Source: Bacillus sp. 491mf (lineage in GTDB: Bacteria > Bacillota > Bacilli > Bacillales > Bacillaceae_G). From it: DNA of 48,162 nucleotides. The DNA is taken from the NCBI RefSeq assembly GCF_900112415.1, contig NZ_FOLV01000028.1, positions 1 through 48,162 of the forward strand. Direction: 5' to 3'. Under the pieces are notes generated by a model. It searched no databases, had not been told where the DNA came from, and worked only from the letters and a program-made list of their open reading frames with translations. Shown piece after piece: positions 1-48,162 of this stretch (positions are counted from its first letter, which is position 1; every line of letters begins with the position of its first letter). The position numbers and the translations under genes were made by a program.

Positions 1-369
1 CTTGCAGACGAATATGGTTGGAGCAAAATTAGCTATAACGGCCGCACTGGCTATATAGGAACTCGTTACTTATCTAAAACACCTGTAAGTGGTGGGCAAG
101 GTAATACTTCAACTCAAAAACCAGCTGAAAACAACAACAATAATAGCAACACTTCAAATCAAGGAAGTGGAGACTATTACGTGAATGCAAGCGCACTAAA
201 TGTACGTAGTGGTGCTGGAACAAACTACGGTGTAATCGGTGCACTGCCACAAGGACAAAAAGTACAAGTACTTGCAGACGAATACGGCTGGAGCAAAATT
301 AACTACAACGGCCGCACTGGCTATGTAGGAACTCGCTTCTTATCTAAAACACCTGTAAGTGGTGGACAA
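1..369 (+). repeat. Tandem SH3b-linker coding repeat, 270-bp period
   Basis: Bases 1-100 and 271-369 are nearly identical, with a few mostly silent differences, including the shared ACACCTGTAAGTGGTGG stretch. The unit is one SH3b domain plus its Asn/Gln-rich linker (about 90 codons). The first copy is cut by the window edge, so the total copy number is unknown. Confidence 0.85.
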
Positions 370-780
370 AACAATAAGCCAGCTGAAAACAATAACAACA
401 ATAATAACAATAACTCTCATGATACTTCATCACTACTTTCATACGCACAATCAATGGAAGGTGTTCCATATGTATGGGGTGGCACTTCTGCAAACGGCGT
501 TGACTGCAGTGGTTACATTTATCATGTATATAAAAAGTTTGGTTATTCAATCAGCCGTCAAAGCGTAGCTGGATATTGGAGCAGCTTCCAACATACATCT
601 AACCCGCAACCAGGCGACTTGATTTTCTTCAAAGACACATATAAATCTGGTCCATCCCATATGGGTATTTACCTTGGTGGCGGCAGATTTATTCAAGCTG
701 GGGACAATGGAGTTAAAGTAGCATCATTAAGTAACTCTTATTGGAGCAGCCATTTCTTAGGATATTCTAAGCCTTATTAA
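1..780 (+). CDS. SH3b-repeat NlpC/P60 cell-wall endopeptidase (5' truncated by window edge)
   Basis: The frame is open from base 1, so the N-terminus lies outside the window; an internal GTG at 181 is not a credible start because the coding signal continues upstream of it. Seen: two bacterial SH3 (SH3b) units (bases 1-75 and about 187-345) joined by Asn-rich linkers, then a C-terminal NlpC/P60 domain with the catalytic Cys in GVDCSG (Cys codon 505-507) and His in PSHMGIYLGGG. Family knowledge: NlpC/P60 enzymes cut D-gamma-Glu-diaminopimelate bonds of peptidoglycan stem peptides, and SH3b units bind the wall; the protein should be secreted. It resembles the B. cereus EntFM/CwpFM class, but I cannot assign it to a named member. 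A terminator follows directly. Confidence 0.9.
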   Translation, partial: LADEYGWSKISYNGRTGYIGTRYLSKTPVSGGQGNTSTQKPAENNNNNSNTSNQGSGDYYVNASALNVRSGAGTNYGVIGALPQGQKVQVLADEYGWSKINYNGRTGYVGTRFLSKTPVSGGQNNKPAENNNNNNNNNSHDTSSLLSYAQSMEGVPYVWGGTSANGVDCSGYIYHVYKKFGYSISRQSVAGYWSSFQHTSNPQPGDLIFFKDTYKSGPSHMGIYLGGGRFIQAGDNGVKVASLSNSYWSSHFLGYSKPY

Positions 781-793
781 TTAATAGTTTAAG

Positions 794-822
794 AGCCTTC
801 TAGATTACTAGAAGGCTTTTTT
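794..822 (+). terminator. Intrinsic terminator after the NlpC/P60 gene
   Basis: AGCCTTCTAG and CTAGAAGGCT form a perfect 10-bp stem around an ATTA loop, followed by a run of T. Confidence 0.9.
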
Positions 823-840
823 GTATAAAAGATTTTAATA

Positions 841-950
841 GACCTTTTCTTTTAGGGGAAGGCGAGAGCGGCTTAGATATTGAAAGATCTACATACTCCC
901 CTTTTTTAGATGGATGAGAGCATCTGGCCATGCATAGTAGCTTAGATTTT
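841..950 (+). repeat. Dispersed hairpin repeat, two adjacent diverged copies (A1, A2)
   Basis: A1 (about 843-872) has CTTTTCTTTTAGGGGAAGG followed by CGAGAGC. A2 (about 898-943) has CCCCTTTTTT, then GAGAGCATCTGGCC and GCATAGTAGC. The same order of blocks (C-rich arm, T-rich loop, G-rich arm, CGAGAGCAT, GCATAGCAGC) recurs at 2481-2533, 3060-3114 and 22306-22360. The rest of the 386-base gap 781-1166 holds the leader of nupC and nothing else I recognise. Confidence 0.65.
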
Positions 951-1166
951 ATTCCTTCCACATACATTTTGTTCCGCATGGCTGCACTTATAAAACTGCT
1001 TTATATAATATGTTTACTCCAGTATTGTTTTCCTATTCTGACTTATTCGTAGACGTTTGACCTCTGATGTCTGGTGTGATAAGTTACATAAGATAATATT
1101 TTCAAGGAAACGGAGCAGTTCTGCTATTTGTAATGTTCCGACAATTCAGAGAGGAGATTTACAAGC

Positions 1167-2375
1167 ATGAATGTTTTATGGGGAATTGGCGGCGTGCTTG
1201 GAGTTTTGGTAATCGCAATTTTACTTTCTTCCAATCGCAAAGCTATTAATTGGCGCACAATTTCAATTGCGCTTGCACTTCAAATTACTTTCTCCTTCAT
1301 CGTTTTAAGATGGGGCGCAGGAAAAGCGGCTTTAAAGCATGCTGCTGACGGCGTACAAACTCTTATTAATTTCTCGTATGAAGGAATTCAATTCGTTGTT
1401 GGTGGTTTAGCTAACGCAAAAGGGCCTTGGGGCTTCGTCTTTGTTATTCAAGCATTACTTCCAATTGTATTTATTAGTGCACTCGTAGCCGTATTATATT
1501 ATTTTGGTATTATGCAATGGTTTATTACGATTATTGGCGGCGGGTTAAGCAAACTTCTTGGAACTTCAAAGACAGAAAGCTTAAATGCTGTTACAACTGT
1601 TTTCCTAGGACAATCGGAAGCACCAATTTTAATTAAACCTTACTTAGATCGCGTAACAAATAGTGAATTCTTCACTATTATGGTTAGCGGTATGACATCT
1701 GTTGCCGGATCTGTTCTTGTTGGTTATGCGGCAATGGGAATTCCGCTAGAGCATTTACTTGCAGCTGCTATTATGGCTGCACCTTCAAGCTTATTAATTG
1801 CAAAACTAATGATGCCTGAAACAGAAGAAGTAAATAATGATGTACAACTTTCTACAGAGCGTACAGATGCAAACGTTATTGACGCAGCAGCGCGCGGTGC
1901 ATCTGAAGGGATGCAACTTGTTATTAACGTTGCAGCAATGCTTATGGCATTTATCGCGTTAATCGCTGTATTAAACGGTCTACTAGGATGGATCGGTTCT
2001 TGGTTTGATATTAAACTAAGCCTTGATCTAATTTTCGGTTACATCCTTTCTCCATTTGCTATACTAATCGGGGTTCCGCCTCATGAAGCGATTCAAGCTG
2101 CTGGTTACATCGGACAAAAACTTGCAGTAAATGAATTCGTTGCATACGGAAACTTAGCTAAGCATATGGCAGAGCTTTCTGATAAAACAAACATTATTTT
2201 AGCGTTTGCAATTTGCGGATTCGCAAACTTCTCATCTATTGCTATTCAATTAGGTGTGACAGGTACACTTGCACCTTCACGCCGTCAACAAATTGCACAG
2301 CTAGGAATTAAAGCGGTAATCGCAGGTACACTTGCAAACTTCTTAAACGCTGCTGTAGCAGGCATGATGTTTTAA
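1167..2375 (+). CDS. nupC: NupC-family concentrative nucleoside transporter
   Basis: A 402-residue membrane protein, the usual length for bacterial NupC. It has an N-terminal Nucleos_tra2_N-type helix pair, a central gate region, and the substrate-binding motif GQSEAPILIKPY in the middle, then a long hydrophobic C-terminal part with NEFVAYGNLAKH and ICGFANFSSIAIQLG, all typical of CNT transporters that import nucleosides with a cation. The ATG follows GAGAGGAGATTTACAAGC, a good ribosome binding site. It is a single gene, flanked by a terminator on each side. The leader shows no purine-riboswitch core that I could find. The exact nucleoside preference cannot be read from sequence. Confidence 0.93.
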   Translation: MNVLWGIGGVLGVLVIAILLSSNRKAINWRTISIALALQITFSFIVLRWGAGKAALKHAADGVQTLINFSYEGIQFVVGGLANAKGPWGFVFVIQALLPIVFISALVAVLYYFGIMQWFITIIGGGLSKLLGTSKTESLNAVTTVFLGQSEAPILIKPYLDRVTNSEFFTIMVSGMTSVAGSVLVGYAAMGIPLEHLLAAAIMAAPSSLLIAKLMMPETEEVNNDVQLSTERTDANVIDAAARGASEGMQLVINVAAMLMAFIALIAVLNGLLGWIGSWFDIKLSLDLIFGYILSPFAILIGVPPHEAIQAAGYIGQKLAVNEFVAYGNLAKHMAELSDKTNIILAFAICGFANFSSIAIQLGVTGTLAPSRRQQIAQLGIKAVIAGTLANFLNAAVAGMMF

Positions 2376-2386
2376 CTAATAAACAA

Positions 2387-2428
2387 AATCCATCTTAAGT
2401 TGCATTTTTCACTTAAGATGGATTTTTT
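2387..2428 (+). terminator. Intrinsic terminator of nupC
   Basis: AATCCATCTTAAGT and ACTTAAGATGGATT form a 14-bp stem with a 10-nt loop and a T tail. Confidence 0.93.
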
Positions 2429-2480
2429 ATTTTCACTTCTTTCTTATATATATCCATTTCATTTTTTCAACATCTAAATC

Positions 2481-2533
2481 GCTGCTATGCACGGCCAGAT
2501 GCTCTCGTCCCCTTAAAAAGAAAAGGGTTTTAT
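2481..2533 (-). repeat. Dispersed hairpin repeat, copy B
   Basis: Read on the minus strand it has CCCTT-TTCTTTTT-AAGGGG, then CGAGAGCATCTGGCC and GCATAGCAGC. It lies just past the nupC terminator, in opposite orientation to nupC, between nupC and the small minus-strand gene at 2703. Confidence 0.7.
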
Positions 2534-2550
2534 ATTATTACTCAATAAGA

Positions 2551-2593
2551 AAAAAAATAAGCGCAGAGCTGCCGTATGCCCTGCGCTTATTTT
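2551..2593 (-). terminator. Intrinsic terminator, minus strand
   Basis: AATAAGCGCAG and CTGCGCTTATT pair around a 14-nt loop; the minus-strand continuation is a run of eight T. It would end a transcript coming from the small gene at 2703-2837, which supports that gene being expressed. Confidence 0.85.
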
Positions 2594-2702
2594 AGCCGTA
2601 AAACTTATATATCGAACTAATACCCCTTAGTTGAAAGTTACTTCACGCCCATCCCCCAATGAACGTAATACTTTCTTATCATACTTACGAAAAAAGTGGA
2701 TA

Positions 2703-2837
2703 CTACTTTTGTGAGACAAGTTGCTTTTCTTGTCCTTCTATAGCTTTCTCCATTTTCTGCTCTGCGTTTTCATGTACCGCTCGATGTGTAGTACGCTTTA
2801 AACAAATATGTTTCCACTTTCGTTCGTAACGTTTCAT
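2703..2837 (-). CDS. Small basic protein, 44 aa, uncharacterised
   Basis: The chosen ATG at 2837 is preceded by GGGGAGG nine bases upstream (seen), which makes it far better than the longer reading starting at 2930. The protein begins MKRYERKWKHICLK and ends EGQEKQLVSQK; it is very rich in Lys, Arg, Glu and Gln and has no signal or membrane segment. A minus-strand terminator lies 110 bases downstream. I do not recognise the family. A second overlapping frame (2627-2719) is discussed in the findings. Confidence 0.6.
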   Translation of the reverse strand: MKRYERKWKHICLKRTTHRAVHENAEQKMEKAIEGQEKQLVSQK

Positions 2838-3059
2838 TATTCTTGATGTCCTCCCCTTGATTGCCATGAAACCTAAATTGGAATCGCTTACACGAAATAA
2901 TATAGCACATTTAAAAAGAAGTAACAACACATTTTCGACAATTTTTTGTCAATATCATGCAAAATTAAATATCCCATGGCTAATGATGCCTCTAACTCGT
3001 TCAATCTGCCTTCTCAATTGCAATCATAAAAGACAGTTATTATTTCATTTTGTAACATC

Positions 3060-3114
3060 GATGCTATGCACAACCCAATACTCTCGTCCTCCTCCAAAAA
3101 GAAAGAGGTTTTTA
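3060..3114 (-). repeat. Dispersed hairpin repeat, copy C
   Basis: On the minus strand: CCTC-TTTCTTTTTG-GAGG, AGGACGAGAG, then GTGCATAGCATC. Same block order as copies A, B and D, but the stem arms differ while staying complementary. Confidence 0.65.
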
Positions 3115-3555
3115 AATCGTTTTTTTAACTTATATATAGAAATATTATTAATTCCCCCCCCTCTCACATACTATTACAGGATTGAAACAAGCCCAATTTG
3201 TTCTATGACAGCCTCCTTTTTTGTAACAATTAAATGATGATTTTTCTTAAAATCGGGCTATAAATTGTGAAAAACAACACAAATACGTTATATTTTCATA
3301 ACTATATTACTTATAAATTAATAAAATCCTTTATTTATGCAACACTCCCATAATAACTTTGTAATATGAGCGAAACACGATTAACCGCTTTGCAATATCT
3401 TATTTCTCTTTTCTAATCCGTAAAGATGTAATAGAATCCCTTAAAACATAGGAAAAGAGCGTTTTCTTTATACTTCTTTTCATATTACAAATTATTAATG
3501 AACTGTTACGAATGGTTTGTAATTGTGTGATTTCCCATTTTCTCAAAAAATCTGT

Positions 3556-3564
3556 TGCTATAAT
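3556..3564 (+). promoter_or_regulatory. Extended -10 promoter of the 3D-domain gene
   Basis: TGCTATAAT is a consensus extended -10 (TGnTATAAT) 35 bases before the start codon; the -35 is weak. This fits a sigma-A promoter that leans on the extended -10. Confidence 0.6.
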
Positions 3565-3598
3565 GAGGACACGAAAACAAAAGCATTGGAGGCTATTC

Positions 3599-4456
3599 AT
3601 GAAAAAGTTACTTGGTATAGCAACAGCAGCAGTTTTTGGTCTTGGGATTTTCACTTCTTCTGCACAGGCAGAAACAGTTGTTACAACAGACGTACTAAAC
3701 GTACGAGAAAACCCAACTATTGAATCAAAAGTTGTAGGAAAAGTACTAAATGGTAATAAATTAGATGTTAAAAATACAGAAAACGGTTGGCTAAAAGTGA
3801 ACCTAAATGGTAAAGAAGGATTCGTAAGCGCAGAATTTACGAAAAACATCTATTATGTAACAGCAAACGTATTAAACGTACGTGCTGATGCAAACACAAA
3901 CTCAGAAATTTTGGGTACATTAAAGAAAGATGATGTGATCGAAACAACACATCAAGTTCAAAACGAATGGTTACAATTTGAATATAACGGAAAAACAGCT
4001 TATGTAAATGTTCCTTACTTAACAGGTAATGCACCTGTCGTAACAGCACAAGAACAAGCACCTGCTCCAGCAAAAGCCGGGTCGGCTCAACCAGCTCAAG
4101 CCCAAAAAACGCAGGCTGCTACAGAAACAAAAGCTGCTCCAGCTAATGGCCGTGAATTAACAGTTGTTGCAACTGCTTACACAGCTAACCCAAGCGAAAA
4201 TGGCGGCACACATGGCGGTCGTGTATTAACTGCAATGGGTCATGACCTAACAGCAAATCCAAATATGAAAATGGTTGCTGTTGATCCGAAAGTAATTCCA
4301 CTTGGATCAAAAATTTGGGTAGAAGGATACGGCGAAGCAGTTGCTGGTGATACTGGCGGTGCAATTAAAGGAAATCGTATCGACGTCCTAGTAGGCTCTG
4401 ACAGCGCTGCAAACAAATGGGGACGTAAAACTGTAAAAGTGAAAATTTTAAACTAA
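3599..4456 (+). CDS. Secreted SH3b + 3D-domain cell-wall protein (YocH/YuiC-like)
   Basis: The start ATG at 3599 has GGAGG six bases upstream and begins a clear signal peptide (MKKLLGIATAAVFGLGIF..., cleavage after AQA), so a reading from 3512 is rejected. The product is 285 aa: two SH3b domains (about residues 25-85 and 88-145), an Ala/Pro/Gln linker, then a C-terminal 3D domain with its conserved aspartates in VAVDPKVIPLGSK, GDTGG and KGNRIDV. 3D domains share the fold of MltA/RlpA lytic transglycosylases, so a role in peptidoglycan turnover is likely (family knowledge). It is a single-gene unit with its own promoter and terminator. Confidence 0.9.
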   Translation: MKKLLGIATAAVFGLGIFTSSAQAETVVTTDVLNVRENPTIESKVVGKVLNGNKLDVKNTENGWLKVNLNGKEGFVSAEFTKNIYYVTANVLNVRADANTNSEILGTLKKDDVIETTHQVQNEWLQFEYNGKTAYVNVPYLTGNAPVVTAQEQAPAPAKAGSAQPAQAQKTQAATETKAAPANGRELTVVATAYTANPSENGGTHGGRVLTAMGHDLTANPNMKMVAVDPKVIPLGSKIWVEGYGEAVAGDTGGAIKGNRIDVLVGSDSAANKWGRKTVKVKILN

Positions 4457-4478
4457 TTACTATTGTTGCTAAAAAGGC

Positions 4479-4520
4479 GAGCCAGCTCTCATCAGTTGAG
4501 AGCTGGCTCTTATTTTATTT
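4479..4520 (+). terminator. Intrinsic terminator of the 3D-domain gene
   Basis: GAGCCAGCTCTC and GAGAGCTGGCTC pair perfectly around ATCAGTT, followed by a T-rich tail. Confidence 0.93.
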
Positions 4521-4545
4521 ATAATAGAAAAAAGGAGGAATTCAT

Positions 4546-4860
4546 ATGAATATAAACGCAAACGTTGACTGGATTGGTACACCAACTCCATATATATATA
4601 AAGATGCCGTTACATACGATGCAACTGCCATTGATTTTTCATTAGAACATGATGATAACCGCTATAGACTCATCATTTTACAGCGCGGCGAAGACGTAGA
4701 ATACAAAATCATACAATATGGCGTCAAGCCTGGTAACCAAAAGCCATTTCCAATCGATACTGGCTACCACTTCAAAAATAAAACGATTCCTTTAATCGAA
4801 ATGATTTTACAAGATCCTTATGTACAAAGCATATTGCAACAAAAGACTACCTCTTCTTAA
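4546..4860 (+). CDS. Conserved-looking hypothetical protein, 104 aa
   Basis: The start has a strong AAAGGAGG site eight bases upstream. The product is a soluble, acidic to neutral 104-residue protein, MNINANVDWIGTPTPY at the N-terminus, with alternating hydrophobic residues (RYRLIILQRGEDVEYKIIQY) that suggest a beta-rich fold; no signal or membrane helix. I do not recognise a family. It is a single gene: the 3D-domain terminator precedes it and its own terminator overlaps its stop codon. Confidence 0.8.
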   Translation: MNINANVDWIGTPTPYIYKDAVTYDATAIDFSLEHDDNRYRLIILQRGEDVEYKIIQYGVKPGNQKPFPIDTGYHFKNKTIPLIEMILQDPYVQSILQQKTTSS

Positions 4861-4876
4861 AAGAGATAGTCTTTTT
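4841..4876 (+). terminator. Intrinsic terminator overlapping the stop codon
   Basis: AAAAGACTACCTCTT pairs with AAGAGATAGTCTTTTT (one mismatch) around CTTAA; the coding region ends inside the hairpin. Confidence 0.85.
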
Positions 4877-4894
4877 CGTTGAATGAAAGAGAAA

Positions 4895-4984
4895 AAATTA
4901 GGAGATAACTGCCCATAAGAGCCTAGTTCATTTAACTACTCCCCACCGTGGGAAATGAACAAAACACCCACTGAGGGAAGTTTC
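4895..4984 (+). repeat. Degenerate bcr1-like repeat (partial copy)
   Basis: GGAGATAACTGCCCATAAGAG and the following CCTAGTTCATTTAACTAC align with GGGATAACTGCCCGTAAAAG and CCCGATTGGTTCAACTAAC of the element at 48051-48162. The rest (4925-4960) folds as GTTCATTT...AAATGAAC. The left half of the element is missing here. It lies in the promoter region of ywqB. Confidence 0.65.
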
Positions 4985-5029
4985 ACCTTATAATAGAAAA
5001 GAAGGAAATCTTTTGCGCGGAGGAACATT

Positions 5030-6649
5030 ATGCTGCAACATTCAATTACGAAAGATGAAATTATGGAAATTGCCAATGAGTTTTTGAAAGGACTCGACCC
5101 ACAGCAAGCGGCTGACAAAGAACAAGTATCAAATGCACTTCAGCTCTATCGTAGTGGCCTCGTGTATAACGTTGATTTCGATGGATATACATTATCAGGA
5201 ACAGTCGAACATGACGGGGATATTTATAGTGTAAATATTCCGATTCGAAATGTGTCCGAAAGTTATTGTGATTGTTTTTCACCAACGCAATGTGAGCATA
5301 TGTTCGCCGTATTACTATATGCAGCTTCAAGCTTTGGGCAAGTGGGAGACATTCTAACTTTATTTAAGAAAAAAACGAGGCCGGTGCTCCCGCCTATTCG
5401 CACAGCGCGGCAAATGCTGCAAATGAACGATTTTACGGATACAAATTATGAAAGCTGGCTTCCGTACTTTGAATCTGAGTACGATACATTTGTTAAAGAA
5501 CACGCACGTCTTTCATACAAACAAATGTATTTTCTGATGAACATTTTCACGGAGTTCTATATGAAACTGGAACGAAAAGCACCGCGGATTGTTGCAGTTC
5601 ACGAATTATTTAAACTGAGTGCAGCACTCTTTACTTTTCAGAAGCTACTGAAAGAGATTGAAACATTTGAAGCAGATAAAATCTATTCTTATCATCAACA
5701 AATCAATATTGTACAACTCTTTGTGAATAAAATAGAGAGTATTGTACAAGATTTGAAAGCTGAACCATTTCAAGATGCACTCCAGCCATTTCTGCACCAC
5801 ATCGCTGAAATGCTGCATACAATATTCTTCTCTGCCCCTTCTTATACACAGGAGCGATTTTTTATTTATCGCCACCTATGGGGAGAGCTGTTCGTAGAAC
5901 CGGATTGGATACTGGAAGAACAAAAACGGATTGAAACAAAAATACATCCATTATCAAAAGCACTTGCATCCGCTCATCTTCTCTTTCTACAGCGAAAAGA
6001 TAAAGAGGCAATGGATGTACTAAGAGCACAGCCACCACAAGTTGTTGGCCTTTACTTTGATTGGCTTGAAGATTTATTAAGTTCCATGCAGTGGGAGCGG
6101 GCAAAAGGATGGCTGTCCTTCACTTACAAGCGAGTGAAAGAAACGATAACGACCGAGCACGATCCTTACTTTGTGAAAGATGTTGTCCGTTTATTTATGA
6201 TGATGTATGAAACATATGCAACGCATACGAATGAACAAGCTGGCTATGAGATGATTCTTCAAGAATTATTACCATATAGCTTCACCAGCTATGAGCAATA
6301 TGTACTCGCTAAAAGACAATATCACACATGGACAGAACTCCATTTACTATATGGATTTGAATCCATTGAATTGTTAAAAGAAGTATTAAAAGAAGTTGAA
6401 AAAGAAGCGCCGGAAGCTGCTCTTCCGCTCTATCATTATGCTGCAATGCAAGCGATTGAAGAAAAGAATCGCAAATCGTACCGCAGAGCTGTTCGCTACT
6501 TAAAAAAACTAAGAACACTATATAAAAAGCTCAAACGGGTAGATGAATGGGAGTCTTTCATTATGATTATTGCTTCCTCTCACTCACGACTGCGAGCTTT
6601 ACAAGAAGAACTGCGGAAAGGGAAGTTGATCCATGACAACATTAATTGA
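5030..6649 (+). CDS. ywqB: SWIM zinc-finger protein (YwqB-like)
   Basis: 539 residues. The SWIM motif CxC...CxH is visible at C80, C82, C88 and H90 (YCDCFSPTQCEHM). The remainder is helical and Leu/Tyr rich, without other known motifs. In B. subtilis ywqB lies directly before the SNF2 helicase gene ywqA; here the same order holds with a 17-base overlap, which implies co-translation and a joint function. Family knowledge: SWIM domains bind DNA or proteins and often accompany SNF2 or MULE proteins. The actual role of the pair is not established. Start: ATG with GCGGAGG six bases upstream; a TATAAT at 4989 may be the -10, sitting at the edge of the bcr1-like repeat. Confidence 0.85.
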   Translation: MLQHSITKDEIMEIANEFLKGLDPQQAADKEQVSNALQLYRSGLVYNVDFDGYTLSGTVEHDGDIYSVNIPIRNVSESYCDCFSPTQCEHMFAVLLYAASSFGQVGDILTLFKKKTRPVLPPIRTARQMLQMNDFTDTNYESWLPYFESEYDTFVKEHARLSYKQMYFLMNIFTEFYMKLERKAPRIVAVHELFKLSAALFTFQKLLKEIETFEADKIYSYHQQINIVQLFVNKIESIVQDLKAEPFQDALQPFLHHIAEMLHTIFFSAPSYTQERFFIYRHLWGELFVEPDWILEEQKRIETKIHPLSKALASAHLLFLQRKDKEAMDVLRAQPPQVVGLYFDWLEDLLSSMQWERAKGWLSFTYKRVKETITTEHDPYFVKDVVRLFMMMYETYATHTNEQAGYEMILQELLPYSFTSYEQYVLAKRQYHTWTELHLLYGFESIELLKEVLKEVEKEAPEAALPLYHYAAMQAIEEKNRKSYRRAVRYLKKLRTLYKKLKRVDEWESFIMIIASSHSRLRALQEELRKGKLIHDNIN

Positions 6650-9389
6650 CATTATCATTCGGCTCGAACGAATGAACCAAAACTGGTTTCTTTGGGCAGA
6701 GGATGAAACAGGGAACAGTTTGCCTGTAAGCAGTTGGAAACAACATGCGTTCACATGGCACTCCTCTTCTTTCTATGGAACACTTTTGCAAGAAGGAACA
6801 TATGAACAGCGGAGCGGTATCATTTTAAACGCTACTCAAGCATTTGAATATATCGCGAAAAAACCGGTAAATTCATTTACGAACTTACAAACAAGTGCAG
6901 CCATTAGCGAACTCGCGCCAATGGCCGAAAAAATGTGGGAGGCTTACAGGGTAGGAGACTTCATTCCAGATATAAAGCAATGGCATCAATATCCTTCCTG
7001 GAAAACCGCTCATGAAGAAATAGTAGATGAAACGGTGCAAGCCCTGTTTTCAGATGCAATTAATGAAACGCTTCGCCATCAGACTCGTTCTGGCACAGCA
7101 TGGGAAGATGCACAGCGCTTATATGAGCATTATGACTTTACGATAAGACAGCTTGAAACAGCCATTCATGAAGACGATTGGCTACGTAAAATTGGCTATA
7201 TCGAAGACGATCTACCATTTACAGTTGGACTTCGTCTTCAAGAACCGGAGAATGATTTTGAAACGTGGCAGCTTGAAACCATATTAACACCAAAGCGCGG
7301 CACTCAACGAATATACGTATATACCGATTCTGAATCATTGCCGAAACGATGGTTGAAATATGAAGAACGTATTACGGAAACGCAAGATGGTTTCGGCAAA
7401 CTCGTACCTTGGTTAATGGAAGACGATCTATTTCGAAGTGAATTACACGAAACGGAAGCATGGCGCTTTTTAACAGAAGCCAGCAATGAATTGCTAGCAG
7501 CTGGTATTGATATTTTACTACCATCATGGTGGCAAAATTTAAAAGCCAATAAACCAAAGCTGCGCATCCAAGTGAAACATAATGCAAAGGCAGGGCAAGC
7601 ATTCTTTGGCATGAATACGCTCGTAGATTTTAACTGGCGTATTTCTACAAACGGCATCAATTTATCAGAGGCCGAATTTCTCGCGCTCATCGAACAAAAC
7701 AGACGTCTCATTCATATAAACGGACAATGGATGAGGCTTGACCCTGCCTTTATCGAAGAAGTGAAGAAACTGATGAAGAAAGCAGACAAATACGGCCTTG
7801 AAATGAAAGACGTTGTGCAGCAGCGATTACTTCGCGGAGCAGAAACAGAAGTAGTTGAAGAAGAAAGTCCATTTGCAGATATGGAAATCGAACTCGATGA
7901 TTATTATGATAAGTTATTCGACAGATTGCTGCACATTGGAGAGATTCCATCTATACAAATACCAGCTTCCTTGCAAGCAACATTAAGACCATACCAACAG
8001 CAAGGAGTTGAGTGGCTCCTCTATTTACGAGAGCTTGGATTTGGTGCGTTATTAGCCGATGATATGGGACTTGGAAAAAGCATCCAGACAATTACTTACT
8101 TACTCTATATAAAAGAACACAACCTAAAAACAGGACCCGCACTTATTGTGGCGCCTACATCTGTTCTCGGTAACTGGCAAAAAGAGTTCGAGCGCTTTGC
8201 ACCGAGCTTACAAGTGAAACTCCATTACGGCGGCAACCGGGCCAAGGGAGAAGATTTGTCCACTTTTATGCAAGATGCCGATGTAATTTTGACATCCTAT
8301 GCACTCACACAGCTTGATGAAGAAGAGCTCGGCTCACAGCGCTGGGATGCAATTATTCTCGACGAGGCGCAAAATATAAAGAATCCGCATACGAAACAAT
8401 CGCGTGCTGTTCGAAAGTTGCAAGCAAATCATAAAATCGCTTTAACAGGAACACCGATGGAAAACCGTTTATCAGAATTATGGTCGATCTTTGACTTTCT
8501 GAACCATGGCTATCTTGGTAGTTTACCGCAGTTTCAGCGCCGTTTCGTAACGCCGATTGAAAAGGACCGCGATGAAACAAAGATTCAGCAAGTGCAGCGC
8601 TTAATCGCACCGTTCTTACTGCGCCGCACGAAACAAGATAAATCAGTTGCCTTGAACTTACCAGATAAACAAGAGCAAAAAGCATATTGTCCGTTAACGG
8701 CGGAACAAGCATCGCTTTATGAACAACTCGTTCAAGATACGTTAAAGAATGTGGAAGGATTAACAGGCATTGAGCGCCGCGGTTTTATTTTGCTCATGTT
8801 AAATAAACTAAAACAAATTTGTAACCATCCTGCTCTCTATTTAAAAGAAGATGCGCCAACAAACTTAGCCAATCGTTCTATGAAAATAGAAACATTATTA
8901 GAACTCGTTGAAAACATACGGGATCAGCATGAAAGCTGCCTCATTTTCACGCAGTATATTCGAATGGGAAATATGCTGAAAACATTGCTTGAAGAACATT
9001 TTGGAGAGCGCGTCATCTTCTTGAACGGAAGTGTACCGAAGAAAGAGCGCGATAAAATGATCGAACAGTTCCAAAGCGGACAACATGGCATCTTCCTGCT
9101 CTCTTTAAAAGCGGGCGGAACAGGACTAAACTTAACCGCAGCCAACCATGTGATTCATTACGATCGCTGGTGGAACCCTGCCGTTGAAAACCAAGCGACA
9201 GACCGCGCTTATCGCATCGGTCAAAAACGATTTGTCCATGTGCATAAACTCATTACAACAGGAACACTTGAAGAAAAAATTGATGAAATGCTCGAGCGAA
9301 AACAATCGCTCAATAATGCGATTATCACTAGTGAAAACTGGATTACAGAACTATCCACAAACGAACTGAAAGAACTATTAGGAGTATAG
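6633..9389 (+). CDS. ywqA: SNF2/Rad54-family DNA-dependent ATPase (YwqA-like)
   Basis: 918 residues. The N-terminal half (about 1-440) is the bacterial SNF2-associated region; the C-terminal half is a superfamily 2 motor. Seen: motif I DDMGLGKS (K482), motif II DEAQ (D577-Q580), motif III LTGTPMENRLSELWS, and motif VI QATDRAYRIGQ (854-864). The length and the RIGQ-type motif VI fit bacterial SNF2 translocases, which move on double-stranded DNA rather than unwind it. It overlaps ywqB and ends at a bidirectional terminator. No nuclease domain is present. A role in DNA repair or remodelling is inference. Confidence 0.93.
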   Translation: MTTLIDIIIRLERMNQNWFLWAEDETGNSLPVSSWKQHAFTWHSSSFYGTLLQEGTYEQRSGIILNATQAFEYIAKKPVNSFTNLQTSAAISELAPMAEKMWEAYRVGDFIPDIKQWHQYPSWKTAHEEIVDETVQALFSDAINETLRHQTRSGTAWEDAQRLYEHYDFTIRQLETAIHEDDWLRKIGYIEDDLPFTVGLRLQEPENDFETWQLETILTPKRGTQRIYVYTDSESLPKRWLKYEERITETQDGFGKLVPWLMEDDLFRSELHETEAWRFLTEASNELLAAGIDILLPSWWQNLKANKPKLRIQVKHNAKAGQAFFGMNTLVDFNWRISTNGINLSEAEFLALIEQNRRLIHINGQWMRLDPAFIEEVKKLMKKADKYGLEMKDVVQQRLLRGAETEVVEEESPFADMEIELDDYYDKLFDRLLHIGEIPSIQIPASLQATLRPYQQQGVEWLLYLRELGFGALLADDMGLGKSIQTITYLLYIKEHNLKTGPALIVAPTSVLGNWQKEFERFAPSLQVKLHYGGNRAKGEDLSTFMQDADVILTSYALTQLDEEELGSQRWDAIILDEAQNIKNPHTKQSRAVRKLQANHKIALTGTPMENRLSELWSIFDFLNHGYLGSLPQFQRRFVTPIEKDRDETKIQQVQRLIAPFLLRRTKQDKSVALNLPDKQEQKAYCPLTAEQASLYEQLVQDTLKNVEGLTGIERRGFILLMLNKLKQICNHPALYLKEDAPTNLANRSMKIETLLELVENIRDQHESCLIFTQYIRMGNMLKTLLEEHFGERVIFLNGSVPKKERDKMIEQFQSGQHGIFLLSLKAGGTGLNLTAANHVIHYDRWWNPAVENQATDRAYRIGQKRFVHVHKLITTGTLEEKIDEMLERKQSLNNAIITSENWITELSTNELKELLGV

Positions 9390-9445
9390 ACAATCGTGTC
9401 GCACGGTGTCCAAGCACCGTTATATCCAAAAAACGCCACCATATA

Positions 9446-9483
9446 AAAAGGAGCTGAAATATTAATATTTCAGCTCCTTTTTC
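9446..9483. terminator. Bidirectional terminator between ywqA and vanZ-like gene
   Basis: AAAAAGGAGCTGAAATATT is followed by its exact complement, with A runs and T runs at both ends. It serves both convergent genes and includes the last codons of the vanZ-like gene. Confidence 0.93.
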
Positions 9484-9955
9484 TTCTCCAAATAAAACAG
9501 CTTATTAGAATACCCGTGAAACCACCACATGTATCTAATACGGAATCTTGCCACATTGGTGTACGGTCACCTGTGAAGGATTGATGAATCTCATCCATGC
9601 CCGCATACACAGCAACAAGAAACACGGCCAGCCAAAAAACTTGTTTTCGCTTCAAGCCACACTTCAATAATGCGAAATATGACAATGCCCCCAGAATACC
9701 GAACACAATAAAATGAGCTCCTTTACGAATAAAAAATTCGAGAAAACCATCGACCCCTTTGTTCACAATGCTAACAGGAGTACCCCCTCCATAATCAATG
9801 GATACCCATGAAAAATGCTCTTTCACAAATTCCACATTCACATATTTTGTGATATCTGGACGTATATCTTGATCCTGATATGGCTGAGAAGATGAATAAA
9901 AAATGATCCCCATCCATGCTAAAACGGGAATCCAAAATAACCACTTATGCTTCAT
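9470..9955 (-). CDS. VanZ-like membrane protein
   Basis: 161 residues with an N-terminal membrane segment (LFWIPVLAWMGIIFYSSS), a KGAHFIVFGILGAL motif near residue 82 and DEIHQSFTGDRTPMWQDSVLDTCGG near the C-terminus; this arrangement is the VanZ-like family pattern. About four membrane helices. Family members are linked to teicoplanin resistance in enterococci, but most Bacillus copies have no known role. AAGGAG lies nine bases before the ATG. It stands alone, convergent with ywqA. Confidence 0.88.
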   Translation of the reverse strand: MKHKWLFWIPVLAWMGIIFYSSSQPYQDQDIRPDITKYVNVEFVKEHFSWVSIDYGGGTPVSIVNKGVDGFLEFFIRKGAHFIVFGILGALSYFALLKCGLKRKQVFWLAVFLVAVYAGMDEIHQSFTGDRTPMWQDSVLDTCGGFTGILISCFIWRRKRS

Positions 9956-10066
9956 GTTTGAAACTCCTTACTTTATTTCTCTTAAGCGTAACAAAAAAAA
10001 GGAAAAAATTCACGCCAAAAATGTAACGTTACCACCTATATATATGACGAAAGGGAGGTGAAAGGC

Positions 10067-10291
10067 ATGGCGATTCAAACGATTGTATCTGATATGAGCT
10101 TACGTCTTGTCCTAAATGGTGGTACAGACAAAAATGGTAAAGCGATTATGAAAAACAAACAATTTAAAAACGTCAAACCTGATGCAGACTTAAACAAAGT
10201 ACACGAAGTTGCATCTGCAATTGCTTCACTGCAACAGCAAAAACTTGATTCTGTTCAGCTTGTTAGCACAACTGACGTATCTAACCAATAA
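10067..10291 (+). CDS. DUF1659-type small protein
   Basis: 74 residues starting MAIQTIVSDMSLRLVL; the ATG at 10067 follows GGGAGGTG by six bases, so the in-frame GTG at 10058, which lies inside that ribosome binding site, is rejected. The pattern (hydrophobic strand, NGKAIMKNKQF, helix with EVASAIASLQ) matches DUF1659. It sits 19 bases before a DUF2922 gene, a pairing common in Bacilli. Function unknown. Confidence 0.82.
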   Translation: MAIQTIVSDMSLRLVLNGGTDKNGKAIMKNKQFKNVKPDADLNKVHEVASAIASLQQQKLDSVQLVSTTDVSNQ

Positions 10292-10310
10292 TAAAAGGAG
10301 GGAATAACAA

Positions 10311-10526
10311 ATGGAAGTACTAGAACTTGTTTTCTTAAAAGAAGACGGTAAAACAACTACTTTTTCAATCGAAAATCCTGTTACACCAGTAAACGAACAA
10401 ACCGTAAATAGCGTCATGGATACCATTCTATCCGCTGGCATTTTCCTAACGCTTGGGCAGCATGCTCGCAAAAAAGGCGCACGTATTGTCGAAAAGAGTA
10501 TTTCTGAAGTAAAAATTAACATATAA
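10311..10526 (+). CDS. DUF2922-type small protein
   Basis: 71 residues (MEVLELVFLKEDGKTTTF...), with the ENPVTPVNEQTV motif typical of DUF2922 and a C-terminal ARIVEKSISEVKI strand. AAAGGAGGG lies six to eight bases before the ATG. It is translated with the DUF1659 gene upstream and both end at the palindrome at 10529. Function unknown in the family. Confidence 0.82.
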   Translation: MEVLELVFLKEDGKTTTFSIENPVTPVNEQTVNSVMDTILSAGIFLTLGQHARKKGARIVEKSISEVKINI

Positions 10527-10528
10527 AC

Positions 10529-10574
10529 AAAAAAGAAAGAGGAGTACCAATGCGGTTACTTCTCTTTCTTTTTT
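10529..10574. terminator. Bidirectional terminator
   Basis: AAAAAAGAAAGAG-G-AGTA pairs with TACT-T-CTCTTTCTTTTTT around a 10-nt loop, with A and T runs on both sides. It overlaps the 3' end of the convergent gene at 10556. Confidence 0.9.
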
Positions 10575-10945
10575 GGCATTTCAACTGGTATAAAGATATT
10601 TGAAATACCGACTGAAACATATTTATAATTTTCTTTCCCTAGCTGAAACTCCGTTGTATATGTCGAGAAAAAAATATAGTCATTCCGCTTTGTATAATGA
10701 TCGATTAATAAACCAACTTGCGGCTCTACATAACTCTTCGCTAATTTCTTTCCAATGGTAGCTAATTCACCAAGAAGCCCTTCTTTATCTTCTTGCTCAA
10801 CTTCCGTCAATTTCTTATGAATATCATTCCTTTTCATAAACTGCTTTGCTGCCCAGTCTGTATATTCCCCTTTACTCGGGTTGCTATTTGCTAAATATAC
10901 GAAGAGTACTAGAACCAAAGCGAGAAACACATATTTCTTTTTCAT
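10556..10945 (-). CDS. Small secreted or anchored protein (DUF4359-like)
   Basis: 129 residues. The N-terminus is a single hydrophobic segment (KKKYVFLALVLVLFVYLAN) followed by NPSKGEYTDWAAKQFM, and the C-terminal half contains YIFFSTYTTEF and a final run of Lys. The layout (signal anchor, NP.. Y..W/A, then a beta-rich end) resembles DUF4359; I am moderately sure of that name and know no function. No lipobox. It is a single gene, convergent with the DUF1659/DUF2922 pair. Confidence 0.75.
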   Translation of the reverse strand: MKKKYVFLALVLVLFVYLANSNPSKGEYTDWAAKQFMKRNDIHKKLTEVEQEDKEGLLGELATIGKKLAKSYVEPQVGLLIDHYTKRNDYIFFSTYTTEFQLGKENYKYVSVGISNIFIPVEMPKKKEK

Positions 10946-11129
10946 ATTTCCTCACCGCCTATCCTTTCTATTTTCATATATATGGAATCCTATTGCAAAT
11001 TAGACAACCTAAATAGCTACAAATTTCTAACAAGGAATCCCTTCCGCATATATCGAGAAAAAACAGTAAATAAATACATTTTTTAACATTAATTTACAAA
11101 TTCTTTAAATTGTTTTTATATTTTATTCT

Positions 11130-11135
11130 TATAAT
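11130..11135 (+). promoter_or_regulatory. -10 element before comK
   Basis: A consensus TATAAT lies 40 bases before the TTG start, without a good -35 at 16-18 bases. A weak -35 would fit a promoter that needs an activator. I could not find a convincing pair of AAAA-N5-TTTT ComK boxes. Confidence 0.4.
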
Positions 11136-11174
11136 AGGAAGTGTAATTCATTACAATATGAGGAGGCTTTTCCA

Positions 11175-11678
11175 TTGACTGACTTAGTTGATTGGTATGA
11201 AATTTCCGCGCAAACGATGGCACTTGAGGCGTACGCTCATCCTGTTTATCAAACAAAAATTTGGGAAACGCAAAGAATCATCTTTTCAGTGAAAACACCG
11301 CTGCAACTCATTCGTGAAAGTTGCATTATGCGAAACTACTCGACTTATGAAGGAAAACGATTAGCCATTCAAGAATGTTGCCACTTTAAACAAAACGTCC
11401 CAATCCCTATTGATCATCAACACTTCATGTGCGCCATTCCTACAAAATCACCTTCATCTTGGCCATGCTCCTGGATATTTTATGCTTACATCGAAAGACT
11501 GGAACGTCACGATTCTCGCCACACAAACATCTATTTTCGTAATGGTAAAAATCAAATCTTCCCTATTAGTCCCAATCAAATGGAGAATCAATGGATAAAA
11601 GCTGGTCACATTTTAGCTAAACTCAATCTTCTAGATAAAATGAAACTACCAGTAGATCATTCTTTTCCTCCTCTTTGA
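11175..11678 (+). CDS. comK: ComK-family competence regulator (paralogue with shortened C-terminus)
   Basis: 167 residues, TTG start at 11175 with AGGAGG eight bases upstream; no ATG in a sensible place. The central part aligns by eye with B. subtilis ComK: KTPLQLIRESC, YSTYEGKRLAIQE, PSSWPCSWIFYAYIE, IYFRNGKNQIFPISPNQMENQW. ComK (192 aa in B. subtilis) activates DNA-uptake genes by binding paired AT boxes. Here the protein stops about 25-30 residues earlier, losing the C-terminal helix-rich tail that follows the DHRVP-like segment. B. cereus carries two comK paralogues; by chromosomal context this looks like the comK2 type (inference). Convergent with a sigma factor gene. Confidence 0.85.
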   Translation: MTDLVDWYEISAQTMALEAYAHPVYQTKIWETQRIIFSVKTPLQLIRESCIMRNYSTYEGKRLAIQECCHFKQNVPIPIDHQHFMCAIPTKSPSSWPCSWIFYAYIERLERHDSRHTNIYFRNGKNQIFPISPNQMENQWIKAGHILAKLNLLDKMKLPVDHSFPPL

Positions 11679-11699
11679 GTGAACTCTGCATACATATAG

Positions 11700-11726
11700 A
11701 AAAGGGAGGCTATCTGCTCCCTTTTT
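11700..11726. terminator. Terminator shared by comK and the sigma-factor gene
   Basis: AAAAGGGAG and CTCCCTTTTT pair around an 8-nt loop; U-rich on both strands. Confidence 0.85.
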
Positions 11727-12206
11727 CTATTCTTTTCCCACTGCATGCAGCCGCATTTTCTTCAGCGCTTGTCTATATATCCAGCGCGTTTGATGATACG
11801 TCATCCCGAGCTCAGTTGCAATCTCATGTATTTTCTTCCCACCGTAGAAATGCTCAAATAAGACAAAGCTTTCCTTCTCTTCTAGCATACTCATATACTC
11901 AAATGCCTCTTCTTGCTTCTCCTCACCGCCGATATTTTCTAACATATGCCACTCCGTACAAACCTCCTGGTCTTGAACACGACACTCCTTCTTTAACTGC
12001 TCTAGCAAATACCCCCGCACCGTCACAAGCGCATATGCCGGAAAACTTCCCTTCTCCTCATCATATTTCTCATACGCTCGCCAAAGTGCAATGAGCCCGC
12101 ATTGATAATACTCTTCATAATCACGGTAAATACAAAGCTTCTTCATTTGATTTTTAATCATCTTCTCATACAGCGCTACTGTTTCCGTAAAGGTAACTGG
12201 CTTCAC
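11727..12206 (-). CDS. Small sigma-70 family factor (regions 2 and 4 only)
   Basis: 159 residues. Region 2 is visible at about 25-75 (DYEEYYQCGLIALWRAYEKY, then EKGSFPAYALVTVRGYLLEQ), and region 4 at about 115-155 (FYGGKKIHEIATELGMTYHQ then TRWIYRQALKKMR, a helix-turn-helix). There is no region 1 or 3, no anti-sigma gene beside it and no membrane part. Its form is closest to short SigH/ComX-like or ECF-like factors. Being convergent with a comK paralogue makes a competence role tempting, but that is inference from position only. Confidence 0.85.
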   Translation of the reverse strand: MKPVTFTETVALYEKMIKNQMKKLCIYRDYEEYYQCGLIALWRAYEKYDEEKGSFPAYALVTVRGYLLEQLKKECRVQDQEVCTEWHMLENIGGEEKQEEAFEYMSMLEEKESFVLFEHFYGGKKIHEIATELGMTYHQTRWIYRQALKKMRLHAVGKE

Positions 12207-12304
12207 ATTTGACCCATTTCTAAAAGGTATACCTCTTTGTTATTCCGCGGTACCTTTACCTTATAAAAAAACAGCAGCCCCTTCACCGCACTGCATTTCA
12301 TGAT

Positions 12305-12357
12305 AGACTAGCAAAATTTCAAATTTACCTATGCAACATTTGAAGTTCTGCTAGTCT
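12305..12357. repeat. 20-bp-arm hairpin upstream of the sigma factor
   Basis: AGACTAGCAAAATTTCAAAT and ATTTGAAGTTCTGCTAGTCT pair over 20 positions with one mismatch and one G-T pair, around a 13-nt loop. There is no T run on either side, so it is not an ordinary terminator. It lies in the 242-base gap 12207-12448. Confidence 0.75.
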
Positions 12358-12401
12358 TATGTGAGATTCCATAGCAATTTTATCGAAACGTTATGCAACA
12401 T

Positions 12402-12436
12402 AAAAAAAGGTTGTCGGGAAATTCCCGACAACCTTC
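12402..12436 (-). terminator. Terminator of yknW
   Basis: AAGGTTGTCGGGAA and TTCCCGACAACCTT form a near-perfect stem; on the minus strand it ends in seven T. Confidence 0.93.
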
Positions 12437-12448
12437 TCATCATTTTAC

Positions 12449-13114
12449 TTAAGCACCAAAACCTCTGAAAGCACTAAAAGCAAGAGAAATAAGAAAGAAA
12501 ATCACAACAAGAATCGTTGCTTGTTTCTTGCTTAAGCCAGCTGTAATGTGCAGTCCTAACCATGTTACAAATAAACCCCAAATTGCAAAGATTTCAATTG
12601 AGTTTCCAATCCCAAATGCAGTTGTCCCTTTTTCAAATAAAGGTCCTAAGCTTGTATAGCGTACAGTTCCATCGGTGCCTAGTACAATTGCTAATACAGC
12701 ATTCACTAATAAACCGATGCAGCTAATGATACCTGAATATACTGTAATAGATAATAATTTCTTATAAGATGTATCATTTCCCATAAACATCATAATAACT
12801 TTATACAATGCAGCTCCAATAAAAAACATAATTGCCGTCATAAATAGACCAGTAACAAATGCCCCACCCATTATAAAGTACTTAGCAGTTCCAGTAGGAT
12901 CCTCTTTAAGCGCTTCTACCATTATAGGGTTGTTTAACGATGCATAGCCAATCGCCATGAATCCAAGTCCACCTAAAAGAACTAATAAGAAAAACGCGCC
13001 CCACACCGGTGCATTAGTTCTCATTCTCTCAAACTGCAAACTAGGAGAAGTAATCATTCCAAATAATGATGGCTTCTCTCCACTTACCTTCTGCGTGTTT
13101 ACGTTCACTTCCAT
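12449..13114 (-). CDS. yknW: Yip1-domain membrane protein (YknW-like)
   Basis: 221 residues, five predicted hydrophobic segments, with an N-terminal SLFGMITSPSLQFERMR motif typical of Yip1/DUF1282 proteins, then long hydrophobic helices and a C-terminal KKQATILVVIFFLISLAF. In B. subtilis yknW is the first gene of yknWXYZ, whose products protect cells against the SdpC toxin and YknW helps the complex assemble. Here it lies after yknZ instead of before yknX, separated by 246 bases that hold a mobile-element relic. Identity is supported mainly by fold type and neighbourhood. Confidence 0.82.
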   Translation of the reverse strand: MEVNVNTQKVSGEKPSLFGMITSPSLQFERMRTNAPVWGAFFLLVLLGGLGFMAIGYASLNNPIMVEALKEDPTGTAKYFIMGGAFVTGLFMTAIMFFIGAALYKVIMMFMGNDTSYKKLLSITVYSGIISCIGLLVNAVLAIVLGTDGTVRYTSLGPLFEKGTTAFGIGNSIEIFAIWGLFVTWLGLHITAGLSKKQATILVVIFFLISLAFSAFRGFGA

Positions 13115-13136
13115 ATGTAAAGCCCCCCTTTATTTT

Positions 13137-13345
13137 ATACCCGTTCTAACGGGTGGTGAATCCCCACTTTTTCAAACAGGGATTCACCACCCACAAGAAC
13201 TGGGTGTGATATATAAATACAAATTGAAAATCAACATAAAATGGCCATGCTTGAAGTGGTCAAGGCCCATTGCTGCCACAGGCAATGTTAAGCGAGCCGT
13301 ATCACTTTTGTTTTACATAACAACAACTTGGATGTTGAAGAATCA
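13137..13345 (+). mobile_element. Probable IS200/IS605-type remnant (non-autonomous)
   Basis: Seen: a strong hairpin at 13156-13192 (GGGTGGTGAATCCC and GGGATTCACCACCC) inside outer arms CCCGTTCT and AGAACTGGG, then a second structured block at 13233-13345 containing CATTGC-TGCCACAG-GCAATG, TTAAGCGAGCC and GTTGAAGAATC. Family knowledge: IS605/IS1341-type elements have hairpins near both ends and a structured RNA at the 3' end of tnpB that ends near a GAATC-like boundary. No transposase or TnpB coding sequence remains. I infer a deletion derivative lying between yknZ and yknW. A bcr-type repeat is the alternative. Confidence 0.5.
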
Positions 13346-13360
13346 AAATAGATCTATATA

Positions 13361-14560
13361 TTATTCATAACGCAGCGCTTCGATTGGATCTAATTTCGCT
13401 GCTTTGTTTGCTGGAATTAATCCGAAAATAATGCCGAGCGTCATCGAGAATAAGACGCCGCCAACGACAACTTCCCATGAAACAAGCGGTGGCCATTTCG
13501 CAAAGGTAGAAACGATATAAGCGCCTCCGTATCCAAGGCCAATTCCAATTAAACCGCCAAGAAGTGTTAACATCACAGCTTCGATTAAGAATTGCAGCAA
13601 GATTTTCCCGCGCGTTGCACCGAGCGCTTTCCGAACACCAATTTCGCGCGTACGTTCTGTAACAGATACGAGCATAATATTCATAACGCCGATACCTCCA
13701 ACGACAAGGGAAATACCCGCAATACCGCCGATAATCATCGTCATAATACTCGTTACTTTTGAAATACTTTCTTTCATCTTCTCAATATCGAGAACTTCAT
13801 ATTTCCCTGGAATATCATTTGGTTTGCGGTCGTTTAAAACGCCAACAGCCTTTTTCCCAGCGGATTCCATTTGATCAACATTTTTTACTTGCACTGAAAT
13901 ACTTTGAATTTCATCTTTTCCATATAGTGTTGCCCAAAGCGAAATCGGAATTAATATTTCCGACGGTCCCATGCCCATAAAGCTATTATCTGATTTATAC
14001 ACTCCGATAATTTGCAATGGCTGACCTTTTATCTCGATAATTTTCCCAACAGGATTTTCTTTCGGATAAAACGTCTCCTTCGCTTTCGTACTAATCATTA
14101 CAACGTTATTGCCCTGCTCAACATCTGATTCATGTAAAGAACGGCCTTCAGTCAATTTTATTTTATTTACCGCAAAATATTCGCTATCAAGTCCAATAAT
14201 ATTAATCATGCTTTTTTTATCATTAATATCGATTGGTTCCATACCCGAATTCGTCGTAACAACATGGCTAATCTCTGGCAATTGTTTCAACGCGAGAATA
14301 TCTTCTTCTTTTAATTCAGGACGTTCTCCCATTCCCGCTGCATACGGATCATCGATATCCGTTTGAAACTGAAGTGGAATTACATTATTACCGATACCGG
14401 CAAATTGAGACTTCAGCATCGCTTCCCCGCCTTGTCCAATTGCAACGACAGTAATAATGGAACCAACACCGATAATAATCCCAAGCATTGTCAGTACGGA
14501 GCGCAGCTTATGAGCTAGAATAGAAGAAAGAGCAATTTTAATACTATCTAGTAAACTCAT
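13361..14560 (-). CDS. yknZ: MacB-type ABC transporter permease (YknZ-like)
   Basis: 399 residues starting MSLLDSIKIALSSILAHKLR at 14560; this start overlaps the yknY stop by four bases (ATGA) and has AAGGTG upstream, so a start three codons earlier is less likely. The protein shows the MacB/FtsX layout: N-terminal helix (LTMLGIIIGVGSIITVVAI), a large extracellular MacB periplasmic-core domain (about 40-270), then three C-terminal helices with TERTREIGVRKALGATRGKILLQFL written across residues about 305-330. It should act with YknY and YknX as an exporter or extruder that protects against the SdpC-type toxin in B. subtilis. Confidence 0.92.
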   Translation of the reverse strand: MSLLDSIKIALSSILAHKLRSVLTMLGIIIGVGSIITVVAIGQGGEAMLKSQFAGIGNNVIPLQFQTDIDDPYAAGMGERPELKEEDILALKQLPEISHVVTTNSGMEPIDINDKKSMINIIGLDSEYFAVNKIKLTEGRSLHESDVEQGNNVVMISTKAKETFYPKENPVGKIIEIKGQPLQIIGVYKSDNSFMGMGPSEILIPISLWATLYGKDEIQSISVQVKNVDQMESAGKKAVGVLNDRKPNDIPGKYEVLDIEKMKESISKVTSIMTMIIGGIAGISLVVGGIGVMNIMLVSVTERTREIGVRKALGATRGKILLQFLIEAVMLTLLGGLIGIGLGYGGAYIVSTFAKWPPLVSWEVVVGGVLFSMTLGIIFGLIPANKAAKLDPIEALRYE

Positions 14561-15237
14561 ACAGCACACCTTCTATCTTCTGTAATTTTCCCATCTCTGA
14601 GCACAATGCGGCGAGATGAATACGCTGCTACTTCCTCTTCATGCGTAACCATTACAATCGTTGTACCTTCTTTGTTTAGCTGGGTGAAAATATTCATAAC
14701 TTGTTCACCCGATTTTGTATCAAGCGCACCGGTTGGTTCATCGGCCATAATGAATGTTGGATCATTCGCAATCGCACGTGCAATTGCCACACGCTGCTTT
14801 TGTCCACCTGATAATTCATTTGGCAAGTGATGGACGCGATCTGCCAATCCAACCTTCCCTAATGCCTCTAATGCCCGCTCGCGGCGCTCCGCTTTCTTTA
14901 TACCACCGTAAATAAGCGGGAGCTCTACATTCTCCACCGCCGAAAGACGGGGCAGCAAGTTAAAGTGCTGGAACACAAAACCGATATATTCATTTCGAAT
15001 AAGCGCCAATTTTGACTCATCTGCTGTTAAAACATTCACATCATTCAGCGTATATTCGCCTTCTGTTGGACGATCGAGACAACCGATAATATTCATAAGC
15101 GTTGATTTCCCCGATCCAGATGGTCCCATAATCGAAACAAATTCACCGCTATCAATTCTTAAACTAATACCATGTAAAATTGGTACAGCTAAACTTCCTT
15201 GATAATATGTTTTATGAATATTGTTTAAGGTAATCAT
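14557..15237 (-). CDS. yknY: MacB-type ABC transporter ATPase (YknY-like)
   Basis: 226 residues. Walker A GPSGSGKST at 38-46, Q-loop FVFQH near 88-91, ABC signature LSGGQKQR at 142-149, Walker B IMADEPT at 163-169, switch His in VTHEEE near 198-200. The start ATG overlaps the yknX stop by four bases and its own stop overlaps yknZ, so the three genes are tightly coupled. Family: LolD/MacB-type ATPases. Confidence 0.95.
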   Translation of the reverse strand: MITLNNIHKTYYQGSLAVPILHGISLRIDSGEFVSIMGPSGSGKSTLMNIIGCLDRPTEGEYTLNDVNVLTADESKLALIRNEYIGFVFQHFNLLPRLSAVENVELPLIYGGIKKAERRERALEALGKVGLADRVHHLPNELSGGQKQRVAIARAIANDPTFIMADEPTGALDTKSGEQVMNIFTQLNKEGTTIVMVTHEEEVAAYSSRRIVLRDGKITEDRRCAV

Positions 15238-16421
15238 TTTTTCTTCACTTCCATTCCGTTAAACACTTTATCGGAAGGATTTTCAACCACCTTTTGTCCT
15301 ACTGTTACGCCTTCAACTACTTCAGCCCAATCTCCATCACTTGAACCTTTTTTCACAATTTGTTTGCGAAGCTTTCCTTTATCCTCTACATACACAAATG
15401 ATTCTTCTTTTTCTGTTACAATACTTTTACTAGGAACAGCAACCATTTTCTTATTTTCTAAGTTTACTTGAATAGACACATGATAACCTGGTGATAATCC
15501 ATCTTGGGAATCTAATGATGCTTTATATGTATAATAAGACATATTTTGGTTTGCTTCTCCGCCTGCTGAAGCTTGTGTAGTTACTTCTGCACTTGTCGGA
15601 TATTCGCTTACCTCAGTAATTTTTCCAGTCCACTTCTTCTTTGGCGCTGCCTTTGCCGTCACTGTAATTGTTTGATCTTTTTGGATTTGTGATTTTTGTA
15701 GTTCAGTTAATGTACCTTGAATTTGGAATGCATCCTTAGAAGCGATTTGCAAAAATGATTTCCCTTGTCCACCCAATGCTGACGTAGAACCTTGCGAAGC
15801 ATCTTTATCAAGCTTTTGTACAACACCGGCAAAATTACTATAAACCGTAAGTTCACCTTGTTTTTTCTTTAATTCTTCTATATGAAGATTCACTTTTTCT
15901 TTTTCAAGATCAGATGTTTTTTGTTGCAATTCTAATTCATTTAATTGCGATTCTAACGGCTCGATTGCCTCTTTCGTCGCCCCGCTATCCTTCGCTTTCT
16001 TAATATCTTGTTTCAATGAATCTATTTTTTTCTTTCCTTGATCAAAGCGCATAGAAGCCACTTTTTGTTCTATTTCTGCTTGCTTCACTTGCAAATTAGT
16101 TTCTTCATTATCATAAGAGAACAGCTTGTCCCCTTTCTTCACTTCTTGCCCTTCTTTTACAGCAATATCTTTTACTTTTCCTTTAGTTGCATCCGTATAG
16201 AAACTCTCAATATTCCCTGGTTTTACTTGGCCAGAAATGAGTTTTGTATTATTAAGCTGACGCTCTGTTACTTCTGTAAACTTTACATCTGCTGTAGTCC
16301 CTTTTTTCTTACCCTGCATAATAAAAATATTAACAGCAGCAACGATAATAATAAGTGCAATAACTCCAATGATGATCCACTTTTTCTTTTTATTCGGAGT
16401 ACGAACCGTATTTGGTAACAT
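15234..16421 (-). CDS. yknX: Membrane-fusion (adaptor) protein (YknX-like)
   Basis: 395 residues. N-terminal Lys-rich stretch and a single membrane helix (WIIIGVIALIIIVAAVNIFI, about 15-34); then a lipoyl-like domain (KDIAVKEGQEVKKGDKLFSY), a coiled-coil hairpin (about 105-190, many Lys/Glu), the second lipoyl half (GELTVYSNFAGVVQKL), and beta-barrel/membrane-proximal domains. This is the RND/MacA-type adaptor layout. It is the first gene of yknXYZ; AAAGGAGAG precedes the ATG. Promoter and a WalR-like box are visible upstream. Confidence 0.92.
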   Translation of the reverse strand: MLPNTVRTPNKKKKWIIIGVIALIIIVAAVNIFIMQGKKKGTTADVKFTEVTERQLNNTKLISGQVKPGNIESFYTDATKGKVKDIAVKEGQEVKKGDKLFSYDNEETNLQVKQAEIEQKVASMRFDQGKKKIDSLKQDIKKAKDSGATKEAIEPLESQLNELELQQKTSDLEKEKVNLHIEELKKKQGELTVYSNFAGVVQKLDKDASQGSTSALGGQGKSFLQIASKDAFQIQGTLTELQKSQIQKDQTITVTAKAAPKKKWTGKITEVSEYPTSAEVTTQASAGGEANQNMSYYTYKASLDSQDGLSPGYHVSIQVNLENKKMVAVPSKSIVTEKEESFVYVEDKGKLRKQIVKKGSSDGDWAEVVEGVTVGQKVVENPSDKVFNGMEVKKK

Positions 16422-16459
16422 TTTCTCTCTCCTTTTATTTAAATTGTTAATATAATTAA

Positions 16460-16488
16460 ATTATACAAACTTTTCCAAAATATCTCAA
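16460..16488 (-). promoter_or_regulatory. Sigma-A promoter of yknXYZ
   Basis: On the minus strand TTGAGA (16483-16488) and TATAAT (16460-16465) are separated by exactly 17 bases, about 40 bases before the yknX start. I saw no sigma-W type TGAAAC/CGTA pair here. Confidence 0.75.
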
Positions 16489-16504
16489 CAAACATTCGAC
16501 ATTT

Positions 16505-16521
16505 ATTACATTTATATTACA
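16505..16521 (-). promoter_or_regulatory. WalR-like box upstream of yknX
   Basis: The minus strand reads TGTAAT-ATAAA-TGTAAT, a full match to the published WalR consensus TGTWAH-N5-TGTWAH. It lies 17 bases upstream of the -35, a position suited to activation. A further TGTAAT half site lies at 16532-16537. Confidence 0.5.
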
Positions 16522-16604
16522 TAGTCTGTATATTACAAATTGTATCAAACAATGGCATGTTTTAAAATTCAATATTTTCTAATATGCAAATATGCATATT
16601 TTCC

Positions 16605-16624
16605 TTAAACAAACGTTTGATTAA
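16605..16624. promoter_or_regulatory. Palindromic operator-like site, copy 1
   Basis: TTAAACAAACGTTTGATTAA, a near-palindrome with core CAAACGTTTG and outer TTAA arms. It is identical base for base to the site at 16855-16874. This copy lies after the 46-aa ORF and 184 bases before yknX. The form fits a TetR-type dimer site; no TetR gene is in the window. Confidence 0.65.
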
Positions 16625-16697
16625 CAGCTCAAAATAACCGTTAATTGTTGACTGTATTGAGTTTAAAATCTCTCAGGCGCCACTTTTAAAAATCCTC

Positions 16698-16838
16698 TTA
16701 TAAATCTACATCTGTGGAATTATTTGAAGTAGGTAAATCTTTCGGTACCCCCAGTCTAATTTCATATATATTCTCACCTGTTACAACAATTGCCGTACAA
16801 CGATAAGTTCTTTCCACTTCAGTCGTAAACATTTGCAT
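16698..16838 (-). CDS. Unannotated 46-aa ORF between two identical palindromes
   Basis: ATG at 16838, then MQMFTTEVERTYRCTAIVVT and so on to DVDL, TAA at 16698-16700. The composition is protein-like: alternating strands (RCTAIVVTGENIYEIRLGVP) and a polar tail with NNSTDVDL. The upstream GGTTGAGATG is a modest ribosome binding site. A 20-bp palindrome lies 17 bases upstream of the ATG and a second identical one lies 74 bases past the stop. I recognise no family; it has the look of a small soluble beta protein. Confidence 0.55.
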   Translation of the reverse strand: MQMFTTEVERTYRCTAIVVTGENIYEIRLGVPKDLPTSNNSTDVDL

Positions 16839-16854
16839 ATCAACATCTCAACCT

Positions 16855-16874
16855 TTAAACAAACGTTTGATTAA
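16855..16874. promoter_or_regulatory. Palindromic operator-like site, copy 2
   Basis: Identical to the 20-mer at 16605-16624, exactly 250 bases apart. It sits between the pgtP terminator and the 46-aa ORF, where it could control a promoter for that ORF. Confidence 0.65.
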
Positions 16875-16905
16875 AAAAAGAGAATCTATCAATTGATAGA
16901 TTCTC
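16873..16905 (-). terminator. Terminator of the organophosphate-uptake operon
   Basis: GAGAATCTATC and GATAGATTCTC pair around AATT; the minus strand continues into seven T, which run into palindrome copy 2. Confidence 0.9.
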
Positions 16906-16918
16906 CTCTTCAAAATGA

Positions 16919-18259
16919 TTAAGCAGTTTGCTTCTTAGACGCTTTTCTCTCATGACCAAATTGAACGATGAATAAGAATACAGTAGATAAAATACCACCT
17001 GCTATTAATAGAATGAAACAACCATCCCAACCAGAGCGATCAACGATAACACCAATCGCTGCGTTGGCAACTAGGCTTCCGCCTAAATAACCGAACAAGC
17101 CGCACATACCTACTGTTGTACCAATTGCGAATTTTGGTACTAATTCCATTGCACTTAAACCAATTAAAAATTGTGGTACGTAGATTAAGCAACCAATAAT
17201 CGAAACTGCCGCACTTACAACAAGTATGTTAGATGCTTGCCAGTATACGAACGTTCCAATAACAACACCAACCATACTAAACACACATAGTGACATACGT
17301 TTCCCTTTGAATAACTTATCACTTAACAAACCAACGATTAATGAACTTGGAATTGCCATAACTTCAAAGATTGAGAACGCTGCATGTGCTTCTGCTTTTG
17401 TAAATCCTTTAACTGTTGTTAAATAAATTGGTACCCAGTTAATTACACCGAAACGAATTAAATATACAAATGCGTTCGCAATACATAAATACCAAACAAA
17501 TTTATTTTTCACTACATATTTCATTAAAATTTCTCTTGGTGACATTTTGCCCGCATTGTCTGCCTTCTCAAGATCTTCATAGTCATTACGATATTCATCA
17601 ATTGGTGGAAGACCGACAGATTCTGGTGTATCCTTCGCATTGATCCACATAAGAATTGAAATGACCATTGCAATAATCGCCGGGAAGATGAACACGCCAG
17701 CTTGCCAATGACTTTCACCGAAAATACCAACACCAATTCCAACAACCGGTGGTACAAGCATCGCGCCGATATTATGTGAAATATTCCAAAGTCCTGTTTT
17801 CGTACCGCGTTCTTTCTTCGAGAACCACTTTGCCATTACAGTACTACAAGGCGGAGCCCCCATACCTTGGAAAACATTATTTAATACTAATAATGTTAAA
17901 ATCATGCCAAATGAAGATGCAAAACCAAAACAAATATTTATAATTGCAGATAAAAATAACCCAACCGCTATAAAGCGCTGAGCATACGCTTTATCTGATA
18001 AATTCCCCATAAAGAACTTACTTAGTCCATATACAATCGCCACAACGGAACCTAGTAAACCAATATCCGTTGTAGTAAAACCATATTCTTTCATTAAGTA
18101 CGTACTAGATAACGTAAAGTTACTACGAACTAAATAATACGCTGCATACCCGACCGAGATTCCAAGTAATACACGAAGACGTAGTAGTTTGTATAATTTG
18201 TCGATCATATTCGCTGGCAAACGCTCGATTGCTGGTGCAGGTTTAAGCCAATTAAACAT
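16919..18259 (-). CDS. pgtP: Organophosphate:phosphate antiporter, phosphoglycerate-type (PgtP-like)
   Basis: 446 residues. The start at 18259 (MFNWLKPAPAIERLP) has AAGGAGAAGAG upstream and follows the binding-protein stop by 19 bases; the longer frame would overlap that gene and is rejected. About 12 helices, with the GlpT/UhpT signature region YLVRSNFTLSS, the loop GNLSDKAYAQRFIAVGL, KWFSKKERGTKTGLWNISHN and a second-half LSDKLFKGKRM loop. This is the OPA family of the MFS, which swaps sugar-phosphates, glycerol-3-phosphate or phosphoglycerates for phosphate. The operon context with a kinase, regulator and binding protein suggests the PgtP type; the actual substrate is inferred. Confidence 0.85.
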   Translation of the reverse strand: MFNWLKPAPAIERLPANMIDKLYKLLRLRVLLGISVGYAAYYLVRSNFTLSSTYLMKEYGFTTTDIGLLGSVVAIVYGLSKFFMGNLSDKAYAQRFIAVGLFLSAIINICFGFASSFGMILTLLVLNNVFQGMGAPPCSTVMAKWFSKKERGTKTGLWNISHNIGAMLVPPVVGIGVGIFGESHWQAGVFIFPAIIAMVISILMWINAKDTPESVGLPPIDEYRNDYEDLEKADNAGKMSPREILMKYVVKNKFVWYLCIANAFVYLIRFGVINWVPIYLTTVKGFTKAEAHAAFSIFEVMAIPSSLIVGLLSDKLFKGKRMSLCVFSMVGVVIGTFVYWQASNILVVSAAVSIIGCLIYVPQFLIGLSAMELVPKFAIGTTVGMCGLFGYLGGSLVANAAIGVIVDRSGWDGCFILLIAGGILSTVFLFIVQFGHERKASKKQTA

Positions 18260-18278
18260 ATTATCTCTTCTCCTTTTT

Positions 18279-19313
18279 TCACTTTTGAGAGAGACGTTGT
18301 CTATTCCATAACTCGATGATTCCACTATCTGATACTGATTGATTCGTTCTTCCAACTGGCTGACCTTGCACTTCTTGCTGACGCTTTGCAAGCATCGTTG
18401 GTACGCCAAACGAAACTTTTTCTAAAATATGCCCCGCTTCTTCTGATAAACAATAATCAATAAATAAATCCGCTATAATACCACTCGGTGCATGTTGTAT
18501 TTTAGAAATCGCATTAACAGATAAACCTGTTTGCTTCGGTACCTTACTTACAATTGGAAAGCCTTGCTTTTGCAGCATACGCTGGTCTCCGATGAAATTA
18601 ATGCCGATAATCGATTCGCCACTCGCAACATATTCCGCAGGCATATAACCATTAACCGTTACCTTTGCAACTTGTTTGGCAAGCCCCACCGCAAATTTGT
18701 TTGCTTCTTCTTCTCCAAACGTATCTATTAATGATTGAAACAACGTATACGCTGTTCCTGATACATTCGGATCAGGTATGACAATCTTTCCAGCATAAGC
18801 AGGATGTAATAAATCTTTCCATTCCGTGGGATACGAAAGTCCAAGCGGTTCTATTTCCTGTTTCCATCGCTCCTTATTAATAGCAATCGCCAGCTGCTCT
18901 ACTTCATAACCATACCAATAGCCATCTTTATCTTTTACGGCTTTTGAAATGTTATTAGCATGCTGACTTGTTACAGGAATCGAAATGTCCTTTCGCTTCA
19001 TCATCTGATGAGCATCTAATGTGCCCCCAATAATAACATCTGCTTTTGGGTTATCAGCTTCCGCTTCTACTCTTCTTAACATTTCCTCTGTAGAAAGACG
19101 AATAAATTCATACGTACATCCGCGCGCCCTGCAAAAAGACGATAACAATGCCTCGCCTACCTCTTCACGCGCTGCAACATAAGCAACGAGATGACGATCT
19201 TTTAAAATCGGAAGACCGCCTTCATCATATTTAATAGTGGTTGTATCTCGAGAGCAACTAGACATCGCTCCTCCTATTACTAGCAAAAAGAAGAAAAAGG
19301 CTATCTTTTTCAT
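18279..19313 (-). CDS. Extracellular solute-binding lipoprotein (PgtC-like sensor component)
   Basis: 344 residues. Signal with Cys at about 20 (GGAMSSCSRD); the lipobox is atypical (M-S-S-C) but position and length fit. The mature part is a periplasmic-binding fold of the Fe3+/polyamine type (LVAYVAAREEVGEALLSSF, DVIIGGTLDAHQMM, AYAGKIVIPDPNVSGTAYTL). No ABC permease is near, so it probably presents ligand to the histidine kinase, as PgtC or HptA do in known organophosphate systems (inference). It overlaps the upstream gene by four bases. Confidence 0.83.
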   Translation of the reverse strand: MKKIAFFFFLLVIGGAMSSCSRDTTTIKYDEGGLPILKDRHLVAYVAAREEVGEALLSSFCRARGCTYEFIRLSTEEMLRRVEAEADNPKADVIIGGTLDAHQMMKRKDISIPVTSQHANNISKAVKDKDGYWYGYEVEQLAIAINKERWKQEIEPLGLSYPTEWKDLLHPAYAGKIVIPDPNVSGTAYTLFQSLIDTFGEEEANKFAVGLAKQVAKVTVNGYMPAEYVASGESIIGINFIGDQRMLQKQGFPIVSKVPKQTGLSVNAISKIQHAPSGIIADLFIDYCLSEEAGHILEKVSFGVPTMLAKRQQEVQGQPVGRTNQSVSDSGIIELWNRQRLSQK

Positions 19314-20092
19314 GAATGATTCTCCTTTACAAATAACGACGCTAGGGAGCCTTTCATATACATAACATTTCCATTATTATCGCCGAGATATTGAACAACA
19401 AAGTAATTTCCATATACAGAAATCGTAAGAATATCCTCGCGCCTATTCTTTACCTGTTTTCCATTTTGATAAGCGGTTATATAAGCGATTGGATCTTTCT
19501 GCGCATACAGCAAATTTTGAATTTCGGCATAATCCGTAATTTGTTTCGCTTGCCGGATTCGCGCCAGTATTAGGTCCAAATCAGCAGCACGCACATCATC
19601 ACCTTGCCGCACAACCACTTCCTTTGCACTCGCAAAGAAATCACTAATTCTCTCAGGCGTATAATATAAACTTAACAAATACGTTTGAAACGCAGAAATC
19701 ATAGGATCTGTACCATTCTTTCCGTACACATCTGCCTCATACTGAAACAAATCACCTACTGCAAACGTACGCTTATGTCCGTTCAAGTACGTTATTTCTC
19801 CAGTAAAAACTTTCTCTAAAATATCTGCATGATTCTTTTCGGTTCGAATCCGATCAAAAAATGAGATAATCGCATGCAGACGAACCTCGTCTGTGACAAC
19901 TACTTCTCCCCACTTCTCGTGCTTTACTCTTACTTCAATAGGAACAGATTCATTTGCTCCTTTTAAAACAGCTTGCTTGTCATTTACAATAGTAACGCGG
20001 TTGTACAACTGCTCTTCAATAAAATAAAACAAAAAAATAAAACAAATCATACAACAGACAAACAAGAGAACTTGAAATGATAGCCTTTTCAT
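19310..20092 (-). CDS. Membrane-anchored extracytoplasmic protein, uncharacterised
   Basis: 260 residues. One N-terminal membrane helix (LLFVCCMICFIFLFYFIEEQ), then a soluble outer domain with VVVTDEVRLHAIISFFDRIR, YLNGHKRTFAVGDLFQYEA, and a C-terminal strand-rich end (TISVYGNYFVVQYLGDNNG). It may belong to DUF3919, which I recall only loosely. Its place between the kinase and the binding protein, with an ATGA overlap to the latter, suggests it is part of the signal-input apparatus. Confidence 0.7.
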   Translation of the reverse strand: MKRLSFQVLLFVCCMICFIFLFYFIEEQLYNRVTIVNDKQAVLKGANESVPIEVRVKHEKWGEVVVTDEVRLHAIISFFDRIRTEKNHADILEKVFTGEITYLNGHKRTFAVGDLFQYEADVYGKNGTDPMISAFQTYLLSLYYTPERISDFFASAKEVVVRQGDDVRAADLDLILARIRQAKQITDYAEIQNLLYAQKDPIAYITAYQNGKQVKNRREDILTISVYGNYFVVQYLGDNNGNVMYMKGSLASLFVKENHS

Positions 20093-20158
20093 TTCTGCCT
20101 ACCTCCAAGATAAAAAAACGTTGTTTCGAAAATACCGCATAAATGTTTCATAAATGTA

Positions 20159-21586
20159 TCATTTAATCGCTTTCAAATTTTTTATATCTTCCATATACCT
20201 TGGCAACAGAAATGTCATGTATATCATCGTTCCCATATCATTACTTTCAATTCGCATGCTTCCACCTTGCTTATTCATAATCTCCTTACAGATCAACAAA
20301 CCGAAGCCATTCCCATAACTAGAAGATAGCACCTTCTCCTTAGTAGAACGATTCCATTCTGCAAGTACCTCATCATCCATTCCAATTCCATCATCATAAA
20401 TCAATATTTTTACTTCATGTCCATTTACAACCGCACTTAACCTCATCTGAGAAGCATCACTATATTTAATCGTATTATCAAATATATTTAAGAAAATCTG
20501 CTTCGTCTTATCAAAATCAGCAATGACGTACGTAGCATATAATTCATTGCTAACATCTACCTCATATTGCTGCAGGCGCGGCTTTACAATCGAAATGGCT
20601 TCATCCGCAATTTGCTTTATATCCACAATCGTCGGTGAAACTTCAAACGTACTCGTTCCATACTTCGAAGATTGCAATAACTCCTCCACTAACGATAATA
20701 AACGCTGACTCTCTATCGAAATATAATGAAGACTGTCCTTCACATCGCGCTCATTCTGCAGTTTTGGAATCAAGTCAACATAACCAATAATGGCAGTAAG
20801 CGGTGTTTTCAACTCATGCGTAATTCGGTCCAAGAAATCCTTCTGCTTCTCTTTCTCTTCTCGTAATTGCGTCATGTGTAACTCAATTGCATCGGCCATT
20901 GCATTAAAAGAAGCCGACAACTGGGCAATTTCCACATACTCTGTTAACTCAATTTTGCTTTTATAATCACCATTAGCAAGGCGCTTTGCCATTTGCCTTA
21001 ATTGATCAATTGGTTTATGAAGCGAATTTGCCAAACGAATCGCAAAGAAAATGCCGCCTGCCACTAAACAAATCGATGTCACGACAAATGTCCAGCTCAC
21101 ATTCAACAATACTTCCTTTTCATCACGCAGCTCATCTACAAAGCGGATTGCTCCAATCACTTCATTCCCATAATAAACCGGACTCGAAAACAGTAGTAAC
21201 GGCGCTGGATCACCATCTTCAACAACATAAGCCTTCTTCCCTTGCAGCGAATGCCTAATATCGACATTCCGATAAAGAAGCGCCCCTTTTTGCGTATCCG
21301 CCACAACTTCTCCGTTTTTCCCGATCATCTGAACACGGATATCCATCCGCTTTGCTAAATAAGAAGCAATCAATAACGAATTAGGCCCAAGCGTCTCCAC
21401 TTCCGCCTCCTTCTCCAAATAATTCATCGTATATATTTGGGCTTCCACACTTAACTTCTCGAGCGAACTTGCCGCATTCCGATACATATTCTTTTCAAGT
21501 GAAATGTAAATCACCATATAAAGAAGAAACAAAATGGGAATCAATAATCCTACTATACCAAGCACCATATTTCGTTTTAATGACAT
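20159..21586 (-). CDS. Sensor histidine kinase of the organophosphate operon
   Basis: 475 residues. N-terminal helix (about 8-28), an extracytoplasmic sensor region (about 30-160, single Cache/PAS-like) with DTQKGALLYRNVDIRHSL, second helix (about 165-185), HAMP (KPIDQLRQMAKRLANGDY), HisKA with the phosphorylated His in THELKTPLTAI, then the ATPase domain with N box (FLNIFDNTIKYSD), G1 (IYDDGIGMDD) and G2 (GNGFGLLICKEIM). All catalytic boxes are intact. It follows its regulator by 10 bases. Confidence 0.93.
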   Translation of the reverse strand: MSLKRNMVLGIVGLLIPILFLLYMVIYISLEKNMYRNAASSLEKLSVEAQIYTMNYLEKEAEVETLGPNSLLIASYLAKRMDIRVQMIGKNGEVVADTQKGALLYRNVDIRHSLQGKKAYVVEDGDPAPLLLFSSPVYYGNEVIGAIRFVDELRDEKEVLLNVSWTFVVTSICLVAGGIFFAIRLANSLHKPIDQLRQMAKRLANGDYKSKIELTEYVEIAQLSASFNAMADAIELHMTQLREEKEKQKDFLDRITHELKTPLTAIIGYVDLIPKLQNERDVKDSLHYISIESQRLLSLVEELLQSSKYGTSTFEVSPTIVDIKQIADEAISIVKPRLQQYEVDVSNELYATYVIADFDKTKQIFLNIFDNTIKYSDASQMRLSAVVNGHEVKILIYDDGIGMDDEVLAEWNRSTKEKVLSSSYGNGFGLLICKEIMNKQGGSMRIESNDMGTMIYMTFLLPRYMEDIKNLKAIK

Positions 21587-21596
21587 CCAATCACCT

Positions 21597-22268
21597 TTAA
21601 CAATCTAACTTATAGCCAACGCCATAAATCGTTTTAATACTCTCTCCGCTGCTCCCAAGCTTCTTTCGCAGACGCTGCACCATAATATCAACCGCTCTCG
21701 TATTGCCGATATATTCAAAACCCCATACTTTCTCTAACAACTCATCTCTCATAAACACGCGCTGAGGATTCATCACAAACAACTGACACAAATTAAACTC
21801 ACGATACGTCAAATGAATTTCTTGTCCACTCACATGTAGCTTTCGTTCCTTTGGGCAAATCACAAACTCGCTGGCTTGAATCACATCATGATGATAAATT
21901 GTTTCCTTCTTCTGCACACGCCGTGCCATATTTTTCACACGTAGAATCAACTCCGCATAATGAAAAGGCTTCGTCACATAATCATCAGCACCGAGCTGCA
22001 AACCAAGCAACTTATCATTCATCTGACTCTTCGCCGTTAACATTAACACCGGAATATCATGGTCCTTCTCCCGGAACAACCGAAGAAGTTCATAACCATC
22101 TATATCAGGAAGCATCACATCTAAAATCAATACATCGGGCTTCTCTTCCCATCTTTGCAGCGCTTCATTGCCATTCGCAGCTGTCAGTACTTCATATCCT
22201 TCCATCTCTAACTGCATCCGAATTAAATTACAAATGCTCGATTCATCATCGACTACGAGTATTTTCAT
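21597..22268 (-). CDS. OmpR-family response regulator
   Basis: 223 residues from the ATG at 22268 (MKILVVDDESSICNLIRMQL), which has AAGGGGG upstream; the longer frame from 22394 adds an unlikely N-terminus and runs through a hairpin repeat. Receiver domain with acidic pocket (DDE at 7-9), phospho-Asp in PDVLILDVMLPD, conserved Thr in MLTAKS and Lys in VTKPFHY. C-terminal winged helix with TYREFNLCQLF and the RVFMRDELLEKVWGFEY, NTRAVDIMVQRLRKKLG segments. First gene of the five-gene operon. Confidence 0.94.
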   Translation of the reverse strand: MKILVVDDESSICNLIRMQLEMEGYEVLTAANGNEALQRWEEKPDVLILDVMLPDIDGYELLRLFREKDHDIPVLMLTAKSQMNDKLLGLQLGADDYVTKPFHYAELILRVKNMARRVQKKETIYHHDVIQASEFVICPKERKLHVSGQEIHLTYREFNLCQLFVMNPQRVFMRDELLEKVWGFEYIGNTRAVDIMVQRLRKKLGSSGESIKTIYGVGYKLDC

Positions 22269-22305
22269 GGAGTTCCCCCTTCCGAAGCTATATAAAAAAC
22301 GACAT

Positions 22306-22360
22306 AAAAACCTCCTTTTCTTTTTAAGGAGGGCGAGAGCATCCATTCTTGCATAGCATC
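22306..22360 (+). repeat. Dispersed hairpin repeat, copy D, in the operon leader
   Basis: CCTCCTT-TTCTTTTT-AAGGAGG (perfect 7-bp stem), then GCGAGAGCATCC and GCATAGCATC. It lies between the putative -10 of the response-regulator operon and its start codon, in antisense orientation to that transcript. Confidence 0.7.
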
Positions 22361-22399
22361 CCACATGCCAAATTGAAAACAAAGCGAGCATCATTTTGT

Positions 22400-22405
22400 A
22401 TTATA
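22400..22405 (-). promoter_or_regulatory. -10 of the regulator-kinase-transporter operon
   Basis: Minus-strand TATAAT with no consensus -35; the direct repeats at 22429-22467 occupy the region just upstream, as in PhoB/OmpR-activated promoters. Confidence 0.5.
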
Positions 22406-22428
22406 GTAACAACTTATTTGTGATTTAT

Positions 22429-22467
22429 ATAGTATAACAAACATCAGAAATAGTATAACAAAGATCA
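22429..22467. promoter_or_regulatory. Direct-repeat operator, probable response-regulator site
   Basis: ATAGTATAACAAACATCA (22429-22446) and ATAGTATAACAAAGATCA (22450-22467) match at 17 of 18 positions with a 21-base period, i.e. two helical turns. OmpR-family regulators bind such direct repeats. The site is placed to activate the regulator's own operon. Confidence 0.65.
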
Positions 22468-22476
22468 AAAATGAAA

Positions 22477-22520
22477 ATAGAGGGAATTATCGACTATATA
22501 TTGACGACAATTCCCTCTAT
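22477..22520 (-). terminator. Hairpin, possible terminator of the tagGH transcript
   Basis: ATAGAGGGAATT and AATTCCCTCTAT pair, and an inner TCG/CGA extends the stem. The minus side is followed by TTTTCATTTTT. It lies 190 bases past tagH; the rest of 22269-22708 shows no gene. Confidence 0.6.
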
Positions 22521-22708
22521 TACATTCACTAATCATTCTGCTAAGCTATTATTATTTTGTAACAAAATAATTCGTCACATATTGCGCCCAAAGACCATGG
22601 GCTATCTCCTTTAGTAGGAATAACCTTTCTGTTTACCTTTTTCAGGCATAGTCTTTTTCATTGCATATGAATTCTAATTTAAATAGATAAAACTTGATCC
22701 ATTAGGCT

Positions 22709-24358
22709 TTATTTTAACATATCCAAAATTGCTATTTGGTTAATTACGGAACCGTCAGAAGAAAATTTAAAATCATATTTGTTTGATCGATACACTAACA
22801 TTAAATTGTCTGTGCTTTTTAATTGCGCTTCGCCTAATTGTTCTATTAATGCCGATTGTAATATATTTGTATTCTTAATATTCACTTGTTTAACAATTAG
22901 TTGATCCGTACATATAATATCGACATTTTTATAATGAGTCATTATTCCTTCTGGCAATTTCTCTTCACTTTGAGAAGCCCCTATTATACTAGTTACATCC
23001 TCTTTACTTTTACCTAACAAAGCAAGATATTGCTCTAAATTTTGAGAAGTTCCATCTAATTTTTTGAGTTTGTTAACAACACCTTCATACGGTAAAGCAT
23101 TGCTAAAGGGAATTGCACTCACTACCGCTTCGCTAATCCAACCTTCTTGTCCATTACCATATCGTATCTTTAACCAATTTACTCCAGATTGGTCGTCTTT
23201 TTTCTGATCCTTCACTATAAACGATGTCCCAAATGTCATAGTGGTAGCTACTTCACCCTCTAATATTGGCGTACTTCTTACACGAGCTTTTGTAGTATTC
23301 ACATATCGAACATCTAGATCAGCTAATGGATTTTTTGGCTTTGGAACACCTTTTTTTTCAATAGGTTTTTCTTCATGTTTCTCTTTCGCCTGTAAAGAAT
23401 GAAATACGTTATTTTTTTTCCAATATACAGTTCCGCCAATAGCTATACATAGCGCTAAACTAATAAAACCAGCGACATATTTAGATATTTTCTTCTTTTT
23501 CTTCTTTCTTCTATTTGCTATGGATAAAGAATTAAAAGGAATAGAAGCTTCTTTAGTTTGTACGAAATCTTTTCCCGCCTGTTTCTCTGTTGCTTCCTTT
23601 TTAAACTTTTGCTGTTCTTCCTTACTCATTGCCTTATATTCTTTTAAAAAGCTTTCATACTTTGGCATCACTTCTTGAATAGGACCATAATCTTTAACTT
23701 CACCATATTCAAGCCACAAAGCCTTTGTGCAAAATGATTTGACTTGTCCTAAAGAATGGCTAACAAAAAATATCGTTTTACCTTGTTCTTTAAATTCATT
23801 CATACGTTTTAAACATTTATCAGCAAATGTTTGATCCCCAACTGATAAAGCTTCATCAATTACGAGCACATCCGGATTAATACTCACCGAAATGGCAAAT
23901 CCTAACCTTGACTTCATCCCGCTAGAATATTTCTTTACTGGCATATCAATAAACTTGCCAATATCCGCAAAATCGATAATTTCAGGTTTCAATTTTTCAA
24001 TTTTTGCTTTACTTAGCCCCATCATTAAACATTTAAGCTCAATATTTTCTCTACCTGATAATTGATTGTTAAGACCCGCCGCAATAGCAATGAGTGCTAC
24101 TTTTCCTTTTATATCAACACTTCCAGCTGTTGGTGGAGTAATTCCGGCGATTAGGTTAGACATCGTTGATTTACCCGATCCATTTACTCCAATAATTCCA
24201 ATCACATCACCTTTATGAGCCTCAAATTCTAAGTTTCTTAATGCATAAAAATCCTCACCGAACCCTCCAGGATATAAAATATCCTTCAACTTATCAGAGT
24301 TTTTACTATGCATCTTATACTTTTTTGTTACGTTACGAAACTTCACTGAACAATTCAT
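22709..24358 (-). CDS. tagH: Teichoic acid exporter ATPase with C-terminal SH3-like domain (TagH)
   Basis: 549 residues from the ATG at 24358 (MNCSVKFRNVTKKY), preceded by TGAGGG eight bases upstream; an alternative ATG at 24376 overlaps tagG by four bases and would add six residues. Walker A GVNGSGKST (57-65), signature YSSGMKSRL (144-152), Walker B VLVIDEAL, His switch in VSHSLGQ. A Lys-rich stretch and one membrane helix (about 292-313) follow, then an extracellular SH3-like domain (about 350-415) and a further C-terminal domain, as in B. subtilis TagH. With TagG it exports wall teichoic acid from the inner leaflet. Confidence 0.93.
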   Translation of the reverse strand: MNCSVKFRNVTKKYKMHSKNSDKLKDILYPGGFGEDFYALRNLEFEAHKGDVIGIIGVNGSGKSTMSNLIAGITPPTAGSVDIKGKVALIAIAAGLNNQLSGRENIELKCLMMGLSKAKIEKLKPEIIDFADIGKFIDMPVKKYSSGMKSRLGFAISVSINPDVLVIDEALSVGDQTFADKCLKRMNEFKEQGKTIFFVSHSLGQVKSFCTKALWLEYGEVKDYGPIQEVMPKYESFLKEYKAMSKEEQQKFKKEATEKQAGKDFVQTKEASIPFNSLSIANRRKKKKKKISKYVAGFISLALCIAIGGTVYWKKNNVFHSLQAKEKHEEKPIEKKGVPKPKNPLADLDVRYVNTTKARVRSTPILEGEVATTMTFGTSFIVKDQKKDDQSGVNWLKIRYGNGQEGWISEAVVSAIPFSNALPYEGVVNKLKKLDGTSQNLEQYLALLGKSKEDVTSIIGASQSEEKLPEGIMTHYKNVDIICTDQLIVKQVNIKNTNILQSALIEQLGEAQLKSTDNLMLVYRSNKYDFKFSSDGSVINQIAILDMLK

Positions 24359-24372
24359 TTTTACAACCCTCA

Positions 24373-25176
24373 TCATAGATAATCTGCAAAGTGTTTTCTA
24401 AACTTTACATGTAATGTCGTACCAATTAGCAACATCAAGAAAACAAGTCCCCAAAAGTACATTCCATACTTTATATCCTCAAAAAACCAACCCGTACCTA
24501 AAAAGGCCTTTCTATAACCTTCTACAATATAACACAATGGATTTAATTGCATAATTTTTTGAAGACCAGCTGGTAATCTTTCAGGAGTCCACAAAATAGG
24601 TGTTAAATATAACAACATTCGCATAACAGATTGCACAATCATTTGTACATCTCTTACAATGGTAGCTAACGTTGATGTAATTAAGGACAGCGAAAATATA
24701 AATAAAATTGTCGCAAACATATAATAAATGAGTTGAATATAATGAATGGAAATTCCTTGACCAGTTACGATAAATAGAATGGTCACAATACCAACGAGTA
24801 TTACATGTTGATAAAAATTAGACATAATAACATAGCTCGGAATCACACTCATTGGAAAATTCATCTTTGAAATCATATTCAATCTTGTATAAATAGATTT
24901 AGAGGCTTGTAGTATTGTTGGGTTTATAAAAAACCATACAACAAGCCCTGCAGATAGCCAATAAATAAACGGGACCCCATCTACCCCATGTCCGCCTCGA
25001 ATTCCAAGCCCAAATACGAACCAATAAATACTCATTTGAATTAAAGGATTTAACACTTCCCAAACAATTCCTAAATAATTGTTATTGTTCGCACTTTTCA
25101 CTTCATAAACAGATAACCGCTGAATTAAATACAAGCTATTAATCTGTTCTTTTAAAACCATAATCATTGATTTCAT
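24373..25176 (-). CDS. tagG: Teichoic acid exporter permease (TagG)
   Basis: 267 residues, six helices, ABC-2 type. The N-terminal amphipathic segment (LYLIQRLSVYEVKSANNNNY), LGIVWEVLNPLIQMSIYWFV and FINPTILQASKSIYTRLNMI are typical of TagG/RfbA-like exporters of undecaprenyl-linked polymers. Its stop overlaps a possible tagH start. The gene follows a glycerophosphotransferase gene by one base, so it belongs to the same transcript. Confidence 0.93.
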   Translation of the reverse strand: MKSMIMVLKEQINSLYLIQRLSVYEVKSANNNNYLGIVWEVLNPLIQMSIYWFVFGLGIRGGHGVDGVPFIYWLSAGLVVWFFINPTILQASKSIYTRLNMISKMNFPMSVIPSYVIMSNFYQHVILVGIVTILFIVTGQGISIHYIQLIYYMFATILFIFSLSLITSTLATIVRDVQMIVQSVMRMLLYLTPILWTPERLPAGLQKIMQLNPLCYIVEGYRKAFLGTGWFFEDIKYGMYFWGLVFLMLLIGTTLHVKFRKHFADYL

Positions 25177-25177
25177 C

Positions 25178-26377
25178 TTATTGTGCCTCTCCGAAGAATA
25201 TTTTCTCTACTACTCGCTTAGAAGCAAAACCATCTTCTAAATAACAATAATTATTATAGAAGGTATTATATTTGTCTGCAAACTCACCTAAACCGTTCAA
25301 TTCGAATTTTAATATTTCTGCTAGTACTCCTTCTGTATTTACAACAACGGGGCCAGGGACTTCTGTCTCTAAATCAAAATAGAGCCCCCTTAGTTTTTCA
25401 CGATACGAATCAATATCATATGTATAAAAAATAATTGGCCGCTTCAAATTTGCATAGTCAAAAAAGACAGACGAATAATCTGTAATTAACAAATCAGATA
25501 ATAAGTACAGTTCATTAATGTCTCGGTAATGAGAAAAGTCATATACAAACCCACTATACTGTTCTAAATCAAATTGTTCCGCCACTAAATAATGCATTCT
25601 CAACAAAATAATATAATCTGAGCCTAACGTTTCCTGTAAAAGACCTAAATCTAATTGTAAATCTAGCTTATAACGCCCTTTACTATAGAACTGATCATCT
25701 CGCCAAGTTGGTGCATATAAAATAATCTTTTTATCTACAGGTAATCCATTTTTTTTCTTTAATGCATGAATGGCCTTAGAGTTATTATTTACATATAAGA
25801 AATCGTTTCGAGGATATCCTGCCTCAACAACATCTTTTTGAAATTGGAAAGCCCTCTTAAATATCTTTGTAGAATAAGCATTAGGAGAAAGTAAGTAATC
25901 CCAGTTTTGTGCCTCGCGGTAAAAATTATGCTTATACTTTTCTGTTGTTGTACCTGGCATGTGAACCTCTTTCATATCACCGGCCAGCTTCTTAAGAGGT
26001 GTACCGTGCCATGTTTGCACATAAGTAGTGTGCTTTGGTTTTGGCAACCAAGTCGGCATCCTACTATTTGTTACCCAATACCGGGCGCGTGCTAGCAATA
26101 TAAACCAACGAATTGAAAACCTTTTTACATATGGAATATTTGCTTCCTCAAACACCGCTATGCAGTCCTTTTTTACACTCCATACCATTTGAAAATCCAT
26201 ATTATTTTGCAGCATATATTCATACATGGCTCGTGGATTACAACTATATTGCTTTCCGGAAAAACTTTCGAATAGGATTAGATTTTTTTTCGGCGGTAAA
26301 CAACTAAAGAACAGAAATATTGCCTTACATAAAATTTTTACGATACGATAATTTTTTATTTTTTTAATAAAGCTCAT
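25178..26377 (-). CDS. CDP-glycerol glycerophosphotransferase family protein (TagB/TagF-like)
   Basis: 399 residues. Seen: N-terminal amphipathic or membrane-associated helix, YVQTWHGTPLKKLAGDMKE with the catalytic His, LYAPTWRDDQF, and DLLITDYSSVFFDYANLKRP near residue 300; these are the conserved blocks of the GT-B-fold TagB/TagF family that moves glycerophosphate from CDP-glycerol to the teichoic acid chain. Whether it primes (TagB) or extends (TagF) cannot be told from sequence. At 399 aa it matches the priming type in length. Directly upstream of tagG. Confidence 0.88.
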   Translation of the reverse strand: MSFIKKIKNYRIVKILCKAIFLFFSCLPPKKNLILFESFSGKQYSCNPRAMYEYMLQNNMDFQMVWSVKKDCIAVFEEANIPYVKRFSIRWFILLARARYWVTNSRMPTWLPKPKHTTYVQTWHGTPLKKLAGDMKEVHMPGTTTEKYKHNFYREAQNWDYLLSPNAYSTKIFKRAFQFQKDVVEAGYPRNDFLYVNNNSKAIHALKKKNGLPVDKKIILYAPTWRDDQFYSKGRYKLDLQLDLGLLQETLGSDYIILLRMHYLVAEQFDLEQYSGFVYDFSHYRDINELYLLSDLLITDYSSVFFDYANLKRPIIFYTYDIDSYREKLRGLYFDLETEVPGPVVVNTEGVLAEILKFELNGLGEFADKYNTFYNNYCYLEDGFASKRVVEKIFFGEAQ

Positions 26378-26437
26378 GTCGTTAATACACCTTCTAACTT
26401 AATCGCTTTTCTTCGCTTTACACTTCAATTTGATACA

Positions 26438-27445
26438 TTAACGTGACACTTCACCTTTTCCTGTTCGCCCCATTAACGCATCTACTTGTTCTTTTGCATT
26501 TTTTCCATTAAATAAAACATTGTATATGGCACCCACAATTGGCATTTCAATATTCATCTTCTCAGCTAAATAGTACGCTGCCTCGGCTGTACGAACACCT
26601 TCTACTACCATTCCCATATTCTCTAATACCTCTTCTAAATCATGACCCTTTCCAAGTAAGTTTCCAGCGCGCCAATTTCGGCTATGAACACTAGTACAGG
26701 TCACAATTAAATCTCCAACACCTGTTAAGCCGGCAAAAGTAAGTGGATTTGCTCCCATCGCACACCCTAAACGTGTAATCTCAGTTAATCCCCGTGAAAT
26801 TAATGCCGCTTTTGCATTATCCCCATAGCCAAGTCCATCTGAAATACCTGCTCCGAGGGCAATAATATTCTTTAATGCACCGCCTAATTCAACACCGATT
26901 ACATCTCGATTTGTATATACACGAAAATTTGTATTCATGAATAAATTTTGTGTTTTCTCAGCAGCCTGTAGATGATATGACGCAGCAGTTACTGTAGTAG
27001 GATGACGAAGACCCACCTCTTCTGCATGACTTGGCCCCGAAAGAACAACAACACTTTCTAGCAATTCTTTCGGCATCTCTTCTTCAATCATTTCTGAAAT
27101 ACGTTTAAATGAGCCAGGTTCAATCCCTTTACTAGCGTGAATAATTGTAATTGGCTGTTTTACTATATCTTTTAATTGTTGCATTACACTACGAATTGCT
27201 TTCGTAGGAACAACTAATAGTACTGTATTTATTCCTTCCATTGCTTCACTCAGAGATTCATATCCTTTTATTATTTCAGGAAGCTGAATGCCAGGTAAAT
27301 ACGCTTCGTTCGTATGCCTTTCATTAATTTCTCGGATTTGTTCTGATTTATTCCCGAAAATTCTTACTTCATGCCCGTTATCTGCTAGAACCATAGATAA
27401 TGCTGTTCCCCAACTTCCTGCACCGATGACTGTAATCTGGTTCAA
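26438..27445 (-). CDS. gpsA: NAD(P)H-dependent glycerol-3-phosphate dehydrogenase
   Basis: 335 residues. Rossmann motif [19 protein letters not shown] at 5-23, [19 protein letters not shown], the catalytic-lysine region [20 protein letters not shown], and the substrate motif [22 protein letters not shown]: all typical of GpsA, which reduces dihydroxyacetone phosphate to sn-glycerol-3-phosphate. The housekeeping gpsA of Bacilli normally lies beside der and hup genes, so this copy inside the teichoic acid cluster is probably a dedicated paralogue that feeds TagD (inference). Confidence 0.93.
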
Positions 27446-27499
27446 AATAATCCCCCTTTTACCACCTTAACAACATTAAAAAGTTTATCATTTATACAA

Positions 27500-27535
27500 G
27501 AAGCTAAGTGATATAAATACAATTCACTTAGCTTC
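27500..27535. terminator. Hairpin between the fusion gene and gpsA
   Basis: GAAGCTAAGTGA and TCACTTAGCTTC pair over 12 bases with a 12-nt loop. Neither side has a strong T run, so it may be a weak terminator or an RNA processing hairpin within the cluster. Confidence 0.6.
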
Positions 27536-27543
27536 ATTACATA

Positions 27544-30078
27544 CTATTCTTGATTTTCGATTACGCACACTTCATTGTAAAACATTTCAAGCGCATGCTC
27601 ATTATACTCCTTAAAATCAAACTCTTTAAAATGGAGCTTATTTAAGATGAAAAACTGCATTCCTATAACTAAGCCAACTACATTATTTTCGACTAATTCA
27701 CCATAACCCTCTTCTAGGATACTTCTTGATCCTGCAATGTCAGTGGCAATAATAGGTTTATTCAATATTAATGCTTCTAATAACACCATTGGTTGTCCTT
27801 CGTGATTAGATGAAAGAATAAAGCAATCACATTGATTAATAAGCAAGAACGGATTCTTCATTTGACCAGTAAAGAAGACTTTGTCCTCTAATTTCTTTGC
27901 TCTTACTAAACTCGCTAGCTCATCTTTTAAAACTCCATCTCCAATAATATAAAGCCTCACGTTGTCATAGAGCTCAGCAACCTTTGAAAAGGCTTCTATA
28001 AGCTTCTTTTGGTCCTTTTCAGGGGATAATCTACCCATATTCACAAAGTTAATGTTCTCTTTCTTTGGCATCTCAATTCCTTGAATATCAAGTCTACCAT
28101 TTACAGAAATGTTTTCTTTCAATAAATAATCTTGACCTTCATAATTATATATGTCGCCTTCTTCAATCTGTTTAAGCACCTTATTATAATCTATAGAATT
28201 ATGAACATAAACACCTTGCTTTGGTGTGATATATTCTTTTAAATTCTTTCTATTTAAATTCCTTGTATGCTCTGCTACAGCTACTATTTTGTCAAATTCT
28301 TTATACAGTGGGAAAATAATATTCAAATTAGCTTTATGCTTAAATTTACCTTTAATTTTCTTAGAATATTCTGCCCACATATCATTATGTTGATAAATAC
28401 TCTTCTTTTTAAAATCTCCGAATGCAAACAATAGTGCCCAAAATGGAACATATCCACTAAAATCAATTGCTATATCAAATTTTGCATTACCAAATAGTCT
28501 TGCAACTTCACGTTTATATAACTGTTTTGGTAAAACCTTCTGAGCTCGTTCATTCTTTAATCCCATCTTCATGAGATAATTATGTTGATAAGATTCTTTT
28601 AAAGTTGTATTCAAGCTACCTACTCGATAAAACTTTTTAACGTTTGAGTTAATTTGACTGAAATTATACCCTGAAACTTCATCATATTTTCCCTTATCAA
28701 TGACTACTACATTATATTTTGAGTAATCTATATTGTTTAAAAGGTTAATAACCGATGTAGTAATTCCATTATTTAAGAATCCACCGCAGTACATCAAAAT
28801 ATTTTGCTTATTTTCAGTTGTCACTTTATATACATAATTTGTATGCTTTTCTTTAAAAATAATATCAATGGCTCTCGTTGTGGCATTTCCATCATCATGA
28901 TAACAATATTCTTTTAACATTTCTTTGTATTTAAAATCATAATCATTTCTTACAGTGTCAATATTTACAATACTATCAATAACATCATCTACTGTATAAC
29001 ATAACGGACCTGGCATATCCTCAAGGTTAACGTATAATCCTCGCTCCTCTTCATACGCTTCTTTATCATACGTTAAAAAGATAATTGGTTTTCCAGTTAC
29101 CATATAATCAAAGAAAATACTAGAGTAATCTGTCACCAAAATATCTACTATTGACATTAATTCATTAGAATCTACCCAATCAGGTATACAAATCTCTCGT
29201 AAACTTTCATCATCTTTAATAAACTTGTATGTCAATGTATGAACCTTTAATAGTAATTGATAATCATCAGGCATTTTAGAATGCAGTTTTTTTACAATAT
29301 TATCAATTTCATCCTTAATATTGTTTACCTGATTTACTCCGCCTCTCCAAGTTGGGGCATATAAAACAATTTTTTTCTTATCATCAATTTCTACAAATTG
29401 CTTTAAATACTCCCGTACTTCTTCTGGATTTGTTTGTAGGGTAAGATCAATTCGAGGGTATCCTTCGTCAACAATGTAACCATTATATATCCCTTCTAAA
29501 TCATGGGAATCTACAATCGTATCGGCAGTAAACTTATTAGGATTTAATATATAGTCACAGTGCATAAAGTTTCTTTGAATATTCTTATGTTGGCCCAGTT
29601 CACCTTTCATATCTTTTCCTAATGTCTTAATAGGTGTTCCATGCCACGTATTCACATAAATTTGTCCTTCTTTTTTTTGAAAATAAGGTGGGAACGTAGT
29701 GTTATTAATTAAATATTTTGCCTTTGTTAAATACTCCAAGTATTCCTCACTATGAACTTTAACAAATTTAACATTTTTTCTATTTTCATAACGTTTTGCA
29801 TAAAAGTTATTCGTATCATTTAAAGCCCAAACATGTTTATAATCTTTATACTCCGCATCATCAATAAGTTTCTTGAAAATCGCATACGGACTATCCGTCA
29901 TACCTTTTCCATGGAAAGATTCATAGATGATAACTTTATCATCTATCACTGATTTTGTATAAAATTCAGTATATTTAAGAACTCGATTAAATCCTGGATC
30001 ATTTAATTTCTTTTTAATCGGACCCATTAAAAAGTTCATACGGTTTTTCATTCTGTTCATTTGTTTCCTAATTTGCAA
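27544..30078 (-). CDS. Fusion: CDP-glycerol glycerophosphotransferase + GT4 glycosyltransferase
   Basis: 844 residues with two enzyme domains. N-terminal half (about 30-395): TagB/TagF family, with VNTWHGTPIKTLGKDMK, LYAPTWRGG and DILVTDYSSIFFDYMVTGKP. C-terminal half (about 425-835): GT4 family, with NFVNMGRLSPEKDQKKLIEA, YIIGDGVLKDELASL, FFTGQMKNPF and the donor-site block SSNHEGQPMVLLEALILNKP. The product could both add a glycerophosphate and decorate or cap it with a sugar. It starts close after a 150-base AT-rich leader. Its polymer and sugar donor are unknown. Confidence 0.9.
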   Translation of the reverse strand: MQIRKQMNRMKNRMNFLMGPIKKKLNDPGFNRVLKYTEFYTKSVIDDKVIIYESFHGKGMTDSPYAIFKKLIDDAEYKDYKHVWALNDTNNFYAKRYENRKNVKFVKVHSEEYLEYLTKAKYLINNTTFPPYFQKKEGQIYVNTWHGTPIKTLGKDMKGELGQHKNIQRNFMHCDYILNPNKFTADTIVDSHDLEGIYNGYIVDEGYPRIDLTLQTNPEEVREYLKQFVEIDDKKKIVLYAPTWRGGVNQVNNIKDEIDNIVKKLHSKMPDDYQLLLKVHTLTYKFIKDDESLREICIPDWVDSNELMSIVDILVTDYSSIFFDYMVTGKPIIFLTYDKEAYEEERGLYVNLEDMPGPLCYTVDDVIDSIVNIDTVRNDYDFKYKEMLKEYCYHDDGNATTRAIDIIFKEKHTNYVYKVTTENKQNILMYCGGFLNNGITTSVINLLNNIDYSKYNVVVIDKGKYDEVSGYNFSQINSNVKKFYRVGSLNTTLKESYQHNYLMKMGLKNERAQKVLPKQLYKREVARLFGNAKFDIAIDFSGYVPFWALLFAFGDFKKKSIYQHNDMWAEYSKKIKGKFKHKANLNIIFPLYKEFDKIVAVAEHTRNLNRKNLKEYITPKQGVYVHNSIDYNKVLKQIEEGDIYNYEGQDYLLKENISVNGRLDIQGIEMPKKENINFVNMGRLSPEKDQKKLIEAFSKVAELYDNVRLYIIGDGVLKDELASLVRAKKLEDKVFFTGQMKNPFLLINQCDCFILSSNHEGQPMVLLEALILNKPIIATDIAGSRSILEEGYGELVENNVVGLVIGMQFFILNKLHFKEFDFKEYNEHALEMFYNEVCVIENQE

Positions 30079-30228
30079 TCCTAAAACTCCTCTTCAACAT
30101 ATTCATAAAGTATATTTGGAATGACTAACAACATCTTTTTTTTCTTTCGCATATATTGTAGTTCGTCACTAAAAACAATGCATGCATATTAAAATTTACA
30201 TGATTCAAAATACCAAGGTAATAGGGAT

Positions 30229-31398
30229 TCACTCCTCCCCTTTAAATACCATATTTACAAATCTCTCACTCGCATCGCCTTCCGAATACTGATTCCACTT
30301 CAAAGAAAACTTCGTTACGTCCTCTATGTTGAACCGTGCCTGTTTTAATACTTGAATTAAATCGTTCATATTATATACAATTGGTCCTGGAACACTAGAT
30401 GCATAGTTACCAATGATTCCTCTTTTCTTTGCATATTTTTTTAAATCATATGCAAAAAAGATCATTGGTTTATTCAACAAACAAAACTCAAATGGGATGG
30501 AAGAATAATCTGTTATTAATACATCCGTTACTAAAAATAGATCATTAATATTAGAATAAGAAGAATAATCATATAGAAAACCTTCATACTTACCTTCATA
30601 ATCACATTTATTTCTTATAGCTGGGTGCAGTTTTATTATGAGGACATATTCATGCCCAAATTCTCGATACATTGCATCAATATCTAGATGCAAACCGAAA
30701 TCTTCCAACTCTTTATCTCTAAAAGTTGGGGCATACAAAATAACCTTCTTACCCTTTAAAGAAGGATTTATTGATAAAATATTGTTTTTAATCTCCCTCT
30801 TGCACTGTTCATAAAAAAACAGGTCCGTTCTCGGAATCCCTGTTTTTAATATCCTATCATCCGACAACCCGAAAGCTCCCTTATAGATATTAGCCAATGC
30901 ATCAGAACCTACAACAATTTTGTGAAAATGATCGTAAACATCGAGAAATCGCTTTTGAGCTCTTGGGCTTCTTTTATAAAAGGCAGATGCTAACATGCCA
31001 AACTTTTTAATAGCACCTGCTGCATGCCAAAGTTGAATACATTGTACGCCTTTTTTAAACTTGATTCCTGCAAGAGACCCAAAATAGTTATCAACAATAA
31101 CATACTGGGAAGTAGACAAGTGATAGGCTGATTGAATCATATGAAAGATATTCTTCGATTCAAATGTATAAGATTTCACATTTGAATAGCTATCCACTTT
31201 ATATTTACATGTAGGTTTATATAAGAAAATGACTTCATAATCAATTTTTTGGCGTTTCATTTCATCATAAATAAAGATGTGGTTTTCACCATAAGACATA
31301 ATAAAAGTAACTTTTCTTTGCATAGGAAATAGATTCATCAAGCTATGCAAAAATTTAAATATAATAAGGTATATATCTACTACTAATTCTCTAATCAT
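30229..31398 (-). CDS. CDP-glycerol glycerophosphotransferase family protein (TagB-like)
   Basis: 389 residues. N-terminal hydrophobic segment, then CIQLWHAAGAIKKFGM (the His block, with AAG in place of the usual GTP), LYAPTFRDKELEDF and DVLITDYSSIPFEFCLLNKP. The same three blocks as its two paralogues, but diverged: the HGTP motif has become HAAG, which also occurs in TagB-type primases. It is six bases from the tagD stop, so it is read with tagD. Confidence 0.87.
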   Translation of the reverse strand: MIRELVVDIYLIIFKFLHSLMNLFPMQRKVTFIMSYGENHIFIYDEMKRQKIDYEVIFLYKPTCKYKVDSYSNVKSYTFESKNIFHMIQSAYHLSTSQYVIVDNYFGSLAGIKFKKGVQCIQLWHAAGAIKKFGMLASAFYKRSPRAQKRFLDVYDHFHKIVVGSDALANIYKGAFGLSDDRILKTGIPRTDLFFYEQCKREIKNNILSINPSLKGKKVILYAPTFRDKELEDFGLHLDIDAMYREFGHEYVLIIKLHPAIRNKCDYEGKYEGFLYDYSSYSNINDLFLVTDVLITDYSSIPFEFCLLNKPMIFFAYDLKKYAKKRGIIGNYASSVPGPIVYNMNDLIQVLKQARFNIEDVTKFSLKWNQYSEGDASERFVNMVFKGEE

Positions 31399-31404
31399 CT
31401 ATGT

Positions 31405-31800
31405 TTATCTAGCAACAAGCACTAGTTCCTTTTTTATTTTTGTAGTAGAAATCCCCGCTGTACGTGGTAAATATACAACTTCACAATAATCACTCAGAAA
31501 GTCAAATTCCCCTTCCCAATCATCGCCCATAACAAATACATCTACATCATGCTTCTTGACATCTTTTACCTTTTGTTCCCAATCCTGTTCTGGAATTACT
31601 TGATCCACATAACGAATTGCTTCTAAAATCATTTTACGATTTTCATAACTATGGTAAGATTTTTTATTTTTTAATTTATTAAACTCATCTGAAGATACCG
31701 CCACAATTAAGTAATCACCTAGGCTTTTTGCTCTTTTCAATAAGTTAATATGGCCCCAATGCAACAAATCAAACGTCCCGTATGTAATTACCTTCCTCAA
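31405..31800 (-). CDS. tagD: Glycerol-3-phosphate cytidylyltransferase (TagD)
   Basis: 131 residues from a TTG at 31800. From memory of B. subtilis TagD (129 aa, MKKVITYGTFDLLHWGH...), the alignment starts exactly at this TTG (LRKVITYGTFDLLHWGH), and AGGGAG lies nine bases upstream; the ATG 32 codons earlier would add an unrelated N-terminus. Catalytic motifs HWGH (the HxGH motif) and ISTTKIK (RTxGISTT) are intact. It converts CTP and glycerol-3-phosphate to CDP-glycerol, the donor for the three glycerophosphotransferases here. Confidence 0.94.
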   Translation of the reverse strand: MRKVITYGTFDLLHWGHINLLKRAKSLGDYLIVAVSSDEFNKLKNKKSYHSYENRKMILEAIRYVDQVIPEQDWEQKVKDVKKHDVDVFVMGDDWEGEFDFLSDYCEVVYLPRTAGISTTKIKKELVLVAR

Positions 31801-31965
31801 AATTACGTCTCTCCCTTTCCTCTGAACATTTTTCCACAAATATTTATATAAAAATGCCTTTCTTGCCCCTGTAAATAATTGATTAACACAATTCAATTCT
31901 ATTTATGTAACCAAAAATAATTTTACATAAACTTCATATAAAATCCATCTAAAATTAACAAAAAT

Positions 31966-31974
31966 ATTATATCA
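31966..31974 (-). promoter_or_regulatory. Extended -10 promoter of the tagD operon
   Basis: Minus-strand TGATATAAT fits TGnTATAAT, about 165 bases before the TTG start. The -35 is poor. The rest of 31801-32413 is AT-rich; I see no other gene in it. Confidence 0.5.
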
Positions 31975-32370
31975 TACTTTTTACTAAATAAAGTAAAATG
32001 CCGTCGTTTTTTGTCATATTTAAACTAAAGAAAATGTTTATATCTTTGATATACCAACAGTTTATTCCCTTTTTCAAACCCCAAAAATATAAAAAACGAC
32101 ATTTCCTTTACATTTTTTTACCGGCTTTGCATATAATAATTATCGCAATAAACCAAATAGTCATTTTTTTATCGTTAAGATATAACCTATCATTAATTAT
32201 GCCCTAAAAAAATAGATAATACCTTTCTAACCATTATTTTACTAAGTTAATTAAATATCAGAATTAACCAGAAGATGTATTGCATGTATCACCTTCTTCG
32301 CAACTTTCTTATTTATGCGTTTTATCCCATTACTAACCTTGCATTACATAATATCAATATAAAACAATAA

Positions 32371-32407
32371 AAAAATAAATCCAACCATCGTAAGAGTAGT
32401 TGGGTTT
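32371..32407 (-). terminator. Terminator of the minus-strand LCP gene
   Basis: AAATCCAAC and GTTGGGTTT pair (one G-T) around a 13-nt loop; the minus strand ends in a T-rich run. Confidence 0.75.
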
Positions 32408-32413
32408 GAAAGG

Positions 32414-33331
32414 TTATTTCTTCGGTAACTCAAGGTTTTCCCTTAGCTTATTAGAGATATCTTTGTGTGTTTGATCTGTTACAAAATAGTACCAAATACC
32501 ATCTTCAGCCTTATGACCATCACCTGGAATTTGGATTTCTTCACTGTTTTTCATACAATCTTTATAATTCTTTTGAATATCAAACATTTGGTCTTGCGTT
32601 AAGCTTGTCTTTACATTCTTTTGAATCGCTTGTAATACATCACCGTAGTTCGCAAGTGAAGAAACATTTGCTCCTTTTTTAATTACCGCTTGAATCACTT
32701 GACGTTGACGCATTTGACGTCCAAAATCGCCGCGAGGATCTTCGTAGCGCATGCGAGCATATAAAAGAGCCTTATCACCATTTAAATGTAAATCTCCCTT
32801 TACAAAATGAACCCCTTCAATTGTAAAGTCCAAATCATTATAAACATCTACACCGCCAACCGCATCTACAATATCTTTAAAACCAACCATGTTTACTTCA
32901 ATATAGTGATCAACAGGAATATCAAGGAAATTTTCAACTGTTTTCACAGTCATGTCAATTCCGCCAAATGCATAAGCATGATTAATTTTGTCCTTCTTAC
33001 CTTTACCGATAATTTCTGTGTATGAATCACGTGGAATACTCGTAATTTTCATCGACTTTGTCTTTGGGTTTAACGTAAATAAAATTAAAGAATCCGAACG
33101 ACTAGCCTCATCTTTTCGTTGGTCACTACCCATTAATAAAATCGAAATCGGCTTTTGATCTGCGACATCTATTTTTCGCTCTCGCTTTTCTGACTTCTCA
33201 CGTTCTAATGGTTTATGAACTACTTCTAACGTATTTGATACATTAGAATAAATATGATACGCATAAGCCCCTCCAGCAACTAAGAGAAGACCTATAAGGC
33301 CCAGAATCCAAAATAAAATTTTCTTTTTCAT
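32414..33331 (-). CDS. LytR-CpsA-Psr (LCP) family ligase, minus-strand copy
   Basis: 305 residues. N-terminal membrane helix (ILFWILGLIGLLLVAGGAYAY), then the LCP domain: ILLMGSDQRKDEASRSDSLI, ITSIPRDSYTEI, KINHAYAFGG, and ARMRYEDPRGDFGRQMRQRQ with the Arg residues that bind the polyprenyl-pyrophosphate. LCP enzymes attach teichoic acid or other glycopolymers to peptidoglycan (TagTUV in B. subtilis). Placement beside tagD fits that role. It is divergent from the second LCP gene. Confidence 0.92.
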   Translation of the reverse strand: MKKKILFWILGLIGLLLVAGGAYAYHIYSNVSNTLEVVHKPLEREKSEKRERKIDVADQKPISILLMGSDQRKDEASRSDSLILFTLNPKTKSMKITSIPRDSYTEIIGKGKKDKINHAYAFGGIDMTVKTVENFLDIPVDHYIEVNMVGFKDIVDAVGGVDVYNDLDFTIEGVHFVKGDLHLNGDKALLYARMRYEDPRGDFGRQMRQRQVIQAVIKKGANVSSLANYGDVLQAIQKNVKTSLTQDQMFDIQKNYKDCMKNSEEIQIPGDGHKAEDGIWYYFVTDQTHKDISNKLRENLELPKK

Positions 33332-33668
33332 CTTTTATGCCTTCTTCCCTTCCAATCAACAGAATGTTAACAATATTTATCATAACATGAAAAAATTACA
33401 TTTTTAAAATTATACGTAATAGAATCTCCCAGTAGTATTCCTTATTGTACACCTAACGGATTTTATTATTCCAAAAGAGTTTCTTCCCTTGCTGAATCCT
33501 TAATGTTTATATTTATTACATACAAAGAATCCCATTCTTCTCCACGTATATTACAAATTCAAAATACAAGAAAATGAAGTAGAAAAAAACTTATATTATA
33601 TAGTAAAATTATTTAGCATGTATTCAACTAATTTATTTATAAATAAATAGAACACAGTGGAGGCTCCT
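33332..33668. other. Divergent promoter region between two LCP genes
   Basis: About 330 AT-rich bases holding the promoters of both LCP genes. Several TATA-like elements are present, but I cannot single out one pair of hexamers with confidence. No gene or repeat was seen. Confidence 0.5.
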
Positions 33669-34658
33669 ATGAAAAAAAGAAAGAAAATATGGAAGATTAT
33701 AGGGATCAGTTTTCTAGTAATAATTATCCTTGCTGTAGGCGGAGGCGTGTATGCCTACAAGCAACTGCAGCCTGAAAATCATTTCAAAAATGTTCCTGTA
33801 GTCAATGCCAATCCTAATTCTAATAAAAAGGCAGATCCAAGTCAGGACACAAAAATACAAAACGGTGTCTTTAACATTTTATTAATCGGTTCAGATGAGC
33901 GAAAAGGCCAAAAAATCGGTCACTCTGATTCTATGATGATTGTCCATATGGATCTAAATAAAAAAGAATATCACGCGATGAGTATTCCTCGTGATACACG
34001 CGTACACCTTGATGGCTACGGCTACACAAAATTGACGAGCGTACAATATATTAAGCAAGCAACAGAAGGTCAACAAAAGGGTGTAGAAGCCGCAATACAA
34101 GCCATTACCGAACTAACGGGGGTAAATATTAACTACTATGTAGAAACAAACTACCAAGGCTTACAAGGAATGGTCGATGCAATTGGTGGTATTGAAATGA
34201 ATGTACCGTTTGATGTGAAACTTACACATCCTTGGTACCCAGAAAATAAAAATAAAGTAATAAACGCCGGCACACATTCAGTAGATGGCAAAATGGTAAC
34301 AGAACTTGTACATGAACGCTACTCTCTTAAAAAAGGTGAATATGACCGCCAAAGGTTACAAGAGGAAGCATTAGTAGGGATTGCAAAGAAAACACTGCAA
34401 CCTTCAAACATAACGAAACTACCAGATTTTGTTAAACAAATTCCAAACTTCTTAATCTCATCCAATATGACGACAACAGATATGCTAAGCTTGGGAATGG
34501 CTGTAAAAGACTTTAATCCTGCAAAACAATTGCAATATCATCAAATTAGCGGCGAATTTAAGTCCATGTATGATGATATTTTAAAGAATAATAACGATCA
34601 ATTAATAATGGACAAGGAACAAATAAAGCAAGTTGTTTCACAGTACTTTACGAAGTAA
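33669..34658 (+). CDS. LytR-CpsA-Psr (LCP) family ligase, plus-strand copy
   Basis: 329 residues. The ATG at 33669 follows GTGGAGG by five bases; the GTG at 33657 is part of that ribosome binding site. Helix at about 8-28 (IIGISFLVIIILAVGGGVYAY), then ILLIGSDERKGQKIGHSDSM, MSIPRDTRVHLDGYGYTKL and HERYSLKKGEYDRQRLQEEA, which carry the conserved Asp and Arg residues. Same likely role as its divergent neighbour. The two are not close copies, so they may serve different polymers. Confidence 0.92.
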   Translation: MKKRKKIWKIIGISFLVIIILAVGGGVYAYKQLQPENHFKNVPVVNANPNSNKKADPSQDTKIQNGVFNILLIGSDERKGQKIGHSDSMMIVHMDLNKKEYHAMSIPRDTRVHLDGYGYTKLTSVQYIKQATEGQQKGVEAAIQAITELTGVNINYYVETNYQGLQGMVDAIGGIEMNVPFDVKLTHPWYPENKNKVINAGTHSVDGKMVTELVHERYSLKKGEYDRQRLQEEALVGIAKKTLQPSNITKLPDFVKQIPNFLISSNMTTTDMLSLGMAVKDFNPAKQLQYHQISGEFKSMYDDILKNNNDQLIMDKEQIKQVVSQYFTK

Positions 34659-34670
34659 ATAGTAGAAAAT

Positions 34671-34713
34671 ATAAAGGACCACGATTTTGTATATCGTGGT
34701 CCTTTATATTTTT
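34671..34713 (+). terminator. Terminator of the plus-strand LCP gene
   Basis: ATAAAGGACCACGAT and ATCGTGGTCCTTTAT are perfectly complementary around TTTGTAT, with a T-rich tail. Confidence 0.93.
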
Positions 34714-34850
34714 CTCTCTACTTGTTTGGTAACCCTTCTTATGTAAGGGATTTTAATTGCATAAGAATCTATTTGTTTCTTATCATATCTAATGTAGCCT
34801 TGTGTATCTTCCACTTTATATGTTTACTTATTAAATCTATATTCCCACAT

Positions 34851-34949
34851 TCACTTAGGTTCTTGAGCAAACCTATAAAACCATTCTAATCCTAACTTTT
34901 GCATCCAAATCGATGCCCTTTTTGTCACACCGACCACTACATCAAAACT
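34851..34949 (-). pseudogene. tagA: C-terminal relic of tagA (WecG/TagA/CpsF glycosyltransferase)
   Basis: The minus strand reads SFDVVVGVTKRASIWMQKLG followed by LEWFYRFAQEPK and a stop. This is the signature C-terminal block of TagA/WecG enzymes, which has the form GGSFDVxAGxxKRAPxWMQKLGLEW-x-YR-x-x-x-EPxR. No start codon and none of the upstream catalytic domain is present; gtaB ends only 14 bases before. I infer a decayed tagA that once followed gtaB. TagA adds N-acetylmannosamine to the linkage unit of wall teichoic acid, so an intact copy should exist elsewhere if this strain makes that linkage. Confidence 0.8.
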
Positions 34950-34962
34950 TCTACCTTACTTT

Positions 34963-35847
34963 TTATACATAAATATTTTCTTTCTGCACCAATTCATTTA
35001 TATATTTCATCAACTCTTCTTTTAGCTCATCATGCTGAAGTGCCATTTCAATTGTCGTTTTAATAAAGCCAAATTTCTCTCCAACATCATAGCGTGTTCC
35101 TTCAAAGTCGTAAGCAAATACTCTTTGAATTTCATTTAAGCGTTGAATTGCATCCGTTAATTGAATTTCTCCGCCTGCACCTGTTTGCTGGTCTTCTAGG
35201 AACATGAAGATTTCTGGTGTTAATACGTAACGGCCCATAATTGCTAAGTTTGATGGCGCTGTTCCTTGTGCTGGTTTTTCTACAAATTTACGCACTTGGT
35301 AGCGGCGGCCATTTTGCGTAGTTGGGTCGATAATGCCGTAGCGATGTGTTTCGTTGTCTGGTACTGTTTGGACACCGATGACAGAAGCGCTTGTTGCTTC
35401 GCACTCATTGATTAGCTGACGTAAGCATGGTGTTTCTGCTTGTACAATGTCATCACCAAGTAATACCGCAAATGGTTCGTTGCCGATAAATTTACGAGCA
35501 CACCATACTGCGTGTCCTAACCCCTTTGGTTCTTTTTGACGTATGTAATGTATGTTAATCTTTGAAGATTCTTGTACTTTTTCTAAAATTTCATATTTAC
35601 CTTTTGATAGTAAATTTTCTTCTAGTTCAAAGGAATGATCGAAATGATCTTCAATTGCACGTTTTCCTTTTCCTGTTACGATAATGATGTCTTCAATGCC
35701 AGATTCAATTGCTTCTTCTACGATGTATTGAATTGTTGGTTTGTCGACAATTGGTAGCATTTCCTTTGGCATTGCTTTCGTTGCTGGTAAGAATCTTGTT
35801 CCCAGTCCAGCTGCTGGAATAATTGCTTTTTTTACTTGTTTCAACAT
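34963..35847 (-). CDS. gtaB: UTP-glucose-1-phosphate uridylyltransferase
   Basis: 294 residues. The ATG at 35847 ([20 protein letters not shown]) has AGGGGGA four bases upstream and matches the usual N-terminus; a start seven codons earlier is less likely. Nucleotide-binding motif [20 protein letters not shown] at 11-30, VEKPAQG, and [10 protein letters not shown] are all typical of GtaB/GalU. It makes UDP-glucose for glycolipid anchors and teichoic acid glucosylation. Only the tagA relic follows it. Confidence 0.95.
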
Positions 35848-36183
35848 AAATCCCCCTAACTTAACCATTCTCTATTTTATTTATCTATAATAATATTCAA
35901 ATCATAAGACCCCTAAGCACAAAAAAACATAAGATTTTTATAAAAACCTTTATGCTATTGTCTCTCGTTGTACTTATTATTTTGCAACTAAAAAAAACCC
36001 TAACTTAATATTACAAAATCCTATTAAATCTGACAATGTAATTCCATAAATTTTCCACAAAACACCGAGTAATGTTGTAATACATTTTTTTCTTTAGCGC
36101 TTGCTCTTTTTCCGTTTTTCCACTGTATCGTACCTTAGCATTGAATTGCAACAACTAAAAAAACCGTCATCATCATGACGGTT
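35848..36183. other. AT-rich spacer between fabZ and gtaB
   Basis: 336 bases with the gtaB promoter region and the fabZ terminator at its upper end. I see no open frame with a ribosome binding site and no repeat. A minus-strand TTGAAT/TATTAT region near 35885-35900 may be the gtaB promoter, but it is weak. Confidence 0.4.
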
Positions 36184-36185
36184 TT
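36164..36185 (-). terminator. Terminator of fabZ
   Basis: AACCGTCAT and ATGACGGTT pair around CATC, with A/T runs on both flanks; it overlaps the fabZ stop codon. Confidence 0.88.
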
Positions 36186-36618
36186 ACTCTTTCTTATCTC
36201 CAAGCGCAAATGTAATTTCTGCTTCACATGCGACTTCACCATTTACAGTTGCAACTGCTTTTCCTTTGCCAATCGGGCCGCGTACACGTGTCATTTCTAC
36301 TTCTAAACGAAGTTGATCACCTGGGCGTACTTGTCTTTTGAAACGGCAGTTGTCAATGCCCGCAAAGAAAGCAAGACGTCCGCGGTTTTCTTCTTTCTTT
36401 AAAACAGCAATTGCCCCAACTTGTGCTAATGCTTCTACAATAAGTACACCAGGCATTACTGCGTAATCAGGGAAGTGACCGTTAAAGTATTCTTCATTTG
36501 CAGAAACGTTTTTAATACCGACCGCACGTTTTCCTTCTTCTACTTCAAGAACTTGATCAACAAGTAGAAATGGATAGCGATGCGGAATAATTTCTTTAAT
36601 TTGCTCTATATTTAACAT
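36184..36618 (-). CDS. fabZ: 3-hydroxyacyl-ACP dehydratase FabZ
   Basis: 144 residues, normal FabZ length. Hot-dog fold with catalytic His48 in NGHFP and Glu62 in [11 protein letters not shown], plus the N-terminal [11 protein letters not shown] and C-terminal [16 protein letters not shown] blocks. It removes water from 3-hydroxyacyl-ACP in fatty acid elongation. In B. subtilis fabZ also lies near mbl, which supports the orientation of this region. GGAGCG precedes the ATG. Confidence 0.96.
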
Positions 36619-37036
36619 CCTATCTCGCTCCTTTTTTAGATATTAGTCTTAGTACTAGGTTATATATATTATCCCACTTTGTTTATTATTTGTCATTACA
36701 AAAAAACGAAGCAGACTTTTCTGCTTCGTGTTATTTCAAAAAAATGCACACACTCTTTCTTCTCTACAAGTTTTGGTATAACAAACATAAGTACAATTTA
36801 CATGGAGGTAGAAAAAGCGTATGCCCAGTTTAGGGGAAGTCAATATACCAAAGGGCATATTCACCCCATTTGTCGTATTCGAGTTCATTATAATACAATT
36901 ATTTCTAATATAAAAACGACAAATTTCTACATTTTTTTCGATTTAAACCGAATTTTCTCTCTTTTTCTTTATTTATCTCTACTTTTTGTAGAATCGTTAT
37001 ATTTTTAAAGATAGATAGTCAAATATATAAATTAAA
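36619..37036. other. Spacer with inverted repeats and candidate small ORFs
   Basis: The 505 bases between fabZ and the broken gene hold a minus-strand terminator hairpin (36706-36729, ACGAAGCAG/CTGCTTCGT followed by T7 on the minus strand), a TATGCCC...GGGCATA inverted repeat (36820-36858), GGAGGT at 36804 with an ATG at 36821 opening a 30-codon frame, and on the minus strand a 40-codon frame ahead of the terminator. I cannot say which, if any, is expressed. Confidence 0.45.
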
Positions 37037-37063
37037 AAAGCGTTAGAATGTTTACCTAACGCC
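37037..37063 (-). terminator. Terminator downstream of the DUF6270-type pseudogene
   Basis: GCGTTAG and CTAACGC pair around a 9-nt loop; the minus strand continues into T6. Confidence 0.75.
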
Positions 37064-37112
37064 TTTTGTAGCTTGTACAATAACAATACCTCTGTAATTG
37101 TGCGAGGCAAAT
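37062..37112 (-). pseudogene. mbl: Decayed fragment of mbl with internal deletion
   Basis: CCTTTTGTAGCTTGTACAAT then AACA, and CTGTAATTGTGCGAGG, match bases of mbl at 38122-38204 (CCTTTTGCAGCTTGTACAAT, GACA ... CTGTAATTGTGCGAGG) with only a few changes, but about 40 bases between are missing. The deletion joins two GTAATT copies. It is oriented like mbl and lies about 790 bases past its end. Confidence 0.7.
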
Positions 37113-37123
37113 CTAAAAGAAAT

Positions 37124-37699
37124 TCATTTGTTAAAATATAACATTTTTATGATATATAGGAAATACTTTTTTATCTTTCCGCCTTTTCCGCTTCCAGCAA
37201 TCTCAATTTTTCGTTTCGCAGCTTCTAATTCTCTTCTTGTGTCAGCTAACACAATATTTAAGAATTTACGTGAAAAATCTTGATAGAAAGGCATTTCATA
37301 GTGAACATAAAACAGCAGCATTTCCATTCCTTTATCTAAAATTTGATATTGAGATGTCTTTTGAAATAACCATTTCTTATTGGTTATATAACTTTCCACT
37401 ATTTGCTGTACACCGTAATGCAAATCACCATAAAAATCTATGATTAAGTAGTCTGGTTGGTGTTTTATCATTTCACTAAAGAAACTTTTATTTCATTCCG
37501 TAGTGAAATGGTTTGTCTCAAAAGGGGGTAAATTATCTATTAATTTCTCGTCATAAGGAATGGGCTTTGAATTAAGTGAAATCATTGATATTTGATTTTG
37601 ATGAACAACGCAAGTGGCATAATCATCATAATCAAGGACAAATGCGGAATTAAAATTATCTCTTGAAACACAACTCCCTAATACAGCAACCTTAATCAT
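37124..37699 (-). pseudogene. DUF6270-type gene with one in-frame stop
   Basis: The upper part (37493-37699, MIKVAVLGSCVSRDNFNSAF...) ends at TGA 37493-37495; the frame then continues without any shift through NKSFFSE into MIKHQPDYLIIDFYGDLHYG and on to 37124. The two parts join as one protein of about 190 residues. The GSCVSRD N-terminus and PDYLIIDFYGD block are what I recall of DUF6270 proteins, which are tied to surface polysaccharide loci. A single change TGG to TGA would explain the break. It is followed by a decayed mbl fragment. Confidence 0.75.
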
Positions 37700-37845
37700 T
37701 CCCCCCCATCAGCCCATTATTACAAACATATCCACATCATGATGTTATGATTATATATAAATTCCTATTCATTATTCTATGTACAAATAGGGTTGTTCTC
37801 GCTTATCTATACAGCGGAATTTTTCTTATCATATTTTCACTACAC

Positions 37846-37882
37846 AAAAAGCCGAAAGAAAATTGCTTTCTTTCGGCTTTTT
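37846..37882. terminator. Terminator of mbl
   Basis: AAAAAGCCGAAAGAAA and TTTCTTTCGGCTTTTT pair around a short loop, with A and T runs on both sides. Confidence 0.92.
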
Positions 37883-37901
37883 ACATTTTATACTTATTCT
37901 C

Positions 37902-38903
37902 TTATCGCAAAGCGCGGCGTGGTAATTTATCAATATTCTCTAACATAACTCCTGTTCCAACCGCTACGCAGTGCATTGGATTTTCCGCAATTAATACAGG
38001 TACTTTTAACTCTTCTGCAAGAAGCATGTCAATACCGTGTAATAATGCACCGCCGCCTGTTAAAATAACGCCGCGGTCAATAATATCAGCAGATAATTCT
38101 GGTGGTGTACGTTCTAATACACCTTTTGCAGCTTGTACAATGACAGCTGCGTTTTCTTTTAATGCCTCTGTAATTTCTTCAGAGCCTACTGTAATTGTGC
38201 GAGGTAAACCAGTTACCATGTCACGACCGCGAATTTCAAGTTCTTCACTACGTGCACCTGGGAACACTGTACCCACTTTAATTTTAATATCTTCTGCTGT
38301 ACGTTCCCCAATTAATAGCTTATACTTACGTTTAATATAGCTTAAGATCTCCATATCAAACTTATCGCCCGCCATTTTAATGGAAGAGGAGGTAACGATA
38401 TCGCCCATAGAAAGTACCGCAATATCCGTTGTACCTCCGCCAATATCAACAACCATATTTCCGCTTGGTTGGAAGATTTCCATTCCAGCACCAACAGCAG
38501 CTACTTTTGGTTCTTCTTCTAAGTATACTTTCTTACCGCCAGATCTTTCAGCGGCTTCACGAATTGCTTTTTGTTCTACAGACGTGATGTTTGTTGGACA
38601 GCAAATTAAAATGCGAGGTTTTGATAAAAAGCCTTTTACGTCAAGTTTGTTGATAAAATGTTTTAACATCGCTTCTGTAATTTCGAAGTCAGCAATTACA
38701 CCATCTTTAAGCGGACGAATCGCTACAATGTTTCCAGGTGTACGCCCTACCATACGTCTTGCTTCTTCTCCTACCGCTAATACTTTTCCTGTATTGCGGT
38801 CAATTGCCACAACAGACGGTTCATTTAATACAATCCCTTTACCTTTTACATGAATTAATACGTTGGCCGTGCCAAGGTCAATTCCAATATCTCTCGCAAA
38901 CAT
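37902..38903 (-). CDS. mbl: MreB-like actin homologue Mbl
   Basis: 333 residues from the ATG at 38903 (MFARDIGIDLGTANVLIHVK), with AGGAGG upstream; the nine-codon longer frame is rejected. Phosphate 1 motif GIDLGTANVLIH, phosphate 2 VVDIGGGTTDIAVLS, adenosine motif ILTGGGALLHGIDMLL, all intact. High similarity to B. subtilis Mbl and the following spoIIID identify it as Mbl rather than MreB or MreBH. Mbl filaments guide peptidoglycan synthesis along the cell wall. Confidence 0.96.
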   Translation of the reverse strand: MFARDIGIDLGTANVLIHVKGKGIVLNEPSVVAIDRNTGKVLAVGEEARRMVGRTPGNIVAIRPLKDGVIADFEITEAMLKHFINKLDVKGFLSKPRILICCPTNITSVEQKAIREAAERSGGKKVYLEEEPKVAAVGAGMEIFQPSGNMVVDIGGGTTDIAVLSMGDIVTSSSIKMAGDKFDMEILSYIKRKYKLLIGERTAEDIKIKVGTVFPGARSEELEIRGRDMVTGLPRTITVGSEEITEALKENAAVIVQAAKGVLERTPPELSADIIDRGVILTGGGALLHGIDMLLAEELKVPVLIAENPMHCVAVGTGVMLENIDKLPRRALR

Positions 38904-39063
38904 TCCTGTGTCTTCCTCCTCAATATCCAAATCAGGCTAAACCCGAATTCTTTTGCACCTAATTCCTAATTTTATCATAATCTTTTCTGAAACGTAATAT
39001 TGAAGAAATGAATTATGCTGAAAAAAAAGTTACTTTTCTTTGGAATGTTTGCTTAATAGCCGA

Positions 39064-39336
39064 TTATTGACGCACGATTTTTTCTGTATCCTCTTTTTGA
39101 TACTTTTGTTTCGTCGCTTCGCCGCCCCGGAGATGACGGATTGACTTATGATAATCAAGAATTTCTTTCACTTCATTTGCGAGCTCTGGATTAATTTCTG
39201 GTAAACGTTCTGTTAAATCTTTATGCACAGTACTTTTTGACACCCCAAATTCCTTCGCAATAACACGAACTGTTTTTCTTGTCTCCACGATATACTTACC
39301 AATCTTGATTGTTCTCTCTTTGATGTAATCGTGCAC
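39064..39336 (-). CDS. spoIIID: Sporulation transcription factor SpoIIID
   Basis: 90 residues from a GTG at 39336, preceded by GGGAGGCGAG; B. subtilis SpoIIID starts at the same residue (HDYIKERTIKIGKYIVE). A longer frame from 39462 has no ribosome binding site and adds an unrelated N-terminus. Helix-turn-helix in VRVIAKEFGVSKSTVHKDL, basic C-terminal region RHLRGGEATKQKYQKE. It controls mother-cell genes after engulfment under sigma-E. Confidence 0.95.
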   Translation of the reverse strand: MHDYIKERTIKIGKYIVETRKTVRVIAKEFGVSKSTVHKDLTERLPEINPELANEVKEILDYHKSIRHLRGGEATKQKYQKEDTEKIVRQ

Positions 39337-39640
39337 ACCACTCGCCTCCCTAAATTGGATGTGAGAAGGGTGAAATGAGACTCGCTGCATGTGACTAAGC
39401 TGTAAGTTCGAGTGCTGTTTGTAAGCGCTACACTTTCTAGGATTTATAATGAAATGATCCACGATTTCTCACCTCAAACACTCTCTTTGCTTTGGTTTAT
39501 AACCATTGTATTGCTCGCATTGTATTTATATGCTACAAGTTCTCTATTTTTGCGGACTATGGTGACAAAAATTACATTTTTTTTTGAGAAATCGGTGAAA
39601 AATGAAAGTTTTCCGTTTAAGACAAAACCGAAACAAAAAA

Positions 39641-39666
39641 AATGACGCCTTCTAAAAGGCGTCATT
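39641..39666 (-). terminator. Terminator of the 44-aa membrane-peptide gene
   Basis: AATGACGCCTT and AAGGCGTCATT pair around CTAA; the minus strand ends in nine T. It overlaps the stop codon of the small gene. Confidence 0.9.
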
Positions 39667-39796
39667 CTTCTCGATCAAATTCTTCTTCCAAAAGGCTTTG
39701 ATGGGGGACTTCTTTCTTACTGGTAATCAAATAATATAAGGAAAATAAAACAAATAATAAAATAATTGCAATTGACACAACAAATAATAACGACAA
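39662..39796 (-). CDS. Small single-helix membrane protein, 44 aa, TTG start
   Basis: TTG at 39796 with AAGGAGGGG six bases upstream; reading LSLLFVVSIAIILLFVLFSL, YYLITSKKEV, PHQSLLEEEFDREE, stop at 39662-39664. One membrane helix at the N-terminus, then a positive Lys-Lys pair and an acidic tail, so the tail is probably cytoplasmic. It has its own terminator and lies between spoIIQ and spoIIID. I do not recognise the family. The strong ribosome binding site and terminator are the main support. Confidence 0.72.
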   Translation of the reverse strand: MSLLFVVSIAIILLFVLFSLYYLITSKKEVPHQSLLEEEFDREE

Positions 39797-39894
39797 ACCA
39801 ATCCCCTCCTTCTTAGTAATATATATTCGAGAATTCTGTCCAATTTCCTTGCCGTTACAATGTTTTTAAAAACGTTTTATTTTTATATAGGAAT

Positions 39895-39931
39895 AAAACC
39901 ATCAATCCTCGTATAGAGAGTTGATGGTTTT
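39895..39931 (-). terminator. Terminator of spoIIQ
   Basis: AAAACCATCAA and TTGATGGTTTT pair around a 15-nt loop, with a T-rich minus-strand tail. Confidence 0.85.
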
Positions 39932-39936
39932 GTACA

Positions 39937-40863
39937 TTACTCAGCTTGTTCAGGAGATGTTGTTTCGTTCTCTGTTGAACCATTTGTTGATTTTTCTTCT
40001 TTTTTCTTGTCATCAGCTGAGCTGTTTGTTGATTTCTCTTCTTTTTGCTTATCGTCAGCTGAGCCGTTTGTTGATTTCTCTTCTTTTTGCTTATCGTCAG
40101 CTGGGCTGTTTGTTGATTTTTCTTCTTTTTGCTTATCATCAGCCTGACCGCTTGTTGATTTCTCTTCTTTTTTCTTTTCTTGCTTTTCAACTTTAATATC
40201 CGCAATCGATTTGTCAAAGTAACTTTCTGGATTTACAGCAACATTATCTTTACGAACTTCGAAATGAACATGATATCCTGCATCTTTATTCACTTCGCTT
40301 AATCCTGCTTTCCCTAACACTTCACCTTGATTAATTTTCGCGCCTTTTTCCACTTTTGCATTTCCTAAGCTTTGGTAAAACGTTTTAATACCATTGCCGC
40401 TGTCAACCGTTACAACATAGCCAAGAAGTGGATCTTTTTCCGCTTTTGTAACTGTTCCGCTTATTGCCGCTGTTACATCAAACTCTTTTCCATTTTTCGC
40501 TGCGATATCGATTCCTGTATTCGCAGAGTATGTGTTGTTATAAAAAACAAGTGCTTGTTCTTGCTCTTCAGCTGCTGCCTTATCTTCGTAAAACTTCTTC
40601 TTTACAACAACTTCTGCACCATTTGCAGTTGGCATCTTCACAACTTCTGAAGATTTGATTACTGGCACTGTTGGATTTTCACTTTGACTTTGCTGCTTCG
40701 CTTCATTCTTCTCAGGCATCTTTTTCGTATTCGTTGCCTGATACCATAATGCAACCGTTAAAATGACTGCTGCACACACAATGTATAGTGTCGGGAATAC
40801 CCAACGCTTTTGAAACAAATGAACTACTTTTCGAGAAGACTTCTTGTTTTCCCTCTCTCTCAT
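39937..40863 (-). CDS. spoIIQ: Forespore protein SpoIIQ
   Basis: 308 residues. Short cytoplasmic N-terminus, one membrane helix (about 23-41), then a LytM/peptidase M23 domain (about 108-215). The metal motif is degenerate: the first His of the HxGxD type is Asn115 (SANTGIDIAA), while HVHFEV (His198, His200) remains; B. subtilis SpoIIQ also lacks this His, so the protein should be structural, pairing with SpoIIIAH in the engulfment channel. A low-complexity C-terminal tail of 14-residue repeats (DDKQKEEKSTN...) follows, longer than in B. subtilis. GAGGTGAT precedes the ATG. Confidence 0.94.
   Translation of the reverse strand: MRERENKKSSRKVVHLFQKRWVFPTLYIVCAAVILTVALWYQATNTKKMPEKNEAKQQSQSENPTVPVIKSSEVVKMPTANGAEVVVKKKFYEDKAAAEEQEQALVFYNNTYSANTGIDIAAKNGKEFDVTAAISGTVTKAEKDPLLGYVVTVDSGNGIKTFYQSLGNAKVEKGAKINQGEVLGKAGLSEVNKDAGYHVHFEVRKDNVAVNPESYFDKSIADIKVEKQEKKKEEKSTSGQADDKQKEEKSTNSPADDKQKEEKSTNGSADDKQKEEKSTNSSADDKKKEEKSTNGSTENETTSPEQAE
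39990..40160 (-). repeat. 42-bp tandem repeats in the spoIIQ tail
   Basis: About four copies of a 42-base unit that encodes ADDKQKEEKSTN followed by two variable residues (SP, GS, SS or GS). The copies differ at only a few bases, so copy number may vary between strains. Confidence 0.85.
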
Positions 40864-40883
40864 TCTATCATCACCTCAGCAAT

Positions 40884-40913
40884 CATTTTGAACAAGATTC
40901 ATCCATCCTATAC
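40884..40913 (-). promoter_or_regulatory. Sigma-F promoter of spoIIQ
   Basis: Minus strand: GTATA (40909-40913), 15 bases, then GTTCAAAATG (40884-40893), close to the sigma-F consensus GYATA-N15-GGNRANAMTW. B. subtilis spoIIQ is known to be sigma-F driven. Confidence 0.7.
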
Positions 40914-40996
40914 AATCTATAACTAATTACTTTTCGACAAAATTTGTAAAAATATGCATCAGAATTACAAAATTTCCGAGGAAATGATAAAAAAAG

Positions 40997-41025
40997 AAAA
41001 AACTGAGCCAAAATGCTCAGTTTTT
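40997..41025 (-). terminator. Terminator of the ABC-2 exporter genes
   Basis: AAAACTGAGC and GCTCAGTTTT pair around CAAAAT, flanked by A and T runs; it overlaps the stop codon of the permease gene. Confidence 0.9.
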
Positions 41026-41734
41026 AGTCTAGTTGTTTCTTTTTGTAGACGAAGAGAAACAGAATAAATGTAATGAAAACCCATATAGAAATATTCATTA
41101 GATTTCCACTTAATGAAGAGAAACCTTTTCCTTCTAATGCATCTGTAATTGCATTAAAAATATGATTTGTCGGTACATAATAAAGGATTTTTTTTGCGAT
41201 TTCATTCTTTACAAAGAGGTGTAGTAAAGGCCCTGCAAAAAAGATCATCATAATCGGTGTGCCAAGTATAGAAACTTGCACTAGGTTTTTAGCTAAAAGA
41301 CCAATCATTGTCCCTATGATAATAAATAGCAGTACTCCCAATAAGATAATGATCATTAATAAAAAGATATTTCCCTTTAACGTATCTAACACAAATAAGC
41401 TTATTATACTTAAAAGAATCGATAAGACCATAATTGGTAAAGACTTTCCTAAAATAACTTCTATAGGAGAAGCTGGTGATAGCATCATAACGCGAAGAGT
41501 ATGTTTTTCTTTTTCTTCTGCAATCAGGGTCGCTTGTGTAATTGTTGTCACCATACTCAATACCATAACAATTACAATTCCCGCTAAAAACTCTTTTCCG
41601 CCCCCCATTTGTTTGTAAAAAAGCGCTAGACCAAGCGGTAAAATCGCCATTAATAATACTTGTGCATTCGTTTTTAAATCTTGCATCTCTTTCCGTAAAA
41701 TCGCCGAAAACCTCTTCATAGAAAATGTCATCAT
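41024..41734 (-). CDS. ABC-2 type exporter permease
   Basis: 236 residues with six hydrophobic segments: ALFYKQMGGGKEF, LSMVTTITQATLIAEEKEKH, TLRVMMLSPASPIEVILGKS, and further helices; the EEKEKHTLRVMMLSP motif is typical of ABC-2 permeases related to NatB/YhaP. Its start overlaps the ATPase stop by four bases. Substrate unknown. The pair lies just downstream of a LytTR-type regulator gene on the same strand. Confidence 0.87.
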   Translation of the reverse strand: MMTFSMKRFSAILRKEMQDLKTNAQVLLMAILPLGLALFYKQMGGGKEFLAGIVIVMVLSMVTTITQATLIAEEKEKHTLRVMMLSPASPIEVILGKSLPIMVLSILLSIISLFVLDTLKGNIFLLMIIILLGVLLFIIIGTMIGLLAKNLVQVSILGTPIMMIFFAGPLLHLFVKNEIAKKILYYVPTNHIFNAITDALEGKGFSSLSGNLMNISIWVFITFILFLFVYKKKQLD

Positions 41735-42573
41735 AATCCCCTCCCAGTTACTTCAATGAAAATATCCCCGAGCGTCGGCTCATAAGAATGAATCGATAGT
41801 AACTCCCCTTTTTTCATCCATTCTGAAATACGTTTTGCTCCTAATTCATCTTTTTGCACTGTTTCTTTTTTCTTATCTTTTAACACAACTTCAATTTTGT
41901 CTTTTGCGTATTGTAAACGGAGATTTTCTGGCGTATCAAGTGCAACAATTTCTCCCCCGCATAAGAACGCAATGCGGTTGCAAAGTGTTTCTGCCTCATC
42001 CATATTGTGCGTTGTTAAGAAAATTGTTGTTCCTTCTTTATTTAAATCCCTTAAGATGTTATGAATGTTTTGAACATTTACCGGATCAAGCGCTGATGTT
42101 GGTTCATCTAAGAAGAGAATATCTGGCTTGTGAAGAATCGCCCTCGCTAGCACTACCCGTTGTTTCATTCCTTTTGACAGCTTTTTTACTTGTGTCTTTT
42201 TATCATCTAATAAGTTCACTTCTGCTAACACTTCATCAATTCGCTCTTTTTTACAGTCGTATAAGTCACAAAATAATAGTAAGTTATCATAAATGCTAAG
42301 TCTTTCATATAGACCGCTATTATCTGTTAAAATACCAACTCGTTTATAATCAATGCTTCCTGATCCTGTAATATCTTGGCCTAACACTTTCACCGTTCCT
42401 ACACTATGAAGCAACTGCGCAGTTAAAATTTTTACAGTTGTTGTTTTTCCAGATCCACTTGGACCAAGAAACCCGAAGATTTCTCCTTGCTTCACTTCAA
42501 TATTTACATTACGAAGCGCTGTTTTGCTGTCGAATGTTTTCATTACATCTTTCATTTCAATTGCTAATGTCAT
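41731..42573 (-). CDS. ABC exporter ATPase
   Basis: 280 residues. Walker A GPSGSGKTT (about 35-43), Q-loop in GILTDNSGLYERL, signature LSKGMKQRV, Walker B ILFLDEPTSALD, His switch in LTTHNMDEAE. The last 60 residues form a C-terminal extension ending TLGDIFIEVTGRGL, as in DrrA/NatA-type exporters. Read with the permease gene (ATGA overlap). Confidence 0.93.
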   Translation of the reverse strand: MTLAIEMKDVMKTFDSKTALRNVNIEVKQGEIFGFLGPSGSGKTTTVKILTAQLLHSVGTVKVLGQDITGSGSIDYKRVGILTDNSGLYERLSIYDNLLLFCDLYDCKKERIDEVLAEVNLLDDKKTQVKKLSKGMKQRVVLARAILHKPDILFLDEPTSALDPVNVQNIHNILRDLNKEGTTIFLTTHNMDEAETLCNRIAFLCGGEIVALDTPENLRLQYAKDKIEVVLKDKKKETVQKDELGAKRISEWMKKGELLSIHSYEPTLGDIFIEVTGRGL

Positions 42574-42658
42574 TTCGTCATCCCCTTTGCTTTTCGTTTG
42601 TTCGTTTCACTTTTCTTGAGTCAATCATATGAAAAACAAAGAGGCTATGCAGTAAAAT

Positions 42659-42685
42659 ACCGGTAAAAGGAGTATTTTTACCGGT
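42659..42685. promoter_or_regulatory. Inverted repeat upstream of the ABC-2 operon, candidate LytTR operator
   Basis: ACCGGTAAAA, spacer GGAGTAT, TTTTACCGGT: perfect 10-bp arms. It lies 86 bases before the ATPase start and 78 bases after the regulator stop. The ACCG core resembles LytTR half-sites. It could instead act as a weak terminator for the regulator gene, since the minus strand continues with ATTTTA. Confidence 0.6.
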
Positions 42686-42762
42686 GAATGGAGCATAGTT
42701 TTAACTCATTGAAACACGATAAGAGGCGAATGAAGTAATACTAGGGTTAACGCAACATACAT

Positions 42763-43770
42763 TTACAGTCCGATTACACCTTTTAATTCATCCATCCTTC
42801 CCTTTGAAAGTGGAATCGATGTTTTGCGTTCATCATCGAGGATTAAACTATAACTATTTCGCGTCCATGTAATCACTTCTCTTACACGCTGTAAATTCAC
42901 GAGATAAGAGCGGTGACACCTGAAAAATCCGAACCCTTTTAGTCGTTCCTCTAATTGACTTAATGTAAGCGCACAAATGAAATCACCATCACGCACATGA
43001 ATATGTGTCGTCCCATTTTGCGTTTCAATAAATTGAATTTCCATTGGATCTATTAAAATGATTTTATCGTTTACTTTTGCCGGGATTCGTTCTAATTTCA
43101 TTTGCGGAATCATTTCGATTACCTTTTCATCTTCCGCTTCTACCTGTTCTTCTTGTTCAATTTCCACTTTTTTTACGCCATCTTGATGCAATACATACAC
43201 GTCCTCCGTTAACGATAAAGCATCCGAAAGAAAGGCAGACGTGATAAAGATCGCTTTTCCTTGTTCTTTTAATTTCATAATTGCCTTTCGAATAATGATC
43301 GTACTCTCCATATCTACGTTTTGTTCCGGTTCTTCAAATATAATGAGATCTGGGTTATGAATCATGACTCGTCCAATATGAAGACGACGTTTCTCTGAAA
43401 ATGACAAATTCCTTATTTGGACATTTTTCTTATCAAGTAAACCAACATGCTGAAAGACTTCTTCTATATTCATACTAGATTCATACAATCCAGATAAAAA
43501 TGCGAAATATTCCTTCACTTCCAAGCGATCATATGCCTCATCTTTTAAAAAACAAAAACCAATACGTGCATACACTTGTTTTTGAATAGGCTTCCCCGCA
43601 AATAACACACTTCCTGTCGATGCCTCTTCCTCTCCAATGATAATGCGGTGCAAAACTTTAGCAGTATGGTTATTACATTGCAGCACAACGCATTGACCTT
43701 TTTCGAGTTTGAGCTGAATCGTTGGTAATTGATTTGTCTTCCCCAATTGTTTTAGCTCAAGTAGCGCCAT
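42763..43770 (-). CDS. ABC ATPase-like domain fused to LytTR DNA-binding domain
   Basis: 335 residues. Residues about 1-205 follow the ABC ATPase fold: LSFSEKRRLHIGRVMIHNPD in the signature position, LIIFEEPEQNVD as Walker B, FITSAF as the switch region. The Walker A position reads CNNHTAKV (32-39): both glycines and the Ser/Thr are lost and only Lys38 remains, so ATP binding is doubtful. Residues about 230-335 are a LytTR domain (IQFIETQNGTTHIHVRDGD, FFRCHRSYLVNLQRVREVI). There is no receiver domain. It probably controls the neighbouring ABC-2 exporter. Confidence 0.88.
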   Translation of the reverse strand: MALLELKQLGKTNQLPTIQLKLEKGQCVVLQCNNHTAKVLHRIIIGEEEASTGSVLFAGKPIQKQVYARIGFCFLKDEAYDRLEVKEYFAFLSGLYESSMNIEEVFQHVGLLDKKNVQIRNLSFSEKRRLHIGRVMIHNPDLIIFEEPEQNVDMESTIIIRKAIMKLKEQGKAIFITSAFLSDALSLTEDVYVLHQDGVKKVEIEQEEQVEAEDEKVIEMIPQMKLERIPAKVNDKIILIDPMEIQFIETQNGTTHIHVRDGDFICALTLSQLEERLKGFGFFRCHRSYLVNLQRVREVITWTRNSYSLILDDERKTSIPLSKGRMDELKGVIGL

Positions 43771-43845
43771 ATTTTTTCCCCCATGCTATTTTTTTCTATT
43801 TATTATAACAAACAAATGCTGGAAAATTATGATACTTATTCAAAA

Positions 43846-43886
43846 AACAAGCCAACAACCTGATGATAACAGGACGTTGGCTTGTT
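43846..43886 (-). terminator. Terminator of the PPC-domain gene
   Basis: AACAAGCCAAC and GTTGGCTTGTT pair with an inner CCTG/CAGG stem. The minus-strand flank is T-rich. Confidence 0.88.
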
Positions 43887-43896
43887 CATACAATCT

Positions 43897-46122
43897 TTAT
43901 TCTGCTTTATAAGCTACTTTCACTTTTGTGCTTTCTTTCATTCCTGCACGCGTTACAGAAACATAAACATAACCTGCTTTTGTTCCTAATTGTTTCACAT
44001 CTGCTGTAACAGTAGTCCCTGTTGCCTGCGGAGAAGTGACCAAAAGCTTACTGTTTGCATCATACACACGCACTATATCACCTTTAACAATCCCGCTTAC
44101 TGCTACGCGATCTGCTTTTCCTTTATTATTTGTAATTTTCACTTGGCTTACTTGCAATGAGTTCGATATTTCTCCCGCAAACTTATACGCCGTTCGAGTA
44201 CTTTCACTCATACCAGGCTTTGTAACAGTCACATATGTCGCTCCTGCCTTCTCACCTAACTGCTGTACACTCACTACCGCTTGTGTGCCTTTTGTAACTT
44301 TTACTGTTCCTAATAATTTTCCGCCTGTTGCTTTGTTATATACTTTTACAACGTCGTTTACTTGTAAACCACTTACCGTGATAACATCGGCTTTCCCTTT
44401 GTTGTTAGCAACTTTCACCTGACTTGCTTGTAGTGCATTTGTTGGTTCGCCTGCGAATTTATATGATGCTCGTGCACTTTCTAATAAACCAGGTTCTGTT
44501 AATGTTACATACACACTACTTGCTTTTTCTCCAATTTGATTCATATTTATAACAGCTTGTGTTCCACTTTTTACTGCCATTGTCCCTAATACTTTTCCGC
44601 CTGTTGCTTGATCATATACTTTTACAACACTGCCTTGTTTCACATTACTTACTGTAATAACATCAGCTTTCCCTTTATTATTTACAACTTTCACTTGGCT
44701 CGCCTGTAATGCATTTGTTGGTTCACCAGCAAAACTACCAGCTGTACGCACACCTTCTCCCATTCCTGGTTGTGTTAAAGAAACATACACTTTACCAGCT
44801 TTCGGTCCAAGTTGCTTTATATTCATACTCACCTGTGTTCCTTTTGTTACTTTAGCCGTTCCTAACAATTTACCACCCGTTGCTTGATCGTACACCTTTA
44901 TAACATCGTTTACTTTCACACCACTTACTGTAACAACATCGTCTTTCCCTTTATAGTTATTCACTTGTATTTGTTTTTCTGTTAATTGCGGGGAACGATC
45001 TAAAACGCTAAATTGATACGGCTTCTCCACCGCACCCTTCCCATTAAATACTGTAATGTAATATTTCCCTTTTGTTAACGTATATGTACGTTCTTCACTT
45101 CCAACTCCTTTTGTTCCATATTCAGTTGAGAAGCTACTCATATACTTTTGTTTGGCATCATAAAGCGTTACATCCCAAGAACTTTCTTTAGATCTTTCCA
45201 TTTTTATATGGATTACTTTTGTTGCATCAATTGAAAATGAATAATAATCACTATCGAGACCATTTCTCGACGATCCTCTATAATTTTTATTTAATTCAAT
45301 AGAATTAGCTTGCGCAAAGCTGTCATTGAATTCTTTTTCAAAATAGTTACTCGCTTGAAATTTCATTTGAAGTTCATACGGAATATCCATCGCTTTTTGA
45401 TTATCTTGTATCTCTACATAATATGTTCCTTTTGGCAAACCAATTTGTCTTTCTTCATTGCCATTAGCATTTGCACCATTTCCTGTTGTGAAATATTTGT
45501 AAGAGTTCCCCTTGCTATCTGTAATATAGACATACCAACTCGCTGTTTTGCTCTTTTTCATTGAAAATGTTACATTTCCATCAGATGGAAGCGTAAACGT
45601 ATAATAATCATGATCCCAAGATTCTTGTAATGCCCCTTTATATACTGTATTTAATTGAATTTTATTTGCCGTTTGCTGTGTATTATTGAATTCTTTTTCA
45701 TACACATCACTCGCTGTAAAGTTCACCCTAAATTTATAATTGTTAGCATAACCATTTTGACCACTCTTTATTTTTATATAATACGTTCCTGCTGGCAGGC
45801 CAATCTCTCTTTCTTCATTACCACTTACATTCGCTCCATACTCCGTTTTAAAGCTTTTCAAACTATTCCCTTTCGCATTCATGACATCCACATACCAACT
45901 ACTCGTTTTATGCTTATTCATCGAAACTTTCACTTTTCCATCTTTCGATAATTTAAACGTATAATGCTGCGCTCCATTCTTTACACTACCTGTATAGTCC
46001 TGATTCAGAGCAATAGATGTTGCATTTTGCATGTCTGCAAAAACAGGTGCTTCCATAAATAAGTTCATAAAAATAAAAATAAATGCTGTTAAAAAAGCTA
46101 TTTTATTACGCCACTTTACCAT
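43897..46122 (-). CDS. Secreted PPC-domain protein with four long C-terminal repeats
   Basis: 741 residues from the ATG at 46122 (MVKWRNKIAFLTAFIFIFMN), preceded by GGGGAG; signal peptide with cleavage after VFA. Three copies of a pre-peptidase C-terminal (PPC) domain at about 35-140, 150-255 and 265-380, each with a tYtF/YsF core and a GTYYIKI or GKYYITV strand; then four repeats of about 88 residues with NNKGKADVITVSG, KVYDQATGGKLLGT and KAGxVYVSLT blocks, separated by EPTNALQASQ linkers. PPC domains are beta-jelly folds normally attached to secreted proteases; no peptidase domain is present here. No LPXTG, SLH or other anchor is seen, so it is probably released or loosely bound. Confidence 0.85.
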   Translation of the reverse strand: MVKWRNKIAFLTAFIFIFMNLFMEAPVFADMQNATSIALNQDYTGSVKNGAQHYTFKLSKDGKVKVSMNKHKTSSWYVDVMNAKGNSLKSFKTEYGANVSGNEEREIGLPAGTYYIKIKSGQNGYANNYKFRVNFTASDVYEKEFNNTQQTANKIQLNTVYKGALQESWDHDYYTFTLPSDGNVTFSMKKSKTASWYVYITDSKGNSYKYFTTGNGANANGNEERQIGLPKGTYYVEIQDNQKAMDIPYELQMKFQASNYFEKEFNDSFAQANSIELNKNYRGSSRNGLDSDYYSFSIDATKVIHIKMERSKESSWDVTLYDAKQKYMSSFSTEYGTKGVGSEERTYTLTKGKYYITVFNGKGAVEKPYQFSVLDRSPQLTEKQIQVNNYKGKDDVVTVSGVKVNDVIKVYDQATGGKLLGTAKVTKGTQVSMNIKQLGPKAGKVYVSLTQPGMGEGVRTAGSFAGEPTNALQASQVKVVNNKGKADVITVSNVKQGSVVKVYDQATGGKVLGTMAVKSGTQAVINMNQIGEKASSVYVTLTEPGLLESARASYKFAGEPTNALQASQVKVANNKGKADVITVSGLQVNDVVKVYNKATGGKLLGTVKVTKGTQAVVSVQQLGEKAGATYVTVTKPGMSESTRTAYKFAGEISNSLQVSQVKITNNKGKADRVAVSGIVKGDIVRVYDANSKLLVTSPQATGTTVTADVKQLGTKAGYVYVSVTRAGMKESTKVKVAYKAE

Positions 46123-46234
46123 TTTCTTACTTTCTCCCCTTTTTTTATATATCATTACAATTTCAGAATATTACAATTTAACACTTTTTTCAATTACTAT
46201 ATTTTATAATATATACATATCACTTATTTGCACA

Positions 46235-46264
46235 TAAAAAAGCATAGCACCACCGCGCTATGCT
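46235..46264 (-). terminator. Terminator of the acyl-CoA ligase gene
   Basis: AGCATAGC and GCTATGCT pair around a short loop; T6 follows on the minus strand. Confidence 0.88.
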
Positions 46265-46286
46265 CTCACTCGTTCATTTTGTCTTC

Positions 46287-47897
46287 CTACTTCACCATAT
46301 AACTCTTCAACTGATCGCGAAGCGCTCGTTTCAAAAACTTCCCGACAGATGTTTTCGGAATTTCCTCGACAAATAAAATATCGTCGGGCATCCACCATTT
46401 TGGAAATTGGCTTTCTAATAGATCATATAGCTCTTCTTGACTGGCCATTTCTCCTTCTTTTAAAACGACACATGCGACAGGACGCTCTTGCCATTTTTCG
46501 TGCGGAACAGCAACGACAGATGCCTCTAATACTTTTTCGTGTGTCATTAATGCATTTTCTAAATCAACGGAGGAAATCCATTCGCCGCCGCTTTTAATCA
46601 AATCTTTCGTGCGATCAGCAATTTTAATAAAACCTTCCGGGTCCACTGTTACGATATCGCCAGTGTGCAGCCAGCCATCTTTCATCGACTCTTCAGTACG
46701 TTCATCATGATAATAACTGCCGGCAATCCATGGCCCGCGGAGGCAAAGCTCTCCCATTTCTTCACCGTCCCATTTTATTTCACCCTCTTGACCAATTACC
46801 TTCATTTCAAGGCCTGGGAGTAAATAGCCTTGGCGGGAGCGTAGCTCATAGTACTCTTCTTTCGGTAAATCACGTTGATACGACTTCGGACAATTAATGA
46901 CAACGGCCGGACTTGTTTCCGTCATGCCGTAGATTTGTCTGAACGCAATTTCATATTTTTCTTCATAAGTACGAACCATACCTTTTGGTGCTGCTGATCC
47001 ACCTGACCATATCGTCCGAACACTGCTAATATCATACGGGTACTTTTCAAGCTCTTGCAGTAAGCCAATCCAAATTGTTGGAACACCGGCACTAATCGTT
47101 ACTTTCTCACGTTCAATTAGCTCTGCTAAAATTTTCGGAGTAAAGTGTGGTCCTGGTAAGACGAGCTTTGTACCAAACCACGTACTTGCGAATGGGAGTC
47201 CCCATGCATTGACATGGAACATCGGAACAACAGGCATACAAGTGTCTGCTTCTGATATGCCCCCTCCGTCGACAAGCCCAAGCGTATAGCTGTGGAGTGC
47301 AATGCTACGGTGCGTGTACACAACGCCTTTCGGTTTCCCTGTCGTTGCGGAAGTATAGCACATACCGGCAGGTGCTTTCTCATCTAAATCTGTTATAAAT
47401 TGAAATGTTTCATCGCCTTCTTCAAGGAGTTGTTCATAGTGATATGCTGGTGATAGTGTTGTATGAGGTAGTGCATCGTCATCTGTCATAATGATAAATG
47501 CTTTCACATGAGGAATTTCGTGTTGAATACTTTCTAATACAGGAACCATATCTTCATCCACCAAAATAATTTTATCTTCGGCGTGGTTAATAATGTAGGA
47601 AATGTGGTCTGCCGAAAGGCGTAAATTAATTGTATGTAATACCGCTCCGATTCCGGGAATTGCAAAATATGCTTCTAAATGGCGGTGATGATTCCAGGCG
47701 ATTGTTCCTACTTTATCTCCTGCCTCAATCCCCATTTTCTTTAATACACTTGCAAGTTTTCTTGTCCTCCTTGCAATTTCTCCGTATGTTAACGTTTGAA
47801 TACGTGATGCCGTACGCGAGACAACTTCCTTTTTTGAAAAATACTTCTCCGCTCGTTCCATCATTGCCGGAATGAGAAGTGGTACATCCATCATCAT
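46287..47897 (-). CDS. Long-chain fatty acid-CoA ligase (AMP-forming)
   Basis: 536 residues, ANL superfamily. P-loop-like YTSATTGKPKGVVYTHRS (about 180-197), YGMTETSPAV, the adenylate motif DGWLHTGDI, and the catalytic-Lys block KTSVGKFLKRALRD near the C-terminus. The length and N-terminal PLLIPAMMERAEKYFSKKEV favour a medium- or long-chain acyl-CoA synthetase over acetyl-CoA synthetase. AGGGGG lies eight bases before the ATG. It is a single gene with its own terminator. Confidence 0.92.
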   Translation of the reverse strand: MMMDVPLLIPAMMERAEKYFSKKEVVSRTASRIQTLTYGEIARRTRKLASVLKKMGIEAGDKVGTIAWNHHRHLEAYFAIPGIGAVLHTINLRLSADHISYIINHAEDKIILVDEDMVPVLESIQHEIPHVKAFIIMTDDDALPHTTLSPAYHYEQLLEEGDETFQFITDLDEKAPAGMCYTSATTGKPKGVVYTHRSIALHSYTLGLVDGGGISEADTCMPVVPMFHVNAWGLPFASTWFGTKLVLPGPHFTPKILAELIEREKVTISAGVPTIWIGLLQELEKYPYDISSVRTIWSGGSAAPKGMVRTYEEKYEIAFRQIYGMTETSPAVVINCPKSYQRDLPKEEYYELRSRQGYLLPGLEMKVIGQEGEIKWDGEEMGELCLRGPWIAGSYYHDERTEESMKDGWLHTGDIVTVDPEGFIKIADRTKDLIKSGGEWISSVDLENALMTHEKVLEASVVAVPHEKWQERPVACVVLKEGEMASQEELYDLLESQFPKWWMPDDILFVEEIPKTSVGKFLKRALRDQLKSYMVK

Positions 47898-48050
47898 CTT
47901 TCGTTCCCCCTATCAACATTGTATATCTAAAGATATAACTGTATTATAACACGACAAACCTAGGCAAAAACTAACAACCTTTCTTTCCTTTTCTACAAAG
48001 TCTGACAAGGAGTTACATCATACAAGACGATGTTTCGTACCTGTGCTACC

Positions 48051-48162
48051 GTTTATCCCGCATTAACGGGCAGTAAGACCCCCACCTCAAGATTCAGAGA
48101 GAAGCAAAGAAGATAGGTGGGGGATAACTGCCCGTAAAAGCCCGATTGGTTCAACTAACCGT
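48051..48162 (+). repeat. bcr1-like hairpin repeat (runs to the window edge)
   Basis: CGGGCAGT (48067-48074) and CCCCCACCT (48079-48087) pair with AGGTGGGGG (48115-48123) and ACTGCCCG (48127-48134), giving a long two-part stem. Before it lies a small CCCG/CGGG hairpin. The layout and sequence fit the B. cereus-group bcr1 element as I remember it. The right end is outside the window. Confidence 0.7.

Follow-up and report, generated by a model that had tools for sequence, protein, structure and literature searches.

In Bacillus subtilis, five nearly palindromic motifs (RefZ-binding motifs, RBMs) are recognised by RefZ, a sporulation protein of the TetR family; two of them are on each chromosome arm and one is near oriC, and the position of these motifs relative to oriC is conserved across Bacillus, as described in the consulted parts of PMC6657595. 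According to the same parts of that paper, the RBMs of the arms delimit the DNA that the forespore captures, the RBMs of B. subtilis are needed for this capture to be precise, and the structure of RefZ is available as PDB 6MJ1 (PMC6657595).

A pair of palindromes that very probably belongs to this class of motif was analysed in a stretch of 48,162 nucleotides of Bacillus sp. 491mf (contig NZ_FOLV01000028.1), which as a whole is called the window hereafter. The features of the window on which the analysis is based are the following.

5030 to 9389, + strand: ywqB/ywqA-like gene pair (ORFs 5030-6649 and 6633-9389, the second a SNF2 helicase); in B. tequilensis, relatives of the pair lie about 2.2 kb away from an RBM
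15234 to 16421, - strand: flanking gene for a HlyD-type membrane-fusion protein (yknX-like); profile match
16460 to 16488, - strand: best sigma-A-like promoter of the intergenic region, before the HlyD/yknX-like gene; a consensus match only, at 11 of 12 positions
16605 to 16624, no strand: very probable RBM copy 1, the 20-bp near-palindrome TTAAACAAACGTTTGATTAA; exact match, with family evidence
16698 to 16838, - strand: 46-codon frame between the two very probable RBMs, with gene-like codon usage
16855 to 16874, no strand: very probable RBM copy 2, with the same 20 letters as copy 1 at a distance of 250 bp, abutting the T-run of the hairpin
16874 to 16911, - strand: terminator-like hairpin behind the phosphate-ester transporter gene, with a fold of -20.9 kcal/mol and a z of -5.9
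16919 to 18361, - strand: flanking gene for an MFS transporter of the GlpT/PgtP/UhpT type; profile match

The gene names ywqA, ywqB, gtaB, tagF, yknXYZ and yaaO are assignments that we presume to hold for the genes concerned; FabZ, TagU, MreB/Mbl, SpoIIID, SNF2 and thymidylate kinase were named by protein family or profile searches.

As the preliminary description of this DNA had reported, two identical 20-bp near-palindromes are present in the window at a distance of 250 bp, with both copies of TTAAACAAACGTTTGATTAA on the + strand, and a search allowing up to three mismatches revealed no further copy in the window. Each copy differs from its own reverse complement at two positions. Counted on both strands, the pair amounts to four matches, compared to 0.01 expected in shuffled sequences, and it is more than chance. 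When the sequences beyond the edges of the 20-mers were compared by eye, no convincing similarity was seen between copy 1 and copy 2, which makes a recent duplication of a longer segment unlikely.

The pair is located within a 497-bp intergenic gap. Copy 1 is 117 bp away from the best promoter match and does not overlap it, and a consensus scan of the intergenic region detected six sigma-A-like sites vs. 3.7 expected, none of them between copy 2 and the 46-codon frame. The consensus terminator scan of the same region reported no terminator, perhaps missing the hairpin because its T-run pairs into the stem, and a search for RNA elements there produced only four matches, far below the gathering scores of their families. 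Elsewhere in the window, a gene for a ComK family protein (competence regulator) is found at 11175-11678 on the + strand, 5 kb from the pair. Close relatives of the window seem to be absent from the sample of 397 Bacillales genomes used here, none of which had a close DNA match at E 1e-20, and the DUF3919 protein of the window was found in one of the 397, at 32%. A family search in 19 genomes gave matches in 12 of them at E 0.001, and the matches listed were stretches of 22-58 bp located at the palindromes.

The 46-codon frame between the two copies had been called protein-like in composition, and its codon usage bears this out. The codon score of the frame was 0.185, compared to a mean of 0.195 for 240 windows taken from genes, 47% of which scored no higher; the frame exceeded all 91 shadow ORFs, and its score was reached by only 1 of 3,434 ORFs in simulated intergenic DNA. 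The length of the frame is unremarkable, with 72% of the simulated gaps holding an ORF of at least 45 codons. No protein family matched the 46-aa sequence and no match to it was detected in plasmid records, and the four matches obtained in the 397 Bacillales genomes, at E 0.04-0.1 and three of them with in-frame stops, were judged to be chance. The frame may represent a genuine small gene specific to the lineage, or else a remnant, and nothing ties it to the palindromes.

Both sites of the window are exact matches to the motif TTAAWCAAACGTTTGWTTAA, and they share this sequence class with five sites of B. tequilensis, detected at up to one mismatch. An exact scan of genome contigs with TTAAWCAAACGTTTGWTTAA gave a sample of at least 119 stretches, the majority bearing titles of Bacillaceae; 12 stretches with the motif were also found in viral contigs. 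Among the matches listed, 111 of 124 sites were intergenic as judged with a crude ORF caller. The 116 sites listed from outside Bacteroidota were placed between tandem genes in 52 cases, convergent genes in 25 and divergent genes in 17, with 13 further sites inside ORFs and 9 at locus edges, and the 94 intergenic sites with both neighbours in these listed matches showed no preference as to neighbours. The neighbouring genes were diverse, related species often shared a locus, and no common neighbour or target gene was seen in Bacillaceae, all among the matches listed. The counts of neighbours and of spacings omit the eight Bacteroidota loci, and the spacings use 111 of the 119 loci. When the motif was searched for at up to one mismatch in 27 genomes, all of which had been chosen as holders of the motif (the scan started from 30 loci, and L037 was left out), every genome had between 2 and 37 sites, and the reversed control had none. 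Across 199 genomes sampled evenly from the order, 155 had the motif at the same threshold, compared to a single genome for the reversed control.

The presence of RefZ in these genomes was called with the profile NF037937 over its cut-off. Of the 27 motif genomes, 26 had RefZ by this criterion and one, a Dyadobacter, did not, and RefZ was detected in 176 of the 199 genomes of the order sample. In the latter, the motif was found in 153 of the 176 genomes with RefZ vs. 2 of the 23 without it (Fisher p 3e-14, uncorrected for relatedness), the RefZ-negative status of three of these 23 (G191, G194 and G205) being deduced by elimination; 23 of the 176 RefZ genomes had no motif at up to one mismatch. 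Two genomes with no RefZ match at E 1e-45 nevertheless carried copies of the motif, three in G194, negative by elimination as mentioned, and one in G099. In B. tequilensis, a close relative of B. subtilis, the five sites equal the number published for B. subtilis.

The position of the sites relative to dnaA was then compared in eight genomes of other species, out of 15 in which dnaA was sought; in these eight, the sites and dnaA were on one large contig, which was treated as a closed circle. In total, 49 of the 52 sites were located 214-737 kb from dnaA, no site was found within 200 kb of it, and in seven of the eight genomes the sites were present on both chromosome arms, flanking the origin. 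After merging sites within 20 kb of each other, the origin-proximal 35% of the chromosome held 38 of 41 (binomial p 1e-14). The exceptions were G408, whose two sites lie on the same side of dnaA, 1.06 and 1.24 Mb away from it, and G390, with one site at 2.47 Mb. Left out of these statistics were G002, G161, G051, G093 and G105, which were fragmented, G149, in which no dnaA was found, and G410, also fragmented, with sites on its contig C1 at approximately -704, -522 and +1479 kb from dnaA and three more on another contig. Exact parS was found in five of the seven genomes searched, and lay between the two bands of sites in four of these five (G402, G409, G406 and G390); in G408 an exact parS was near dnaA and the motif sites were one-sided, and no exact copy was found in G407 and G410. 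In B. tequilensis, two sites are 44 kb apart on one contig, two others are 22 kb apart on another and the fifth is on a third contig, beside a thymidylate kinase gene. Going by the gene order of B. subtilis, the fifth site is presumably near the origin and the other contigs can be assigned to the arms.

On the basis of the origin-flanking position of the motif family, its co-occurrence with RefZ and the count of five in B. tequilensis, the palindromes of the window are very probably RBMs, doubled at one intergenic spot. This assignment is made from sequence comparison, and the palindromes are likened to the published RBMs by description rather than by letters. The TetR-type dimer site proposed in the preliminary description was thus a sound suggestion, as the palindrome fits the sites of a TetR-family protein, RefZ. 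We infer that the organism has RefZ, that RefZ binds at the pair and that the two copies give stronger or cooperative binding. A doubled RBM represents a known kind of element in a new place.

For the placement of the window on the chromosome, 45 stretches around most of the RBMs of nine genomes were compared, without a null model, with the ORFs of the window, and in five of the nine genomes an RBM was found within 10 kb of relatives of window genes, as follows.

B. tequilensis (L169): YwqA-like, 52%
G409 (L207): GtaB-like, 76%; RBM 719 kb from dnaA
G402 (L205): GtaB-like, 72%, and TagF-like protein, 40%; RBM 489 kb from dnaA
G406 (L221): FabZ, 81%, Mbl, 80%, and a SpoIIID match, 90% over 88 aa; RBM 302 kb from dnaA
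G407 (L217): YknY-like, 56%, and YknZ-like, 39%; RBM about 340 kb from dnaA

Once the orientation of dnaA was allowed for, the RBMs of G409, G402, G406 and G407 that are near relatives of window genes were all on the same arm, the left one. Matches at 39-41% to an ABC ATPase (L215), response regulators (L216 and L202) and TagU (L202) are probably to paralogues and were not counted. As the RBMs concerned share one arm in four genomes, the window is probably a left-arm RBM neighbourhood, the exact neighbours of the RBMs differing between species.

A more local reading of the pair had been put forward in the preliminary description as a small unit under its own repressor. On a reading of this kind, a TetR regulator would use the sites as its two operator boxes and so control the 46-aa gene, or else the transporter operons. 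The end of copy 2 is indeed 16 bp upstream of the start codon of a frame with gene-like codon usage, and in Bacteroidota the palindrome is located just upstream of a TetR_N gene (Pfam) in all eight loci found among the matches listed (L043, L056, L064, L067, L083, L093, L100 and L114), which means that the palindrome is not exclusive to RefZ and suggests a shared or convergent operator recognition; in Dyadobacter G417, the one Bacteroidota palindrome genome searched, no RefZ was detected above the cut-off. However, no TetR family was detected with Pfam among the 41 ORFs of the window of at least 100 aa, in line with the earlier statement that the regulator must be encoded elsewhere and in contrast to what an autoregulated TetR operator would require, and no sigma-A-like promoter was found between copy 2 and the frame. 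Operators should also avoid convergent gaps, and the sites of Bacillaceae, in the matches listed, do not, being found there as often as in divergent ones and without a common target. Instead, the same palindrome is single, paired or arrayed at many loci, and tracks the distance to the origin and the presence of RefZ. The other reading offered for the 250-bp stretch, a small mobile unit with terminal repeats, or the relic of one, has in its favour that two identical repeats bound it, but the palindrome occurs alone, paired or arrayed in other species, with spacers that by eye are mostly unrelated, the flanks beyond the 20-mers differ and no DNA match was found in 72,556 plasmid records. The combination that had been named beforehand as speaking against a local unit, random positions without shared gene neighbours, was found in its second half only, as neighbours are not shared but the positions are not random, with the sites flanking the origin. 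Because the sites have no common neighbour and follow the origin, both readings were rejected, the local operators being extremely unlikely and the mobile unit having a practically negligible probability.

It could also be argued that the motif belongs to another origin-flanking protein, be it RacA, Noc or an unknown one, and that RefZ co-occurs with it just because both are shared by sporulating Bacillaceae. The co-occurrence is confounded by phylogeny, and the RefZ genomes without the motif, together with an identification by published description, would be compatible with such a protein. Against it, B. tequilensis agrees with the published RBMs in the number of its sites, five, and, going by gene order, in their arrangement, and the occurrence of a near-palindrome next to TetR genes in Bacteroidota is in keeping with a reader of the TetR type. 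The sites of RacA and Noc are palindromes different from the motif. We consider a protein other than RefZ very improbable as the reader of the motif, and RefZ is retained as the preferred one. HlyIIR of B. cereus was considered as a binder and set aside; the consulted parts of PMC1828608 contain no letters of its operator.

Doubling of RBMs is also found outside the window, in other genera. Among the matches listed, a second copy at up to three mismatches was present within 400 bp at 20 of 111 loci, and 9 of the 27 adjacent spacings were 55-58 bp. Six of these nine belong to Rossellomorea and [Bacillus] enclensis, with L001 and L041 at the same gene, and the remainder to Heyndrickxia, Cytobacillus and Bacillus sp. 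V3B; therefore, part of the excess at 55-58 bp is a consequence of relatedness among loci. The 250 bp of the window is outside this spacing class. Longer arrays were observed as well. In L167 (G051:C5:145500-149500), eleven RBM-like palindromes are repeated with a 55-56-bp period at 1810-2388, separated by pyrimidine-rich spacers that are more diverged than the 20-mers, and in L168 (G093:C21:30500-34000) six RBM-like copies are found at 112-113 bp from each other at 1498-2078, each unit apparently with a degenerate copy near its middle, as judged by eye. Degenerate RBM arrays are present in Lederbergia panacisoli, in L021 at 4378-4691 with a spacing of about 42 bp and in L052 at 4912-5286 with mixed spacings. 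A CRISPR-like nature of such arrays was considered and dropped, the spacers of L167 and L168 being diverged tandem repeats.

RBM-like sites were also detected in phages. Fifteen phi29-type genomes, 13 of them from phages with Bacillales hosts, were picked from 115 records with a related polymerase and scanned at up to three mismatches, revealing RBM-like sites in nine of the 15 and none in the reversed control. The sites are located as follows.

WhyPhy (L181), 258-618: five RBM-like sites
PumA2 (L182), 255-685: six RBM-like sites, with a 57-bp pair
PumA1 (L187), 274-640: four RBM-like sites, with a 57-bp pair
phi29 (L190), 1133-1152: one RBM-like site
B103 (L189), 973-992: one RBM-like site
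Goe1 (L188), 960-979: one RBM-like site
Goe6 (L191), 952-971: one RBM-like site
Goe18 (L198), 946-965: one RBM-like site
Chedec 11 (L196), 16827-16846: one RBM-like site

In WhyPhy, PumA1 and PumA2, all of the sites are within 700 bp of the left end of genomes of 18.5-18.9 kb; these three phages are B. pumilus Bundooraviruses and close relatives of each other, with 97% identical polymerases. The single sites of phi29, B103, Goe1, Goe6, Goe18 and Chedec 11 have 1-2 mismatches and run across the end of the DNA polymerase gene; as these phages are related and the positions equivalent, the six are not independent. No RBM-like site was found in Bfsp1, Sarmo, SRT01hs, SYYB1 and the Enterococcus and Arthrobacter phages among the 15 scanned.

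A broader and more speculative idea, which we put forward as an outside chance, is that RBMs are multivalent platforms, often doubled or arrayed outside B. subtilis and preferably repeated every 55-58 bp, which would hold several RefZ dimers in a defined assembly, the pair of the window being one such platform, and that phi29-type phages would use the RefZ of the host for entry into the spore or for sensing sporulation. In particular, a role of the phage sites in spore entry is a guess. No report of RBM arrays or of phage RBMs was found in the literature searched, which did not cover the two main RBM papers. The interest lies above all in the clusters and in the sites carried by phages.

Regarding the probable working of the pair, Bacillus uses RefZ during sporulation to gauge how much of the chromosome is caught in the future spore. 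The places of the RBMs lie near the future polar septum in the stretched chromosome, and the complexes of RefZ with the RBMs probably tune FtsZ in such a way that the forespore captures a fixed part of the chromosome. In the window, the intergenic spot probably holds the pair because it is harmless there, behind the hairpin and clear of the best promoter match, and the pair is probably not there for regulating the neighbouring genes. An unexplained repeat pair would then turn into a readable landmark, with which the chromosome probably signals the distance to its origin to the division machinery of sporulation. A search by sequence can locate RBM-like sites in many Bacillaceae, often in clusters, and in some phages. 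The clusters of defined spacing and the phage sites could help to test the action of RefZ on FtsZ, which is still open according to the consulted parts of PMC6657595.

Compared with other known systems, the presumed TetR operators of Bacteroidota belong to the same class of 20-bp palindrome as the window sites and are presumably read by a similar TetR reading head, but, unlike the sites of the window, they adjoin a TetR_N gene on its upstream side, as an autoregulated operator would. The Noc sites and parS of Bacillus resemble RBMs in placing a DNA-binding protein of division or segregation on the chromosome; parS has a sequence other than that of the motif and lies between the motif bands. 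According to the consulted parts of PMC6657595, the Noc sites are distributed along the whole chromosome apart from a gap at ter, in contrast to the two bands of the motif. The SlmA-binding sites of gammaproteobacteria are, like RBMs, bound by a TetR-family protein that acts on FtsZ, but dozens of them are distributed over the chromosome except for ter, according to the same parts of PMC6657595, whereas the motif sites described here are few and form two bands beside the origin. With respect to B. subtilis itself, the consulted parts of PMC6657595 describe five motifs per chromosome, including a fifth RBM near oriC, whereas the window holds two identical copies 250 bp apart and none of the sites of the eight mapped genomes is near oriC. 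Shared with the RBMs of B. subtilis are the near-palindromic site itself and, as seen in the other genomes, the flanking of oriC on both arms.
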